A stretch of 64,000 nt of DNA, taken from contig JAESPV010000065.1 in the NCBI GenBank assembly GCA_016765495.1, positions 1 through 64,000 of the forward strand, written 5' to 3'. Each line of letters begins with the position of its first letter. The stretch's first letter is position 1. Below the pieces are notes generated by a model, which saw nothing but the letters and a program-made list of their open reading frames with translations, was not told the DNA's origin and did not search any database. The position numbers were made by a program, and so were the translations under genes. Source of the DNA: Desulfocapsa sp. (GTDB lineage Bacteria; Desulfobacterota; Desulfobulbia; Desulfobulbales; Desulfocapsaceae). This document shows, in pieces, positions 1 to 64,000 of this stretch.

Positions 1-78
1 AACTTTGCAGGGCCAAAAAAGCAGTACAAAAATATCAACAAATAGGAGCTGAAAATTTAGAATATTGAAGAGATGAAA

Positions 79-122
79 AACCGGACAAGGTAATTGTCGC
101 GAACCGGACAAAGTAATTGACA
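79..122. mobile_element. Insertion-sequence terminus (IS21-like?), remnant or edge of an element
   Basis: Two near-identical 16-mers of the form CCGGACAAxGTAATTG lie at 81-96 and 104-119, a 23-bp period, and the second runs into TTGACA ending at 122. Immediately after this point the reading frame of a phosphotransferase gene begins with no start codon. Multiple short terminal repeats and an outer CA (TG on the other strand) fit IS21-type ends; this family assignment is inference. A 22-residue open frame ending at 68 could be the tail of a transposase gene lying left of the window, but it is too short to identify. Confidence 0.45.
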
Positions 123-942
123 CTTAATACCTTCTGTATGCGACAGTAAAGGAGCCGTATGGCGCGCTCTTTCCTACATTAAAAACAGTATCTGTTTTTC
201 CCGTGCAGAAACAGTACTCCAAGCAGAACAAACGGGATGGGCACTCGGTCATTTCCACAAACGACTCATTGGACTTGATGTTACTCAAATGCAGTGCCCA
301 ATCCCCGGCTTTCATAATCTTGACAACTATCTTAAGCAATACGCACAACTCAACACAAAACAGATTGAAAACACTTCCTCCGATGTAGATTTTTGTCTAC
401 AGGCCATTAAAAATCACCGGGAAAACGCACTGATTCTTGAGAAAACATATTCCGCCAAAAAAGGTCCATCCAGAATTATCCATGGAGACCCTAAAATTGC
501 AAACGTCCTCTTTGATAAAACCAATGGCCTTGCAATAAGTCTTATTGATCTGGATACCGTTGGTCCTGGACTTCTGCAACACGATATTGGAGACTGTCTT
601 CGATCTGTCTGCAACAGAGGTGGTGAGGAGAGGCGAATTGATAAGGTTACATTTGATTTGGATCTTTGCGAATTAACCCTTGCAGGATACTTCAAGGCAA
701 CAGGCACATTCCTTACACATTGGGAAAGAAACTTAATATATGATGGTACACAAGCCATAACCTATGAACTTGGCCTGCGTTTTTTCATGGATTATTTGCA
801 GGGAGGCATCTACTTTAAATGCAACAAACCGCAAGACACTCTGGAAAAAGCTCTGGTACAGTTTGCATTACTTCAGGATATTATAGTAAAAGAAGACGCC
901 ATTCGTCAATTATCCCTTTTACCTGCACTCTTGCGTGGGTAA
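123..942 (+). pseudogene. 5'-truncated APH-like phosphotransferase (kinase-fold)
   Basis: Member of the aminoglycoside phosphotransferase/choline kinase-like fold, which phosphorylates small molecules; the substrate here cannot be told. Visible motifs are the catalytic loop HGDPKIANVLFD (about 482-517) and the metal-binding segment SLIDLDTVGPG. Homologous sequence (GAVWRALSYI, then QTGWALGHFHKRL) continues upstream of the first in-frame ATG (289) back to about position 124, where it stops abruptly at the insertion-sequence-like end. The N-terminal lobe with the nucleotide-binding part is therefore missing. A shortened product from ATG 289 (217 residues) could be made but would lack the N-lobe, so I treat it as a broken gene. 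Confidence 0.75.
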
Positions 943-964
943 GATTCCGATTCATCTTAGCTGA

Positions 965-2200
<1,236 letters not shown>

Positions 2201-2316
2201 TTACAAATACAAAATTCAGGAAATATATTAAGAAACTATTATACAGCCTAACATTCTTATACAACTTAACAATCCATGATGGTAACTAACAAATCATCAT
2301 TAGCGGAGGAATTATC

Positions 2317-2655
2317 ATGACAGGAGTCGCATACGCAGCAGGTGGAGCAACAGGTGGAGCAGGAGGTTTTGCCTCTTTTATCCCATTAATTCTCATTTTT
2401 GCTGTCTTTTATTTCATGCTTATCAGACCACAACAGAAACAGGCCAAACTGCAACAGCAGTTTTTGAATGATCTGAAAAACGGCAACAAAGTCGTTACCA
2501 AAGGTGGAATCCACGGAACCATCACTGGCCTTACTGATAGCGTTGTCACCTTGGAAATTGCAGATAAAGTACGAATCAAGGTTTCCCGCTCTTCCATTGG
2601 CGGCCCAATTGCTAAAGAGAGCGGCTCTGCTCCTGTCAAATCTTCAGGAAGTTGA
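2317..2655 (+). CDS. yajC: Preprotein translocase accessory subunit YajC
   Basis: Small inner-membrane partner of SecDF in the Sec translocon. The 112-residue product has one transmembrane helix (about residues 18-37, FASFIPLILIFAVFYFMLI), then the YajC signature RPQQKQ and a cytosolic beta-rich domain (GNKVVTKGGIHGTITGL). A strong ribosome binding site (GCGGAGGAA) lies 5-12 bases upstream of the ATG. It lies 116 bp after tgt on the same strand, the conserved tgt-yajC order, and is followed by a hairpin terminator instead of secD. Confidence 0.93.
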   Translation: MTGVAYAAGGATGGAGGFASFIPLILIFAVFYFMLIRPQQKQAKLQQQFLNDLKNGNKVVTKGGIHGTITGLTDSVVTLEIADKVRIKVSRSSIGGPIAKESGSAPVKSSGS

Positions 2656-2704
2656 GGGATCGGCGGTTGCTGATTTTCTACAGTCTGTAGAACAGAACAT
2701 ACCG

Positions 2705-2736
2705 GACAGATTTATTTTTCGTTAAATAAATCTGTC
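2705..2736 (+). terminator. Hairpin terminator after yajC
   Basis: Perfect 13-bp inverted repeat: arms 2705-2717 and 2724-2736 with a six-base loop TTCGTT, followed by a pyrimidine-rich run (TCCATTTCTTTTTCC). The stem is AT-rich. The same palindrome would also sit at the end of the decayed GGDEF frame on the minus strand, so it may have served both directions. Confidence 0.7.
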
Positions 2737-2965
2737 TCCATTTCTTTTTCCTCATTACTCCCTGAAATACCATAACTAATCATTCCACAAGCTCCGCAAA
2801 CAACTGTGGCTGCATGCTCTTTCTCTAAAGTATTATTGAAAATCACAGTAAACTCGCCCCCCCAAGCCTGGCAACAGTATCGGATTCACGCACAACAGCT
2901 TTAATTCTTTTCGATACCTCTTGGAGCAACTGGTCACCTGCCGCATATCCCAATATATCATTAAC
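2712..2965 (-). pseudogene. Decayed GGDEF (diguanylate cyclase-type) domain fragment
   Basis: On the minus strand the sequence reads VNDILGYAAGDQLLQEVSKR, then IKAVVRESDTVARLGG (2965 to about 2858), a recognisable half of a GGDEF domain. One base is then missing: restoring an A in the 7-C tract at 2857-2863 gives RLGGDEFTVIFNN and an open frame to a TAA at 2712-2714. The N-terminal half is not recognisable beyond a shifted FK-x-VND motif near 2965-2973, and there is no usable start. The Asp codon of GGDEF itself is the one destroyed. I see nothing clear in 2966-3110. Confidence 0.65.
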
Positions 2966-3110
2966 GATTTAAAGGGACCCTATCATAAATCATTCGTATT
3001 TCCACACGGAAGGCATGTGTTTCTACAACAATACCAACACAATGAGCTCTTTTGGATTACTATATATGTAGTGTTTCAGATGCAAACTCTTGAGAGGTGT
3101 GAGTCAATTC

Positions 3111-6100
3111 TTATTCCATCAGCTCAAAATCCTGCGAGGACTCCTCGCCGCCATTCCTCTCTTCCTGGGTATCCACATCTTCGGCAGAACTAAATAGCGG
3201 ATTTAACAGATGAGCAGGTAAGCCCAGTGTACGAAAAAACATGGCAAAAGGTGTGGTGGCCACTTCCTTAAACGTTGAGTGCTCCACATCAGGGTTATCC
3301 AGATCTCCTGAGACTTTGACGGTGATGGAGGGGTGTTTCTTTTTCCCAACAAGAATATATCCGACCAAAGGAATCTTGCTGATATTCTTTTTTGCCCGGG
3401 TGATCAGATTTAAATCCATACCAATCTGTTTTTTCACAAAATCTATCCACCCGGAACCTGTGATACTGATTTCAGGTGATTCGATGTTCAATGAATCAAC
3501 GGTTCCCAAGCCATTTTTTACTGACATACCGGCAACAAATGAATCCACCGACAATCCATGTAAACTGTAGGATGGAAGATTAAACGTTATAGGAGCCGGG
3601 ATGGTATTGATCATGGCAAGAATATTGTTCAATGTCACGAAATTCTTCATAACAGTGTCCTTCATTTTCAGTGCCACTGAATATTCGTCATAGGTTCCCT
3701 TGGCGACCACGTCCAGGGTTCCCTCTTCAAACTCCGATCCAGGGGTCAGAGCTGCCATAAAAGTATCGTTGAGATTTTCTCCGGTCAGCGAGAAGTTCTC
3801 TCCTTCAATAGTTAGCGCAACAGTACCGGCACCATGTTCAATATGCACTTTCGTGCTGCCAGCCAGATACTCAAGAGTAAGCTGGTCTGAAAGCACCATC
3901 CTGTCAGGTGTAAGTATGAGGCCACCTCCCCTTGCCTCAAGAGTGCAATGCAGTTCATCTCTAACGATGGAATCTTTATCTGCGAACTGAGATATATCCT
4001 TCAATAATTGGACAATTTCCGGAATATTAAAAAAGACATCATTTGCAGAGATGGATAATTTCTCTTTATAGAGCAGATGAACATCTTTATTCAATGTGGC
4101 AGAAACGCCGTGATCACCTACCTGCCCGTATAGAGTATAGCGGTTAAGCGGCTTTCCATCTTTGACCAGCAAGGCGTATCGATACGGGATGTCGGCGAAA
4201 AAACTATACAACTCCCCACCATCTCCTGATGCAACTACAAAACTGCCGCTATCCACCATATACTTCTGCAATAGTGGAGAATACTTATAAGTAGCGCTGA
4301 GATCGTTGAACATAAGAGACCAGCTTTTTCCCACATCAGGTCCATATCCTGAACTTCTGAACTCAACAGCAAGCTCAGGACTCCTCAGCAAGAGACGCCC
4401 TCCTTCGCCATCTACCTGAAGAGAGACAGTATCCGATGGAGTTAAAAAATGTCCTCCATTTTCGTTCTGAATATCAAGGCCTTCAAGATAAAAAAGACCT
4501 TGCCTGGATGTCTGATTGTATTGACCCGAGATACTACTCTCAAAAACATTCCCGTAACTAATCGTGGTGGTGTTTATAGAATAATTATTTTCAGAAAAAA
4601 GCAGTTCTGACGGGGAAAGTATTATTGGAACAGTATGCAAAATCCATTCGGACTTCCCCTCACTTCGAACCAACAAGCCATCATTGTACTGAATTGTCAA
4701 TGGCCCGTCGTACTTGATAAGTTGCAGATTATTAAAGTGGTACTTGAGACGATTCGCCTGCAGATCAACCGTCTGATCATTTATGGAAAATCTTCCTGAT
4801 ATTTTTGCAGAACGTCCTGGCGGAATAGAAATCATGGCAGGTTCGAGTTCTCCAGAAAGCTCCTCAAGAGAAAAAGACGTACTAAACTCCCCTAATTGCA
4901 ACGGCAAAACATCAAGTTTCCACGAAGACGCACTGCCCGTTATCCTGGAGCCATCGGGTCGCATTGTATAATGAAAGCTGGGACTTGCCACCTTTTCATC
5001 GAGTACCAGTAAGGATTCTCCAATGAAGACGGAAGCATCCTGCAAGCTGATATCAAAGTCTCCCGTCTGTTTTTCCGCATCAAACACACCTGTGACATCA
5101 GCTGTGAACAGCTCTGCAAAACTGACGTTCAGCTGCCTTAGCGTAACAAGCGTGTCCGTAAGCTCAATCACTCCTTTTTTAACTTCGTAACTTTTCTGAC
5201 AATAATCAACACGTCCCTCGTCAACTTTAAACGTTCCATGGGCTGTGACCGACTCATTATCTAAATTAACGGTAAGAATTAAATCAGCAGCAGTTTTTCC
5301 TTCCGTCTGCATAAAAGGTAAGAGAATATCATAATATTTGAGAAGGTTTACAATATCCTGGTTTGCTTGAGCATGGGTGAGGATATGGGCAGTGAGAAGA
5401 ATATTGGATGGATCATTGAAGTTAATATCCAGCCAGGAATCTTCTGTGTCCTGTCCATAAAATGTTGCATCATGGGGCCTTATAACGAGCACACCTTTTT
5501 CAAAAATCACATTGGTATAATCACTTTTTATTGCTTCTAATCCAGATGCAAAGGTGTACTCGCCTCCTTCAACCCGAACCTCAGCGTAAAAACTTTCAAG
5601 CAGATGTAGAGGATTATCCCATGGGAAATTGCCCTTAAATGTTTTCAGTTCGTAACGACTTCCCGTAAGATAGTCGGTGATCCATTGTTGTATATCTTTA
5701 CTAAGTCCAAAAAGATCTACAAATGGGGTTATTGTCGTGATTATACCATTTTCCCGTCCCTGGAAAGAAAGCTGCTTTTCATCCAAAGTGAAATCAAGAA
5801 TCACAGGTAGAGAACCCGCAATCATTGCTGTACCCTGTCCGCTGCCGGACTTTTCCTGCAGGTCAAATTGAAACTTTCCGGAGGCCTGAGAATGGTACTG
5901 GCCACTTCTTAACTCTTTTATCTCAATATCCAGTTTACCCTCTTCCAGCTTGAGAATTGCGCGCCCGTCAAACAGAGAAGAGAAGAAATTGAGTGTGCAC
6001 AAAGAGGATTCATACAAGAGATCGCCACTTATTTCATCAACCCGAATTTTCTCAATGGATATCGTTGAAAAGAGACGATCAATCCATTGAAAAAGTGGCA

Positions 6101-6350
6101 CAATCCTGTCGACCAGGCTTAGATCCAGTGGCTGCTTTGCACGTTCATCACCGGACAAGCTGATATCAAGACCTTCAACCTGCAGTTCGAGTTTACTCTG
6201 CCACTTAAGTGATATATTGCTCAGTGCCACAGGGCCAACAGTAAAAGCGGCTACCTGAACTCCACTTTTAAGGAACAGTCCACCAGCAACCAGTGACAAC
6301 GCGAGGCAAAGAGCGAAAAACAGCCCATATTTCCTGGTTGCGGAAATCAC
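3111..6350 (-). CDS. AsmA/YhdP-like envelope protein, 1079 aa
   Basis: Very long protein with a single N-terminal membrane anchor (about residues 8-28) followed by a repetitive beta-rich periplasmic region and an AsmA-like C-terminal domain (NNILAMINTIPAPITFNL, GSGWIDFVKKQIGMDLNL, GYILVGKKKHPSITVKVSG). Members of this superfamily (AsmA, YhdP, TamB) are bridge-like proteins implicated in lipid movement between inner and outer membranes; applying that role here is inference. The start is a GTG. It lies 12 bp downstream of a lipoprotein lipase gene on the same strand, so the two may form one envelope unit. Confidence 0.75.
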   Translation of the reverse strand: MISATRKYGLFFALCLALSLVAGGLFLKSGVQVAAFTVGPVALSNISLKWQSKLELQVEGLDISLSGDERAKQPLDLSLVDRIVPLFQWIDRLFSTISIEKIRVDEISGDLLYESSLCTLNFFSSLFDGRAILKLEEGKLDIEIKELRSGQYHSQASGKFQFDLQEKSGSGQGTAMIAGSLPVILDFTLDEKQLSFQGRENGIITTITPFVDLFGLSKDIQQWITDYLTGSRYELKTFKGNFPWDNPLHLLESFYAEVRVEGGEYTFASGLEAIKSDYTNVIFEKGVLVIRPHDATFYGQDTEDSWLDINFNDPSNILLTAHILTHAQANQDIVNLLKYYDILLPFMQTEGKTAADLILTVNLDNESVTAHGTFKVDEGRVDYCQKSYEVKKGVIELTDTLVTLRQLNVSFAELFTADVTGVFDAEKQTGDFDISLQDASVFIGESLLVLDEKVASPSFHYTMRPDGSRITGSASSWKLDVLPLQLGEFSTSFSLEELSGELEPAMISIPPGRSAKISGRFSINDQTVDLQANRLKYHFNNLQLIKYDGPLTIQYNDGLLVRSEGKSEWILHTVPIILSPSELLFSENNYSINTTTISYGNVFESSISGQYNQTSRQGLFYLEGLDIQNENGGHFLTPSDTVSLQVDGEGGRLLLRSPELAVEFRSSGYGPDVGKSWSLMFNDLSATYKYSPLLQKYMVDSGSFVVASGDGGELYSFFADIPYRYALLVKDGKPLNRYTLYGQVGDHGVSATLNKDVHLLYKEKLSISANDVFFNIPEIVQLLKDISQFADKDSIVRDELHCTLEARGGGLILTPDRMVLSDQLTLEYLAGSTKVHIEHGAGTVALTIEGENFSLTGENLNDTFMAALTPGSEFEEGTLDVVAKGTYDEYSVALKMKDTVMKNFVTLNNILAMINTIPAPITFNLPSYSLHGLSVDSFVAGMSVKNGLGTVDSLNIESPEISITGSGWIDFVKKQIGMDLNLITRAKKNISKIPLVGYILVGKKKHPSITVKVSGDLDNPDVEHSTFKEVATTPFAMFFRTLGLPAHLLNPLFSSAEDVDTQEERNGGEESSQDFELME

Positions 6351-6362
6351 CGGAAGACAGAC

Positions 6363-7178
6363 CTATTCGCTGGGAAAAGAGAACCAGTCACTGCCGGAAA
6401 CAGGAGGAAGTGGAGTTTTTTGATGTCTAAATTTCCCATTTTGCAAAAAATAAACTGTTTCAGACAGTACATAATCAGCCTCCATAATAAAAGGATGGGT
6501 CTCATGAACCACCAGGAAATCACTCATTCCATCTACACGGGCATTTTCCACCGAGACCTTGCCGTCATCAATACCCGGTATCATTCTGGAAAGCCAGAAA
6601 TCAAAGAAGTAATATCTATCACCGGTGATAATTCCCACCGGATAATCCACGGGCCCAAGCTGATTGGGATGGGAATCGTCATCGGTGGTCAACTGTTGAC
6701 CGGCTGGCCCATAAAGCCACCTATACAACCACCATTCTTTAAGTTTATCTGCAGCCACACTCCCCTGATTTGGTGGACTGAGCATAACAACCCGGCCCGG
6801 CTTTTCGGGTTTTTGATCTTTAAATACGGTACGTAATACAATCCCGCCCAGGGAATGACTGACAAAATGAATGGAAGAAGGTTCGAACTGCAAACATTGC
6901 TCATACGCTTCCGGAAAATGACTCTCTGCGATCTGCTCAATCATTTTACTGGTGGATGGATAGTCCAGATTTACAGTATGATACCCCTCAGCAGCCAGAC
7001 GATTCTGCATTTTATCCATGGATCGAGAAGTCCTGCCCATACCATGAAGCAGGACAACACATTCATTCAGAGTATTTGTATCCGATGGTTTCTGGATGGA
7101 TATTCCTGTCCTGCTGCAACCACACAAAAGGCTTGCAGCAGCCAGGAAAAGGATCAGAAGTTTTCCAGTTGCTATCAT
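6363..7178 (-). CDS. Alpha/beta-hydrolase (lipase/esterase family) lipoprotein
   Basis: Predicted lipid-anchored hydrolase of 271 residues. A signal peptide ends in the lipobox LLCGC (Cys about 21). The mature part has the oxyanion-hole motif VVLLHGMGRT (about 41-50) and the nucleophile elbow SHSLGG with Ser about 109; a late His in VVHETHPF is a good catalytic candidate. The HGMGRT/HSLGG arrangement matches lipase-like hydrolases that act on acyl esters; the substrate is unknown. It precedes the AsmA-like gene by 12 bp, which suggests a joint role at the envelope (inference). Confidence 0.8.
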   Translation of the reverse strand: MIATGKLLILFLAAASLLCGCSRTGISIQKPSDTNTLNECVVLLHGMGRTSRSMDKMQNRLAAEGYHTVNLDYPSTSKMIEQIAESHFPEAYEQCLQFEPSSIHFVSHSLGGIVLRTVFKDQKPEKPGRVVMLSPPNQGSVAADKLKEWWLYRWLYGPAGQQLTTDDDSHPNQLGPVDYPVGIITGDRYYFFDFWLSRMIPGIDDGKVSVENARVDGMSDFLVVHETHPFIMEADYVLSETVYFLQNGKFRHQKTPLPPVSGSDWFSFPSE

Positions 7179-7234
7179 ACCTGACTCATGTTCATCAGAT
7201 TAATAATTATCAATACCAGATTCTCAGCATACTC

Positions 7235-8251
7235 TCAAACCCTGCCTTCTTCAACACCATGGCATGCAACATAGCTTCCTGATGCATCATCGACTTGAAG
7301 TAACTCAGGTATTTCATTCTGGCAACGATCATTGGCGTGGATACAGCGTCCGTGAAAAACACAGCCCCGTGGAAGATTAATAGGGGTGGGAATCTCACCG
7401 GGTAATCTGATATGCTTCTTTTTTCTTCCATCAATTGCAGGAATGGCAGACAACAGGGCCTGAGTGTAAGGATGACGTGGATTCTGGTAGAGTTCGCTGG
7501 TTGTGGCAAGCTCGCAGAGGGTACCAAGATACATTACTGCGACACGTGCGGCAATGTGCCGGACAACGGAGAGATCATGGGTGATAAACAAATACGTTAA
7601 TCCCCGCTCTTCCTGGGCATCCATCAGAAGATTGAGAATTTGTGCCTGAATGGAAACATCAAGTGCAGAAACCGGTTCATCGGCAATAATAAATTCCGGA
7701 TCAACTACAAGAGATCTTGCAATGGCAATACGCTGTCGCTGCCCGCCAGAAAACTCATGGGGAAAACGATCCTTCCATCCCGGATTCACTCCCACCTGCT
7801 CCATCACAGACGCCAAACGTTCTTCCACTTCTTTCCTATTCATCTTCGACATATGAAAACGAATAGGTTCTTCCAAGGTTTGTCGTACACTTTTTCGTGG
7901 ATTAAGAGATGCGTAAGGATCCTGAAAAATCATCTGCATCTGCTGACGAAAGGGTAGCATCTGTGTTGAGCTTAGGTTGTCAATGCGCTGTCCTTTATAT
8001 AAAACCTGTCCTGAAGTAGGAGGGTATAATCCAATTACAGTACGTGCCAGAGTGGATTTCCCACAGCCAGACTCACCAACCACCGCCAGAGTTTCACCTT
8101 TTTTTATTTCAAGACTTATTCCATTAACAGCTTTCACTTCTGTTTTCTGACGGACAATTTTCCCGGATTTAAACTTCAATTGCTCAAGAAATCCACCGGA
8201 AATATCAAAAATTTTTACCAGCTTGGCAATGGTAACAATGGAATCACTCAT
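7235..8251 (-). CDS. oppF: Peptide ABC transporter ATP-binding protein (OppF/DppF type)
   Basis: Second ATPase of a dipeptide/oligopeptide importer. Walker A GESGCGKST, Walker B IIADEP, signature SGGQRQR and the D-loop ALD are all present, followed by the peptide-transporter-specific C-terminal extension (YTQALLSAIP, then a Cys-rich CVFHGRC...C segment typical of OppD/OppF/DppD/DppF proteins that carry a 4Fe-4S-type Cys cluster). I chose ATG 8251 because it overlaps the stop of oppD in an ATGA junction; the upstream extension to 8302 would lie inside oppD. Last gene of the importer operon. The opp/dpp choice of name is by similarity only. Confidence 0.9.
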   Translation of the reverse strand: MSDSIVTIAKLVKIFDISGGFLEQLKFKSGKIVRQKTEVKAVNGISLEIKKGETLAVVGESGCGKSTLARTVIGLYPPTSGQVLYKGQRIDNLSSTQMLPFRQQMQMIFQDPYASLNPRKSVRQTLEEPIRFHMSKMNRKEVEERLASVMEQVGVNPGWKDRFPHEFSGGQRQRIAIARSLVVDPEFIIADEPVSALDVSIQAQILNLLMDAQEERGLTYLFITHDLSVVRHIAARVAVMYLGTLCELATTSELYQNPRHPYTQALLSAIPAIDGRKKKHIRLPGEIPTPINLPRGCVFHGRCIHANDRCQNEIPELLQVDDASGSYVACHGVEEGRV

Positions 8252-9234
8252 TCGACAGGACCCTGTTCTGCAAAATGGCAACTCACAAAGCGACTTGCAC
8301 AATTTTTCATTTGTCGTAGCTTTGGCACCTCATATTTACAAATATTCTGACAGCGATCACAGCGGGGATGAAATGAGCAGCCGGGTGCTATTTCAGTAAG
8401 ATTAGGCATGGATCCGGGAATCTGTTGTAAGCGATTTTCCGTATCACACTCACCGTATCCAGGAAGCGCATTGATTAAACCACGACTATAAGGGTGCAGA
8501 GGACTTGCAATAAGATCACGTGTTTTTGCCATTTCAACAATTTTTCCGGCATACATGACCAATACCCGTTCAGTCACTTCCGCAACCACTCCAAGGTCAT
8601 GGGTTATAAGCAGCAACCCCATATCCTCCGAGGCACAAAGTTCCTGAAGAAGATCCATAATTTCAGCCTGAATCGTTACATCGAGTGCTGTGGTGGGCTC
8701 ATCGGCAATAATAATGGAGGGATCAGTGATGAGTGCAATGGCAATGATAATACGTTGACGCATACCTCCTGAAAACTCGTGCGGATACTGACTGAGTCTA
8801 CGTTCTGGAGATGGGATATGTACAAGTTCAAGCTTTCTGATGGCAATTTCTTCGGCCTCTTTACGACTGATCTTCCGATGTGCAAGTAATGTCTCCACCA
8901 TTTGGGTGCCAATGGTGAGAACAGGATTCAGAGTCATCATCGGATCCTGAAAGATCATTGAAATGCGGTTGCCACGAATATGACGTAACTCACTTTCTGT
9001 CAGGGTGTCCAACCGTTGCCCTTCAAACAGAATCTCACCCTTCGTAATCTTTCCGGGCTTGGAAATAAGATTGAGTACGGAAAATCCTGTCACTGATTTC
9101 CCGGCACCGGATTCCCCGACGATTCCCAGTCGTTCTTTTTTGTCCAGTGTAAAGGAGACATTATCAAGTGCAACAAGATCTCCATGGCGAAGTGCAAAAC
9201 TGACCTCAAGATTTTTTACTTCAAGCAGCGCCAT
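8248..9234 (-). CDS. oppD: Peptide ABC transporter ATP-binding protein (OppD/DppD type)
   Basis: First ATPase of the peptide importer, 328 residues. Walker A GESGAGKSV, signature SGGMRQR, Walker B IIIADEP and switch His (LLLITHDL) are intact; the C-terminus has HPYSRGL and a CSFHPRC...C cluster typical of the family. It starts 5 bp after the permease gene and overlaps oppF by four bases, so it is part of one transcript with the permeases. Confidence 0.92.
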   Translation of the reverse strand: MALLEVKNLEVSFALRHGDLVALDNVSFTLDKKERLGIVGESGAGKSVTGFSVLNLISKPGKITKGEILFEGQRLDTLTESELRHIRGNRISMIFQDPMMTLNPVLTIGTQMVETLLAHRKISRKEAEEIAIRKLELVHIPSPERRLSQYPHEFSGGMRQRIIIAIALITDPSIIIADEPTTALDVTIQAEIMDLLQELCASEDMGLLLITHDLGVVAEVTERVLVMYAGKIVEMAKTRDLIASPLHPYSRGLINALPGYGECDTENRLQQIPGSMPNLTEIAPGCSFHPRCDRCQNICKYEVPKLRQMKNCASRFVSCHFAEQGPVE

Positions 9235-9239
9235 ACACT

Positions 9240-10166
9240 TTAACCTTTATAGAGTTTAGGATTGAGCACATCACGCAACCAATCACCCAGAAGATTGATC
9301 ACCAGAATAAAGACAACAAGAAGAATGGCCGGAAAGAAAATGATCCACCAGGCACCTGAGAAAATATACTCAAATCCCGCATTAATAAGAGATCCAATTG
9401 ATGGCGTGGATACCGGCACTCCAAGGCCAAGGAATGATAACGCTGCCTCGCTCATCACCGCATTGGCAACCTGAACTGTTGAGATAACCAATACCGGAGA
9501 AAGGGTATTGGGCAATATATGGGAGAACATAATACGTTTGGAATCAAGCCCGACAACCCGTGCTGCTTCAACGTATTCCTTATTTTTTTCCCCAAGAACG
9601 GATGCCCTCACCGTACGCGCATACTGAGGCCATTCTGCAATACCTATGATTATAATCAAAAGTGGCACAGCAAGTTGTTCATAACGCTCTGCACCAAATG
9701 CAAGTTGCACAATGGCGCTCACTATAATTGCCACCATCAGGGTAGAGAAGGAAAGCTGCACATCAGCAATACGCATAAGTATTGCGTCCACCTTGCCACC
9801 GATATACCCGGAAGCAAGCCCAATGGCTATTCCGATGAAAGCCTGAAGCAGTACAGCACCAATGCCAATTGCAACAGAGATCCGCAAACCATACAGCATG
9901 GTTGAAAGCAAATCTCTCCCCATGATATCTGTCCCTAAAATAAACCTGGAATCCCCTTCATCCATCCAGAAAGGCGGAATCTCAGCATCCATCAGATCAA
10001 TGGCTGCTGTGTCGTATGGATCGTAGGGAGCAAGAAGAGGAGCACAGAGAGCGGCGAGAAGAAGGAATAGCAAAACAGCAAAACTCAGCATAGCTACCTT
10101 GTCGCGCCGGAAACTATAGAGAAGGTACGATTCCTTTATTTTCTGTTGTCTTGTTTTAGTCTGCAT
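9240..10166 (-). CDS. dppC: Peptide ABC transporter permease (DppC/OppC type)
   Basis: Inner-membrane permease of 308 residues. A cytosolic N-terminal segment and first helix are followed by the OppC_N-type periplasmic region (APYDPYDTAAIDL, GTDIMGRDLLS) and five helices carrying the EAA loop (VEAARVVGLDSKRIMFSHILPN) that docks the ATPase. The ATG overlaps the stop of the upstream permease by one base (TGATG). This overlap supports a heteromeric permease pair translated together. Confidence 0.92.
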   Translation of the reverse strand: MQTKTRQQKIKESYLLYSFRRDKVAMLSFAVLLFLLLAALCAPLLAPYDPYDTAAIDLMDAEIPPFWMDEGDSRFILGTDIMGRDLLSTMLYGLRISVAIGIGAVLLQAFIGIAIGLASGYIGGKVDAILMRIADVQLSFSTLMVAIIVSAIVQLAFGAERYEQLAVPLLIIIIGIAEWPQYARTVRASVLGEKNKEYVEAARVVGLDSKRIMFSHILPNTLSPVLVISTVQVANAVMSEAALSFLGLGVPVSTPSIGSLINAGFEYIFSGAWWIIFFPAILLVVFILVINLLGDWLRDVLNPKLYKG

Positions 10167-11137
10167 CAGCGGGAAGCAATCGTCACTGTAGGATTCACAA
10201 GTCCGTAGACAATATCAACCACAGTATTCACGACAACAAACAATGCCCCGACCACAACAAGATAGGCAACCAGTAAAGCGGTGTCAGATCGTTCCACTGC
10301 TTCAAGAAACATAAAGCCCATTCCCTGCCACTGAAAAACTGTTTCTGTAAGGATTGTAAAAGCAATCAATATACCAAGCTGAACACCTCCCACCGTGATC
10401 ACAGGCAGGAGTGTATTTTTAAAACCATGCACCAGCCACACCCGTTTTCTCGATAATCCCTTGGCCCAGGCATATTTGATATATTCAGTTTCCAGCACTT
10501 CCATCATTTCTGCCCGAATAAGGCGAATAAACAGAGGGAGCATAATAGATGAAAGGGCAATGGAAGGAAGTATCAGATGTTTCAGCCCATCGAGCGTAAA
10601 CAAACCACTTTCCCAACCCATTATATTCACGGTTTCCCCCCGACCAAAGGATGGCAGCCAGTGAAGCTGTACCGCAAAGACATAGATGAGCACAATGGCA
10701 GTGAGAAAAACAGGAATGGAAACTCCAACAATGGATACCCCCATGGCAAAGCGTGAAAAGAATCGTTTTGGATAGATTGCCGAATATAATCCCACGGGAA
10801 CGGAAACCAGCAGAATAATCAAACTCGACACAAAAACCAGTTCAATGGTCGCCGGAGCTTTAGTAAAGATCACATCAAGCGCCGGCTTTTTAAAAAAGAA
10901 GGAATGCCCAAGATCACCACGCGCTGCATTAGCCAGGAACCTGCCGTATTGCGTTAGAAATGAATCATTCAATCCTAACTGGTCGCGCAGAGCTTCCCGC
11001 TCCTTCATAGAGACAGAAATCCCAACCAGATCACGAACCGGATCACCAAGCTGATGCTTCACCGAAAAACCGATGAAACCGATTACCAGCATAACCACGG
11101 TGGCCTGAATTATTCTACGAACGATAAATGCAAACAT
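10166..11137 (-). CDS. dppB: Peptide ABC transporter permease (DppB/OppB type)
   Basis: Inner-membrane permease of 323 residues. The N-terminal hydrophobic helix FIVRRIIQATVVMLVIGFIG is typical of the DppB/OppB subfamily, followed by GDPVRDLVG, helices in the 100-200 range, and the EAA motif EYIKYAWAKGLSRKRVWLVHGFKN. It is the first gene after the terminator that separates the substrate-binding protein from the membrane components, which would keep permease expression below that of the binding protein. Confidence 0.92.
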   Translation of the reverse strand: MFAFIVRRIIQATVVMLVIGFIGFSVKHQLGDPVRDLVGISVSMKEREALRDQLGLNDSFLTQYGRFLANAARGDLGHSFFFKKPALDVIFTKAPATIELVFVSSLIILLVSVPVGLYSAIYPKRFFSRFAMGVSIVGVSIPVFLTAIVLIYVFAVQLHWLPSFGRGETVNIMGWESGLFTLDGLKHLILPSIALSSIMLPLFIRLIRAEMMEVLETEYIKYAWAKGLSRKRVWLVHGFKNTLLPVITVGGVQLGILIAFTILTETVFQWQGMGFMFLEAVERSDTALLVAYLVVVGALFVVVNTVVDIVYGLVNPTVTIASR

Positions 11138-11181
11138 ACAAGAAAAGTATTGGTTTCAGATTATAGACAACAACATAAAAA

Positions 11182-11219
11182 AAGGGACTGCCTGCAGAGT
11201 ACATACATCACAGTCCCTT
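11182..11219 (-). terminator. Partial terminator between binding protein and permeases
   Basis: Nine-bp stem AAGGGACTG/CAGTCCCTT (arms 11182-11190 and 11211-11219, 20-base loop). On the minus strand the descending arm runs into seven T residues (CCCTTTTTTTATG), a rho-independent form. It lies just after the stop of the substrate-binding protein gene and about 45 bp before dppB; such hairpins commonly give excess binding protein over permease. Confidence 0.75.
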
Positions 11220-11233
11220 CGTAATATTCCAAC

Positions 11234-12784
11234 CTATTCTACAACCAGGTCGCCAAAATAAGGGAAGTTTTGAGCATTCACAATAGCCTCAAGCTTCACA
11301 TTGTTTTTGGCAGCCCATGAGAGATGCTGCCAGTGCAGAGGGATAAAAGCTGCATCATCATACAGAATCTGTTCAACTTCCTGCAGCATTTTACCACGTT
11401 TCAGCAGGTCAGTCTCAGTCTGGGCATCAAGTACCAGTGCATCAAGCTTCTTGTTACAATAGTTTCCAGAGTTGTACTGACCGTATCCTTTTTCCTTGTC
11501 CGCACACATGGTGAGAAACTCTGAGAAGTTTCCGGAATCCTCGGTGTCAGAGTGCCAGCCGATCATCATGATATCGGCAGCACGCTCATCAAACAATGGC
11601 CAGTACTGGGCTTTTGGCATGGTTTTAAGATGTACCTTAATACCAATTTTCCCGAGCATGACAGCAACGGCTTCTGCTATTTTTTCATCACTGACATAAC
11701 GGTTATTGGGAGCCATCATGCTCACTTCAAAACCTTTTTCAAAACCAGCCGCCTTCATCAGTTCTTTGGCTTTTTTCACATCATACCGTGGAACCAGACT
11801 TTCTTTATAACCAGCATAGCCTTCAGGACCCTGCTGTCCAGCTGCAGTAGCAGTTCCTTTCATGATTTTCTTAACAATAGCTGCATTGTTTACAGCATAG
11901 ACCATGGCTTGACGAACACGAACATCCTTAAACTCAGGACGTCTTTCCTGATTCAACTGAAAGGTAATGATCCGGCCGCCGGACATGGTTGTCAGCTTAG
12001 CATTCTTTGCTTTTCCCACTATTTTGAAATCCTGCGGGGAAACGGGCATAATAAAATCCACATCCCCGGAAAGAAGAGCAGCTACACGGGTTGGATCTTT
12101 TTTAATCGGAGTGAGAATAATCTCACTTACATTTCCGGGAGAGGATTTATCCCAGTAATCTGCAAAACGGGTGAAAACCATTTTCACACCCTGCTCACGC
12201 GATGTTACTTTAAAAGGACCTGTTCCAGACGCATTTGTAAGTGCAAAAGAAGAACCTGTCTTTACGATGGCATCCTTATCCTGTCCGGTGACATCTTTAC
12301 CGGTATAGAATACAGAATCCATGGGGAAGATATAGGTAGCCATATTCAAAAGAAGGGCATAGGGCTTGGCAGTTTTCAGGTCCACTGTGAAATCATCAAC
12401 AGCAACTGCATCGGTAAAGGGTTCAAAAAGTGCTTTGAAATCCTGACTCTTTTTCAAACGAGCAAGAGTCCAGAGTACATCTTTTGCAGTAAAAGGATTT
12501 CCGCTGTGAAATTTTACGCCCTTACGAAGGTAAAAACGAACGGTGTTTTCATCAAGACGTTCCCATTTTTCAGCCAGCCGGTTCTCAAACGTCATATCCT
12601 TACTCCAACGAACCAGTGGATCAAAAACCATATGGGAATATTGCAACATTCCACCGGAAAGCTGTACCTGCGGATCAAGGGATACAGGATCCGCGTCCAT
12701 GGCAAGCTTCAGAGTCTTTGCTCCGACTGTTCCTGCGGCAAGCAACATCACCAAAACCAACGCGATATACTTCAATTGTTTCAT
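11234..12784 (-). CDS. dppA: Peptide-type ABC transporter substrate-binding protein (SBP family 5)
   Basis: Periplasmic solute receptor of the adjacent importer, 516 residues. Signal peptide KYIALVLVMLLAAGTVGA ends at about residue 22; the mature part has the family hallmarks LDPQVQLSGGMLQYSHMVFDPL, WTLARLKKSQDF, and RVRQAMVYAVN. ATG 12784 is chosen because GGAGAAC lies just upstream and it begins directly at the signal peptide; an extension to 12886 would add 34 poorly placed residues. The ligand could be peptides, nickel or another amino compound; the SBP5 fold alone does not settle it. Region 12785-12981 upstream contains a 7-bp inverted repeat TTTTGTC/GACAAAA (12878-12904) that could be an operator. 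Confidence 0.9.
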   Translation of the reverse strand: MKQLKYIALVLVMLLAAGTVGAKTLKLAMDADPVSLDPQVQLSGGMLQYSHMVFDPLVRWSKDMTFENRLAEKWERLDENTVRFYLRKGVKFHSGNPFTAKDVLWTLARLKKSQDFKALFEPFTDAVAVDDFTVDLKTAKPYALLLNMATYIFPMDSVFYTGKDVTGQDKDAIVKTGSSFALTNASGTGPFKVTSREQGVKMVFTRFADYWDKSSPGNVSEIILTPIKKDPTRVAALLSGDVDFIMPVSPQDFKIVGKAKNAKLTTMSGGRIITFQLNQERRPEFKDVRVRQAMVYAVNNAAIVKKIMKGTATAAGQQGPEGYAGYKESLVPRYDVKKAKELMKAAGFEKGFEVSMMAPNNRYVSDEKIAEAVAVMLGKIGIKVHLKTMPKAQYWPLFDERAADIMMIGWHSDTEDSGNFSEFLTMCADKEKGYGQYNSGNYCNKKLDALVLDAQTETDLLKRGKMLQEVEQILYDDAAFIPLHWQHLSWAAKNNVKLEAIVNAQNFPYFGDLVVE

Positions 12785-12981
12785 CTTGTTCTCCTTTCCC
12801 TGACTAACAGGGAGATATAAGTAGATAGGACGGTAACCTTCCAGTAGTGAGACTGCTTTTGTACCCAACAAAATTTGTTTTGTCACGAATAGTTTTGGAC
12901 AAAAAGAACAGTAGGGCTGAACTGTAGCATCATGAAATGTACAAACGAGACAAATGTCCTTCTGTTAACACGATCTTGCGT

Positions 12982-13755
12982 TCAAACAACCTGAAGATGG
13001 AGGAGGTTTTCAGCGTTTTCGGTTGTTTGCTCTGCTATCTCTTCCACAGATTCTTTTCGTAAATTTGCTAGAGCCTGGAGAATAACAGGCAAATATTCAG
13101 GACTGTTTCGCTGTCCATGAAATGCAGCGGGAGGAATATCTGGAGAATCCGTTTCAAGGACCAGTGATTGTAATGGAAGGTGAGCCGCAACCGCACGGAT
13201 TTTAGTCGCACGATCATACGTAATCGTACCACAGATACTCACAAGAAACCCGAGTTTCAAGTAATGCTCAGCCTGTTGCAGACTGCCGTTGAAAGCATGA
13301 ACAATCCCTCCATTGCCAAAACGCAAACGACGCAGTGTTTTCTGCACCTGGTCATGGGCTTTGCGTACATGTAACAACACGGGAAGTCCTGCTTCTGTAG
13401 CAATCGAAAGTTGAGCCTCAAGCAATTCCTGTTGAGCGGCCTTGTCCACATCCTTTATAAAATAATCCAACCCGATTTCACCTATTGCAACCAGCCTGCC
13501 ACCCAAAGCATGTTTCCGAAGTTCACGAAGGTTCCCGGGAGCATGATGCTGTAAATACATGGGGTGGAGGCCTATGGCAGGATAAAGATCTTTTTCCATT
13601 TCACAGAGGCGCAGAATTCTTTTCCAGCCGCTGCGACAGACACCCGGTACAACCTGAGCAATAACCCCGCCTTTCCTGGAATTTTTCAGGACGTCATTGA
13701 AATCATCGGCAAACACCTCAAGGTCAATATGGCTGTGAGTATCAATCAACTTCAT
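12982..13755 (-). CDS. tatD: TatD-family metal-dependent DNase
   Basis: TIM-barrel hydrolase of the TatD family, cytoplasmic 3'-5' exonuclease-like enzymes. Metal ligands are visible in DTHSH near the N-terminus, a Glu in GEIGLDYF, His in LLHVRKAH and VHAFNG, and Asp in LETDSPDIPP. The length of 257 residues is typical. ATG 13755 gives the usual short lead into DTHSH; an in-frame TTG at 13770 would add five residues. It is not clearly in an operon. Confidence 0.9.
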   Translation of the reverse strand: MKLIDTHSHIDLEVFADDFNDVLKNSRKGGVIAQVVPGVCRSGWKRILRLCEMEKDLYPAIGLHPMYLQHHAPGNLRELRKHALGGRLVAIGEIGLDYFIKDVDKAAQQELLEAQLSIATEAGLPVLLHVRKAHDQVQKTLRRLRFGNGGIVHAFNGSLQQAEHYLKLGFLVSICGTITYDRATKIRAVAAHLPLQSLVLETDSPDIPPAAFHGQRNSPEYLPVILQALANLRKESVEEIAEQTTENAENLLHLQVV

Positions 13756-13790
13756 ATCGAAAAAATCCAATCAGCCCTGTTCTTTCATAA

Positions 13791-13878
13791 CACTCCCGGA
13801 AGCTTGCCCGCGAATAGACCTTTCGGGCAGACCTCCCAGGCTCCGCCAAGGGAAACAATTGATTAAGATGACCTGAGC
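13791..13878. repeat. 88-bp dispersed direct repeat, copy 1
   Basis: Aligns without gaps over 88 bp with 15385-15472, about 75 percent by eye; the best conserved part is AATAGACCTTTCGG followed by CTCCGCCAAG, and both copies end in ATGACxTGAGC. Internally it has an inverted repeat flanking AATAGACCTT (CTTGCCCG / CGGGCAG in this copy), so the RNA or DNA can form a hairpin. It lies upstream of tatD and before the DUF211 cassette. Confidence 0.7.
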
Positions 13879-13977
13879 ATTCCAGGTAATGCAAATCATT
13901 GTTTGTTCTCCAGCTTAAGAAGTTGATTAAACATCATACCTCGCTGATTGCATCGAAAATTCGTTCCTTCTTTTGTT

Positions 13978-14007
13978 TTGACTTTCTATCTTCTTATGTA
14001 ATAATAC
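13978..14007 (+). promoter_or_regulatory. Candidate sigma-70-type promoter for the DUF211 cassette
   Basis: TTGACT at 13978-13983 and TAATAC at 14002-14007 with an 18-bp spacer, about 50 bp upstream of the ATG at 14055. The elements are good but the spacing is one base longer than ideal, and the region is AT-rich, so chance is possible. Confidence 0.4.
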
Positions 14008-14054
14008 TGCTTGACAGTAATTACGGCATTGAATTGAGGCGAATATACTTGAGA

Positions 14055-14329
14055 ATGTCTCCAATATCAACGTATCAAGTGGATTTCTCAAAACATAAAA
14101 TAGGATGGTTTCTTTTGTCACTTGCTGCTATCTGTGCAACTCTGCCTCCATTTTTTTTGATATACAGTCTGTAAAAGATACTACATGGTTTGCACGCTCA
14201 GGTTCCATTATGATTCTACTAGTATTTGGAGGTATGGCGATATTTGGATACAGTAAACTTAACAAGTTGTTAAACAAGGATGCTGCGGCTCAGGGGGAAT
14301 GGCGGAAAAAATATTGGGTGAAAACATAA
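14055..14329 (+). pseudogene. Two-helix small membrane protein, frameshifted at a T8 tract
   Basis: From ATG 14055 the frame reads MSPISTYQVDFSKHKIGW and a hydrophobic helix (FLLSLAAICATLPPFF), then hits a run of eight T at 14151-14158 and stops shortly after. In the next frame the sequence continues smoothly (DIQSVKDTTWFARSG, second helix SIMILLVFGGMAIFGY, KLNKLLNK) to a stop at 14329. One inserted T would restore a single protein of about 91 residues. It may be a true frameshift mutation, a homopolymer sequencing error, or transcriptional slippage. I do not recognise the family. It is first in a plus-strand series with the DUF211 and VIT-like genes. Confidence 0.6.
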
Positions 14330-14392
14330 ACAAATCGTCAGACCGTAATAAGTTGTAATAATAAACAAAAAAATATCTTTTGAGAATTACTC

Positions 14393-14659
14393 ATGACAAA
14401 ACTACGAAGACTCGTACTCGATGTACTCAAACCACATCAACCAAATGCGTTGGACTTTTCTTCTACCCTAGCAGATCTGGGGGCAGATTATCGCGTTAAA
14501 TTAACAGTTACTGAGGTTGATAAAAAAACCGAAAGCACAATCGTGATTATTGAAAGCACTGATATAAATTTTGAGAACATTAAAACAGCCATCGAAAAAA
14601 TGGGCGCATCTGTTCATAGCATTGATGAAGTTGAAGTGTATGGGGCGGAGCCAACATAA
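14393..14659 (+). CDS. DUF211 (PF02680-type) small protein
   Basis: An 88-residue protein matching the DUF211 family, which is mainly archaeal and has no established biochemical function; members form small ferredoxin-like oligomeric domains. Signature segments are LRRLVLDVLKPH at the N-terminus, TVTEVDKKTESTIVIIE in the middle and GASVHSIDEVEVYG at the end, all in the expected order. It lies 63 bp after the frameshifted membrane protein gene and 77 bp before the VIT-like transporter. The association with a metal transporter suggests a metal-related role (inference). Confidence 0.85.
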   Translation: MTKLRRLVLDVLKPHQPNALDFSSTLADLGADYRVKLTVTEVDKKTESTIVIIESTDINFENIKTAIEKMGASVHSIDEVEVYGAEPT

Positions 14660-14736
14660 TGTTCAATCTTCTTGCATTTAGTCTCTGAGAACGAGAACTT
14701 TGTAAAAATTACATTTTACTACCCGGATCACACCAT

Positions 14737-15321
14737 ATGGTCTCAAATAGAAAACAACTGACATTACATATCCTCCGTGCCAGAAGTATTGCACGGCGCT
14801 ATCTAATTACCAATGGCTTTGATGGCTCATTAACCATGCTGGGCATGGTGACTGGTTTCTATACAAGTGGGATGACAGACCTGTCGGTGGCAATCAGTGC
14901 CTGTTTGGGCGCAGCAGTCGCTCTGTTTATAAGCGGTCTAAGTAGCGCTTACCTGAGTGAAAAAGCTGAGCGTGAAAAAGAATTACGTGAATTGGAACAG
15001 GCCTTGCTGATCGATCTGAAAGAAAGTGATTACGGGCAGGCAAGCCGCTATCTGCCAATACTGGTGGCTCTGGTTAATGGACTTGCACCATTGCTACTAT
15101 CTCTAATGATCCTCTTGCCTTTATTTTTTGCAGAACAGTTACACGCACTCCCTTCATCACCTTTTATCAACGCTATTGTTGTGGCGCTGATATGTATTTT
15201 TTCCCTTGGGGTCTTTTTAGGTAAAATCAGTAAAACCTTTTGGCTATGGTCCGGGTTGAGGACATTGATAATCGCCATAGTAACAGTGGCAATTATTCTA
15301 TTCTTTGGCCATTCTATTTGA
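14737..15321 (+). CDS. VIT1/CCC1-like (TIGR00267-type) membrane transporter
   Basis: A 194-residue membrane protein related to the VIT1/CCC1 family of iron/manganese transporters and closest in pattern to the archaeal TIGR00267 group. The N-terminal ARSIARRYLITNGFDGSLTMLG signature leads into helix 1, helix 2 (LSVAISACLGAAVALFISG), a charged amphipathic segment (SEKAEREKELRELEQALL) and three C-terminal helices. Location would be the inner membrane. Substrate Fe2+ or Mn2+ is inferred from distant relatives only. With the DUF211 gene it forms an archaeal-flavoured pair between two 88-bp repeats. Confidence 0.8.
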   Translation: MVSNRKQLTLHILRARSIARRYLITNGFDGSLTMLGMVTGFYTSGMTDLSVAISACLGAAVALFISGLSSAYLSEKAEREKELRELEQALLIDLKESDYGQASRYLPILVALVNGLAPLLLSLMILLPLFFAEQLHALPSSPFINAIVVALICIFSLGVFLGKISKTFWLWSGLRTLIIAIVTVAIILFFGHSI

Positions 15322-15384
15322 AACGACCTCAAAAAGTATACGATTTATTTAATGCCTCGCTTTCAATGAATCAAACGGTAAAGT

Positions 15385-15472
15385 CACTCCCAGAGACTTG
15401 TCCCAAAATAGACCTTTCGGACAAGCCTCTCAAGCTCCGCCAAGAAAAAAATTTGTTTATGATGACATGAGC
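15385..15472. repeat. 88-bp dispersed direct repeat, copy 2
   Basis: Same orientation as the copy at 13791-13878 and the same length. Inverted repeat GACTTGTCC / GGACAAGCC flanks AAATAGACCTTTC. The last 16 bp overlap the stop codon and final residues of the convergent enolase-superfamily gene, so the repeat has inserted at, or supplies, the 3' end of that gene. Confidence 0.7.
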
Positions 15473-16584
15473 GTCCCCCATTTATCAAGCGCTTTCCAGT
15501 TGATGCTTACACCGAGGCCATGACCTTCCATAAGCCCAGCCTTACCCTGATGACCAAACTGTACATCTTCATTACAGATATCTGATTCTAGGGTAAAGCG
15601 AGTATACCCTCCTTCAAGATATCTGATATTCCGGCAAAGGGTAGCTAAATGACGACCGGCAGCAGCAAGGATCCCTGTCTCACCCACATGACACCCCAGT
15701 TGACAGAAAAACCCATTTGCCAAAGCATGATTCCAGAGTTTTAAACTTTCTCTGAACCCACCGCACTTTGAGAGTCTGACGTTAAAACCCGAGCACCCCT
15801 GATTACGGATAAGAGTATTCATATCATGCATATTACACATGGACTCATCGGTAATGGTCGGTAGTGGCCCCTGTTCCGTTACCTTTTTCAAGCCGTCCAT
15901 ATCCTCTTTAGCCACCGGTTGCTCAAAGCTGCTTACTCCTATTGACTGAGAGACCCTTCCAAACTCTATGGCCTCGTCGGCCGTGAAAGCTCCATTTGCA
16001 TCAATTCGTATATCCGGTTCCGGCCCTAAAACCTTTCGAATATGAGAGAGGTACCTGACCCCATCCTGAATACTTGACACTTTTACCTTCACAAACTGCA
16101 TATCCATGGCTTTGACAACTGGCAAAACAACGTCAAGCCCCTCAATGGGTAAAAGAGGAATCACTGCGGAATGGGTAAAAGATGTGTTAACAGGAGTATC
16201 GGAAAAAAGCTGCCAAAGCGGAATTTTTCTGCTTTGGGCAAACAAATCCAGACAGGCAAGTTCCACAGCACACCAGGCAGATGGGTTCTGTTGTGCCAGG
16301 AGTTGCATTGAAACAGTGTCCAGGATCTGATTAAGGCCAAAGCTGTCCCCCCACTCTTTCCCTGTGAGTTGGCTACCCAGTTTAATAGCAACATCAATAC
16401 ACCCCGGCAATGTCTCTTCTGTAACATATTGCCGGGGAGTACCTTCACCAACACCTGTAAAGCCATTATCCGACTCAACAACTACTACAATTGCTTCACT
16501 TTCCCTTCTCTCGGCAAGATTATGACTAATTGCCAGTGAGAACGGTATCTCCAGCCGATATACTTTGAGGTTGGTAATTTTCAT
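15457..16584 (-). CDS. Enolase-superfamily enzyme (dipeptide epimerase/muconate-cycloisomerase type)
   Basis: 375 residues with the mandelate-racemase/muconate-lactonising fold: N-terminal capping domain, then a TIM barrel with the acid/base KVK pair (Lys166, Lys168), three metal ligands Asp195 (DANGAF), Glu221 (FEQP) and Asp246 (TDES), and a second-side Lys273. The metal-ligand spacing and TDES resemble Ala-Glu (dipeptide) epimerases, which act in murein peptide recycling; substrate assignment is inference. The upstream acyltransferase gene overlaps it by 59 bp, so the two are translated from one message. The last residues come from the 88-bp repeat. Confidence 0.75.
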   Translation of the reverse strand: MKITNLKVYRLEIPFSLAISHNLAERRESEAIVVVVESDNGFTGVGEGTPRQYVTEETLPGCIDVAIKLGSQLTGKEWGDSFGLNQILDTVSMQLLAQQNPSAWCAVELACLDLFAQSRKIPLWQLFSDTPVNTSFTHSAVIPLLPIEGLDVVLPVVKAMDMQFVKVKVSSIQDGVRYLSHIRKVLGPEPDIRIDANGAFTADEAIEFGRVSQSIGVSSFEQPVAKEDMDGLKKVTEQGPLPTITDESMCNMHDMNTLIRNQGCSGFNVRLSKCGGFRESLKLWNHALANGFFCQLGCHVGETGILAAAGRHLATLCRNIRYLEGGYTRFTLESDICNEDVQFGHQGKAGLMEGHGLGVSINWKALDKWGTLMSS

Positions 16585-17506
16585 TCATTCTTCCATTTTC
16601 AATAAAAGGTGCAAGCTCCACAGCAGCATCTTTCCATTGATACCATTGGTAGGGAGCTGCAAGTATGTGCCCTTCAAGACGATTCCAGGCTTTTTTTGCC
16701 AGTGATACCTTTTCCAAACCATTTGCCAGTGAGTCAACAGACAAAACATAATTGCCATTTTGTCGTTTCATTACCCCCAACATTGCAGGAACCCGTGCCC
16801 TGCGATAAAGAAAATCAAGTGTTTTATCCTTCGACACATGGTTGCCAAAAACAGCTACCTTTTCGTTCTTGTGACGTATCCATTGGGAAAACTCATCACA
16901 CTCAGTAATAAGAAATCGGCCCTGTTTAATTGCAGCCAACGCTTTATAAATAACTTTATCCTCTTCAGCATCAATTAATACAACATCGACCTCAGCAGCT
17001 TTTTTCATTGATTCCTCCCGCAGAGCATCGGTTTTAAATTTGACTATCATTGCAATTTTATAACCGCTGAGTGAGAGTGCAAGAGGAAGAAATTCAACAG
17101 CACCAAAATGGCCTGTAACAAAGATTCCCCCTTTCCCTTGTGCAGCAGCCTGATCGAGAATACTTTTGTTTTGTATCGTGAGTCTTTTACCTAGAAATTT
17201 ATGCATTTTCGCAAAATTGCGATGTCCCATTAATAGTTTTTCAAGATAGTGTTCAAAGATACCGCCAAATGATTTTACTACATTCCAATAAAAATGTGTG
17301 CGAGCCAACTTATTTTGCAATATAAATGAAAGTGATGAAAATATTTTTATTCGATCTTTCCCCTGTAGAATAAAATAAAAACTACCCAGAGCATAAAGAT
17401 ATAACCTTAAAATACAAACAGGACAAAAACGGGTTAGCCAAACGTTTATGGGATGTTGAAAAAATTGACTGAGTCCAATACCTGAAAAATAGGATACCAC
17501 TTTCAT
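16526..17506 (-). CDS. LPLAT-family acyltransferase (HtrB/LpxL-like)
   Basis: 326-residue membrane-associated acyltransferase. The catalytic H-x4-E motif is GHFGAVEF at about residue 133, and the region around residue 170-200 follows the lipid A acyltransferase-like pattern (IKQGRFLITECDEF). Such enzymes transfer acyl chains to lipid A or to other acceptors; the acceptor here is unknown. A strong GGAGGAG lies upstream of the ATG. Its 3' end overlaps the enolase-superfamily gene by 59 bp, an unusually long overlap. Confidence 0.75.
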   Translation of the reverse strand: MKVVSYFSGIGLSQFFQHPINVWLTRFCPVCILRLYLYALGSFYFILQGKDRIKIFSSLSFILQNKLARTHFYWNVVKSFGGIFEHYLEKLLMGHRNFAKMHKFLGKRLTIQNKSILDQAAAQGKGGIFVTGHFGAVEFLPLALSLSGYKIAMIVKFKTDALREESMKKAAEVDVVLIDAEEDKVIYKALAAIKQGRFLITECDEFSQWIRHKNEKVAVFGNHVSKDKTLDFLYRRARVPAMLGVMKRQNGNYVLSVDSLANGLEKVSLAKKAWNRLEGHILAAPYQWYQWKDAAVELAPFIENGRMNENYQPQSISAGDTVLTGN

Positions 17507-17557
17507 TCGTTACTCCTCCAGTAAAAATAGATAAAATTTTGCTGCGTCCTCTAATTG

Positions 17558-17585
17558 TTGACAATGAGAATCTGCAACCTATAAT
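17558..17585 (+). promoter_or_regulatory. Consensus sigma-70 promoter
   Basis: Perfect TTGACA (17558-17563) and perfect TATAAT (17580-17585) with a 16-bp spacer on the plus strand. It points at the sensor kinase whose ATG is at 17814, leaving a leader of about 220 bases. The 307-bp gap 17507-17813 otherwise holds only the dyad at 17750-17780 and no gene that I can support. Confidence 0.65.
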
Positions 17586-17749
17586 GAAAAGAAGCTATTT
17601 GTATTTGATGGCATTGTAGAACTTTTCCACCTGCTACATTGTTGCAAATTTTTCCAATATCACGGGTCCCCCTAGTACTCCGGAATAATAGAAGATTTGT
17701 GAGAAAAGCATTTTGAACATTACACATAACATTCATTTTCAGCAGATAG

Positions 17750-17780
17750 TAAGTTAATAAATTACTAAGTAATTAGCTTA
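17750..17780. promoter_or_regulatory. 31-bp dyad, candidate operator of the sensor kinase gene
   Basis: Outer arms TAAGTTAAT (17750-17758) and ATTAGCTTA (17772-17780) match in 8 of 9 positions when inverted, and the centre ATTACTAAGTAAT is itself palindromic. It sits 34 bp before the ATG at 17814, downstream of the consensus promoter, a position suited to repression. The binding protein is unknown. Confidence 0.4.
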
Positions 17781-17813
17781 GACTGATTCTCCTTGAATTC
17801 AAATGTTTTGTTT

Positions 17814-20291
17814 ATGAAAAAAACCACATTACACGCTTCTTCGGAAAAGCAGGCCCGGAGCACCAGGCACTCACCTTTTTCCCAAGAACAACATCATGTT
17901 AACTGCATAAACTCTTTAGCCGTTATACAATACGTGGAAGAACATGTTCCAAGCCAACTTCCAGCGCTATTTGAAGACTTAATTCCAGACATAGAAGAAA
18001 TGGAAGGAATGCAGGACGTTAAACTTTTCCTGACAGACCCCAACAACTGGATCCCTTCCAGTCTTATGATCCATCTTTTTAAAAATGCAAAAATTATCTT
18101 AAATGATGCGGATGCGCCCTTCCATATTGGCTATAATTCTGTCCTGAAAAAACGATATGGATATATCCAAAAGATTTTTATCTATAGTCTTGGCAATCCA
18201 AGCCAGGGCATTAAAAAACTACAGAAATTAAATAACCATTTCAACCGGACAAAAACCGTTGAAATTGTCAGCCTCACCAGGGTTTCAGCGACAATACGGC
18301 TCCATTGGGACAAGAACATCCCACTACACGTGGACTTTTGTCATTACAACAAAGGAATCTACCAGGCAATCCCCACCATCTGGGGGCATTCACCAGCCGA
18401 AATAACTGAAACAAAAGACTTTTTTGACGGTGATGATTACTGTGAATACCATATTAAATGGAAAAAACCTGGCAAAATAAAAGACTTTTTTTTCAAACTG
18501 TTCACACCCGGAAAAGTTATCCAGGAAACCATCCATGAACTTGAATTAGACAAGGAGCTCTTGAAAGAAAAGTATCATAAGATAAACACGTTAAACAGAC
18601 GCCTGGAAAGAAAAGTTACAGAAATGACGACTCTCCAGGAATCAAGTACAGCTATTTTATCCACCTTAAACCTTGAAGATCTTCTGGATGTAATTGTTTC
18701 AAAATTGATGGACGTTGCCGATCTGGATCGAGCCTGTATTTTTTTAGCAAATAAAAAGTCCTCGAGCCTGATCCTTATTCACGCCATGGGAATCGATAAG
18801 GAACTGATTACACAGTTTAAAGGGTATGAAATCCCCTTGAACAAAGTGGATAACATTATTGCCAGAACTGCACATAATGAAGATCCAATTTTTGTCGAAA
18901 ATGTTGATATTCTCTCACTGAATCCGGATAATGTGTTATTGAAAACACTTAATCCAAAAGCTTTTATTTTAGTTCCTCTGAATGTACGAGGAAAAATAAT
19001 TGGAATTATGCTGGGGGACAATCACAAGAACCAGGATTTTGTCCATAGAACGGATAAACATTTTTTGAAAAGCTTTGCCAACCATATTGCCATGGCTCTG
19101 GACAACGCCAATCTCTACAAAAAACTACGGACGTCAGAAGAGCGTTACAGAGAAATTGTTGAAAATGTTAATGAAGGGATATGGATACTGGATGTAGAGG
19201 GGAATGTACAATTCGCCAACCGTCGCCTGCTAAACATGCTTGGACACGATAACCTGACAGGGGTTAATATTGCCAGGTTAGTACGAAAAGATGATGAGGA
19301 TCTTCTCCAGGACAGTATTGATGCCAATTTAAATGGTAACTCATCAAAAATGGAAGTGCAGCTAAAAAGTGTGACCGGAGGACATAAAACAGTTCTTATA
19401 AGCAGTGTTCCCCTGAAGCATGAGGATTCGTTTTCAGGGTGCCTGGCTATAGTGACTGACCTGACGGATAAAAAAGTTATGGAGAAAAAACTGCTGCAAA
19501 CACAGAAGCTCGAATCCATCGGGACAATGGCCGGCGGTATTGCGCATGACTTTAATAACATACTGACAGGAGTTCTTGGTTATACAGCTATGCTTCAGTT
19601 AGGACTTGCTGACAATCCCAAGATGCGAGAATATGCCGACATTATAGAAACATCATCCCTCAAAGCCTCCCATCTTATTCAGAAGATGCTTGCTTTCAGC
19701 CGTCATAGCAAACCCGCTGACAACGCAGCCACATTCATTACCCCGGTCATTGAAGATGCCCTTTCTCTTATAAAAAGTTCTTTACCGAAAACAATCAAGG
19801 TAGTATTCAACCGGAGTGCCACGCTTCCCCGGATAAAATGTGACCAGACAGAATTGCAACAAATAATTCTTAACCTCTGTATAAATGCCCGTGATGCGAT
19901 GCCTGAAGGTGGTTTCATCAGTATCTCAACTAAATATATCCCACTAAAAGAAGTGATACAACTTCAAGCAGAACTAACAATTAACAGTGGTGATTATATC
20001 CTGCTCACGATCGCGGATACGGGCACAGGCATGAGTGAGGAAGTACAGGATAGGATGTTTGACCCTTTTTATACCACGAAGGAGGTGGGGAAAGGTTCTG
20101 GTCTTGGCTTGGCAATGGTGTATGGAATCATACAATCCATTGGCGGTGCTATTCAGGTAGAGAGCAAACACGGTGAGGGGGCAGCCTTTAAACTCTATTT
20201 TCCCCTTGCCACGGAGAATGGGACTCTGCATAATGAGTTTTTTGTACGGCAAAAAAAGGGGAGTGCGGGGCGTATTCACAAACCGTTATGA
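17814..20291 (+). CDS. Cytosolic multi-domain sensor histidine kinase (N-terminal V4R/H-NOX-like region, GAF, PAS)
   Basis: 825 residues, no membrane segments. Order: an N-terminal sensory region (about 30-216) that ends in FCHYNKG...CEYHIKW, recalling V4R/heme-NO-like domains but not confidently assigned; a coiled coil (225-280); a GAF domain (about 285-450); a PAS domain (about 455-575); HisKA with the H-box GGIAHDFNN; and HATPase_c with DTGTGM, FDPFYTTK and GSGLGLAMV. No receiver domain is attached and no cognate regulator is adjacent. ATG 17814 is preferred; a TTG at 17793 is in frame. Confidence 0.85.
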   Translation: MKKTTLHASSEKQARSTRHSPFSQEQHHVNCINSLAVIQYVEEHVPSQLPALFEDLIPDIEEMEGMQDVKLFLTDPNNWIPSSLMIHLFKNAKIILNDADAPFHIGYNSVLKKRYGYIQKIFIYSLGNPSQGIKKLQKLNNHFNRTKTVEIVSLTRVSATIRLHWDKNIPLHVDFCHYNKGIYQAIPTIWGHSPAEITETKDFFDGDDYCEYHIKWKKPGKIKDFFFKLFTPGKVIQETIHELELDKELLKEKYHKINTLNRRLERKVTEMTTLQESSTAILSTLNLEDLLDVIVSKLMDVADLDRACIFLANKKSSSLILIHAMGIDKELITQFKGYEIPLNKVDNIIARTAHNEDPIFVENVDILSLNPDNVLLKTLNPKAFILVPLNVRGKIIGIMLGDNHKNQDFVHRTDKHFLKSFANHIAMALDNANLYKKLRTSEERYREIVENVNEGIWILDVEGNVQFANRRLLNMLGHDNLTGVNIARLVRKDDEDLLQDSIDANLNGNSSKMEVQLKSVTGGHKTVLISSVPLKHEDSFSGCLAIVTDLTDKKVMEKKLLQTQKLESIGTMAGGIAHDFNNILTGVLGYTAMLQLGLADNPKMREYADIIETSSLKASHLIQKMLAFSRHSKPADNAATFITPVIEDALSLIKSSLPKTIKVVFNRSATLPRIKCDQTELQQIILNLCINARDAMPEGGFISISTKYIPLKEVIQLQAELTINSGDYILLTIADTGTGMSEEVQDRMFDPFYTTKEVGKGSGLGLAMVYGIIQSIGGAIQVESKHGEGAAFKLYFPLATENGTLHNEFFVRQKKGSAGRIHKPL

Positions 20292-20308
20292 TGAAAACAA
20301 AATACTTT

Positions 20309-21463
20309 TCATGGCAACACTCCACGCTGCCTAAATGGTTGATACAAGGGGTCACCTATGAGTACCATCTTCCATGAAATAAAAGGCAGACTAAGGTAGT
20401 AAGCCTCAACCAAAGAAAAATCTCCATCAAGCAGTAAGCCGAAGAAAACCTGAGGAAAAGGAAACGCCTGAACATAGGGTTCTCCGACCGGGCCTATGGT
20501 TGCAGCCACGCCTTCTTCCAACAATCGCTTACACCAAACCTGACTCCCCTCTTTTTTCAGTGTTGTACATTCAGAACTCGCTATATGATATGCGACGGAT
20601 CCCTGTTGCCACTCAAAAGCATCCTGATACTTTGCCAGGCTATACCAGCCGCAATACAAGGCCGCATCTGGTGCCTCTCCCTTTTGAAAGAGAGCATCTT
20701 CTTCATTCAACACAACTGGCAACACTTTTTCCGTTACTTTTGCTGCTGCATGAATAGCGTTATCATACAAGGCATAACCTGATAACGCACTATTACCTTT
20801 AGGTTTTTTCCAGCGAGCATCAAAATAGGCTGTACCTGTGAGTCCTTTTTTCTCGACAGCCAGACTATCAAGAATAATGCGTTTCACCGTAGCAGGATCA
20901 GGCCCATCCAAACGAGCAACCATTAAAACCTGTCCCTTTTCATACTTTGTTTTTTGTTTTTGAAATTCAATGAAGTAGGGGTTTTCCAGCCAATCATGTA
21001 CAGGTGGGTTCTCGACTCGGACTAAACTCAACTCCGAATCAACCGAGGCCACCGGATCACGCTGTCGAGCATTGAGATTCACCTGTTTTCCGCCCGGATC
21101 TTCAATCGCCAACAGATGCCAGTCAATCCTAAGGGGAAGCCCATAAAACAACACGAGACAAGTGATTTTTGGCTTATCTTGAACAAAGGCTCTTATCGGA
21201 TCTGCAATCTCATCTTCATAAAAATGACGAGGAATATCCTCCTTGAAAGCAGTTTGCAGCACCAGAAGGTTTTCCTTTGGAATCTTTCGCTGCTCCATAT
21301 AAAAACGAGCCAGCTCCACACCGTCTCTCGCCTGCCTGTTAGCTACAACAACAATTTCATCAGGATCCAAAGCGTGGGCAAGTATGGGAAAAAACACACT
21401 GCCGAGCAACAGGAAGAGTACTGTATAAAAAAGAACTGATCTATTTTTCAACTTACAAACCAT
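20309..21463 (-). CDS. TIGR03790 family secreted protein
   Basis: 384-residue exported protein with a signal peptide (VLFYTVLFLLLGSVFFPILAHA). The start of the mature region, DEIVVVANRQARDGVELARFYMEQRKIP, and later CLVLFYGLPLRI match the TIGR03790 family, whose function is unknown. ATG 21463 is chosen because AGGAGG lies about 12 bases upstream; an ATG at 21493 is less likely. It ends 17 bp from the convergent sensor kinase gene and is 113 bp after the DUF3365-kinase gene on the same strand, so it may or may not be in that operon. Confidence 0.75.
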   Translation of the reverse strand: MVCKLKNRSVLFYTVLFLLLGSVFFPILAHALDPDEIVVVANRQARDGVELARFYMEQRKIPKENLLVLQTAFKEDIPRHFYEDEIADPIRAFVQDKPKITCLVLFYGLPLRIDWHLLAIEDPGGKQVNLNARQRDPVASVDSELSLVRVENPPVHDWLENPYFIEFQKQKTKYEKGQVLMVARLDGPDPATVKRIILDSLAVEKKGLTGTAYFDARWKKPKGNSALSGYALYDNAIHAAAKVTEKVLPVVLNEEDALFQKGEAPDAALYCGWYSLAKYQDAFEWQQGSVAYHIASSECTTLKKEGSQVWCKRLLEEGVAATIGPVGEPYVQAFPFPQVFFGLLLDGDFSLVEAYYLSLPFISWKMVLIGDPLYQPFRQRGVLP

Positions 21464-21576
21464 ACCATTGACTCGCCTCCTGCGATGTGTCACCGAGTGA
21501 CACAGTGCGAATTTTTAATCAACAGATCTCTTTATACCAAAATGGTATTTAAGAATGAAACTCTTAGCATAGCGCC

Positions 21577-23301
21577 CTAATTGTCGGTTGGACCATCAAT
21601 ACCACCAGTCCTCTTAATTGTATCCAATTCCTCCCATAGATCCTCCACCCATTGATATCGCTTATTGATATCATAGGATAAAGCCTTCAGAATAATGTGT
21701 TCCAAAGATGTTGATAAACCAGACCGATAGATTCTAGGAGTGTCAATCTGCTCTTTGTGCTGCATCCATTTCTGTGTAGATCTTCTTTTTTGAGTAAAAG
21801 GCAGGTGACCCGTTGCTGCAAGATAAAGAAGAAGACCAAGTCCATAAATATCACTGCGCGGATCGCCACGCTTCCCCTGAATCTGTTCCGGTGCAAGATA
21901 CAACAGATCCCCCTGAGGACCAAGGCCTGCTGCCACTATGGGATCCTGCAGTTGATCGCTTGAAGCTAGTCCCATATCAATAAGAATCACCTGCTGTTTC
22001 TCATCCAGCATCAAAATCTGTGGTCGAAGATCATGATGGACAATTCCAGCAGCATGAATGGTTGCGACCAGGTCACATAGCTGAGAAAAAACATGCAGGA
22101 GAAGCTTATCATCCAACGGTCCTTTGTTGCAAAGATGAAAAAGACTTCTTCCCCGAACTTCCGCAAGAACCAAAACATCTTCCACACGTTCCTGCAAAAG
22201 CGGCAGGCATGGATGTGTCAATGTCTCAAACAGGTGTAATTCTGTTTCAAAACAGGAGCGATATAGAGGGTTTTGCAGTACATCATCAAAACCGATTTTA
22301 AGAGATACTTTCTCATGCGATTCTATTGCACGGCCGCTATACATCCAGGACATGGCACCGGCAGCAATCGGCGCGTTCACAACATAGTCCCCGATGAAAT
22401 TCGGCTGCAGAGAGGAGCCCTTACGAGCGGAACGTACATAACTACGTAAAGAACCAAGGGAAGCACGCAGAACATCGAGTTCATCGCCAATGGTTACCAT
22501 ACCACTTTTTTCTTTTCCTTTTTGAGCCACAAGAGAAAGCATCGCACTAAGACGTTCAATAACCAGGCGCTGGAAGAGCAGAGTTAAAAGCCATAACAGG
22601 AAAAGACTTCCACTGAGTGTGATCCCGAAAAGAACGAGACTTCCCTGCCAGGCTTCACGCAATGAATCGGAGACTGGAATTGCAACAGAATTGATACCTG
22701 CCAGATCTCCAGCTTTAAATCGGAACCCGCCATCCATTCCGTAACGATCCGTCAACTCCTTTGGTGCCTGTTCTGCTCTTCCGTGGCAACGAATACAGGA
22801 CGATTCAAAATAATCAGGAACCATGGACACAAAAAAAGAATCTCCATTTTTTTTTACTATTCCCTGCCAGAACAGACGAGTGGAATCTTCCTCAAACCAG
22901 TCCAACATTTCTTCCTCAAAGGGATCAGCCAAATTCCTGGGATTATGCGGGTTAAGCGAGGCCCTTCGATACATATAATGAGGCATGCTCATGGCAAATC
23001 GTTCCATGATATTTATACTGATATAAGTGGTGGACATCGCCTCAATAATGAAAGTATCCTTACCATGCAACTCATACATCTTAGGCCGTAATTCCTCTTT
23101 CACATACGAACGGATGGCCTCAACTTCCCGAAGGATCACTTCAGACTTGGTCATGGCATCGGCCATAAGAAGTCTCCGGGTATTCCAAAAAGAAATTACA
23201 GAGAGGAGTAACCCCCCGCCGATTAAAAGAAGAGCGGACCAGAGCAGAAAACGCTGTTTCAGATTGGGGGTTTCCTTCTGCCCATGTGGTTTGGTTTTCA
23301 T
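21577..23301 (-). CDS. DUF3365 heme-type sensor fused to a Hanks (Ser/Thr) kinase-like domain
   Basis: 574 residues. N-terminal helix (17-38), periplasmic DUF3365/Tll0287-like domain (about 45-215) with heme-binding motif C169-I-R-C172-H173, a second helix (220-243), linker, then a kinase-fold domain (304-556). Lys335 and the HxD Asp424 are present, but the Mg-binding Asn five residues later is Ile429, DFG reads D442-M-G, and the glycine loop is degenerate. The domain may be a pseudokinase or a weak kinase. ATG 23301 has AGGAG six bases upstream. It follows a metallophosphoesterase gene by 17 bp and resembles the sensor half of the histidine kinase at 29820. Confidence 0.85.
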   Translation of the reverse strand: MKTKPHGQKETPNLKQRFLLWSALLLIGGGLLLSVISFWNTRRLLMADAMTKSEVILREVEAIRSYVKEELRPKMYELHGKDTFIIEAMSTTYISINIMERFAMSMPHYMYRRASLNPHNPRNLADPFEEEMLDWFEEDSTRLFWQGIVKKNGDSFFVSMVPDYFESSCIRCHGRAEQAPKELTDRYGMDGGFRFKAGDLAGINSVAIPVSDSLREAWQGSLVLFGITLSGSLFLLWLLTLLFQRLVIERLSAMLSLVAQKGKEKSGMVTIGDELDVLRASLGSLRSYVRSARKGSSLQPNFIGDYVVNAPIAAGAMSWMYSGRAIESHEKVSLKIGFDDVLQNPLYRSCFETELHLFETLTHPCLPLLQERVEDVLVLAEVRGRSLFHLCNKGPLDDKLLLHVFSQLCDLVATIHAAGIVHHDLRPQILMLDEKQQVILIDMGLASSDQLQDPIVAAGLGPQGDLLYLAPEQIQGKRGDPRSDIYGLGLLLYLAATGHLPFTQKRRSTQKWMQHKEQIDTPRIYRSGLSTSLEHIILKALSYDINKRYQWVEDLWEELDTIKRTGGIDGPTDN

Positions 23302-23318
23302 AGACAACTCCTGATGGA

Positions 23319-24059
23319 TCAGGTTCCTTTAAGTAAACGTCTGCCAAGTGCTAAAGGGAGACCGGCAGCACCGATGGACTGTGTTGTTTTTTCAATATCA
23401 TAACCGACCCGATAAAACTCCAGCACCTGTTTTCCAATATCAAAAATAAGGTAGCAGGAACGAGGGTCTTTATCCCTTGGCTGACCGACACTTCCGCAGT
23501 TGACAATACGACGTTTTTTATCTTTAACTGCAATCTTCTGTGAGCCGGATACCGCATAAATGTCGGTTGAGAAAAAGTGCTTTCTCGTGATAATCAGCGG
23601 ACTGTGACTATGTCCAATGAAGAGGTAGCGACAACGGGTAGCTGCAAAACTCCGTAATGCGTACTTACGATCCATCACATAACGCCAACCTCTCGGATTA
23701 TAGGGGTTGGCATGGACAAATGTCATGTTCAAAAGATCAAGGCGATCAGGTAATCCTGCCAGGTATTTTTTGTTTTCATCACTTAATTGCCCCATTGTCC
23801 AGAGAATGGCTTCCTTGGCAGCTGTTGACATGCCATAGGGAGATGTTTCCCAAAGTGTTGCCACATCATGATTCCCGGCAATGCAACGACATTTCTTCAG
23901 ATTACGAACCAACTCAATACACTCATTGGGATTGGGACCATAGCCCACCAGATCGCCAAGAGAGATGCTTCTGTGTACATTCCGCTTTGCAGCATCCTCA
24001 AGCACCCCCTGCAAAGCCTCAAGATTACCATGAACATCTGAAAAAACCATTAACCGCAT
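23319..24059 (-). CDS. Metallophosphoesterase (YfcE/MJ0936-like)
   Basis: 246-residue calcineurin-like phosphoesterase with the full set of metal motifs: DVHGN near residue 8, GDLVGYGPNP, GNHD, GHSH, and the terminal NCGSVGQPRD. Its ATG follows directly on the stop codon of the kinase gene (24060), giving zero spacing, so the two are probably co-translated. A phosphatase next to Hanks-type kinase genes could reverse their phosphorylation, but YfcE-like enzymes often act on phosphodiesters, so this remains inference. Confidence 0.85.
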   Translation of the reverse strand: MRLMVFSDVHGNLEALQGVLEDAAKRNVHRSISLGDLVGYGPNPNECIELVRNLKKCRCIAGNHDVATLWETSPYGMSTAAKEAILWTMGQLSDENKKYLAGLPDRLDLLNMTFVHANPYNPRGWRYVMDRKYALRSFAATRCRYLFIGHSHSPLIITRKHFFSTDIYAVSGSQKIAVKDKKRRIVNCGSVGQPRDKDPRSCYLIFDIGKQVLEFYRVGYDIEKTTQSIGAAGLPLALGRRLLKGT

Positions 24060-26003
24060 TTAATCGTCTCCTCTTGCACTTGACAGTGAGGACCTGACAT
24101 TGTCCCTTTTTATCATAACACCGAGATCCTGGTCGAGGTTGAATGCGCGCAACAGAGGGCCATAACATGCCATATTCTGTGTGATAACAGGACAGGACAC
24201 ATCAGCCAGAAAGGGAACTGGAGGAGGCTCGTGCTCAAGTTGTGAGCGTAAAGTCAAGGATACTTGCCCAAGTTCTTTTTTCAATTCACAGGAGAGTGGT
24301 AAAGACTCAAGAGTGTAGAGATTCTGCAGACCTGCGTGATCATGCGGATGAAGCGCTGCCATTTTCGCTGCAACCTCATGAAATCGCAGGTGGATAGAGC
24401 CAAGCTCTGCCATTATCTGCGACCAGTTTCCGGAATCCTCAAGTGAAAGAAGAAACTGTCCAAACTTGCAGTTATCCTCACTCAAATCGATTTCCCGTTC
24501 GGGATAGAGAAGCAACTGGTAGATAAAATCTGTATGATAGTGGAGATGTTCAAACCAGAGGTCAACCAGAAAAATATCACAGGACAGCATCTGTTGTTCT
24601 GTTAATTGTCCTGGCTGTAGATCTTTTAAGTCAGTAGCTGGTACAAACTGTTCTTCGGCCGCAACCACAACCTGGCAAGAACATGCTTTTTCCCTTTCAA
24701 GACGATGCTGCACCGACGCACCACGCAACAAGCTCTTTTTTTTCCTGGATGTACCAAGAACCAGTAATTCTGCACCCAGGCTTTCACTCAGCATTCCCAG
24801 AACTTCAACAAGGTCTCCACGAATGAGGCGAATACCTGGGTCAATGCTGAAACGACGCAGATTCTGGACACTACGTTCAAACTCCGCCATCAACTGCTCA
24901 CCTTCAACAGTAAAACTATAGGTCGTATGAGCATCACTCTCTTCTTCAATTACATAAACCAAGGTGACTTCAGCAGACCGAATAAGCGCCTGTTTCCTCA
25001 CCTCATTCAACATATTGGCACTTGTAAAAGAATCACTCAGTGCACCAATAATCTGGGGTTTACTTTCTGATACTCTTGTTTTCTTGTGTTTTGTTCCGAC
25101 TTTCTGAATAGCTTTGCCTGGAAAGAGGCGCTGCCACAGAGAAGGCCTTTTACTGGCCCTACCCACTGTTGTGACAGGAAGCTGCTGCCAGCATTTCAAA
25201 TCATTCTGCATCTCTTTGATGGATGAATAGCGTTCCCCGGCATGACGTGAAATAGCACGGAGTATAATCGACTGAATCTGCGGAGGTATTTCCGGGTTAT
25301 AATAACGTGGCGGATCAGGATCATGACGCAGACGACGATGCGCTACCTGAATGTTACTGGAACGTGGCCAGGGCAGCTGACCGGTGAGCATCTCGTAAAA
25401 GAGCATCCCCATGGAATAGATATCACACCGCGGGTCGAATCGTTCGCCAAGCAGTTGTTCCGGGGCGATATACCATGGAGTTCCCTGGGGATTCCGAAGA
25501 TCAATAGCGAGAAGATCGGGAAGATCCTGACAACTGGCCAGACCAAAATCAATCAATTTAATTGTGGAATCCTTGAGACAGAATATATTTTCAGGTTTTA
25601 AATCCAGATGAACGATGGACTGCTTATGAAGGTATCCCACCACCTCGCAAATATTGTTCATCAGGGCCAGGGCATCATGAAGTTCAAGTTTGCGATTCCG
25701 GCCCACTTGGGATCGAAGATCCTTTCCGGATAGTTTCTCCATGATAATGTACTGCCTGCTTCTTTGCCGGTGTATAAAACGTACAATTCCAGGATGATCA
25801 AGCAGTCTGCTTATTCGCTCTTCATTCTGGTAGTGGTAAAGAATGATGGGCTGATTAAGAATATCCCCGCAGGGAATTTTTAGCACAACTTCTTCACGGG
25901 AAAGCTGATCTTCGGCCAGAAAAAGACAGGTCAAGGCTCCATCATGGAGCTTGGCAGTCAGGATGAAAATATCCAAAGAGTCACCAACTTCTGGAAAAAC
26001 CAT
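24060..26003 (-). CDS. Hanks-type Ser/Thr kinase - Usp - CZB-like fusion
   Basis: 647 residues, cytosolic. Residues 1-275 form an apparently complete kinase: Lys42, catalytic H132-L-D134-LKPEN139, DFG 152-154, APE 180-182. Residues about 316-449 are a UspA-type nucleotide-binding domain (VLGTSRKKKSLLRGASVQH). Residues about 476-548 resemble a CZB zinc-binding domain: His-rich first helix (WFEHLHYHTD), then EDNCKFGQF (Cys512) and SIHLRFHEVA (His538, His542). The tail is unassigned. GGAGGG nine bases upstream decides for ATG 26003. It is followed with no gap by the phosphoesterase. Confidence 0.85.
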   Translation of the reverse strand: MVFPEVGDSLDIFILTAKLHDGALTCLFLAEDQLSREEVVLKIPCGDILNQPIILYHYQNEERISRLLDHPGIVRFIHRQRSRQYIIMEKLSGKDLRSQVGRNRKLELHDALALMNNICEVVGYLHKQSIVHLDLKPENIFCLKDSTIKLIDFGLASCQDLPDLLAIDLRNPQGTPWYIAPEQLLGERFDPRCDIYSMGMLFYEMLTGQLPWPRSSNIQVAHRRLRHDPDPPRYYNPEIPPQIQSIILRAISRHAGERYSSIKEMQNDLKCWQQLPVTTVGRASKRPSLWQRLFPGKAIQKVGTKHKKTRVSESKPQIIGALSDSFTSANMLNEVRKQALIRSAEVTLVYVIEEESDAHTTYSFTVEGEQLMAEFERSVQNLRRFSIDPGIRLIRGDLVEVLGMLSESLGAELLVLGTSRKKKSLLRGASVQHRLEREKACSCQVVVAAEEQFVPATDLKDLQPGQLTEQQMLSCDIFLVDLWFEHLHYHTDFIYQLLLYPEREIDLSEDNCKFGQFLLSLEDSGNWSQIMAELGSIHLRFHEVAAKMAALHPHDHAGLQNLYTLESLPLSCELKKELGQVSLTLRSQLEHEPPPVPFLADVSCPVITQNMACYGPLLRAFNLDQDLGVMIKRDNVRSSLSSARGDD

Positions 26004-26160
26004 GCTAAAAGCCCTCCATTTTAGGACAGGTCTACTCAGAAATGCTTTACGGATACTATTTCCTGGCATTGCACAAAGGCAGGTTGCACAGGAAGCTTTA
26101 CAGCGATTTATTCAGCCGACTTAAAGATACTGACAAGAAAGGTCCGTTACTTCTGCCCCA

Positions 26161-26721
26161 TCAGGCAAAGAAGACATATCCAACCACAACCAGAAGTATG
26201 ACCAGAAGTTCCACAGCAGTGATCTTCGCCATCATGAGACAAATCTTTCGCTGAGACGGATCCATCTTCAGAATCACCTTATTCATTAATAATCGAAAAA
26301 ACAGGGTGACAGGTGTGCATTTCAGATAGATTCGAATATATTCTTTGATTGCTCGTATCCAGAGCAGAAGCGGATCATTGGGATCGATTTCTTTTTCCTT
26401 TGAAGAAATCTGAACTTTTAACTTGTTATTACGATTGAGAAAGGAAATACCCAAGTCTATGCTTTCAGTTAATTGAATGTATAACAGTTCACCAGCAGTT
26501 CTGTTGAAAATAAAACTTCCTGACAAAGGAAACTCTTCTTCTGTTACATAATCTTTTATGACTGCTGTAAAGGATTGTCCATTTTGCTGGAAATCCAGGA
26601 CAAACCAGTTGGGATGAAAGCGCAGGAGGCTGTCACCGGAGAAAAGGGCTTGCAGATCAAAGGATGCAGGCAACTCCTGCAGCCCCAGATCGACTTCTTC
26701 TGTTACGGCGTAGTCAGTCAT
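26161..26721 (-). CDS. Hypothetical protein with C-terminal membrane helix
   Basis: 186 residues, not recognised. A soluble beta-rich N-terminal part (PNWFVLDFQQNGQSFTAVIK, SGSFIFNRTAGELLYIQL) is followed by basic amphipathic segments and a C-terminal hydrophobic helix (VELLVILLVVVGYVFF), suggesting a tail-anchored cytosolic protein. ATG 26721 is 2 bp after the uspA stop; an alternative ATG at 26748 overlaps uspA. Lies between uspA and the kinase-Usp-CZB gene. Confidence 0.6.
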   Translation of the reverse strand: MTDYAVTEEVDLGLQELPASFDLQALFSGDSLLRFHPNWFVLDFQQNGQSFTAVIKDYVTEEEFPLSGSFIFNRTAGELLYIQLTESIDLGISFLNRNNKLKVQISSKEKEIDPNDPLLLWIRAIKEYIRIYLKCTPVTLFFRLLMNKVILKMDPSQRKICLMMAKITAVELLVILLVVVGYVFFA

Positions 26722-26723
26722 AG

Positions 26724-27197
26724 CTATGGCGCTATAAGAAGCGGACATGGTAACAGTGGATGCAAGTCTTTATTTTTCATGGTATCCCGCAAACCCATCC
26801 TTGTGCTGTGTATGGAGAATTTTTTAGGCTTGCACCAGGGTCCAATAACAATCAGATCACAGCCAAGTGTTTTAGCAGCTTTTGCAATGGTTTGAGCTAT
26901 ATTTCCTGTGCTCTGCAGAAATTCTACACGTTCTGCAACCGGATAGCTTGTTTTAATCCGTTGCCACTCTTCTGCTATTTCTTCATTCATCTGATTTTCA
27001 ACATGGTCAAGAAAAGTGGTGTGGGTCTTGCTCGAATTAAGCCAGTCATCACCAGTCATCCCACGCCAGTCTTCATCAAGTACCGTGAGTACACTAACCT
27101 TAAGGTTGGGATCATTTTCCAATTTTTCAAAAACAAAAGCCTCTGCTTTTTTGGCACCATCAGAACCATGGGTACAGAGGAGGACATTTGTAAACAT
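26724..27197 (-). CDS. Universal stress protein (UspA family)
   Basis: 157-residue UspA-fold protein, a small cytosolic stress/nucleotide-binding protein. The N-terminal NVLLCTHGSDGAKKAEAFVF and the late DLIVIGPWCK...R-x-G-x-LRDTM segment follow the family pattern. It heads an apparent operon with the tail-anchored hypothetical protein and the kinase-Usp-CZB gene, directly downstream of the terminator-like hairpin. Confidence 0.85.
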   Translation of the reverse strand: MFTNVLLCTHGSDGAKKAEAFVFEKLENDPNLKVSVLTVLDEDWRGMTGDDWLNSSKTHTTFLDHVENQMNEEIAEEWQRIKTSYPVAERVEFLQSTGNIAQTIAKAAKTLGCDLIVIGPWCKPKKFSIHSTRMGLRDTMKNKDLHPLLPCPLLIAP

Positions 27198-27226
27198 ATA
27201 GAACTCTCACTTTAAGAAAACAAAAA

Positions 27227-27258
27227 CACCATGATCAGTATATGAACCGATCATGGTG
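27227..27258 (-). terminator. Hairpin terminator/attenuator between YeiH and uspA operons
   Basis: Perfect 10-bp stem CACCATGATC/GATCATGGTG (27227-27236 and 27249-27258, 12-base loop); on the minus strand the hairpin is followed by a T-rich run (GTGTTTTTGTTTTC). It ends the YeiH-side transcript. Only 29 bp separate it from the uspA ATG at 27197, too little for a usual promoter, so uspA must be read through this hairpin or start within it. Confidence 0.75.
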
Positions 27259-27280
27259 TACTTAAGCTACCGGTTACTGA

Positions 27281-27351
27281 GTACCGTACAGAATAATTTC
27301 TCAGAGTCTCGCCAAGCTGTCTTTTTCCAGGAAATTATTCCGACAAGGTAC
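27281..27351. promoter_or_regulatory. Imperfect long inverted repeat in the uspA leader
   Basis: Arms 27281-27300 (GTACC...GAATAATTTC) and 27331-27351 (GAAATTATTC...GGTAC) match over about 16 of 20 positions, with a 30-base loop. It precedes the terminator at 27227-27258 in the minus-strand direction, an arrangement seen in attenuators, but no alternative antiterminator pairing was demonstrated. Confidence 0.45.
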
Positions 27352-27388
27352 TGACACTGGCTTACCTGCTATTCACCAGTGTTAATAA

Positions 27389-27595
27389 CTATACCAGCCA
27401 CTTGGTAAAGAGCAATACCAGAAAGGTGGTAATGAGACAAAATATAAGAGCAGTTATGTCTTCATTACGATCACTGGAAAAAACAGAAAGAGCACGCTCC
27501 TCCAGTTCTTCAGTGTTTGCACTATCTGATAGCTCAGTAGTTCCCTTTCCGGAATCACCGGTTTCAATAGTTACTTTTTTTTCTTTATCACTCAT
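27389..27595 (-). CDS. Small tail-anchored membrane protein
   Basis: 68 residues: a hydrophilic acidic N-terminal part (TGDSGKGTTELSDSANTEEL) and one C-terminal helix (ITALIFCLITTFLVLLFTKWL). Family not recognised. It starts 21 bp after the YeiH-family gene, with a plausible ribosome site, and is followed by the leader containing two hairpins, so it is the last gene of that operon. Confidence 0.6.
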   Translation of the reverse strand: MSDKEKKVTIETGDSGKGTTELSDSANTEELEERALSVFSSDRNEDITALIFCLITTFLVLLFTKWLV

Positions 27596-27616
27596 ACTGG
27601 ACTCCTTGGTTGGAGA

Positions 27617-29245
27617 TTAATTTAGAACAACATCCTTAATCAACCAGAGGACAACAAAGAAAGAAAGTGTTGCCTTGGTGATTCCTGCGATAACACCCAT
27701 AACTATGGGCCATCCACCAGCCTGAGTGATGGATTTTTTGGTGATCTGCATACCAAGGCCAATTAAACCAAAGGCAAAAAACCAGATCATAAAGTCAGTA
27801 AGGGTCACAACGGTTTTAGATTTCTTATGAACCTGCTTAACCGCATGTTTAATCGCACTCTTAACGTCAGCGGACAATGTTATCTGCTTAGCCTTCGCAG
27901 CTGCAAGAACACCTTCCAACTGTGCCATACGGGCACGACCGACCCGATCAAATGTTTTTTTGTCGTTACGCTCATCAAAGTTACCAGCTATCTGGTGTTG
28001 CTCAACAAGATCTGTCACTGCTTCCAGCTGCTTGGGAGTCAAACCGGAAAACTCATTTGCTGCCATGGCACTGTTTAAAATTTCCCATTCTTCAGGCGTT
28101 ACCTGAGTACGGTCATTATAGGATACATCTATATATTTCCCTTTGTAATGACTGGGGGGAGAGAAAAAACCAACTGAAGACATGAAAAAGAGAATCAGGA
28201 AGCCGATGATAAAGACTGGGAACTTATCAATAACAACGCTTTTGAAACTTAACTTCTGACCTGTTTCCTTGCCAAACCATGTGGCAAGTACCAGAACAAT
28301 AATGGGTAGAAAAAGAACCCGGGTAATGTTGAAAATCTCGGCAACTTTCAGGGTTTCAATATCCACTGCATTAAAAGCAAGAGCGGCAGCAGCAACTTGA
28401 GCAGAGTTTAAGATTCCGGTTCCTGCCCAGGCTCCAAACTGCACGGGACTCATGCCGGCAAGCTTTCCGATTGTTGGGAAAACAAACATACAAACAATAC
28501 CAAAGGAAAGAATAGTTCCTATGGTATAAGCCATTTCAGCAGACTTGGCTTTTACAACAGGTGCTACAGCAACAGTTGCGGAAACACCACAGACACCCAT
28601 TCCGGCAGAAAGAACACCGGTCATGGATTTTGGCTGTTTAAACAGATTCCCCAGCCACAGAACCAGAAAAACAGTACCAAGTACGAAAAAACCAACGAGA
28701 AAAACAGAATACGCACCAAGTTTTGCCAGCTCAGCAAATGAATACCGGGCTCCAAGCATGATAACTCCCATTTTCAGAACAAAACGAGCACACTTGACTC
28801 CTTCTCCTGCAAATTTCGGGATTCCCCAGGTGTTCGTCAATACCACACCGGCCAGAATTCCTAAAACAACATAGTTCAGATTTAAGACCTTATACATCTT
28901 AAAGCCTAGAACTGGTTGCAAAGCTGTACTGACAATCTTCATCAACGGCTCTGCGTACCAGCGAATAGCCATGGCCATCACCAGAATTAAAACAATTCCA
29001 CCCAGTGGACGTAGAACAAATATATCGAGTTTAGTAGTCCCGGATTTTCTTGTAGCATTAACAAGGCCTCCAAGAATTGCGATGCATCCTACTATCAAAG
29101 TCATGGTGACCTGTAAATCCAATGTTTTATGGACTTGCAAGTATTTCACCACGGGTAACAGGGCGCCTGTTTTTGCAATAAGTCCATACATAAGCAAAGA
29201 CCCGCCCATGATTAGGGTCGGCATCTGGTCTTTTATTTGTGACAT
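27617..29245 (-). CDS. YeiH/YeeE-like putative sulfate-type exporter (PF03601 family)
   Basis: 542-residue inner-membrane protein of the YeiH family (often annotated as putative sulfate exporters). About 11-12 helices; family segments include GVVLTNTWGIPKFAGEGVK, MGVIMLGARYSF, GVCGVSATVAVAPVVKAKS and GAWAGTGILNSAQVAAAALAF. It is longer than common members because of a hydrophilic insert (about 364-482) between the last helices, containing EEW and coiled-coil-like segments. Sulfate export is an unproven annotation; the true substrate may be another sulfur oxyanion. Flanked in its operon by two small membrane proteins. Confidence 0.85.
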   Translation of the reverse strand: MSQIKDQMPTLIMGGSLLMYGLIAKTGALLPVVKYLQVHKTLDLQVTMTLIVGCIAILGGLVNATRKSGTTKLDIFVLRPLGGIVLILVMAMAIRWYAEPLMKIVSTALQPVLGFKMYKVLNLNYVVLGILAGVVLTNTWGIPKFAGEGVKCARFVLKMGVIMLGARYSFAELAKLGAYSVFLVGFFVLGTVFLVLWLGNLFKQPKSMTGVLSAGMGVCGVSATVAVAPVVKAKSAEMAYTIGTILSFGIVCMFVFPTIGKLAGMSPVQFGAWAGTGILNSAQVAAAALAFNAVDIETLKVAEIFNITRVLFLPIIVLVLATWFGKETGQKLSFKSVVIDKFPVFIIGFLILFFMSSVGFFSPPSHYKGKYIDVSYNDRTQVTPEEWEILNSAMAANEFSGLTPKQLEAVTDLVEQHQIAGNFDERNDKKTFDRVGRARMAQLEGVLAAAKAKQITLSADVKSAIKHAVKQVHKKSKTVVTLTDFMIWFFAFGLIGLGMQITKKSITQAGGWPIVMGVIAGITKATLSFFVVLWLIKDVVLN

Positions 29246-29306
29246 CTAAATCCTCCTTCATTTTTTTGTGATAATAATTTCTTCATTTTTCCCCTTTATT
29301 GCTCTG

Positions 29307-29570
29307 TCAGACCTCCTTCACCTGCTTATTAGCCTTGTCCGCCGCATCAATACGAGGCACAAAGTAACTGCAGATAAGATTTAAAAGGTGTAAATAGGCA
29401 GCAAAGCCACCCACGGTAAAGAGGAGACAAAAAACAGCCTGCATAGGCGTAATTTCTCCTGTATGGATAAAGCGAATAAGCGGATCGAAAAGAGTTGTTG
29501 TTGCCATCAGACAACAGATTCCGATTATGCCAAGTAAAACAAGTAAAGGTGTAACAACAGTACGCTGCAT
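29307..29570 (-). CDS. Small two-helix membrane protein upstream of the YeiH-family exporter
   Basis: 87 residues with two helices (VVTPLLVLLGIIGICCLMAT and AVFCLLFTVGGFAAYLHLLNLI) and a basic tail. Family not recognised. Its ATG has AGGGG about ten bases upstream, and it lies about 50 bp downstream of the sigma-54-type promoter at 29620-29635. First gene of the YeiH operon; it may be an accessory subunit, which is inference. Confidence 0.65.
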   Translation of the reverse strand: MQRTVVTPLLVLLGIIGICCLMATTTLFDPLIRFIHTGEITPMQAVFCLLFTVGGFAAYLHLLNLICSYFVPRIDAADKANKQVKEV

Positions 29571-29619
29571 TTTAAAGTTTCCCCTGTGGTTTTTTTTGAT
29601 TGATCATTCTTCTACACAA

Positions 29620-29635
29620 TGCAAACTGTGTTCCT
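29620..29635 (-). promoter_or_regulatory. Sigma-54 promoter of the YeiH operon
   Basis: Minus-strand AGGAACACAGTTTGCA has GG and GC separated by exactly 10 bp, matching TGGCAC-N5-TTGCA at the invariant bases and the TTGCA half. Predicted start is near 29609, about 40 bp before ATG 29570. A possible activator site, GTGCA-N10-TGCAC (29731-29750), lies about 100 bp upstream. An NtrC-family activator is encoded about 2.7 kb away, divergently. Confidence 0.65.
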
Positions 29636-29819
29636 GATTGCAGCAAAAACAGTTATTCTAAATAAGTTACCATTATTGCAGCACCATCAGTCAAATTGCA
29701 TTGACGAAATACAGCAAATTCACAAGAATGGTGCATCCTTCCGTTTGCACATGGATACAGAACGTGTATACTCATGGAAGCAGTATGCTTTTTTCGATAT
29801 ACAATCTGGGAGTTCTACA

Positions 29820-32312
29820 ATGAAAGATATTATCCGGGATCTGGCCGACAAGGATCAGCATAATCTCAAACGGCAATTTCAAGTGGGATTAGGCATTATA
29901 CTCTTCTGTTTCTGCCTCTTTACAACGACCATCATCTATCATTTCCAGAAAAACCTGCTTGAAGAGGAGACCTTCAGACAAACCGAACTGGTTATGACTT
30001 CTCTGGAATCGACACGCAGTTACATCCGCGAAGTATTGCGGCCACGCATGTATGAGGAACTGGACGAGGATCAGTTTATCATTGAAGCCATGTCCACCTC
30101 CTACATAACCCGGGTTATCATGGATCGTTTCAAAGAAGCGCTGCCAGCCTTCAAGTATCGGCGGACAGCCATAGGTGCAAGAAATCCAGGCTTTGAAGCA
30201 AATGCGCAGGAACGGAAAATGATAGAGTATTTTCGGGCGCACCCGCAGGAACAGGAATGGCATACCGTAAAACGACTGAACTCCGAACGATATTTTACCT
30301 TGTACCGCCCGGTTGTCTTCAATACGTCCTGTATGCATTGCCATGGAGAGCCTGAAAATGCGCCAGCAGCAATCAGCCAATCCTATGGAGAAATCCGCGG
30401 ATTTCATCGCAAGGTCGATGAAGTCGGAGGCATTCTTTCTCTTTCCATCCCGCTGGAAGAAGGTCTTACTCAAATATGGAACAGATCATTTCGGATGTTT
30501 GGAACCGTTCTCCTCCTGGCTCTACTGCTTTACTCGACGATCTGGCTTCTATTTCACCAGCTTATCATCACAAACCTGCGGGATCTTTTGACGCTTTTCC
30601 GTACAACTCTTGTCGCCAATGACAAACCCCCTGTCCCACAAAGCATGAAGGGGCACAAGGAGGAGCTGGAGGAGCTGTTTCGCAGTGCCAGAACCCTGGT
30701 GAAACATCTGCAGGAGAGCCGTTCACGACTGGTTGAGCATACCGACAATCTGGAGGTTATTGTCGCTGATCGGACAGAAGCGCTAAAACGCTCGGAAACC
30801 AGAGCAAGGCAACAGGTAAAAAAAAGAAACAAAGAGTTAATGCTGCACAACACCCTCACCGGTCTTATAACCAGTACGGACAACCTGCAAACCACTCTTC
30901 ACCAGGTACTCCATGAAACCCTGCACGTTATCCCGGCAAAAGGTGCTGGTATCTACCTCCTTGACACCAACGCAAACACCTATGTCCTGCAATGCGCAGA
31001 AAATTCCCCCATGCTTGCGCCGCAACAGCAAAAAATAGATCATGAGCAGATTAAAAGTATCCCATCGGAAAAATATGACATGCTCAATATTTCCATACCT
31101 CTCAGCTGCCGCAAGCGTCTTCTTGGCATTATGCTTATCACTGAACTCCGTTGTGAAATGTTAGACGATGCACTTCAGGAACTCCTTCTTTCCATAGGTC
31201 AGCAAATCGGACTCACCATAGAAAGTATGCAAAACATGCAGAACCTTCGTCAAAGCACAGAACTGCTTCAGTCTGTCTTTGACGGTATAAGTGATCCCCT
31301 GATTCTGCTCGCGCCTGATGGCAGTTTACAAATGGCCAATCAGAGTTTTTTGCTTCGACACAACTTGAATATGGGTGAAATCATTGGACAGTCTATTGAT
31401 GCCATTTCGTCAGTACAACAATGCCTTTTTAGTGGACAGCTGCAGGAACTTGATCTGCAGGAAGAAAAGCAACACACAAAAGACATTCAACTGGATGATG
31501 GATCTATTTTTGCTATCTCCTTCTATCCAATTTTAAATAAAGATCATTCAGTTCAAGCAATTATCTGTCTGGCAAAAGATGTGACAACCATCAAGGAAAC
31601 GGAACAGCGAATTCAACAGACAGAAAAACTCGTTGCCATAGGTCAGCTTGCAGCGGGTGTTGCACATGAGATCAACAACCCCCTTGGAGTTATTCTCTGT
31701 CATACAGATATTATAAAAGAAGCCAACAGGGATAACGAAGAAATCTATACTGACATCAGTACCATTGAGCGGCATGCGGAAAACTGTAAACGAATTGTTG
31801 CAGACCTGCTTGATTTTTCACGCAGCGGTAAATCCCGAATAGAACGACATCGCGGATCAGTTAATGAATCCATCGAAAGTGTTCTTTCAATGGTTGGGCA
31901 ACAATTCAAGAACAACCAGATCACCCTTACCTGTAATCTGGACAACAGTCTACCTCACTGCCTGATGGACAGCAGGCGAATTCAGCAGGTACTGGTGAAT
32001 CTGATTATGAATAGTGTGCATGCAGTTGGGAACAAAGGAAAGATCGCTATCACCACCCGGTCTGAAAACAACCATATACTCATAGAAATAGAAGATGATG
32101 GGCCGGGAATCAACAAAGAAATCCTGGACAAAATTTTTGATCCTTTTTTCAGCACCAAGGAACCCGGCCAGGGAACAGGTCTTGGCTTGTCTGTCAGCTA
32201 CGGAATCATCAGAGAACATGATGGTGAAATCAGAGTGCAGTCAGCACCCGGCAGCGGCTCACGTTTTACAATTATATTACCCATACCCAAAAAGAGCATA
32301 ACCAATGAATAA
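29820..32312 (+). CDS. DUF3365 heme-type membrane sensor histidine kinase
   Basis: 830 residues. N-terminal helix (22-42), periplasmic DUF3365 domain (about 50-215) with C171-M-H-C174-H175, second helix (227-247), HAMP-like linker and coiled coil, GAF (about 345-470), PAS (480-590), HisKA with H616 in VAHEINNP, HATPase_c with [14 protein letters not shown] and GTGLGL. The periplasmic domain shares long stretches with the kinase at 21577-23301 (for example FIIEAMST-x-YI). ATG 29820 is preceded by GGGAG; an in-frame ATG at 29619 would lie over the promoter of the divergent operon. The stop overlaps the regulator gene by 8 bp. Confidence 0.88.
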
Positions 32313-33723
32313 AAATGATCCCTCTCCCACCAGAATACTGCTTGTTGATGATGAACCGGATCTGCTCAGCGGCTTGAAACGAAGCTTTGCTAAGCGTCTT
32401 CCTGATGTAAATGTTCTTACTGCAGCCAGTGGCAATGAAGCTCTCGACATTCTGTCCGTGCAGGACGTTGCTTTAGTTCTAATGGATATCATGATGGGTG
32501 ACATGGATGGACTTGAAGCTCTTGATCGTATTCGCAGCAATGCACCTGATCAGACTGTTATCCTGATGACCGGATACGGCACCATAGAACTGGCCGTGGA
32601 TGCCATCCGCCGGGGGGCCTGGGATTTTGTAACCAAACCCCTGGAGCTTGACAATCTGACCAGAATACTTCAGAAAGGATTGGAACGTAGCAGACTCATT
32701 GAGGAAAACAAGGAATTGCGCAGCAAAATCAGCTCTGCCGGATCGGTTCCTGAATTTATTGGGCAAAGTCCTACCATGCAGCGACTCTACGAAACCATCA
32801 AGACTTCAGCAACCAGCGAATATACCGTTCTTATCCGGGGAGCATCCGGTACCGGTAAAGAGCTTTGTGCCAGAGCCATACATCGTCTCAGCCCACGATC
32901 AGCAAAACCTTTTATCATGGTAAACTGTCCGGCAATACCCGAAAACCTGCTTGAGTCGGAACTCTTTGGCTACTCAAAAGGGGCTTTTACAGGTGCCGAC
33001 AAAGACCACGCCGGGCTGTTCTCCCTGGCAAATGGCGGGACTCTCTGTTTAGATGAGATCGGTGACATTCCGGTCAATCTGCAGACAAAACTGCTGCGGG
33101 TTCTTCAGGAACAGGAAATAAAACCACTTGGAGCTGACACTTCAACTAAAATAGACGTGCGTATTATTGCCTCAACAAATGCTGACCTTGAGAAAAAGAT
33201 CACAGAAGGAAAATTTCGGGAGGATCTCTATTATCGTCTTGAAGTCCTTACCCTGCACATGCCCCCTCTTATCGAAATAACAGAAGACATTCCTCTTCTG
33301 GCAAACTTCTTTCTGAAGAAGGCAGGAGCCGAACTCAATGTCAGTGAAAAATCATTCTCAGAAACGGCACTTACCCCCCTGTTTCAGCATAATTGGCCAG
33401 GTAATATCAGAGAGTTGCAAAATGTTATTCGCCGGGCCGTTCTCTTCTGTCCGGGATCTGTAATTGATCAAAAACATTTAAAACTTGGGACCCCTCCACC
33501 GGCTCTCGGTACGACTATAAACCAGGATGCAGACAAGGAAATGATCCCTTACAAAGAAGCAAAAGAGAGTTGCCTTGATTCGTTTACTCGACAATATGTT
33601 CACCGCCTACTCAAGCAGTGTAATGGTAACATTTCTCAGGCCGCACGTTTATCAGACTTGACCAGGGCTGCTCTGCAAAAAATAATTCGGCGGTATGATA
33701 TTGATGGGAATCAATTTAGATAA
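32305..33723 (+). CDS. NtrC-family sigma-54-dependent response regulator
   Basis: 472 residues. Receiver domain with Asp61 (LMDIMMGD) and conserved Lys in VTKPLELD; AAA+ sigma-54 interaction domain with GASGTGKE, the RpoN-contacting GAFTGAD loop, DEIGDIP and the arginine-finger region; C-terminal Fis-type HTH (NISQAARLSDLTRAALQKII). It overlaps its histidine kinase gene, so the pair is translationally coupled. The obvious local target is the divergent YeiH operon. Confidence 0.93.
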   Translation: MNKNDPSPTRILLVDDEPDLLSGLKRSFAKRLPDVNVLTAASGNEALDILSVQDVALVLMDIMMGDMDGLEALDRIRSNAPDQTVILMTGYGTIELAVDAIRRGAWDFVTKPLELDNLTRILQKGLERSRLIEENKELRSKISSAGSVPEFIGQSPTMQRLYETIKTSATSEYTVLIRGASGTGKELCARAIHRLSPRSAKPFIMVNCPAIPENLLESELFGYSKGAFTGADKDHAGLFSLANGGTLCLDEIGDIPVNLQTKLLRVLQEQEIKPLGADTSTKIDVRIIASTNADLEKKITEGKFREDLYYRLEVLTLHMPPLIEITEDIPLLANFFLKKAGAELNVSEKSFSETALTPLFQHNWPGNIRELQNVIRRAVLFCPGSVIDQKHLKLGTPPPALGTTINQDADKEMIPYKEAKESCLDSFTRQYVHRLLKQCNGNISQAARLSDLTRAALQKIIRRYDIDGNQFR

Positions 33724-33749
33724 TTGGTGAATTTCAAGCTAAGAACAAA

Positions 33750-33836
33750 TGGTGCCGGAGGTCGGAATCGAACCGACATGGACATACATCCGCTGGATTT
33801 TGAATCCAGTGCGTCTACCAGTTTCACCACTCCGGC
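33750..33836 (-). tRNA. tRNA-Leu(CAA)
   Basis: 87-nt tRNA on the minus strand. Acceptor GCCGGAG/CTCCGGC, discriminator A and an encoded CCA end; anticodon loop has CAA (GGATTCAAAATCC); T arm GTTCGATTC is standard; the long variable arm GGATGTATGTCC (class II) fits leucine. It lies between the NtrC regulator and pgsA. Confidence 0.93.
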
Positions 33837-33905
33837 ACATGTGGAATGGATAGGATGATGATTAATACAATAACTCCCTCTAAAGTGTCAAGAAAAATGG
33901 AAGGT

Positions 33906-34466
33906 TCAAGACGTTTCGATAAAAATATCACGCAATTTGTACGTATAGTTGACAGCAGACCAGACACTCAGGACAACGGAGATATAAATCAGGATCATTC
34001 CAATTTCGTACTGATACGGAATTGGGAGAAGATTAAGTGGAAAAATGAGAAATCCCACGCCGTAATATTGAAAATTGCTTTTAATTTTCCCTAAATTATC
34101 TGCTGCCACCACTGTTCCGGTTGAGGCGGCAAGACCACGGATGCCGGTAATAAAAATCTCTCGGGAAATAATGATAAGACAAATCCAGGCAGGGATACGG
34201 CCCAGCGGGATCAACATAAGAAGAGCAGCAGTAACAAGAAGTTTATCAGCAAGTGGATCCATCAATTTGCCAAAAACTGTCTCGGCATCAAACTTCCGTG
34301 CCAAATACCCATCAAGCCAATCGGTGAGGGCCGCCAGGGTAAAAACAGACCAGGCAATAAATGCAATACGAGTGGTCTGTTCTTTCATTAAAAGAACCAC
34401 GATCAAAGGAATCATCGCAAACCGCAATCCGGTGAGCATATTTGGCCATGTCATAAGTTGTTTCAT
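33906..34466 (-). CDS. pgsA: CDP-diacylglycerol-glycerol-3-phosphate phosphatidyltransferase
   Basis: 186-residue inner-membrane enzyme making phosphatidylglycerophosphate from CDP-diacylglycerol and glycerol-3-phosphate. The CDP-alcohol phosphotransferase signature D-G-x2-A-R-x8-G-x3-D-x3-D is complete (DGYLARKFDAETVFGKLMD then PLAD) near residues 49-72, with about five helices. It follows a lytic transglycosylase gene by 22 bp on the same strand. Confidence 0.93.
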   Translation of the reverse strand: MKQLMTWPNMLTGLRFAMIPLIVVLLMKEQTTRIAFIAWSVFTLAALTDWLDGYLARKFDAETVFGKLMDPLADKLLVTAALLMLIPLGRIPAWICLIIISREIFITGIRGLAASTGTVVAADNLGKIKSNFQYYGVGFLIFPLNLLPIPYQYEIGMILIYISVVLSVWSAVNYTYKLRDIFIETS

Positions 34467-34488
34467 GTGATGCTCTTACTCTTTTTTC

Positions 34489-35163
34489 TCATGTTTCCTT
34501 ACTTCCCGCCAAGTATGCCTGAGATTGTGGGAGACTGCCTCTGTATCCTTTATAATGACGAAGAACCTTTTTTATATATCTCTCTGTTTCGGGTATACGT
34601 GGAATCCTTTGCAAACGTTTTACCAGAGTTGGCCCGGCATTATAAGCAGCAAGACTCAGCTGAAGATTCCCATTAAAAATCTTCAGCATATCCCGCAGAT
34701 AACGGGTTCCACCATCAATATTCTCGTAAGGATTAAAGGGGTTACGAACATTCAACTCCCTTGCTGTTCCAGGCATAAGCTGCATTAGCCCCTGGGCACC
34801 AGCCTTGGAAAGTGCATAACAATCAAAATCCGACTCTGTCTTGATTACTGCTTTTATCAGATACGGGTCTACATTATATCGCCTGGCAGAGCGGTTGATA
34901 TGACGATCATAGGAGGAAGAATTCCCCTTTAAACGACTCCGAAGAGTTGTGGCCGTCCAGGAATGACTCTGGACTTGCGGGCGTCTGTTGATCCCGGCCC
35001 GGCTCCGTAGAGGTTGACAGTTGCCGGAAGTAATTACGTTAGTATAGGATTTCTTACCGGCTGCATCTATACAAATGTGCAGCTCGGCTTGAACATCTGA
35101 CCGCAGTGCACCTATCAGCATTAAAGCTGCAACTACAGGTATAAACAGAACAATTCTCCCCAT
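34489..35163 (-). CDS. Lytic transglycosylase (SLT-type), secreted
   Basis: 224 residues with a signal peptide (IVLFIPVVAALMLIGALRSDVQA), a short DUF4124-like N-terminal segment (LHICIDAAGKKSYTNV) and an SLT lysozyme-like domain: catalytic Glu in IKTESDFD, then SKAGAQGLMQLMPGTA, NIDGGTRYLRDML and LAAYNAGP. It cleaves murein glycan strands in the periplasm. Short for the family, similar to MltC/EmtA-like one-domain enzymes. Confidence 0.9.
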   Translation of the reverse strand: MGRIVLFIPVVAALMLIGALRSDVQAELHICIDAAGKKSYTNVITSGNCQPLRSRAGINRRPQVQSHSWTATTLRSRLKGNSSSYDRHINRSARRYNVDPYLIKAVIKTESDFDCYALSKAGAQGLMQLMPGTARELNVRNPFNPYENIDGGTRYLRDMLKIFNGNLQLSLAAYNAGPTLVKRLQRIPRIPETERYIKKVLRHYKGYRGSLPQSQAYLAGSKET

Positions 35164-35182
35164 ACTTTAGTTCACCACTACT

Positions 35183-35827
35183 CTACTTTTTTCGTTTTTC
35201 CCAATCAGCAAGAAACTGCTCAATACCAATATCGGTGAGTGGATGTTTTGCCAGCTGTTCAATTACTTTTAAAGGAATTGTCGCAATATCAGCACCGATT
35301 GCGGCAGATTCCATAACATGCTGAGGGTTTCTGATACTTGCCACAATGACCTCAGTCTGGTATCCATAAATTCGAAATATTGACATGATCTCACTGATGA
35401 GATCCATTCCATTTGTTCCGATATCATCAAGACGTCCAACAAACGGACTCACATAAGTAGCACCGGCTTTTGCAGCAAGCAGTGCCTGGGCTGCAGAGAA
35501 CACCAGCGTTACATTGGTTTTGATACCTATTGCAGTCAGCTGTTTAACAGCCTTGACTCCCTCCATGATCATAGGAATCTTGATTACGATATTATCACTC
35601 ATGGCGGCAAGTACCTTTGCCTCTGCAACCATACCTTCCGCTTCAAGGCTTACAACCTCAGCACTGATTGGACCATCAACAACTTCCACGATATCTTGTA
35701 AGATTTGCTCAAAAGGCTTATCTTCTTTGGCAATAAGTGAAGGATTAGTGGTTACACCATCAACCATCCCCATTTCCACGCCTTTTTTTATCTGTTCGAG
35801 ATTGGCTGTATCTATGAAAAACTTCAT
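35183..35827 (-). CDS. tal: Transaldolase (TalC/MipB-type, fructose-6-phosphate aldolase family)
   Basis: 214-residue class I aldolase, the short TalC/FSA-like form. N-terminal [16 protein letters not shown] and [13 protein letters not shown] are hallmarks, with the Schiff-base Lys in the segment [11 protein letters not shown]. Connects pentose phosphates with glycolysis. Its ATG overlaps the stop of the upstream YHS-like gene by four bases (ATGA). Confidence 0.93.
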
Positions 35828-36111
35828 TTCTCTTCTCCTTCTTTACTTATAAATAGATTGCAGCACTTTTCACTGCAAAAATAAACAATGGTATCTGTGT
35901 CTTTTGATTTCAAGCGAACGGCCTGCTGTTTAGGAACCAGTTTATGGCAGATCGGGTCTTCGACCAACACATCTTCAACGGCCCCGTCAGCCGTTGTATC
36001 ACTAGCGGAATCATCCGCATTCTTATTCCGCTTTTTTCTCCAGTCACTGATCAGTAATCTGTAACCGAGATACAGGAGAATAGCTATGACAACAAGTTTT
36101 ATTGGATGCAC
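35824..36111 (-). CDS. Small membrane-anchored YHS/TRASH-like metal-binding protein
   Basis: 95 residues. One N-terminal helix ([16 protein letters not shown]), a polar linker, and a C-terminal zinc/copper-type segment [10 protein letters not shown]...[11 protein letters not shown] that resembles YHS or PP0621-type domains. Metal identity is unknown. It overlaps the transaldolase gene by four bases and follows folK by 44 bp. Confidence 0.7.
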
Positions 36112-36155
36112 AATAATAGTATACTATCAATTTTTGGTAAAAGTCGAGGAACTAT

Positions 36156-36689
36156 TCAACCCCAGGTCTCAGCTTTGATCGCTTGAAAAGCTTCCTTTCC
36201 ATCTTTCATTTGCTGTAAAAGTTTCTGGTGCATAGCTACTGCAGTCTGTCCACTACATGGGTCACAATGGAGCGGATCTATTTCAACAAGTGGTGCCAGA
36301 ACAAAAAGCCTTTCTGCTCTATGAGGATGGGGCACCAACAGCTCTTCGGTGGTTAAGACACAATCATCATAGTAGAGAATATCCAAGTCCAGCAGGCGAT
36401 CCCGGTAGCCGTTTTGTCCTGTCTTACGAATCCGCCCAAAACCTTTCTCCACTTGCTGTAACAGAGCAAGTAACTGTTCTGGAGTATGGTTTGTTTCAAG
36501 AATACCCACAGCATTCAGGAAAAGATTTTCACTCTCCATTCCCACGGGCTCTGTGACATAAGGACGGGAAAGGATAATAAGCTTTATTTCTTTATCCTCC
36601 CCCAGATCATGCCAGGCCTGCTGTAAGATGCGGTGGCTATCGCCAAGGTTTGAGCCAAGCGCCACCCATGCCCTGCTTTGCCTGCTCAA
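36156..36689 (-). CDS. folK: HPPK, 6-hydroxymethyl-dihydropterin pyrophosphokinase
   Basis: 177 residues. Transfers pyrophosphate from ATP to the pterin in folate synthesis. Family signatures: VALGSNLGD near the N-terminus, PVGMESENLFLNAV, and R-D-R-L-L-D-L-D-I. Start codon is TTG (36689), three bases after the dapB stop; no earlier ATG exists in this frame. Confidence 0.92.
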   Translation of the reverse strand: MSRQSRAWVALGSNLGDSHRILQQAWHDLGEDKEIKLIILSRPYVTEPVGMESENLFLNAVGILETNHTPEQLLALLQQVEKGFGRIRKTGQNGYRDRLLDLDILYYDDCVLTTEELLVPHPHRAERLFVLAPLVEIDPLHCDPCSGQTAVAMHQKLLQQMKDGKEAFQAIKAETWG

Positions 36690-36692
36690 TCT

Positions 36693-37502
36693 CTACAGAT
36701 CCTGAAGTCCCAGAACATCAAACATTGTATAAAGTCCCGGCTCTTTTCCTGCCACCCATGCTGCAGCTTTGGCTGCTCCCTGGGCAAAGTTGTCACGGCT
36801 ATGAGCACGATGGGTGATCTCAATACGCTCACCTGGTCCACAGAAATATATGGTGTGCTCGCCCACGATATCACCACCACGAACAGTTTGTACACCAATC
36901 TCTTCCATGGTGCGCTCACCAATTATTCCGTTGCGCTCATAGACTCCAACTTCAGCCAGATTCCTGTTCACACCGGACGCTGCCATTTCTGCAAGCTTCA
37001 GGGCAGTACCTGACGGAGCATCTTTTTTCTTGTTATGATGAAGTTCTACAATTTCAATATTATAGTCATCACCAAGTATGGATGCTGTTTTTTCCGCCAG
37101 TTTAAAAAGAACATTGACACCAACTGCCATATTCGGAGCCTGCACACAGGGGAAATCAACACTGAGAGTTTTTAATTCATCAAGATTCTCAGCGGAAAGA
37201 CCGGTGGTACCAATGACCATGGCTGTTTTATGGGCAGCAGCAATTTTAGCAAAACCCATGGTTGCTGCATGAAAGGTAAAATCAATAACAACATCACCTT
37301 TATCAATAACAGCTTCGAGTCCTTCTTCAATCCTTACCCCTGCACTTCCCCAACCACCCATCTCACCGGGATCACGTCCTATTGACGGACTACCTGCTGC
37401 CTCAAAGGCCGCGGCGTAATTTAATTCGGGATGCTGAGATACCATATAGCCAATGCGTTGCCCCATTCTTCCGGCAGCGCCTGCAATAATTACATTAATC
37501 AT
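36693..37502 (-). CDS. dapB: 4-hydroxy-tetrahydrodipicolinate reductase
   Basis: 269 residues. Lysine/meso-diaminopimelate pathway. N-terminal GAAGRMGQRIG nucleotide-binding loop, VVIDFTFHAAT, and the catalytic segment ELHHNKKKDAPSGTA with conserved HH-x-x-K. It lies 70 bp after dapA; the leader contains a heptameric tandem tract (37510-37530). Confidence 0.95.
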   Translation of the reverse strand: MINVIIAGAAGRMGQRIGYMVSQHPELNYAAAFEAAGSPSIGRDPGEMGGWGSAGVRIEEGLEAVIDKGDVVIDFTFHAATMGFAKIAAAHKTAMVIGTTGLSAENLDELKTLSVDFPCVQAPNMAVGVNVLFKLAEKTASILGDDYNIEIVELHHNKKKDAPSGTALKLAEMAASGVNRNLAEVGVYERNGIIGERTMEEIGVQTVRGGDIVGEHTIYFCGPGERIEITHRAHSRDNFAQGAAKAAAWVAGKEPGLYTMFDVLGLQDL

Positions 37503-37509
37503 AATAAAG

Positions 37510-37530
37510 TTTTTCGTTTTTCGTTTTTAG
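37510..37530 (-). repeat. Heptameric tandem tract in the dapB leader
   Basis: Three adjacent heptamers TTTTTCG, TTTTTCG, TTTTTAG on the plus strand, only 8 bp upstream of the dapB ATG. Similar short heptameric arrays precede rpoN and pyk. Confidence 0.6.
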
Positions 37531-37572
37531 ATCGTACCATTCAACAAAAAGAGCATCATGTCTGCCTGGGAG

Positions 37573-38454
37573 CTATAAAAGCCCTGCATTTTTCATCGCT
37601 CCGGTGAGTGTTTCAAGAGCCTTGTCATCAATCTCTGTTAACGGCAGACGCGGCAGGCCACTCTGGATTTTACCCATTAATTCCACACCTTTTTTGGCAG
37701 GAACAGGATTGGGAGCTTCAAACATGGATGTCATCAAAGGATAGAGGCTGTAATGGATTTCGTTGGCCTTTTTAATATCTCCTGCCAGGGCTGCCTCCAT
37801 AAGATCTGCCATTCCGCGTGGGTGGACATTCGATGTAACAGAAATGACCCCTTTCCCACCGATAAATACTGTGGGCATGCAGGTAAAATCATCACCGGAG
37901 AGCAGGATAAAATCACTCGGACACTGACGAATTACTTCGGTGATCTGCTGCAGGGAGGCAGTGGCCTCTTTTATACCGATGATATTATCAAATTTTGCGA
38001 GACGGGCGACAGTTTCGGGAAGCATATTAGTAACCGTTCTGCTGGGCACATTGTAGAGAATAACCGGAATATCTACAGCTTCTGTAATCGCCTTAAAATG
38101 CTGATACAAGCCTTCCTGGCTGGGTTTGTTGTAATAGGGAACGACAGAAAGTGTTGCATCAGCACCACTTGCCTTGGCACTTTTTGCCAGATCAATGGAT
38201 TCAGCAGTGGAATTGGCTCCGGTTCCAGCGATAACGGGAACCCGGCCAGCAACTGTTTTAACCGTAAGCTCTATAATCCGTTTATGCTCTTCAAAGCTGA
38301 CAGTAGCCGACTCTCCAGTGGTTCCACAGGGAACAATTCCGTGGGTTCCATTCTCAATCTGAAAATTAATCAGATTAACCAATCCCTGTTCATCAATGTT
38401 ATTGTTGATAAAGGGGGTGACAATTGCGACTATGGCGCCGTGATATTTTTCCAT
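37573..38454 (-). CDS. dapA: 4-hydroxy-tetrahydrodipicolinate synthase
   Basis: 293-residue class I aldolase condensing pyruvate and aspartate semialdehyde. GTTGESAT, the catalytic Tyr in LYNVPSRT, and the Schiff-base Lys in GIKEATASL are present. AGGAGG lies five bases upstream of ATG 38454, but a perfect CCTCCT complement is 15 bp further up (see the hairpin at 38459-38485). Confidence 0.95.
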   Translation of the reverse strand: MEKYHGAIVAIVTPFINNNIDEQGLVNLINFQIENGTHGIVPCGTTGESATVSFEEHKRIIELTVKTVAGRVPVIAGTGANSTAESIDLAKSAKASGADATLSVVPYYNKPSQEGLYQHFKAITEAVDIPVILYNVPSRTVTNMLPETVARLAKFDNIIGIKEATASLQQITEVIRQCPSDFILLSGDDFTCMPTVFIGGKGVISVTSNVHPRGMADLMEAALAGDIKKANEIHYSLYPLMTSMFEAPNPVPAKKGVELMGKIQSGLPRLPLTEIDDKALETLTGAMKNAGLL

Positions 38455-38458
38455 GATT

Positions 38459-38485
38459 CCTCCTACCTGAATAGACTGAAGGAGG
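38459..38485 (-). promoter_or_regulatory. Potential Shine-Dalgarno-sequestering hairpin before dapA
   Basis: Minus-strand CCTCCT (38480-38485) and AGGAGG (38459-38464) are perfect complements separated by 15 bases; the second is the dapA ribosome binding site. Six GC-rich pairs could hide the site. It may be chance, because AGGAGG is a common motif. Confidence 0.35.
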
Positions 38486-38514
38486 AAAATATACTTAACC
38501 CGCCTTCAGACTTT

Positions 38515-39354
38515 TTATTGCAATGCTTCGGCCGTTAACTGGCCTATATAAATAATTCGTGCAGGACCTCGCAGATACACATTTTCTGCAGTTCCGTCTT
38601 CCTGTAAATCAAATACAATGGTCAGTGCTTCTCCACCAGAAGTAATAACTGTTACCGGTGATTCAACCTTAGTACCGGCAGCTGCAAAAATTGCACCTGC
38701 CACTGCTCCCGTCCCGCAGGCTCTGGTTTCATCTTCCACGCCACGCTCATAGGTACGAACCCGTATACCGCCATCATCTAAATACTGAACAAAGTTCACA
38801 TTGGTCCCTGTCGGCTGGAACATCTCGTGGAACCGAATATCATGCCCCCATTTTTTCACAGGTATCTCTGCCCCTTCATCCATAAAAAGCACCGCATGAG
38901 GGACACCGGAATTCATAAAAAACAAATCATGTGTTTTTCCGTCAACATCGACGGTAAGATCCGTACGATAATCAAATGGTTGCGTCATAAGCAGGCTTAC
39001 GTCTTCATCATCAAGTACTTCGGCTTCAATGATGCCCGCCAAAGTTTCAAAGGACATTTTCCTTCCGGCTATTCCTTTGGCATATGCAAAACGGGCAGCA
39101 CATCTGGCGCCATTACCGCACATCTCGGCAACTGAACCATCAGCATTGTAAAATTGCCAGCTGAAATCCGCCTTTTCCGAGGCTTCAATAAAGATCACTC
39201 CATCAGCACCGACAGAAAACATACGACGACACACTTTATTTACAAAATCGGGCTGTTCTTCAGGGGACACCAAAGAAGTGCGATGGTCAATAACAATAAA
39301 ATCATTACCCGTACCACTCATTTTGGCAAATGGTACAGGAAACTCAATGGTCAT
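38515..39354 (-). CDS. dapF: Diaminopimelate epimerase
   Basis: 279 residues. Interconverts LL- and meso-diaminopimelate. Both catalytic cysteines lie in canonical contexts, EMCGNGARC and TRACGTGA; also KMSGTGNDF near the N-terminus. ATG 39354 (GGAG seven bases upstream) gives one base between the lysA stop and this start; the ATG at 39387 would overlap lysA. Confidence 0.94.
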   Translation of the reverse strand: MTIEFPVPFAKMSGTGNDFIVIDHRTSLVSPEEQPDFVNKVCRRMFSVGADGVIFIEASEKADFSWQFYNADGSVAEMCGNGARCAARFAYAKGIAGRKMSFETLAGIIEAEVLDDEDVSLLMTQPFDYRTDLTVDVDGKTHDLFFMNSGVPHAVLFMDEGAEIPVKKWGHDIRFHEMFQPTGTNVNFVQYLDDGGIRVRTYERGVEDETRACGTGAVAGAIFAAAGTKVESPVTVITSGGEALTIVFDLQEDGTAENVYLRGPARIIYIGQLTAEALQ

Positions 39355-39355
39355 C

Positions 39356-40627
39356 TTATTTCTCCACAAATTCAGGTATACTCTCACCCTGAATCAATTG
39401 TTCCATGCTTTCACGCTGACGAATAATCTTAAACTGATCACCGGCAACCATAACTTCTGCAACACGCGGCCTGGAGTTATAGTTGGAAGCCATGGTAAAC
39501 CCATAGGCTCCAGCACTGAGAACCGCCAATAAATCGCCCTGTTCAACCCGCGGAAATGCCATGTCCTTTGCCAGGAAATCTCCTGTTTCACAAATCGGAC
39601 CGACAATATCTACAACCTGAAAAACAGCCTTGTCTTCTTTTACAGGCTGAATTGCATGATACGCCCCATACAAACTGGGACGGCTAAGATCACTCATACC
39701 GGCATCGACAACTACAAAGTGTTTCTCGTGGTCTCCACCACGGTTGGTCTTGGTGTACTGCACTTCAGTAACCATGATACCCGCATTCCCAACAATAACC
39801 CGGCCCGGCTCCAAAATCAGTGTCGCCTCAAGCCCACTCATCTCTTCCTTAATGGCTTCTGCATATTCTTGAGGATGGGGTGGTTCTTCATCGTCATAGA
39901 CAATGCCCAGTCCACCACCAAGATCGATATATTGAATGGAGATTCCTTTTTCCTCCAAACGTCCGACGAAACCTTTAACCTTTCGAAGCGTTTCAACAAA
40001 AGGTGAAATCAGGGTGAGCTGTGAACCGATATGGCAACTCACACCTTTAACTTCAATATTTGCCATGTCATCGGCTTGTATATAAAGATCAAGGCTCTCA
40101 TTGATTGGGATACCAAACTTATTCTTGGAAAGACCCGTTGAAATGTACGCATGGGTTTTAGGATCCACATCAGGATTTACACGGAAAGAAACAGGTGCTG
40201 TTACACCCATCTCAGCGGCAACACTATTTAAACGGTGCAGTTCCTGTTCTGATTCCACATTAAAAAGGAGAATTCCTGATTTCAAACCATAACGCAACTC
40301 TTCTACACTCTTTCCCACGCCGGAGTAGATGATCCGCTTTGGATCAATCCCTGCCCGGATTGCCCGAAACAACTCCCCACCGGAAACGATATCAGCGCCC
40401 CCGCCCAGGCTTCCAAAAAGGGACAACACAGCAATATTTGAACAGCTCTTCACAGCAAAGCAGGTAAGATGATCCACATCTGCAAAACTTGAATCAAAGG
40501 CCTTGAAATGACGGGTCAAAGTTGCTTTAGAGTATAAGTAGAAAGGAGTTCCGACTTCTTTTGCAATGGCACTGACGGAAATATCCTCGCAAAAAAGTTC
40601 ACCGTTTTTATATTGAAAATGATTCAT
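39356..40627 (-). CDS. lysA: Diaminopimelate decarboxylase
   Basis: 423 residues. PLP enzyme for the last step of lysine synthesis. Lys-PLP segment FAVKSCSN, VSGGEL, GGGLGI, and the late CGP-type context CETGDFLAKD plus AGAYGFTMASNYN. It lies after a 218-bp gap from the FN3 lipoprotein gene that holds two strong hairpins and no gene. Confidence 0.95.
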   Translation of the reverse strand: MNHFQYKNGELFCEDISVSAIAKEVGTPFYLYSKATLTRHFKAFDSSFADVDHLTCFAVKSCSNIAVLSLFGSLGGGADIVSGGELFRAIRAGIDPKRIIYSGVGKSVEELRYGLKSGILLFNVESEQELHRLNSVAAEMGVTAPVSFRVNPDVDPKTHAYISTGLSKNKFGIPINESLDLYIQADDMANIEVKGVSCHIGSQLTLISPFVETLRKVKGFVGRLEEKGISIQYIDLGGGLGIVYDDEEPPHPQEYAEAIKEEMSGLEATLILEPGRVIVGNAGIMVTEVQYTKTNRGGDHEKHFVVVDAGMSDLSRPSLYGAYHAIQPVKEDKAVFQVVDIVGPICETGDFLAKDMAFPRVEQGDLLAVLSAGAYGFTMASNYNSRPRVAEVMVAGDQFKIIRQRESMEQLIQGESIPEFVEK

Positions 40628-40697
40628 GGTATCTTCTCTTTTATTTACAACTATTCAGGAATGCTCTTGAGCAGTTATAATTAATTAATGGTAAGTA

Positions 40698-40725
40698 TTT
40701 GGGTTGACCTCAGAAACAACCCAAA
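40698..40725. promoter_or_regulatory. Nine-bp hairpin in the lysA leader
   Basis: Perfect arms TTTGGGTTG (40698-40706) and CAACCCAAA (40717-40725) with a 10-base loop. No U-tract follows on the minus strand, so an operator or leader structure is more likely than a terminator. I found no lysine-riboswitch signature. Confidence 0.45.
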
Positions 40726-40733
40726 CCACGGAG

Positions 40734-40845
40734 TTGTAAATGTTTGGCATGGCTTCATATTCGTGTAAGCGAACTGGCATAGCATATTAGTCATATGTGA
40801 GCCAGCCCGATCGCGCGAAGATGATGTCATACCGAATATTTACAA
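40734..40845. repeat. 112-bp near-complete palindrome between the FN3 lipoprotein and lysA genes
   Basis: Outer arms of 30 bp (40734-40763 and 40816-40845) match at 24 of 30 positions, three of the six differences allowing G-U pairs. Inside, GCGA/TCGC (40769-40772, 40811-40814), CTGGC/GCCAG (40774-40778, 40801-40805) and CATAT/ATATG (40783-40787, 40793-40797) extend the stem. It ends directly at the lipoprotein stop codon. It could be a MITE-like element, a cruciform, or a structured 3'/5' RNA region; no target-site duplication is seen. Confidence 0.6.
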
Positions 40846-41898
40846 TTAATGTCTAACTCCGGCCTCTTGAGACTGTTCACTTTCATTGGGTACTTCCGCC
40901 TGATCATAGGCAGTAACAGAATAATAGTAACTTACGCCTGCCACAACACTACTATCTTCAAATATGGTGTATATGCCACTCACATCACCAATCTGTTTTG
41001 GGGTCTTTTCAGCTGCACTGCGCCTATACACTCTGTATCCTTGCACGTCCGCTTCCCGCGATTTATTCCAGAAGATTTTAATACCGGCAGCAGTTTGTAC
41101 CACAGTGACTCCAGATGGTGGCGCAGGCGCTGTCTGATCAACGGCAATGATACTTATAGGCTCGGAAAACCCTCCATTCACAGGATTTCCATCAACCATA
41201 AGAATGGATTGAACCTTGTAATAATAAGTGACTCCATTCTTCAGTGCGTTATCTTTAAACTCCGTTGCAGCCTTGGCCGCACCAACAGTTTTGAAACTTG
41301 TATTATCCTTACTTCGCAGTACCTGATACAACATTGGATACGCAACATCCTGACCATCCATCAACTTTGTAACCGGTTGCCAGCTTATTGTGGCACTGGA
41401 ATCTGCAGCCTTTGCAATCATGCCCTGCGGTCCTTTAGCCGGGATATGCCAGACAAAGGAGATAATATTTGAATCGGGGCTTGCTGCCCACCAGCTGGTT
41501 CTTGCGTTCACCTTAAAGAAATATTTATGACCGGAACGAAGCAAAGCCGTCTCGTAAATACCCTGACGATTTCCTTCCGGATCAACGATTCCGCCAGCAA
41601 CCTGAATTGGTTCACTAAAAGGAATGGGACATGTTGAACAATAATCCTGCAACGGCACCACGGCACGATACAGGTCAAATGTTGCTATATCAGTAAGGTC
41701 TGTGCCCTTGATGGTTTCCCTGGGAAAGGTCCAGGTCAGGGTGACACCTTTCTCACTTACCGAATAACGCAAATCCTCAATTGCTTGAGGAACGATGGAA
41801 TCAGGAGGAACAGGATCTGTTTTATAGCCACAACCTCCTGCCAGAAATACTGCTCCGGTAAGGAGTATTGCTCCTGCCACTTGCGCTTTTGTAAACAT
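40846..41898 (-). CDS. Fibronectin type III domain lipoprotein with LptM-like N-terminus
   Basis: 350-residue lipoprotein. Signal peptide VAGAILLTGAVFLAGGC, then CGYKTDPVPPDS, which recalls LptM (CG-x-K-x-P-L-Y-x-PP), followed by three FN3-like repeats (for example DLYRAVVPL, YQVLRSKDNTS, YRVYRRSA). The position next to lysA-dapF parallels the gammaproteobacterial lptM-lysA-dapF order. ATG 41898 has GGAGAG upstream and follows the argH stop by one base. Function is unknown; an LPS-assembly link is a hypothesis. Confidence 0.75.
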   Translation of the reverse strand: MFTKAQVAGAILLTGAVFLAGGCGYKTDPVPPDSIVPQAIEDLRYSVSEKGVTLTWTFPRETIKGTDLTDIATFDLYRAVVPLQDYCSTCPIPFSEPIQVAGGIVDPEGNRQGIYETALLRSGHKYFFKVNARTSWWAASPDSNIISFVWHIPAKGPQGMIAKAADSSATISWQPVTKLMDGQDVAYPMLYQVLRSKDNTSFKTVGAAKAATEFKDNALKNGVTYYYKVQSILMVDGNPVNGGFSEPISIIAVDQTAPAPPSGVTVVQTAAGIKIFWNKSREADVQGYRVYRRSAAEKTPKQIGDVSGIYTIFEDSSVVAGVSYYYSVTAYDQAEVPNESEQSQEAGVRH

Positions 41899-41899
41899 T

Positions 41900-43297
41900 T
41901 TACTCTCCAATTCCCATATGTTTTTCAGCAGTCCGCACCGCTTCTTCAACCCGCAAACTTGCGGTTCCGCCGATCGATTTTCTGGAATTCACAGACCCCT
42001 CAACACTCAATACTGCAAAAACTGTCTTGTCGATAATCGGGGAAAACTCCCGCATTTCTTCAAGGCTTAAGTCTGTTAATTCACAGCCTTTTTCTATACA
42101 GCTTGCAACCGCCCTCCCAACAATGCCATGGGCATCACGAAAGGGAACGTCGTGAAGTACGAGATAGTCGGCAAGATCTGTAGCTGTTATAAAACCGGTT
42201 TTGGTCGCATCTTCCATTCGTTCTGTATTAAATTCCAGATTACCTAGCATTTCAGCCATGATGGCAAGAGATGCGGATACCGTATCCACTGCATCAAAAA
42301 CAGGTTCTTTATCCTCCTGAAGATCACGATTATATGTCAGCGGCAAGCCCTTCATCAAAGTAATAAGGGACATAAGACTGCCCACAACTCTTCCGGATTT
42401 GCCACGGATCAATTCTGGAATATCAGGATTCTTTTTTTGCGGCATAATAGAGGAACCGGTACAGAACTTATCTGCAATCTGCACAAAAGAGAACTCCTGG
42501 CTCGACCAGATCACAAGCTCCTCCGAAAGACGCGAGAGATGGAGTTGAATCATAGTACAGCATGAGACAAACTCTATGGCAAAATCACGATCCCCTGAGG
42601 TATCCATGGAGTTTGCAGTTACAGCATCAAAATGAAGAAGCTCAGCAACCATTTCCCTGTCAATGGGCAGCCCTGTTCCTGCCATGGCAGCAGTACCAAG
42701 CGGGAGAATATTGATTCGTTTTCTGCAATCTGCAATACGTTCTTTATCGCGCCCGAACATCTCATAATAGGCCATCATATGATGCGCAATAAGCACCGGT
42801 TGCGCCCGTTGAAGATGGGTATAACCGGGCATCACCTTCCCCATATATTTCCTGGCTAACACAACAAAAGCACGGCGGGCATCATCAAGCAATGCCATTA
42901 ATCTATCACATTGATCACGAAGATAGAGACGCAGATCCAGTGCAATCTGATCATTGCGGCTACGGGCACTGTGTAATTTTGCACCGGCAGGCCCTATGGC
43001 ACCAATGAGCGCATGTTCAATATTCATATGAATATCTTCAAGTTCACTCTTAAAGGAGAATGTCCCCTCTTCGATCCTTGCCTCAATGGCAGATAAGCCG
43101 TCGACGATACTTGTCAGCTCATCCTGTGAAAGCAGCTTATTGGCTGCAAGCATTGCAGCGTGCGCCTTACTTCCCTCAATATCATACCGATACAAACGTT
43201 TATCGTAACTGATCGATTCGGTAAAAGCTTCTACAGAGGCAGCTGTTGCCTGTTCAAAACGACCGCCCCATGGTTTTTCTGATTTGGTATTTTCCAT
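41900..43297 (-). CDS. argH: Argininosuccinate lyase
   Basis: 465 residues. Cleaves argininosuccinate to arginine and fumarate. The fumarase/aspartase-superfamily signature GSSIMPQKKNPD (catalytic Ser loop) is intact, with SARSRNDQ and TGTHLQRAQP-like (YTHLQRAQP) motifs upstream. It starts nine bases after the argG stop, the normal end of the arginine block. Confidence 0.96.
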   Translation of the reverse strand: MENTKSEKPWGGRFEQATAASVEAFTESISYDKRLYRYDIEGSKAHAAMLAANKLLSQDELTSIVDGLSAIEARIEEGTFSFKSELEDIHMNIEHALIGAIGPAGAKLHSARSRNDQIALDLRLYLRDQCDRLMALLDDARRAFVVLARKYMGKVMPGYTHLQRAQPVLIAHHMMAYYEMFGRDKERIADCRKRINILPLGTAAMAGTGLPIDREMVAELLHFDAVTANSMDTSGDRDFAIEFVSCCTMIQLHLSRLSEELVIWSSQEFSFVQIADKFCTGSSIMPQKKNPDIPELIRGKSGRVVGSLMSLITLMKGLPLTYNRDLQEDKEPVFDAVDTVSASLAIMAEMLGNLEFNTERMEDATKTGFITATDLADYLVLHDVPFRDAHGIVGRAVASCIEKGCELTDLSLEEMREFSPIIDKTVFAVLSVEGSVNSRKSIGGTASLRVEEAVRTAEKHMGIGE

Positions 43298-43306
43298 TTT
43301 TTATAT

Positions 43307-44500
43307 TTATTTTTGCATAGCTGCAATTTGTAAACGTAAACCATTTAATCGGATAAAACCACCGGCATCGGCCTGGTTATACACATCGTCTTCTTCAAAT
43401 GTGGCAAAGCTTTGCTGGTAGAGTGACTGGTCTGATTTTTTGCCAACAGCGACACAATTCCCCTTATAAAGCTTCATGCGAACTGTTCCATTTACTGTTT
43501 TCTGACTCTCATCCATGGTTACCTGGAGCAGCTCTCGCTCCGGAGAAAACCAGAAGCCATTATAGACAAGTTCTGCATAACGGGGAACTAATGAATCCCT
43601 GATACGCATCACTTCACGATCCATACACATGGTTTCAAGATCCCGGTGCGCGTTCCGAAGGAGTGTGCCACCCGGAGTTTCATAGACCCCTCGGGATTTC
43701 ATACCCACAAAACGGTTCTCCAAAAGATCAAGACGACCAATTCCGTTGGCACCTGCTACTTTATTTAATGCTTCAAACAGAGGCAGGGGATCCATACGCT
43801 CACCATTAATGGCAACAGGATCACCCTTCTCAAAATCGATCTCGAGATAGGTGGCCTTATCCGGCGCATTTTCAGGCGAAACAGAAAGTCTATACATATC
43901 TTCATCAGGCTCATTCCATGGATCTTCCAGAAGCCCGCCTTCAAAACTGATATGGAGAATATTCTCATCAGAGCTGTAAGGATTCTTTTTGGTGGTGGGT
44001 ACAGGAATACTATGTTTTTTAGCAAACTCTTCAAGCTTTGCCCGGGAATTAAGATCCCAGATACGCCAGGGAGCAATGATTTTTAATTGTGGATCAATAC
44101 CTAAATAAGACAACTCAAAACGAACCTGATCATTCCCCTTTCCAGTGGCGCCATGACTCACCGCATCGGCGCCTTCCGCATGGGCAATACGTACCTGCTC
44201 CTTGCCGATGATGGGACGAGCAAGAGATGTTCCAAGAAGATATGCCCCTTCGTAAATAGCATTGCAGCGAAAGGCAGGAAAAATATAGTCTTCAACAAAC
44301 TCCTGACGAAGATCGGAGATAATCACCTTGTCAGCTCCGGTTGCCATACCTTTTTCCCGTATAGCATCCCAGTCTTCAGTCTGCCCGACATCGGCCGCAT
44401 AGGCAATAACAGGACATCCATACTCTTCCGCCAGCCATTTCAAAATAACTGAGGTATCAAGACCGCCCGAGTAGGCCAAAACTATTTTATTTACATCCAT
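43307..44500 (-). CDS. argG: Argininosuccinate synthase
   Basis: 397 residues. ATP-dependent ligation of citrulline and aspartate. N-terminal P-loop [15 protein letters not shown], then [15 protein letters not shown] and the family segment [18 protein letters not shown]. Four bases separate it from argF. Confidence 0.96.
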
Positions 44501-44504
44501 TTTT

Positions 44505-45419
44505 TTATCCTTTCAACAACTGTTCGAGTATTGATTTGTGCATATGCATTTTATTTTCTGCCTGATCAAAAGCCACACAACGCACAGACTCAAGAATCTC
44601 TTCTGTTATTTCTTCTTCACGATGTGCGGGAAGACAGTGTAAAACAATAGCATCAGCCGGGGCTTTGCTCATGAGTTCTGCATTGATCTGTAGTGGCTGA
44701 AAAATAGCCAGACGCTCGTCCAGTTCGCCCTCCTGTCCCATGGAAGCCCAGACATCTGTGTTTATCACATCAGCTGCAGCCACGGCTTCCTGCGGGCTGC
44801 GCGTTACAGTAATTGGTTTTTTCGACTCTTTTTGTGCCGCAGTCAGTATATCAGAATCCGGGTCATAGCCTTCAGGACAGGCAAGAATCAATTCAAAACC
44901 GATTCGTCCGGCAGCCTGAATCCACGAATTGGCCATATTGTTTCCATCACCAACCCAGGCGATCTTTAACTCTTCAATATTCCCTTTTTTCTCAACAACG
45001 GTCATAATATCGCTGAGGATCTGACAGGGATGATGAAGGTCAGTCAGGGCATTGATCACCGGAACAGCAGAATACTCTGCAAGCTCAGTCACAACTTTCT
45101 GGCCAAACGTCCTTACAACAATTCCGTCCACATACCTGGCCATAACCCTTGCCATATCCTTTAGAGGCTCAGAACGGGCAAGCTGGGTATCACGTCCGGA
45201 AAGAAATATTACCTGTCCGCCTAAACCATACATGGCAGCTTCAAAAGAAACCCGGGTTCTTGTAGAGGGCTTTTCAAATATCAGGCCAACTATTTTCCCA
45301 GCTAACTGCTGGTGGTCGACTCCTGCGGCGCACTCTTTTTTCAGCAGAATTGCGCGATCAATAAAAGCCAGTAACTCTTCTTTAGTGAAGTCCTCTAATG
45401 ATTGTAAATGACGTTGCAT
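44505..45419 (-). CDS. argF: Ornithine carbamoyltransferase
   Basis: 304 residues. Carbamoyl-phosphate loop STRTRVSFE, ornithine-binding HHPCQ and D-S-x-G-like VWASMGQE, and HCLPAHR with catalytic Cys. It is 149 bp downstream of argD, a gap with an inverted repeat. Confidence 0.95.
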
Positions 45420-45499
45420 AACCTTTGTCTTTTTTCACAGACGGTTTTTATTGCTCTTTCCGTCTTTCAATTAGCTGTAGCCCCAGCCCAATCGCTTTA

Positions 45500-45540
45500 T
45501 TTTGGGGGAAAAAACCATACTTACCCAAAACAGGATTGAT
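45500..45540. promoter_or_regulatory. Inverted repeat in the argD-argF gap
   Basis: TTTTGGG (45500-45506) and CCCAAAA (45534-45540), flanked further out by CAATC and GATTG, can form one hairpin. No U-tract follows on the minus strand; it may be an operator or processing site. Confidence 0.35.
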
Positions 45541-45568
45541 TTGCAAAGATTTTCGTGAAATAGACAAA

Positions 45569-46774
45569 TCAAGCCTCATATTCTGCTAAAACGTCCCCTA
45601 ACGCAGTCAATAACCGATCGATTTCTTCCGTGGTTATGATAAGAGGCGGCAAAAAACGAAGAACAGCATTTCCGGCAAAATTAATAAGTATGCCTTTAGA
45701 AAAAAGCCTGTTCACCATGTCAGAACCATTTGCAACCCCCTTTTCAGTAAGCACCAGTCCCCGGATCAACCCCATTCCCCGTGCACCGTCGGCAAGAGCA
45801 GGAAAACGTGCAGCCAGACCTTCAAGGCCTGCCTGTAAATACTCGCCCTTCTCTTTGACACCATCAAGAAAACCATCTTCCAGAATGATTGCAAGAGTCG
45901 CGACAGCACCCGCTGCAGCAACAGGATTCCCCCCAAAAGTTGAGCCATGGGTACCCGGTACAAAGGAAGCTGCCAACTCTTTTCTGGTGAGCATTGCACC
46001 TATTGGCAAGCCATTTCCCAGAGCCTTGGCAACTGTCATAACATCCGGGACAATGCCCAGTTGTTCATAGGCAAAAAGGCTTCCGGTGCGTCCGATACCG
46101 GTCTGGATTTCATCAAAGATAAGCAGAAGATCATGTTTCCTGCAAAGATCCTCTACACCTTTCAGATACTCAATATCCAGAGGTCGAACACCACCCTCTC
46201 CCTGCAAAGGTTCACAAAGAATTGCACAGGTGTGATCGGTGATCATGGATTCCAGCACATTCAGATTCCCGAAAGGCGCGTGGGAAAAGCCTTCTGGCAT
46301 GGGCTCAAACCCCTCCCATAATTTGGGCTGACCGGTCGCAGCAACAGTGGCTAACGTTCTGCCATGGAAGGATCCGACAAGTGAAATAATTCCATATCGG
46401 TCAGGACCGGCACAGATCCTTGCAAGTTTTATTGCAGCCTCATTGGCCTCGGCCCCGCTGTTTGCCATAAAAATCTGATCGGCAAAGGAGTTCTCAGTCA
46501 ACAATTCCGCAAGCTTAATCTGGGGCAGAGTGTAGTAAAGATTGGAAACATGCACCAGTTCCCTTGCCTGACTGCAAATTGCCTCGGTCACAGCCGGATG
46601 GCAATGGCCCAGACTGCAAACTGCAATTCCTGCCAGACAATCCAGATATTCCCGCCCTTCTGCATCGGTCAATGTGCAACCTTCTCCTTTTACCATGGCC
46701 GCTGGATACCTTGCGTATGTTCCTGTAAGCACGTTATCACTCCTTTCAGCCCATCCTGCGTTTTCACCACTCAT
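45569..46774 (-). CDS. argD: Acetylornithine aminotransferase
   Basis: 401 residues, PLP enzyme. [31 protein letters not shown] (Asp for PLP), and the Lys in [17 protein letters not shown] 46774 overlaps the argB stop as TGATG; the family also serves succinyl-DAP, so a double role in lysine synthesis is possible here. Confidence 0.94.
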
Positions 46775-47661
46775 CAAACTATCTCCGTTCCTATCCCATC
46801 TTTTGTAAATATCTCGAGTAAGATGGCATGCTCAATTCGTCCATCTATTATATGTGTTTTTACGACCCCGCGGCTTAATGCATCAGCACAACAGCGTACC
46901 TTGGGAATCATACCGCCGCCAATGGTTTCCTGCTCAATCAGCTTTTCGATATCGTCCTGTTTCAAGGATCTACACAATGTTCCCTCTCCATCCTGAACAC
47001 CTGCAACATCTGTCAACAGCACAAGCTTTGCAGCCTGTAATTCACCAGCAATGGCCGCAGCCACAAGATCGGCATTAATATTGAAGGCCTGCCCGTCTTC
47101 TCCAACACCAACGGGTGCTATCACCGGGATGAAATCATTCTTTTCCAGTGCCAGTAAAATCTCCGGGTTAACCGCTGTCACCTGGCCCACTCGACCAAGA
47201 TCAATCAGCTCCGGGGGAGCATCTTTTAAGGCTTCATCATTTTTCTTACTCACACACATCTTTTCAGCATAGATAAGATCACCATCCCGGCCGGAAAGTC
47301 CAACTGCCCGGCCACCACAATGATTAATATTGCCCACGATTTCCTTGTTCACCTTCCCCACAAGAACCATTTCCACCACACTCATGGTCTCGCCATCGGT
47401 GACCCGCATCCCCTGAACATAGCAGGGCTTTATCTCCAGTCGATCCAACAAACGATTGATCTGGGGACCGCCGCCATGCACAATCACCGGATTAATCCCG
47501 ATATGTTTCATCAATATAACATCGAGGGCAAACTGTTTTTTCAGATTTTCATCCACCATGGCGTGCCCGCCATATTTGATAACCACGGTTTTGTGCCGAA
47601 ATTCCTGCATATAGGGGAGGGACTCAATAAGCCCTTTCGCTCTATCAATACTTTCCTGCAT
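46774..47661 (-). CDS. argB: N-acetylglutamate kinase
   Basis: 295 residues, amino-acid-kinase fold. Phosphate-loop [33 protein letters not shown] and GGGMIPKV are typical. First gene of the minus-strand arginine-lysine block; genes argA/argJ and argC are not in this window. Confidence 0.95.
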
Positions 47662-47806
47662 GTTTTTAGTATCCTTTTTACCAATAGCGACATTATCTAC
47701 TCAAATCAACCACATGCAACTCACACGATCACATAATTACCCTATTCTACTGACTCAGTTGATTGAAGTAAAGTAATCTTTCCCCACCGTTCGACACCGG
47801 GATTTC

Positions 47807-47835
47807 TTTACTTTTTTCAAGAGCACGACTATAAT
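47807..47835 (+). promoter_or_regulatory. Candidate sigma-70 promoter of lptA-lptB-rpoN
   Basis: TTTACT (47807-47812) and TATAAT (47830-47835) with a 17-bp spacer, about 50 bp before the lptA GTG. The -35 region is also the right arm of an imperfect inverted repeat (AAGTAAAGTAATC 47766-47778 / GATTTCTTTACTT 47801-47813) that could form an operator. Confidence 0.5.
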
Positions 47836-47889
47836 AGGCTTGGTAATTGCAAAGGAACCATTCCCACTTATTATTTTTTGGAGAGTTTT

Positions 47890-48408
47890 GTGAAGAACAA
47901 ACACCTACATAGCCTACTTTGCTTGATTCTTTTCTTTCTTACTTTTTGCGGCGCACCCCTTTTTGCGGCCAGTGCTCCCATCACCATTGAAGCAGACCAT
48001 ATGACCTCGCTTGAGGAAGAGAACAATGTCCTTTTTACTGGCAATGTTGATGCTGCTCAGGCCGATGTTCGTATTCGAGCCGACGAAATGACAGTCTATT
48101 ACACAGCTGCCGAAGAGAGTAAAAAACAAGAGGTTAAACGTCTCAAGTGCATAGGAAATGTTGAAATAACCAGAGGTGAATGGCTGGGAACCGGAAAAGT
48201 CATGAACTACCTTGCCAAAGAGCGTAAAGTGATTTTAAGTGGTGGTGCCAAAGCATGGCAGGGTACCAATCTTGTTAGTGGAGACACCATCATTTATTAT
48301 CTTGATGAAGGGCGATCTGAAGTAGTTGGCAGCAGGTCGTCAGCAACTGTTGGTACAGATGAAGAGAAAAAATCAGGCCGGGTGAGAGCTACCCTTACAC
48401 CACAATAG
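47890..48408 (+). CDS. lptA: LPS transport periplasmic protein LptA
   Basis: 172 residues. Signal peptide (LLCLILFFLTFCGAPLFAAS) then an OstA-type beta-jellyroll: ITIEADHMTSLEEENNVLFTG, and a C-terminal SGGAKAWQGTNLVSGDTI. It bridges the periplasm for LPS export. GTG 47890 is preferred: GGAG lies just upstream and the signal peptide begins here. The lptB gene follows by three bases; lptC is not visible upstream. Confidence 0.9.
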   Translation: MKNKHLHSLLCLILFFLTFCGAPLFAASAPITIEADHMTSLEEENNVLFTGNVDAAQADVRIRADEMTVYYTAAEESKKQEVKRLKCIGNVEITRGEWLGTGKVMNYLAKERKVILSGGAKAWQGTNLVSGDTIIYYLDEGRSEVVGSRSSATVGTDEEKKSGRVRATLTPQ

Positions 48409-48411
48409 AAT

Positions 48412-49134
48412 ATGGCACAGCTGGAAACCGATAACATTGTCAAACGTTACCGTAGTCGTACCGTTGTTGACGGAGTAAGCATCCAGGTCAACACTGGTGC
48501 GATTATTGGACTGCTCGGCCCAAACGGTGCCGGCAAAACAACTTCCTTTTATTGCATTGCCGGTTTTATCCGTCCCGATGAAGGTCGTGTACTGCTGAAT
48601 GGCGAAGAGATAACAAACCTTCCCATTCATAAACGTGCCCAAAAAGGTATTTCCTACCTTGCGCAGGAACCATCGGTTTTTAAAAAACTCACAGTGGAAG
48701 AAAATATTCGCATTGTTCTTGAACCTCTGGGCCTGGCTAAAAATGAGATTACCAACCGGATTGATGAGCTTTTGGAAAATCTCAAAATCAGTTATTTAAG
48801 AGATAACAAAGGACATGCCCTGTCGGGTGGCGAACGCAGGCGTGTTGAAATTATGCGCGCGCTGGCCACCAGGCCTGATTTTATTTTACTTGATGAGCCC
48901 TTTGCCGGCATCGACCCACTGGCTGTGGCTGATCTGCAAAAATTAATCCGAGGCTTGAAAGATAAGGGCATTGGAGTTCTTATCTCAGATCATAATGTGC
49001 GAGAAACTCTTCAGGTTTGTGATTTTGCATACATTATGAATGCAGGACAAATTATAACCAGTGGTGTTGCGGATGATATCATTGAGAGTGCAGTGGCCCG
49101 TAAGATGTATCTTGGCGAAAACTTCAGCATGTAG
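48412..49134 (+). CDS. lptB: LPS export ATPase LptB
   Basis: 240 residues. ABC ATPase of the LptB2FG LPS exporter. Walker A GPNGAGKTT, LSGGERRRVE signature, FILLDEPFAGIDPLAV, and the LptB-type ISDHNVRETL switch. It follows lptA by three bases. Confidence 0.95.
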   Translation: MAQLETDNIVKRYRSRTVVDGVSIQVNTGAIIGLLGPNGAGKTTSFYCIAGFIRPDEGRVLLNGEEITNLPIHKRAQKGISYLAQEPSVFKKLTVEENIRIVLEPLGLAKNEITNRIDELLENLKISYLRDNKGHALSGGERRRVEIMRALATRPDFILLDEPFAGIDPLAVADLQKLIRGLKDKGIGVLISDHNVRETLQVCDFAYIMNAGQIITSGVADDIIESAVARKMYLGENFSM

Positions 49135-49306
49135 CCAGAAGGCCAGAAGCCAGAAACCGGAAACCGGAAATCAGATGACAGAAATCAGGATAGTTTGGCG
49201 TCACAGACGCGAAGAAAAACATACAATTTACTCCAGATCACAGACGGCAGACAAGAGGTGGGTAAGTACCCTTTCTGGTTTCTGGTTTCTGGCTTCCGGT
49301 TTCTGA
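49134..49306. repeat. Inverted arrays of degenerate heptamers between lptB and rpoN
   Basis: Left array 49134-49190: heptamers GCCAGAA, ACCGGAA, ATCAGAT and similar, about eight units. Right array 49272-49306: TTTCTGG three times, CTTCCGG, TTTCTGA. The arrays are mutual reverse complements in degenerate form and could form a long hairpin around a 80-bp centre. The right array abuts the rpoN ATG (49309), where a ribosome binding site would normally be. Confidence 0.75.
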
Positions 49307-49308
49307 TA

Positions 49309-50769
49309 ATGGGCCTCGAACTTAGACAACAGCTTAAGCTATCTCAAAAACTGGTAATGACGCCGCAGCTGCGCCTTGCCATTAAACTGCTGCAAATGAA
49401 TCGGCTGGAGTTGGGCGATGCCCTCCAGGCAGAGATTGAACAAAACCCAGGCCTTGAAGAAGATACAAGTATACAGGAGAGGGGAGAAAATATACAGAGT
49501 CTCTCCTCAACTGTTGAATACAAGGCTGAACAGCAAAAAGAGCAGGATCATACTGACCAGGTAAGAGCCGAAGACACTATACCTGAAACAAATTGGGAAG
49601 ATTACGCCAACACCTTTGATTCCAATGTTTCTTTTTCCCGCGAAACTCCTCCTGCTGATGCCCCCAGTCAGTTTGATTTTATTTCTGAAAAACCCGGTCT
49701 TCTCGCCTACATACAATGGCAACTTGCCCACTCAGAGCTTGATCCAGATGAATGGGAGACTGCTCTTTTTATTGCCGGAAATCTCAATCGCTACGGTTTT
49801 CTTGAATGTACGCTTGAAGAGGTCATGGAAGCTACAGAATGTGACCATGATTCAGCAGAATATCTACTCGAAGTCATACAGGATCTTGATCCCCCCGGTA
49901 TTGCAGCAAGAGACGTTAGTGAATCACTTTTTCTTCAGCTTGAACGGATGAACCTGGGAGATTCCCTTGCTGCTGAAATTGTGAAGAACAACCTCAATTT
50001 CCTGCAGAGTCGTAACTACAAAGCAATCTGCCATGCCACCGGTCGCAAGCGCAATGAAGTCATCAAGGCCATAGAGTTTATCACAACTGAACTTACCCCT
50101 TACCCAGGCCTGCCATACAACCAGGAGGCCACCAACTATGTTGTCCCCGATGTCTATGTTCGAAAAATTGATGGGAAATATGTTATCCACCTCAATGAAG
50201 AAGATATCCCGAACTTAAAGCTTTCTTCTCAGCTGCAGAATTTACTGCAAGACGATGAAGATTCGCTGGAAAAGCAGTCAAAACAATATATCAAAGAAAA
50301 ACTCAAAGATGCGGGCTGGTTTATTAAATCCCTGCATCAGCGCCAACGCACAATTTTTAAAGTCATGGAAAGCATCCTCAAGTTCCAGCACGACTTTTTT
50401 GAACATGGTCCAACCAGGTTGAAACCTCTTATCCTGCGTGATGTGGCTGAAGATATCGAAATGCACGAATCCACCATCAGCCGGGTGACCTCAAATAAGT
50501 ATGTGCATACACCAATTGGTATTTATGAACTGAAATACTTTTTCTCCACTGCAATCCCCAGGCAGGGCGAAGAGGCACTGGCCGCAGAGTCCATCCGTGA
50601 ACGTATCCGAAAGATGATTCAGCAGGAAGACCCCTTCAAACCCCTCAGTGACAATAGTATTTCACTAAAACTTGGGGAAAAGAATATCAAGATTGCCCGC
50701 CGAACCGTGGCAAAATACAGAGAGCAGTTAAAAATCCTTCCGGTAAAACATCGTCGAAAACCACGATAA
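49309..50769 (+). CDS. rpoN: RNA polymerase sigma-54 factor
   Basis: 486 residues. Region I LRQQLKLSQKLVMTPQLRLA, acidic region II, core-binding and HTH parts (HESTISRVTSNKYVHTP), and the RpoN box ARRTVAKYRE. No upstream extension is needed: ATG 49309 begins at the normal region I start. It lacks an evident Shine-Dalgarno sequence. It would recognise the promoter proposed at 29620-29635. No hpf/raiA gene follows as it often does. Confidence 0.95.
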   Translation: MGLELRQQLKLSQKLVMTPQLRLAIKLLQMNRLELGDALQAEIEQNPGLEEDTSIQERGENIQSLSSTVEYKAEQQKEQDHTDQVRAEDTIPETNWEDYANTFDSNVSFSRETPPADAPSQFDFISEKPGLLAYIQWQLAHSELDPDEWETALFIAGNLNRYGFLECTLEEVMEATECDHDSAEYLLEVIQDLDPPGIAARDVSESLFLQLERMNLGDSLAAEIVKNNLNFLQSRNYKAICHATGRKRNEVIKAIEFITTELTPYPGLPYNQEATNYVVPDVYVRKIDGKYVIHLNEEDIPNLKLSSQLQNLLQDDEDSLEKQSKQYIKEKLKDAGWFIKSLHQRQRTIFKVMESILKFQHDFFEHGPTRLKPLILRDVAEDIEMHESTISRVTSNKYVHTPIGIYELKYFFSTAIPRQGEEALAAESIRERIRKMIQQEDPFKPLSDNSISLKLGEKNIKIARRTVAKYREQLKILPVKHRRKPR

Positions 50770-50949
50770 ACAGCTGAAGAACAACAGCTACCCAAACGCC
50801 ACACCCACCGTGATGTCAGTTATCTGAGGGATCGACTCCTTGCGCCCTTGGCCTTTGATTCCACCCGTTAGGGTTTTTATTATACCGAGGATGACTTTAC
50901 CCTCCCCTTTGAAGACAGTCCCAAAATGGCTGCGTGCTATTCATTATGA
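50770..50949 (+). pseudogene. Remnant of a WYL-type transcriptional regulator (HTH part)
   Basis: In one frame the sequence reads KRHTHRDVSYLRDRLLAPLA, FDSTR, a TAG, then GFYYTEDDFTLPFEDSPKMA. This matches the N-terminal HTH of WYL regulators (for example THRDI-x-YLR-x-LGAPI-x-Y-D...GYYYT). There is no start codon, one internal stop, and the WYL domain is absent. It lies between rpoN and the 5-oxoprolinase gene. Confidence 0.7.
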
Positions 50950-50973
50950 CAACCTGATGACTACTCAATAATA

Positions 50974-53900
50974 ATGGCAGACTCAAATTTATTTCGTTTT
51001 TCCATTGATCGCGGCGGCACCTTTACCGATGTGTATGCCGAAGTCCCCGGAGAACCCGGTTTCAAGATTGTAAAGCTTCTCTCTGAAGATCCAGCCAACT
51101 ACGACGATGCTCCACGTGAGGGAATAAGAAGAATATTAGCAGAATACTCTCGGGATGTCGGCGAAGAACTCATTGATGCTTCCCAAATTGAGTGGATCCG
51201 CATGGGTACCACGGTTGCCACAAATGCCCTCCTTGAGCGTAAAGGGGCACGTTGTGCGCTGATAACCAGTAAAGGATTTGGTGATATTCTACAAATAGGC
51301 AATCAGGATCGTCCTCATATTTTTGATCTGCAAATACAGAAACCGGATCTTTTGTATGAGAAGGTTATTGAAGTAAATGAACGTTTACGACCCCTCCAGG
51401 CAGATGAACAACCAGAGACAGATATTTTATCCGGCGTTACTGGAGAACATTTTGCAGTTCTTTCCAAACCTGATCTAACAGCACTGAAACCAAGACTTGA
51501 GGAACTGCTTGCATCTGGAATCACCAGCCTTGCTGTGGTTTTTCTTCATGCCTATGCCTGTCCCCAACACGAACAGGCAGTTGGAAAACTTGCAACAGAA
51601 ACAGGCTTTACTCAAATCTCTCTTTCTTCGCAGGTAAGCCCCATGGTTAAACTGGTCTCCCGTGGTGACACTACCATGGTGGACAGCTATCTTACTCCGC
51701 ATATAAGACGCTATCTGGAAAGCTTTAAAAAGGGATTTACAGATAATCTTGCAGGTACCCAGCTGCTGTTTATGCAATCGGATGGCGGTCTGGCCCCGGC
51801 AGAGGATTTCACCGGCAGTCGAGCCATCCTTTCCGGTCCGGCAGGCGGCGTGGTCGGCTATGCCATGACCACCTATAATGAGGAAACAAAAAAACCTGTT
51901 ATCGGCTTTGATATGGGCGGCACTTCCACCGATATTTCCCGCTATGGCGGTAAGTATGACCTGAGCTTTGAAACCAGAATCGCAGGAGTTCGTATACAGG
52001 CACCTCAGCTTGATATCAGAACCGTTGCAGCAGGTGGTGGATCACGTCTCTTTTTTGACAATGGCATGTTTCTGGTTGGACCTGAATCGGCTGGTGCGCA
52101 CCCAGGTCCTGTCTGCTATCGAAAAAATGGCTACCTCACTATCACTGATGCCAATCTTGTACTGGGACGCTTACAGCCTGATTACTTTCCGAAAATTTTT
52201 GGGCCAAATGAAAATCAGCCCCTGGATTTTGCTGAAAGCTACCGCCAGATGGCTGAATTGACAGAGACAATCAATGCGTTTTATAAAAAGAGCAATCGTC
52301 CGCCACTCACCGTGGAGGAAACAGCACTTGGCTTTCTTGAAGTAGCCAATGAGGTCATGGTTCGACCAATCCGAGAAGTTTCAGTGATGCGGGGTTTTGA
52401 CATTAAAGACCACGTCCTTGCCACCTTTGGCGGTGCGGGAGCACAACATGCCTGTGCAATTGCCGGAAGCCTTGGTATTTCCACTCTTTTTATTCATCGT
52501 TTTGCTGGGATTCTCTCAGCCTATGGTATTGGGCTTGCCGATACGATTGTGGAAAAACAGCAGCCTGCAGCACAAATTCTTACAAAAGACAAAAATGCAC
52601 TGCCCGGCCTTTTAAACAAACTGAGCTGCCTCCAGCAGAAAGCCGAGCAAGAGCTTAGCAAACAAGGTATTGCAGATAAGGCCATAGAGAGTCTTCATTA
52701 TCTTAATATACGTTATCAGGGTACGGATACACCGATTATGGTTGAGGAGCCTGTTGATGGAGATTTTGTCAAAGCTTTTAAAACTGCATATCAGCGTGAA
52801 TTTGGATTTGAACTAAGTGATCAGGAAATTGTGGTTGATGATCTGCGTGTTCGCTCCATCGGCAGAGGCTCAAAACTAAAATCTTTCCCCCTACCCGTAT
52901 CCGACGCTCCCCTACAAAAACAGTCCACTGTTTCCTGTTATTTTACCGGAGGCTGGCAACAGACTGATCTGTATAATCTGAACGATCTCCAGGCCGGGCA
53001 CACAATCCAAGGACCGGCTATTCTGATACAAGATACCAGCACCATGGTTATAGAACCGGGTTGCAGCGCTGAAATTACCCGCCATGGCAATGTGGAGATA
53101 CAAATTGGCAACAATGAGAAACACAACCGGCTTGATACCGCGGTTGATCCGGTACAGCTTGCCATTTTCAGCAATCTCTTCATGTCCATTGCCGAGCAGA
53201 TGGGAAGAATGCTGCAAAAAACCGCCATCTCCACAAATATTAAAGAACGGCTCGATTTCTCCTGCGCCCTCTTTGGTTCGAATGGTAATCTGGTGGCAAA
53301 TGCCCCCCATGTTCCTGTCCATCTTGGTGCCATGAGTGAGGCTGTTAAAGAGCAGATTCGCAGAGTGAACAATATCAACCCAGGCGACGTTCTGGTGGCA
53401 AATCATCCTGCTGCCGGCGGAAGTCACCTTCCTGATATCACCGTTATGACACCGGTTTTCCAGGCTGGAGGAAAAACAAATACGATTATCTTCTGGGTGG
53501 CCAGCCGTGGTCACCATGCTGATATTGGCGGAATTTCACCAGGATCCATGCCACCGGGTTCAAGGCAACTGATCGAGGAAGGGGCAGCTGTCTTCTCCTT
53601 CAAGCTTGTTGAAAATGGACTTTTTCAGGAACAGGGAATTACAGATCTGTTGATGGCCCCAGGTGAGATTAAATCTGAAAAAGGACGTCCTGCCATCAGT
53701 GGTACAAGAGCGCTCGGAGATAATCTCTCTGATTTAAAGGCTCAGGTAGCAGCAAACCAGAAAGGGATTGATCTGATTCTGGAAATGATTGAATCCTATG
53801 GCCTTGAAGTTGTACAGGCGTATATGCTGCACATCCAGGAAACAGCAGAGAACGCTGTACGAACAAGTCTTTGTAAACTTTCCCGCAATCAGGGGCTAAA

Positions 53901-54750
53901 GGAAAGAGATACTGTCACAGCCACCGAATATCTTGATGATGGCAGCCCAATTGTACTGGCGCTCACCATTGATCGGAGTGATGGAAGTGGCGTGTTCGAT
54001 TTTAGTGGTACTGGAGAAGAGCTTTGGGGCAACCTCAATGCTCCGCGCGCAGTCACTCAATCCGCCATTCTTTACAGCTTGCGTTGTCTGGTGGAAAAAG
54101 ACATCCCGTTAAATCATGGCTGCCTGATTCCCATAACACTTATAATTCCTGAGGGATCTCTTCTTGATCCCTCACCTGTTGCAGCAGTGGTTGGCGGCAA
54201 TGTCCTGACGTCCCAACGGGTGGTGGACGTGGTGCTTAAAGCCTTTGGTGTTGCTGCAGGGTCTCAGGGTTGCATGAATAATCTTACATTCGGCAACGAA
54301 CAATTTGCTTACTATGAAACCATTGGTGGAGGTGCAGGAGCAGGGCCAGACTGGCATGGGCAATCCGGGGTACATACCCATATGACCAACACCAGAATTA
54401 CCGATCCTGAAATTCTTGAGCGTCGCTACCCGGTATTGCTTCGCGAATTTTCCATTCGCAAAGGATCAGGCGGTAAGGGGAAATATAATGGCGGCGACGG
54501 GCTGATTCGTGAGATAGAATTTCTCGAACCACTCAATGTTGCCATACTCTCCGAGCGAAGGGTTTTTCCTCCCTATGGCCTGTCAGGAGGTCAGCCCGGC
54601 AGCAAGGGGAAAAACATCTTTATTTGTAACGATGGCCGTCGCCTGAATTTTGGCGGGAAAAATGAAATCCTTGCCAAAGCCGGTGATTCTTTCCGTATTC
54701 TCACCCCGGGAGGTGGTGGATATGGAAGAACACTCAGGAAGAAAACCTGA
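50974..54750 (+). CDS. 5-oxoprolinase (ATP-hydrolysing), single-chain HyuA-HyuB fusion
   Basis: 1258 residues, cytoplasmic. N-terminal HyuA-like half (about 1-690) with IDRGGTFTDVYAE, GGTSTDISRY and GGAGAQHACAIAG motifs; C-terminal HyuB-like half (about 720-1250) with GHHADIGGISPGSMPP, and a GGGGYG tail. Opens 5-oxoproline to glutamate with ATP. It overlaps the convergent ppx gene by 17 bp. Hydantoinase specificity is possible, but the fused form is typical of 5-oxoprolinases. Confidence 0.9.
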   Translation: MADSNLFRFSIDRGGTFTDVYAEVPGEPGFKIVKLLSEDPANYDDAPREGIRRILAEYSRDVGEELIDASQIEWIRMGTTVATNALLERKGARCALITSKGFGDILQIGNQDRPHIFDLQIQKPDLLYEKVIEVNERLRPLQADEQPETDILSGVTGEHFAVLSKPDLTALKPRLEELLASGITSLAVVFLHAYACPQHEQAVGKLATETGFTQISLSSQVSPMVKLVSRGDTTMVDSYLTPHIRRYLESFKKGFTDNLAGTQLLFMQSDGGLAPAEDFTGSRAILSGPAGGVVGYAMTTYNEETKKPVIGFDMGGTSTDISRYGGKYDLSFETRIAGVRIQAPQLDIRTVAAGGGSRLFFDNGMFLVGPESAGAHPGPVCYRKNGYLTITDANLVLGRLQPDYFPKIFGPNENQPLDFAESYRQMAELTETINAFYKKSNRPPLTVEETALGFLEVANEVMVRPIREVSVMRGFDIKDHVLATFGGAGAQHACAIAGSLGISTLFIHRFAGILSAYGIGLADTIVEKQQPAAQILTKDKNALPGLLNKLSCLQQKAEQELSKQGIADKAIESLHYLNIRYQGTDTPIMVEEPVDGDFVKAFKTAYQREFGFELSDQEIVVDDLRVRSIGRGSKLKSFPLPVSDAPLQKQSTVSCYFTGGWQQTDLYNLNDLQAGHTIQGPAILIQDTSTMVIEPGCSAEITRHGNVEIQIGNNEKHNRLDTAVDPVQLAIFSNLFMSIAEQMGRMLQKTAISTNIKERLDFSCALFGSNGNLVANAPHVPVHLGAMSEAVKEQIRRVNNINPGDVLVANHPAAGGSHLPDITVMTPVFQAGGKTNTIIFWVASRGHHADIGGISPGSMPPGSRQLIEEGAAVFSFKLVENGLFQEQGITDLLMAPGEIKSEKGRPAISGTRALGDNLSDLKAQVAANQKGIDLILEMIESYGLEVVQAYMLHIQETAENAVRTSLCKLSRNQGLKERDTVTATEYLDDGSPIVLALTIDRSDGSGVFDFSGTGEELWGNLNAPRAVTQSAILYSLRCLVEKDIPLNHGCLIPITLIIPEGSLLDPSPVAAVVGGNVLTSQRVVDVVLKAFGVAAGSQGCMNNLTFGNEQFAYYETIGGGAGAGPDWHGQSGVHTHMTNTRITDPEILERRYPVLLREFSIRKGSGGKGKYNGGDGLIREIEFLEPLNVAILSERRVFPPYGLSGGQPGSKGKNIFICNDGRRLNFGGKNEILAKAGDSFRILTPGGGGYGRTLRKKT

Positions 54751-56248
54751 GTTCAAAGCCCAGACTCTGGAGATGTTTAGCTTCCTGCTCAAGACTGACG
54801 AGCTGCAAAGGATGCTGTATCAGCGCACCCTTTGCAAACTGCAGGGTCAAGCCCTTATCATCAGCGATAACCTCTTCAATAACTGCTGTTTCTTCTTTGC
54901 GGGAACGATGCAGCAAAGCGGCAAGACGAAGCAACACCACAAGCCTTAAACCTTTCTGCTGCTCTGCTTTCGAAAAATCTCTGCAGAGATTTTTTGCTAT
55001 TTTTTTTCGGTGGTAGCGCACCAGAACACTCATCCAGACCTGCTCTTCAAAAGAAAAACCGGGCAAGTCCGCATGTTCCAGCATATATGCACCATGTTTC
55101 TGGTATCCACTTAAAGAGACTGCAAGGCCAATTTCATGCAGACTGCTCGCCCAGTGCAGAAGTTCGGCATCTTCCAATCGCAAATTCCATGTTTTTTCAC
55201 AGGCGGTCAGGAGTTGATGCGCCTTTTTACTTACACGTCTTGCATGGTCGCGGCTAATCTGAAAGCGTTGCTGCACACTTATAACGGTCTTCAAACGGGT
55301 ATCTTCACTCTTAATTCTCCCCAGGCGCTCATACAGCAGCCCCTCCCGTAAAGCACCATCGGAAACCTGCATGGTGTTAATTTTCAGAGCCTCAAAGGTA
55401 GCGATAAGGACGGCCAGGCCTCCAGCAAAAACAGCTTCCCGATCACTTTTTAAACCCGGTAGTTTGAGGTGATACAAATTTCCAGCTCCAATCATTATAT
55501 CCCGTATCCTGTACAGGCTATCGAGCGTGATACTATAGGACTCAAGTCCAAGCCTGTTCACCACTCTCCCCACTGCTTTGATGGTTCCGGAAGCCCCAGT
55601 GGCAGAACGGAAGTCTACTTTCTGGAAGTAACGTCTCACAGGACGGAGATTCAGGTGAGCAGCAATACCAGCGTCTTTCCAACACTTCTTATCCAGGTTC
55701 CCATTGCGAAAAAACTCGCGACTCATACTTACGCACCCCATATTGAGGCTACGCAGATGCTGGGGTTCAAAATCCTCGCCGATAATGAGTTCTGTACTGC
55801 CGCCACCTATATCCATGACAAAACGTTTGCCACCTTCAGCCACCAGAGAAAGGGACACACCCAGATACACAAGGCGAGCCTCTTCTTTTCCTCCAATGAC
55901 AGAAATCGGATGGCCCAGAACCTCGCTGGCTTTTTGTAAAAACCGATGAGAATCCTTTGCTTGACGCAGGGTATTGGTGCCAACAGCTGCCACACTACCC
56001 TCGGGGAAATCTGTCACCCGTTCACCAAAACGCTCAAGGCATGAAAGGGCACGTGTGCGGGACTCCTTAGACAATTTACCGTTTTTGTCAAGCCCAGCAC
56101 CCAGACGCACCATCTCTTTTAAATTATCCAGAATATGGATATGACCATCTTCAATACGGGCAATCACCATGTGAAAGCTGTTGGAACCCAGATCAATGGC
56201 GGCTAAATGTTGTTTCGGCTGATGTTGCTTGGGCTGTTGATCTTTCAT
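54734..56248 (-). CDS. ppx: Ppx/GppA exopolyphosphatase/guanosine pentaphosphatase
   Basis: 504 residues. Actin-like fold: AAIDLGSNSFHMVIAR near residue 15, RFVMDIGGGSTELIIG, and a C-terminal HD-like region (LHEIGLAVSLSGYQKHGAY). The N-terminus has two near-identical pieces QPKQH, made by a 15-bp duplication. Its ATG overlaps the DUF4105 stop in ATGA, so the two are translated together. Hydrolyses polyphosphate or pppGpp. Confidence 0.9.
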   Translation of the reverse strand: MKDQQPKQHQPKQHLAAIDLGSNSFHMVIARIEDGHIHILDNLKEMVRLGAGLDKNGKLSKESRTRALSCLERFGERVTDFPEGSVAAVGTNTLRQAKDSHRFLQKASEVLGHPISVIGGKEEARLVYLGVSLSLVAEGGKRFVMDIGGGSTELIIGEDFEPQHLRSLNMGCVSMSREFFRNGNLDKKCWKDAGIAAHLNLRPVRRYFQKVDFRSATGASGTIKAVGRVVNRLGLESYSITLDSLYRIRDIMIGAGNLYHLKLPGLKSDREAVFAGGLAVLIATFEALKINTMQVSDGALREGLLYERLGRIKSEDTRLKTVISVQQRFQISRDHARRVSKKAHQLLTACEKTWNLRLEDAELLHWASSLHEIGLAVSLSGYQKHGAYMLEHADLPGFSFEEQVWMSVLVRYHRKKIAKNLCRDFSKAEQQKGLRLVVLLRLAALLHRSRKEETAVIEEVIADDKGLTLQFAKGALIQHPLQLVSLEQEAKHLQSLGFELRFSS

Positions 56249-58053
56249 GGTTCACCTTTACTCATGTGCGGAGATACTTTCACCTGAAAATCCCCTGTGG
56301 AATAACTCCCCTTTCTAATATTACCAAATGCCAGTTCCGGCAAACTATAAAAGGCTCCCCGTGCTGCCTGGTTAAAACTGACACCATTATCAAAGGGAAG
56401 ACGTACAATCCCTGCAACACCATATAAAGCAGCATAACCAACATTTAAGGCACCCAGAAGCGGACGAAGCAGCAATGAATCATCAGTAAAAAAGAGAAAT
56501 GGGGTATCCTTGCTACGGGACTCATAAAGAGTCGAGCTAAGTGTATTTGACTCCCTCAACCAGACCAGGAGGTCATTTTCCTGATTATACAAGTTCTCAA
56601 GATTGCGTAAACGTCTGGCCTGTAAAAATTGTTCATTTTGCAGGGAATAGGCTCTAATGGACTTTTCATAGAAAATAAAAGGAATAAAAACCAGTCCATC
56701 ATTCGGTTCCAGCCATCCCCCCAGAGCTTCCAGGCCTGTTTCTGAGTCAGAAAAAGCAGCATTAAGAGATCGAATAAGTTCTGTGGCACAATTACGCAAT
56801 ACAAGATTATAGCCGTAAAGTTCTGCCCTTTGTTTTTGCCGATCAACCAACTCCCGATCTAATACTTCTTTTATTTCCCGCAGGTTTCTTTTATGCGTTT
56901 TGGGAAACTCAAACCATATAACACCCGGACGAGTCGGCAGTGTTACTTTTGCAAGAATGCGTACACTGCGCTGCATATCATTTACCTTGGCTAATTCCCA
57001 TGCCCTGGCCCTGCTTGTCTCCATAAGAGAATAAGCCATCTCCAGATGCTGTATCTCCTGAAAAAATAGTTCTCGACGAATGATTGTCTGCTGCAAAAAA
57101 TCATTCTGCAGCCCCGATAATCGTCCTTCTCCTATGTCTTCATTTGTTAACTCTACGACTCTTACCTCTTTGAAAAATGGATCAAGAGTGAAAAGTCTTC
57201 CTTCTGAAAGAGACTTCTGAACTGCGAGATACCTGGCAATTTGCAAGAGAAGAGCTTCTCCTCTATCGGGGCGGGCAGAGCGAAGCAGTTCTACAAGGGA
57301 GTGTTGAAGATATTGGGAGAATCCCTCAAGGGTCTTTTTTTCAAGAACACTTAATACCTTCTCCTCTTCCATGGGATAAACAAAAGCATCAGGTTTCAGG
57401 GTTCGGCCATTGAACAGCACCAGCAGTGCTTCCCGCCAGGCAACTATTTCCTGAAATTCTTTCCCCGGTCTCTCACCATCAATTACTATCTGCACACGCT
57501 CCTGAAGAGCCTCATCCGCTTTGCTGACAAGCCTTTGCAGAGAATCATCTCCAATAAACTCAGACAACGAGTTCTCCTCAATAACAGAATCCGGATGTTC
57601 ATTAAAAAATCCAAGGCAGTCCACAGAAATATTCAGACTTCCATCAATAACCTGATCAACAAGCTGTTTCTCTTGATGCAGTTCCTCAAAATCATAGACA
57701 AATTCCTGCTGTGCAACAAGAAGTTCTGTAAAATGGTTTCTAATTTGGACTGCTACGGATAGCTCCAGAGGAAGAGAAGCAATGGAAATACTGCGATTAT
57801 GAAGTTCATTATACAGAAAGCGAAACGAATGCCAAGGTTCACGGACAAGAAGAAAAGTAGAATCAGGGAAAAACTGATAATGAAAAACTGAGTCACCAAG
57901 ACGCAAAGCAGTGTGTCCACCAGCCGCTTCGCCTGCATTGGCGTTGATATAGAGAAAGTCAATACTGACATCCTCCGGCTGTTCCGCTGGATATGCTGCA
58001 ACCATCGGCACCGGAAAGAAAAAAAGGAAGAGAAGGTAGATACACTGTCGCAT
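56245..58053 (-). CDS. DUF4105 protein (NlpC/P60-like permuted papain-type fold?)
   Basis: 602-residue exported protein with a signal peptide (YLLFLFFFPVPMVAAYPA). The DUF4105 pattern is seen as GGHTALRLGDSVFHYQF near residue 43 and RNCATELIRSL near residue 430; a His near the N-terminus and a Cys late in the chain recall permuted NlpC/P60/LRAT-like enzymes. No function is established. Start ATG at 58053; overlaps ppx by four bases. Confidence 0.8.
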   Translation of the reverse strand: MRQCIYLLFLFFFPVPMVAAYPAEQPEDVSIDFLYINANAGEAAGGHTALRLGDSVFHYQFFPDSTFLLVREPWHSFRFLYNELHNRSISIASLPLELSVAVQIRNHFTELLVAQQEFVYDFEELHQEKQLVDQVIDGSLNISVDCLGFFNEHPDSVIEENSLSEFIGDDSLQRLVSKADEALQERVQIVIDGERPGKEFQEIVAWREALLVLFNGRTLKPDAFVYPMEEEKVLSVLEKKTLEGFSQYLQHSLVELLRSARPDRGEALLLQIARYLAVQKSLSEGRLFTLDPFFKEVRVVELTNEDIGEGRLSGLQNDFLQQTIIRRELFFQEIQHLEMAYSLMETSRARAWELAKVNDMQRSVRILAKVTLPTRPGVIWFEFPKTHKRNLREIKEVLDRELVDRQKQRAELYGYNLVLRNCATELIRSLNAAFSDSETGLEALGGWLEPNDGLVFIPFIFYEKSIRAYSLQNEQFLQARRLRNLENLYNQENDLLVWLRESNTLSSTLYESRSKDTPFLFFTDDSLLLRPLLGALNVGYAALYGVAGIVRLPFDNGVSFNQAARGAFYSLPELAFGNIRKGSYSTGDFQVKVSPHMSKGEP

Positions 58054-58127
58054 AGGTACTACGTTAACAATATAGCAAGCGAAATTTTGTTAGATCAACT
58101 ACAGATCAACCTTCTGTCTATCTGATG

Positions 58128-58586
58128 CTACATCAGATATCCTTTAATGACCTTGGAATAGCTTGTTGAATTATCAGCCACCATGGATCGAAAATAAGGA
58201 ATATTGGCAATGGAATCTCTACTGACACCTGCACGCCTCAAGCCCTTACCCATCCCAAGAAAGGTACTCTGTTCCTGTTCCCAGTTACTTATCCCATGAT
58301 TTTTGGCAATATTTGTAACCTGTCGCTGGTATTCATCGGTGGTCTTATTGCGGCCGACATATAAAACAGTTGCAGCTGCCACATCTTCTTCATACACGGT
58401 ACTTGTGGCGCTTACTTTTTCATCTTCACCACCTGAGGACGATGTGGAAATAGAAGTTATAGAGTCAAGGCTTGCCGAAACAGAATCCGATGATTTTTCC
58501 AGGGAATAGGAAATTGAACAGCCTGCCTGTAACAAGGAAAAACAGACAATGGAAAGTATATATTTGTACTGTTTTTTGATAAACAT
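58128..58586 (-). CDS. Small putative lipoprotein, Ser-rich linker
   Basis: 152 residues. Signal peptide (ILSIVCFSLLQAGC) with a non-standard lipobox QAGC, a Ser-rich stretch (SISTSSSGGEDEK) and a C-terminal conserved segment (ITNIAKNHGIS-type, FLGMGKGLRRAGVS). It resembles putative lipoproteins common in Geobacter and Desulfobulbus; the role is unknown. Same strand as the DUF4105 gene, 74 bp upstream. Confidence 0.75.
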   Translation of the reverse strand: MFIKKQYKYILSIVCFSLLQAGCSISYSLEKSSDSVSASLDSITSISTSSSGGEDEKVSATSTVYEEDVAAATVLYVGRNKTTDEYQRQVTNIAKNHGISNWEQEQSTFLGMGKGLRRAGVSRDSIANIPYFRSMVADNSTSYSKVIKGYLM

Positions 58587-58747
58587 GCTATCTCCTGTAT
58601 GTTAGAAAAAAGTGACTACTATTCATTTAACATACGATTCCTGCTTATTCCAGAACTCTTTTGTAACCTTTCACAGGAAAGAACGGCTGTGCAGATAAGC
58701 ACATTGTACTTGAATTTACTCCGACAGTCGGATTGAATGTTCATCAC

Positions 58748-59059
58748 TTACTCGGTTTCATCAGGTGCAAAATTGGCAATCGTTCTATCGCCAGTCTTCA
58801 TTTGCAACTGATCCGCGGCATCAACAAACTGCTGACGAGCCATGGCTCTTGCTGTCAGGCCACTGATAGAGACTTCCACATCCTGCAGGCGATGAGGAAC
58901 TGAAAGTGATATTTCTTTTATCGAATTTTTCGTTCCAGCATGAGCATCTACAAGCATTGCCAGAAAAGAGATTACCATCACAAATCCAACATAAAAAATA
59001 AACAGTGCGTTTCCAGGATCAGGCGCTGTCCGTTTTTTGTCTTTTTCCCCAATTACCAT
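58748..59059 (-). CDS. Small single-pass membrane protein of unknown function
   Basis: 103 residues with one helix (ALFIFYVGFVMVISFLAMLV) and a polar periplasmic-side tail of about 60 residues containing ISGLTARAMARQQFVDAADQL. Strong AAGGAAAA just upstream of the ATG supports the start. Family not recognised. It lies divergent from the PdsR-like regulator. Confidence 0.6.
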   Translation of the reverse strand: MVIGEKDKKRTAPDPGNALFIFYVGFVMVISFLAMLVDAHAGTKNSIKEISLSVPHRLQDVEVSISGLTARAMARQQFVDAADQLQMKTGDRTIANFAPDETE

Positions 59060-59392
59060 TTTTCCTTTTTCCTTTTATCAAATAATCCAAGTTTTTTATG
59101 ATGACTAATAAAAAACAGAACCATGACAAAGGAGGGAGAGAACAATGACAATTTGCGCTTGAAAAATGACACATTATGACAACGTATCAGTGGTGAATCC
59201 GGCAGCAATATTTTCACCAGCACTGTATCACAATTCTGTTTATACCGAACTGCAACTCTATCAAAGCTCAATTCACGCAAGAATTCACCGCAATAAATGT
59301 CTTGTGATAGGCAGATGGCTCTTTCTATGCTAATACAGCATGGGAAAGAAAATTTCGAGGACAAATACTGACTGTTCATACCATGGAGAAAA
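59060..59392. other. Intergenic region between small membrane protein and pdsR-like gene
   Basis: No gene is supported here. Two dyads: CAGTGGTGAA / TTTTCACC-AG-CACTG around 59190-59226, and ATGCT-AATAC-AGCAT at 59327-59341, the second 52 bp before the regulator ATG and a possible self-regulatory site. Confidence 0.3.
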
Positions 59393-60094
59393 ATGGCATA
59401 CACAATCGCACTGGTGGAAGATGACAAAACCCTGCGCAACAACTACGCCCAGGCTCTGATACGCGATGGCTACCGTGTAAACAGTTACAGCTCCAGACCC
59501 GAGGCAAGCAGTGCCTTTGCATGGAAACTTCCGGATCTTGCCATCCTTGATGTGATGCTGCACGATGAGATGGAGGGCGGGTTTGACCTCTGTCGAGAAT
59601 TGCGAAATCTCTCTCCCACCCTTCCTATTATCTTTCTCACCGCCAGGAATTCTGATCTGGACCGTGTTTCAGGCCTGCGGCTGGGTGCATGGGATTATCT
59701 CACCAAAGACACCACCACTCTCGATTTTTTGCCCGTTCGCATTTCAGCACTGTTCAAGATGCTGGAGGCAATTTCAGGATCTGTGCAGCAAAAGGCTGAA
59801 ACCATCATCAATCATGACTCGCTGCAAATTGACGAAGAACGAAAACAAGTACAATGGAAAGAGAAGCTGGTCAGCCTGACACTCACAGAGTTTTGGATTT
59901 TAAGCGCTTTGGCCTGCCGGCCAGGCCATGTAAAATCACACGATCAGCTCATGGCCGCAGCAAATGTAGTGGTTACCAACAACGCCATTGCCGCCCATGT
60001 TCGACGAATCAGAGAAAAATTCCGTGAGACAGACCCAGACTTTGATGCCATCCGCGCCGAATATGGGATGGGATATCGCTGGCTGGAAAAATAG
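59393..60094 (+). CDS. Winged-helix response regulator, PdsR-like (proteobacterial dedicated sortase system)
   Basis: 233 residues. OmpR-type: receiver with Asp53 (AILDVMLHD) and YLTKD, then a winged helix (SLTLTEFWILSALACRPGHVKS). The run GGFDLCRELR...SPTLPIIFLTAR...VSGLRLGAWDYLTKD matches the TIGR03787 regulators that accompany the dedicated sortase system. No sortase, PdsO or partner kinase is in this window, so it is an orphan here. GGAG is seven bases upstream. Confidence 0.85.
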   Translation: MAYTIALVEDDKTLRNNYAQALIRDGYRVNSYSSRPEASSAFAWKLPDLAILDVMLHDEMEGGFDLCRELRNLSPTLPIIFLTARNSDLDRVSGLRLGAWDYLTKDTTTLDFLPVRISALFKMLEAISGSVQQKAETIINHDSLQIDEERKQVQWKEKLVSLTLTEFWILSALACRPGHVKSHDQLMAAANVVVTNNAIAAHVRRIREKFRETDPDFDAIRAEYGMGYRWLEK

Positions 60095-60168
60095 TTCGTT
60101 CCTTTTCCAGAAATAAAGAGAGAACGATCCAGTTCAAGACAATTCTTCCGGGAAAAAATGGTCACATT

Positions 60169-61917
60169 TCATACCATTCGGTATTTGGTTCGATAAACCT
60201 GTCCATACTGACAGTTCATAATTACAACCTGTCCGTTTATCAATTTTCTGGTAGCATCCTTCACCCCGACAACCACAGGAATACCCTTTTCACGCCCAAC
60301 AATGGCAGCATGTGAGGTAAGCCCCGGTTGTTCAGTGATGATTCCTGCTGCACCGCTCATGCTTTCTATCATGGAATTATCAGTAGTATGTGTCACCAGA
60401 ATATTCCCGACTTTAAATTCATCCAGGCTGCTATATTCATCGACGACGGTAACTTCTGCCGTGACAGTTTCTTTCCCTATTCCCATGCCATGAAGATTAA
60501 TATCTCCTACCACATGGATCTTCACCATATTGGTGGAACCGACCACCTTAAATGGAACACCGGCGATAATGACTATGGTATCACCATGTTGCATCAGATC
60601 ATTTTCCAGTGAACGGGCAATCGCATCATCAAATAGTTCTGTTACTGAATCCTCATCCCGAACTTCAAGGGGAATCACCCCCCAGAGTAGTTGCATCTGC
60701 CGTCTGACATATGACTCTGGACTTAAGGCTATAATGAATGGTCTTGGACGATGCCGTGCCACCATTCGAGCTGTCCTTCCACTCTGAGTTGCAGCAAGAA
60801 TGGCATGTGCTTTTAAATCACTGGCAATGGCGCAGGCTGCATAACAAATGGAATTGGAGATAGTTTGAGTAGAATGGCGGGCTCCTGCGCTAAGAAGTTT
60901 ATCGTACGGAAGAACTGCCTCTGAAATTTCCGCATTTTTTACAAGAAAGCGAACTGCCTCCAACGGATACTCACCCACCGCTGTTTCTGCTGACAGCATT
61001 ACAGCATCGGTTCCATCAAAAATGGCATTGGTTACATCACTGGCTTCAGCTCTTGTAGGTCTTGGATTATTGATCATTGATTCCAGCATCTGGGTGGCAG
61101 TAATAACTGGCTTACCCTGGCGATTTGCCATCTGGATAATTTCCTTTTGAATAACCGGTACCTTCTCCGGTGGCAACTCCACCCCAAGATCACCCCGAGC
61201 CACCATAAGACCATCTGAAAGATCAAGAATTTCATCCAGATTATCCAATGCCTCCTGATTTTCAATCTTTGAAATAATCTGCTGCCTGCCTCCAACCTCT
61301 TCAATAACACGGCGAACCTCCAGAACATCTTCGGCCTTACGCATAAATGATGCTGCGATGAAATCAACCTCCATTTCACAGCCGAAATGAATATCAGCGA
61401 CATCCTTATCCATTAATGGAGGAAGATTAACTTTGACACCGGGCAAGCTTACACGTTTATGTTCTCCAAGATAACCACCCACAATTACTTCAGTTCGAAT
61501 ATCATTGCCGTGTATACCCAAAACGCGCAAAGCCAGCTTTCCATCGTCTAAAAGGATGCTGTCACCAATATTCAAATCATCGGAGATACCAGAATAATTC
61601 ACTCCAATTCTTTCGGCTGTTGCCGTAACTTCTTCGGTCGTCAAAAAGAATGTCTGACCCTTATCAAGAAAAACGGTTTCACCTTCAATGGCACTGGTGC
61701 GAATCTCAGGACCTCGGGTATCAAGAAGAATGGCGGTTTCACAATCTGCCAATTGCCTGGCTTCTTTAATGGCATCAATCAAAGCAGCTTGTGATTGGTG
61801 GTCGCCATGGGATAGATTTATACGAAAGACATCAACACCGGCAACAATAAGATTATGAATCTGTTCCACACTTTTACTGGCCGGACCAAGTGTTGCAATA
61901 ATTTTTGTTTTTATCAT
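60169..61917 (-). CDS. pyk: Pyruvate kinase with C-terminal PEP-utilising domain
   Basis: 582 residues. Barrel domain ATLGPASKS, INLSHGDHQ, MVARGDLGVELPPEKV, MLSAETAVGEYP, plus an extra C-terminal mobile-domain segment with TSHAAIVGRE as in Bacillus-type pyruvate kinases. Makes ATP and pyruvate from PEP. ATG 61917 has AGGAAAG upstream; a longer frame to 61959 is less likely. Confidence 0.95.
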   Translation of the reverse strand: MIKTKIIATLGPASKSVEQIHNLIVAGVDVFRINLSHGDHQSQAALIDAIKEARQLADCETAILLDTRGPEIRTSAIEGETVFLDKGQTFFLTTEEVTATAERIGVNYSGISDDLNIGDSILLDDGKLALRVLGIHGNDIRTEVIVGGYLGEHKRVSLPGVKVNLPPLMDKDVADIHFGCEMEVDFIAASFMRKAEDVLEVRRVIEEVGGRQQIISKIENQEALDNLDEILDLSDGLMVARGDLGVELPPEKVPVIQKEIIQMANRQGKPVITATQMLESMINNPRPTRAEASDVTNAIFDGTDAVMLSAETAVGEYPLEAVRFLVKNAEISEAVLPYDKLLSAGARHSTQTISNSICYAACAIASDLKAHAILAATQSGRTARMVARHRPRPFIIALSPESYVRRQMQLLWGVIPLEVRDEDSVTELFDDAIARSLENDLMQHGDTIVIIAGVPFKVVGSTNMVKIHVVGDINLHGMGIGKETVTAEVTVVDEYSSLDEFKVGNILVTHTTDNSMIESMSGAAGIITEQPGLTSHAAIVGREKGIPVVVGVKDATRKLINGQVVIMNCQYGQVYRTKYRMV

Positions 61918-61966
61918 TCTTTCCTTTCTCATTTCCCAATACTCGCATATCCTGGTCATACGATTC

Positions 61967-61998
61967 GGTATTAGGTATTATAGGCCTTAGACCTTAGA
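61967..61998. repeat. Heptameric tandem tract upstream of pyk
   Basis: GGTATTA twice (61967-61980) then CCTTAGA twice (61985-61998), followed by CATCAG twice near 62006-62018. Perfect heptamers 50-80 bp before the pyk ATG. The rest of 61918-62103 holds no gene I can support. Confidence 0.55.
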
Positions 61999-62103
61999 TC
62001 TTCAGCATCAGCATCAGTAACTGACACATAACATAGCAAATTTTCTACCTACCAGTGAGTACACTCGCTAACAGGTTTTTTTCATACAACAGAACTCAAT
62101 ACA

Positions 62104-63801
62104 TCACATACGGCCATGCCGAATAATTGAAACCAGTAACCAGAACCCCATAACTCCTGCTATAAGAAATCCTGCCAGACCGATGATGGGTATACCGTTC
62201 CACTTTGGTGGTATTTCGGACAAAATAATCAGGGATGAACCGATAATTTGCGCAGCCAGAACAATGGCAAAGGCAATACGGTTGGAGACCTGATCAAGTG
62301 CCTTTGCAAGCCTCCCCAGTCCACGATGTTCAAATTCAAGTTTCATTTTTCCAGCACGCAGTTGCCTCAAAATACTTCGGGCTTCTTCCGGCATCGCCTT
62401 AATAAGCTTCAGGTACTCCCCACTGGTCTCACTCATTTCTTCGGCAATACGACTCGGCCGCAAACGCTCTCTTTTAACCTTTTTAATATAAGGTTCAGCC
62501 AGCTTGATGAGCTCAAAATCCGGGTCGAGCACTAAAGCAACACCTTCAATCGCAAAAAGTGCCTTAAGCATCAGGTAGAGGTTCGGTTTCATGCTGAGTT
62601 TATGACGCTGGACAATATCAAGCAGTTCCTGCAATATTTTCCCAGCCTCCACGTCTTTTAGGGGCAGGTACAGATAACGATCTAAAAGATCCGCCAGGTC
62701 ACGGCTGAGTGCAGCATGATCAATCTCGCCAAATTGAGTGGTTATACGCAGGACACCATCCGTTATCTTACGATCATTTTTTGTTACAATGGAGAGCATT
62801 AAGTCTGTGAAATCTTCCCGGTCGTTACGACTAATCCGTCCCATCAGACCAAAATCAAGAAAACAGGTAATGTTGTCAGGAAGAATAAAAATATTGCCCG
62901 GATGGGGATCTCCGTGGAAAAAGCCATGCACAAACACCTGTTCCATAACCAGGTTCGCACCACGTTCAGCGATCAGGTGCAAGTCATAGCCCTTACGGCG
63001 CAACTCATCAATCTTTGAGGTTTTAATCCCATCAATGTATTCCATGGTCAGAATACGTTCGGTACTTAATTCAGCATACACAAGTGGTACGTAAATGGTT
63101 TTATTATCACTGAATTGTCGGGCAAAACGCTGGACATTAGCAAGCTCTACCGTGTAGTCAATCTCAAGTGACAGGCTCCTGGCAAACTCGTCAACCACAG
63201 CAGACGGCCTATGCCCCCGTAGTTCCTCCACATATTGCTCCATGAGTGAAGCAATATGTGCCAGAATCTCCAGATCAATGGCAATGATGTTCTCGATATC
63301 CGGCCGTTGAACTTTAATCACCACTTCATTGCCATCCTGGAGGCGTCCCCGATGAACCTGGCCTATGGATGCCGCTGCCATGGGTTGTTCGTCAAACTCC
63401 AGAAACAACTCACTTGGTTTTTTCCCGGTTTCAGCAAGAAAAATTTCTTGCACTTCGGCAAAGGAGAAAGGCGGAACATTATCCTGTAACTCTGCCAATT
63501 CGTTTAAATACTCAGGCGAAATAAGATCAGGCCGGGTGGAAAGAACCTGACCCAACTTGATAAAAGTCGGGCCCAACTCTTCAAGAGCCATGCGAAACCT
63601 TTCAGGACGGGAGAGTTTGTCGATTTCTTCCTGCGGCTTTCTGTTGATCATCCTCAGTCCTGTTTCCAGGTACTGATCAATACGCAGCCCTTCAACAAGA
63701 TCGTCAAAACCGTATTTAAAGAGAATTCGTATTATTCGCTGGTATCGCTTGAGATGTCTGTAGGTTCGACCAATAGCCCTTATTTTTCTGATACTGATCA
63801 T
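62104..63801 (-). CDS. UbiB/AarF (ABC1/ADCK) family atypical kinase
   Basis: 565 residues. ABC1-type signatures: FIKLGQVLSTRPDLIS (KxGQ motif), the Ala-rich loop PMAAASIGQVHRG, HGFFHGDPHPGNIF and FLDFGLMGRI, then a C-terminal membrane region with two helices (IAFAIVLAAQIIGSSLIILS and IIGLAGFLIAGVMGFWLLVS). In other bacteria such proteins support quinone synthesis; in an anaerobe this could be menaquinone or membrane lipid control. Downstream of a phasin-like gene by 25 bp. Confidence 0.9.
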   Translation of the reverse strand: MISIRKIRAIGRTYRHLKRYQRIIRILFKYGFDDLVEGLRIDQYLETGLRMINRKPQEEIDKLSRPERFRMALEELGPTFIKLGQVLSTRPDLISPEYLNELAELQDNVPPFSFAEVQEIFLAETGKKPSELFLEFDEQPMAAASIGQVHRGRLQDGNEVVIKVQRPDIENIIAIDLEILAHIASLMEQYVEELRGHRPSAVVDEFARSLSLEIDYTVELANVQRFARQFSDNKTIYVPLVYAELSTERILTMEYIDGIKTSKIDELRRKGYDLHLIAERGANLVMEQVFVHGFFHGDPHPGNIFILPDNITCFLDFGLMGRISRNDREDFTDLMLSIVTKNDRKITDGVLRITTQFGEIDHAALSRDLADLLDRYLYLPLKDVEAGKILQELLDIVQRHKLSMKPNLYLMLKALFAIEGVALVLDPDFELIKLAEPYIKKVKRERLRPSRIAEEMSETSGEYLKLIKAMPEEARSILRQLRAGKMKLEFEHRGLGRLAKALDQVSNRIAFAIVLAAQIIGSSLIILSEIPPKWNGIPIIGLAGFLIAGVMGFWLLVSIIRHGRM

Positions 63802-63826
63802 AAATTCACGTCGTTGTGTTACTCTG

Positions 63827-64000
63827 TTATGCCGCTGGATTTTTATTCAAGGCAATTTGTAGTTCTTCAACCTGCCGACGTAAATTTTCAAAGTCTGCAT
63901 TGGTGGGGATGTCGAGATTTTTGATTTCCCTTTCTATTATTCGACTGATTTTGAGATCTAAGGAATCTTTAATCGAGGCACTTTTTTTGACCAGTTCCTG
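63827..64000 (-). CDS. Phasin-like coiled-coil protein, C-terminal part only
   Basis: The last 57 residues of a gene that starts beyond the right edge. Sequence ELVKKSASIKDSLDLKISRI ... ENLRRQVEELQIALNK is a charged coiled coil typical of phasin/PhaF-like or UbiK-like accessory proteins. Stop codon at 63827-63829. It lies upstream of the UbiB-like gene on the same strand, a common pairing. Identity is tentative because only the tail is visible. Confidence 0.55.
   Translation of the reverse strand, partial: QELVKKSASIKDSLDLKISRIIEREIKNLDIPTNADFENLRRQVEELQIALNKNPAA

Follow-up and report, generated by a model that had tools for sequence, protein, structure and literature searches.

CZB domains are known to sense zinc and oxidants in chemotaxis and c-di-GMP signalling. 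Their canonical ligand set consists of three His and one Cys (PMC8262984, PMC6715182). The architectures listed in a CZB survey number seven, namely soluble and membrane chemoreceptors, DGC, DGC-EAL, EAL, CheW and CZB-only proteins, with no Ser/Thr kinase among them (PMC8262984). A precedent is DgcZ, which is inhibited by zinc and released from this inhibition by HOCl (PMC8262984). According to the argument of a 2026 preprint, the free-zinc pool serves as a redox messenger which CZBs read (PMC13370339). Fusions of Usp domains with kinases are already known (PMC1262709). Tll0287 was described as a c-heme Cache domain which has the properties of an NO sensor in fusions with signalling outputs (PMC12889525, preprint).

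Here, a locus of the sulfur-cycling bacterium Desulfocapsa sp. was analysed in a stretch of 64,000 nucleotides (the window). Judged from its sequence, the protein under study is a Hanks kinase followed by a Usp domain and then by a divergent CZB domain, and relatives of the host share this order. It is called KUC (kinase-Usp-CZB protein) in the following.

The KUC gene and its kinase domain

KUC is encoded on the minus strand at 24060..26003 (647 aa plus stop codon) and was delimited by its open reading frame, Pfam and an alignment of 34 family members. An upstream ATG at 26069 is an alternative start which would give 669 aa; residue numbers refer to the 647-aa version. Another small contig in this assembly (G000:C105:2-1084) is 100% identical to KUC residues 1-361 until the contig end cuts the copy, and this partial duplicate is probably assembly redundancy.

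The Hanks kinase domain (25221..25940, minus strand; residues 22-261) was matched by the Pfam Pkinase profile with an E-value of 5.2e-40. Its predicted catalytic residues are K42, E61, H132-L-D134, K136, N139 and D152-F-G154. K42, E61, D134, K136, N139 and DFG were all kept in the 33 aligned members that contain the kinase part, which agrees with the original prediction of an active-looking kinase based on K42, D134, N139 and DFG. The catalytic loop reads HLD at 132-134 instead of HRD, so that KUC belongs to the non-RD kinases. Activation by loop phosphorylation need not apply to such kinases and thus need not apply to KUC. By eye, the glycine loop of the window copy is reduced, with G22 as the sole remaining glycine.

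The Usp domain

The Usp domain comprises residues 319-442 (24678..25049, minus strand) and was assigned by Pfam and Foldseek. It matched PF00582 with an E-value of 1.3e-5 and 26.2 bits, above the cut-off of 24, and Usp structures headed the Foldseek list (best E 1.1e-3). The proposed UspA-type domain could thus be verified. The Pfam profile matched all 21 full-length members scanned, including one without a CZB domain; the match in L006 was below the cut-off with 19.3 bits. ATP-binding Usp domains carry the motif G-2x-G-9x-G-S/T. It was sought in the 34 aligned members, the window copy included, and found in none of them, so that the description of this domain as nucleotide-binding is unsupported.

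Identity of the C-terminal domain

The putative CZB domain with a further helix covers residues 474-590 (24234..24584, minus strand), as delimited by profile searches, the family alignment and a predicted helical bundle. It is followed by a C-terminal tail (residues 593-647; 24063..24227, minus strand). According to the alignments, this tail (VPFL..CPV..ACYGPLL) is conserved in Desulfocapsa-type members and mostly absent from L089, L090 and L091. Its cysteines C604 and C613 are mostly conserved in the Desulfocapsa-type members.

On its own, the window copy scored between 19.4 and 22.9 bits on the Pfam CZB profile PF13682 (E 1.4e-3 to 1.1e-4), which is under the curated cut-off of 29.4 bits. 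The whole protein gave 19.4 bits (E 1.4e-3) and the C-terminal part alone 21.6 bits (E 2.8e-4). When its own genome was scanned, KUC was the weakest of four CZB matches at E ≤ 1 (E 2.2e-4); the remaining three sit in two proteins that are chemoreceptor-like by eye.

Among the orthologous C-terminal regions, nine out of twelve matched CZB, and the sole other family listed was represented by one match at 0.3. The profile matched 16 of the 21 full-length members scanned. The misses were L013, L006 and L153, which have lost ligands, L016, in which the domain is absent, and L091, which has all four ligands and yet gave no match. L098 was the only one of the 21 above the cut-off (31.6 vs 29.4 bits) and L158 stayed just below it with 29.3 bits. 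Six distant members of the second family matched CZB profile positions 1 to 60-63 of 64, likewise below the cut-off. A family-wide scan at 0.01 gave no match for G010, though the G010 ortholog scanned alone matches CZB.

The family was also compared to CZB by profile-profile alignment with hhalign. Eighteen family members, the distant ones included, were aligned to 18 genuine CZBs of the same order with Prob 90.9 (E 1.2e-6); Prob did not exceed 6.3 in 200 column shuffles and was 0.29 for the reversed alignment. Restricting the family to its three most distant members gave 92.8, and to the 15 close ones 73.6; with twelve close orthologs alone, Prob was only 24 (E 8e-4). In the reverse direction, the KUC-family profile retrieved 46 rows beyond two family members from 395 genomes of the phylum, down to 2.7e-10. 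Of these loci, 28 were fetched and ten of the 28 scanned. All ten contained a Pfam CZB match, nine of them above the cut-off, and nine contained an MCP domain. A kinase motif was found in none of the 28 loci within the part fetched.

The C-terminal domain of KUC can thus be considered as a genuine though divergent CZB on profile evidence, and it is the family, not the window copy alone, that decides this. In the profile check against CZB on which the original prediction of a CZB-like region had been staked, the window copy by itself stayed under the cut-off and the family was recognised through hhalign, L098 and the reverse retrieval.

Predicted structure

Two AlphaFold models, one of the C-terminal part and one of the full-length protein, were built from shallow five-row alignments and had weak mean pLDDT values of 52 and 40, respectively. 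In the full-length model, ten-residue blocks over about residues 461-600 reached a mean pLDDT of 60-87 and form a predicted helical bundle. Foldseek with the weak C-terminal model (pLDDT 52) gave no match at E ≤ 0.001, and no solved CZB, including 3t9o, was among the structure matches listed for either weak model. The best structural match of the bundle was the middle domain of DosC with Z 9.0 and 3.2 Å over 111 residues, a value in the range of common helical bundles. This DosC domain is not known to be a zinc domain, and a search of open-access PMC for DosC together with zinc found none. Searching the sequences of solved structures with the KUC C-terminal region or its profiles returned no CZB (best E 0.0094, 8w6e); the profile of the 18 genuine CZBs found DgcZ (3t9o) at 2.8e-4.

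Predicted zinc ligands and their loss

The predicted CZB ligands of KUC are H486, C512, H538 and H542, a complete 3His/1Cys set. Their His-Cys-His-His spacing is 26, 26 and 4 residues, compared to 27-28, 26-33 and 4 in the 18 genuine CZBs. The segment CKFGQFL, which contains the Cys, obeys all positions of the published seven-residue CZB rule (PMC8262984). H486 is the first His of HLHYH and is a His in all twelve distant relatives; in six members of the second family it stands in HVSW, HVEW or HVAW. A first alignment had suggested the third His, H490, as ligand. This assignment was dropped, as it is H486 on which the distant members (HLN, HVSW or HVEW) align, and as columns 488 and 490 are variable, with 59% and 56% conservation in the 32 members. 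The proposed CZB pattern of a His-rich first helix, the stretch DNCKFGQF and an H-x3-H pair therefore holds as a ligand set, with the correction that the first helix contributes H486 only.

Ligands were counted in the 32 members with a complete C-terminal domain; L016, in which the domain is absent, and G635, which runs off its contig, were left out. All four ligands were kept in 23 members, three of which are distant (34-35% identity). The nine others read HCYQ (L006), QCHH (L009 and L010), HSHQ (L013), YSHQ (L014), QWFV (G626), QSFA (G153), HCHR (G614) and HCHQ (G186). None of the twelve most distant members deviates at H486, C512 or H538; ten of them also retain H542 and thus the full set of four. 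On a tree of 33 rows built from the kinase and Usp part, the broken state needs five changes, four of which are forced by well-supported branches. Outside the zinc site, D481, W483, Y563 and P569 are invariant in the 32 members.

The putative zinc site appears to be an ancestral feature which most members retained and which disappeared several times (about five). Strict selection on it was rejected, as nine of the 32 members are broken. Since these members have intact kinase residues, zinc is apparently not needed by every member, and the kinase residues being intact in 33 out of 33 members indicates that the zinc site is dispensable for the kinase. By this alignment evidence, zinc binding by the CZB domain is not a strict requirement of the KUC family.

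Distribution of the family

A full-length KUC profile was run over 257 genomes of the class, with the best few candidates per genome (up to four) being scored. KUC members were found in 35 of them, the own genome included, and belong to two families of one order. The alignment contains 34 of these members, as G007, which ends at a contig end after 325 residues, was left out. Among 395 genomes of the phylum, scanned at E 1e-60 with up to three best candidates per genome scored, the full architecture occurred only in the own genome and in one genome of the same genus. Nine further genomes matched with the kinase part only, the tails of a 616- and a 710-aa frame aside. As these scans covered no more than three or four top candidates in each genome, and the 616- and 710-aa frames were compared without their tails, the absence of KUC outside the order carries little weight. 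Seven genomes of one family outside the class (L171-L177) have frames of 339-358 aa whose kinase part is the best match to KUC there; these frames are too short for a full Usp-CZB tail.

The gene cluster and its c-heme receptor

A calcineurin-like metallophosphoesterase (MPE), identified by Pfam, is encoded at 23319..24059 on the minus strand and starts at the base right after the KUC stop codon. After a gap of 11 bases it is followed by the gene of a membrane receptor with a Tll0287/sCache c-heme (CxxCH) domain and a Hanks domain (21577..23307, minus strand). On the other side of KUC, P195 (26161..26748, minus strand), a protein of 195 aa with a hydrophobic C-terminus by eye, and a stand-alone Usp protein (26724..27197, minus strand; Pfam) are encoded; both were recognised as part of the locus by synteny.

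The surroundings of KUC were read in 23 genomes. The MPE adjoins KUC in 20 of 21 testable genomes (G635 and G613 are contig ends; it is absent in G214). The c-heme receptor is present in 17 of 20 testable genomes, with G208 also untestable, and is absent in G020, G216 and G214; in G207, it is split into two frames. Upstream of KUC, most loci of both families contain the Usp protein, P195 and a transporter of family PF03601 (YeiH-type). P195 matches no Pfam family; in both families of the order, it is conserved at its position between the genes of Usp and KUC. One KUC version, L092 in G012 (4259-5626, plus strand), stops right after the Usp domain and has the neighbouring cluster genes in place.

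The receptor matched Tll0287 with 1.1e-36 and Pkinase with 4.3e-26 in Pfam. Its Hanks domain keeps the Lys and the catalytic Asp. Ile or Val takes the place of the catalytic-loop Asn, and DMG that of DFG, in each of the 14 orthologs aligned. Going by these substitutions, the kinase domain of the receptor is probably a pseudokinase.

A second Tll0287 c-heme sensor is encoded on the plus strand at 29619-33723, divergent from the KUC cluster. It is part of a histidine kinase and is followed by a sigma-54 response regulator. This histidine kinase flanks the KUC cluster in several relatives.

Proposed mechanism and alternatives

We consider it fairly probable that KUC is a cytosolic Hanks Ser/Thr kinase of the non-RD type, apparently competent for catalysis, and that the C-terminal CZB domain sets its output via zinc or thiol redox. 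This proposal builds on features read from the gene sequences, namely which domains are present, that the ligand set is complete and the kinase residues are intact, that the cluster is conserved and that the partner has lost residues; from them we infer zinc binding, dimerisation, a direction of the switch, a substrate of the MPE and a role of the partner. As DgcZ is controlled by zinc and HOCl, the simplest transfer is that zinc on a CZB dimer would hold KUC in one state. Zn(2+) bound by H486, C512, H538 and H542 would fix one conformation of a helical-bundle dimer. Its loss, when free zinc falls or the C512 lid is oxidised, would alter the dimer and switch the kinase, with either sign. Instead of sensing ATP, the Usp domain may serve as a spacer, a dimer surface or a docking site. 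The MPE from the adjacent gene could oppose the kinase by stripping phosphates, and the c-heme receptor with its disabled kinase domain would probably bind KUC and add a periplasmic NO/redox input.

A different explanation, which is possible though we doubt it, is that the C-terminal bundle derives from a CZB and serves for dimerisation or docking, that any zinc in it is structural, and that partners such as the c-heme pseudokinase and the Usp proteins regulate the kinase. This would account for the roughly five separate ligand losses, four of them well supported, that left the kinase residues intact, for the invariance of D481, W483, Y563 and P569 outside the zinc site in 32 members and for the one member that keeps the gene cluster without a CZB domain. 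The DosC middle domain as best match of the predicted bundle, with a Z of 9.0 within the range of common bundles, is consistent with it. It fits less well with the 23 of 32 members that keep all four ligands, among them ten of the twelve most distant, in which H486, C512 and H538 are invariant.

That a nucleotide such as c-di-AMP or ATP controls the kinase chiefly via the Usp domain, with the CZB domain as an accessory, appears very unlikely. c-di-AMP does act via the Usp domain of a KdpD (PMC11018627), and Usp was matched in all 21 members scanned, including the one without CZB (L006 below the cut-off), but the nucleotide motif is absent from all 34 members; this is not conclusive, as the KdpD site may differ in kind. 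A chance resemblance between CZB and an unrelated helical bundle at the C-terminus is less credible still and was largely refuted by the profile tests. The low Pfam score of the window copy alone, the Prob of only 24 with twelve close orthologs and the Foldseek search of the C-terminal model, which gave nothing significant, would fit a chance likeness, but an ortholog (L098) lies above the CZB cut-off, the alignment of 18 members is far above shuffles (90.9 vs 6.3), the family profile retrieves CZB chemoreceptors and six distant members match nearly the entire CZB profile, below the cut-off.

The cluster might tentatively be read as an undescribed two-compartment module, in which a membrane receptor with a periplasmic c-heme (NO/redox) domain and a pseudokinase output would allosterically drive or restrain a separate, active cytosolic kinase with its own zinc/redox CZB switch, accompanied by a dedicated phosphoesterase. 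Such a pseudokinase-kinase pair would compare the heme state outside with the zinc/thiol state inside. Pairings of a pseudokinase with a kinase occur in some eukaryotic receptor pairs.

A CZB domain on a Hanks kinase would extend zinc and oxidant sensing to Ser/Thr phosphorylation. KUC would provide a simple enzyme with a zinc/oxidant switch that is readable as autophosphorylation, and the natural orthologs in which ligands were lost, about five times separately, would be ready-made controls. As sulfide should control free zinc in hosts of the Desulfocapsa order, a zinc-gated kinase could report the sulfide/oxidant balance there.

Comparison with described systems

No Ser/Thr kinase with a CZB domain was found in the open-access PMC literature searched, and the order of a Hanks kinase, a Usp and then a CZB domain was described in none of the open-access PMC papers searched. 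The original prediction had regarded a kinase with both a Usp and a zinc-binding domain as new. This is in line with the seven surveyed CZB architectures (PMC8262984), among which no Ser/Thr kinase is listed; Usp-kinase fusions themselves are known.

The bacterial Ser/Thr kinases with a USPA domain (PMC1262709) share with KUC that kinase and Usp are parts of one polypeptide. One of the three cases presented there, from Nitrosomonas, has its Usp at the N-terminus and a kinase of the ABC1 type, whereas the Usp of KUC is central and followed by CZB; the word "zinc" occurs 0 times in the available text of that paper. KdpD, a tandem serine and histidine kinase, likewise uses Usp as a regulatory part of a kinase (PMC11018627). 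It differs from KUC in that its serine kinase is called atypical and lies in the KdpD domain, that its ligand is c-di-AMP and that the account given there describes no CZB.

The periplasmic c-heme domain of the cluster partner is common to the sCache_heme (Tll0287) receptors (PMC12889525, preprint). A figure legend of this preprint names HK, MCP, GGDEF, EAL and cyclase as outputs, and "protein kinase" and "Pkinase" occur 0 times in its available text. The pairing of Tll0287 with a probable Hanks pseudokinase (21577-23307) is absent from the outputs named there.

Like KUC, the diguanylate cyclase DgcZ of E. coli and the chemoreceptors TlpD/McpA have a 3His/1Cys CZB with the Cys in C-x-F/L-G-x-F/W, fused to a signalling output. 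In contrast to them, the output of KUC is a Hanks kinase and not GGDEF, MCP, EAL or CheW, its CZB is divergent and several of its family members have lost ligands. The nearest published mechanism for KUC is that of DgcZ with its zinc inhibition and oxidant relief.
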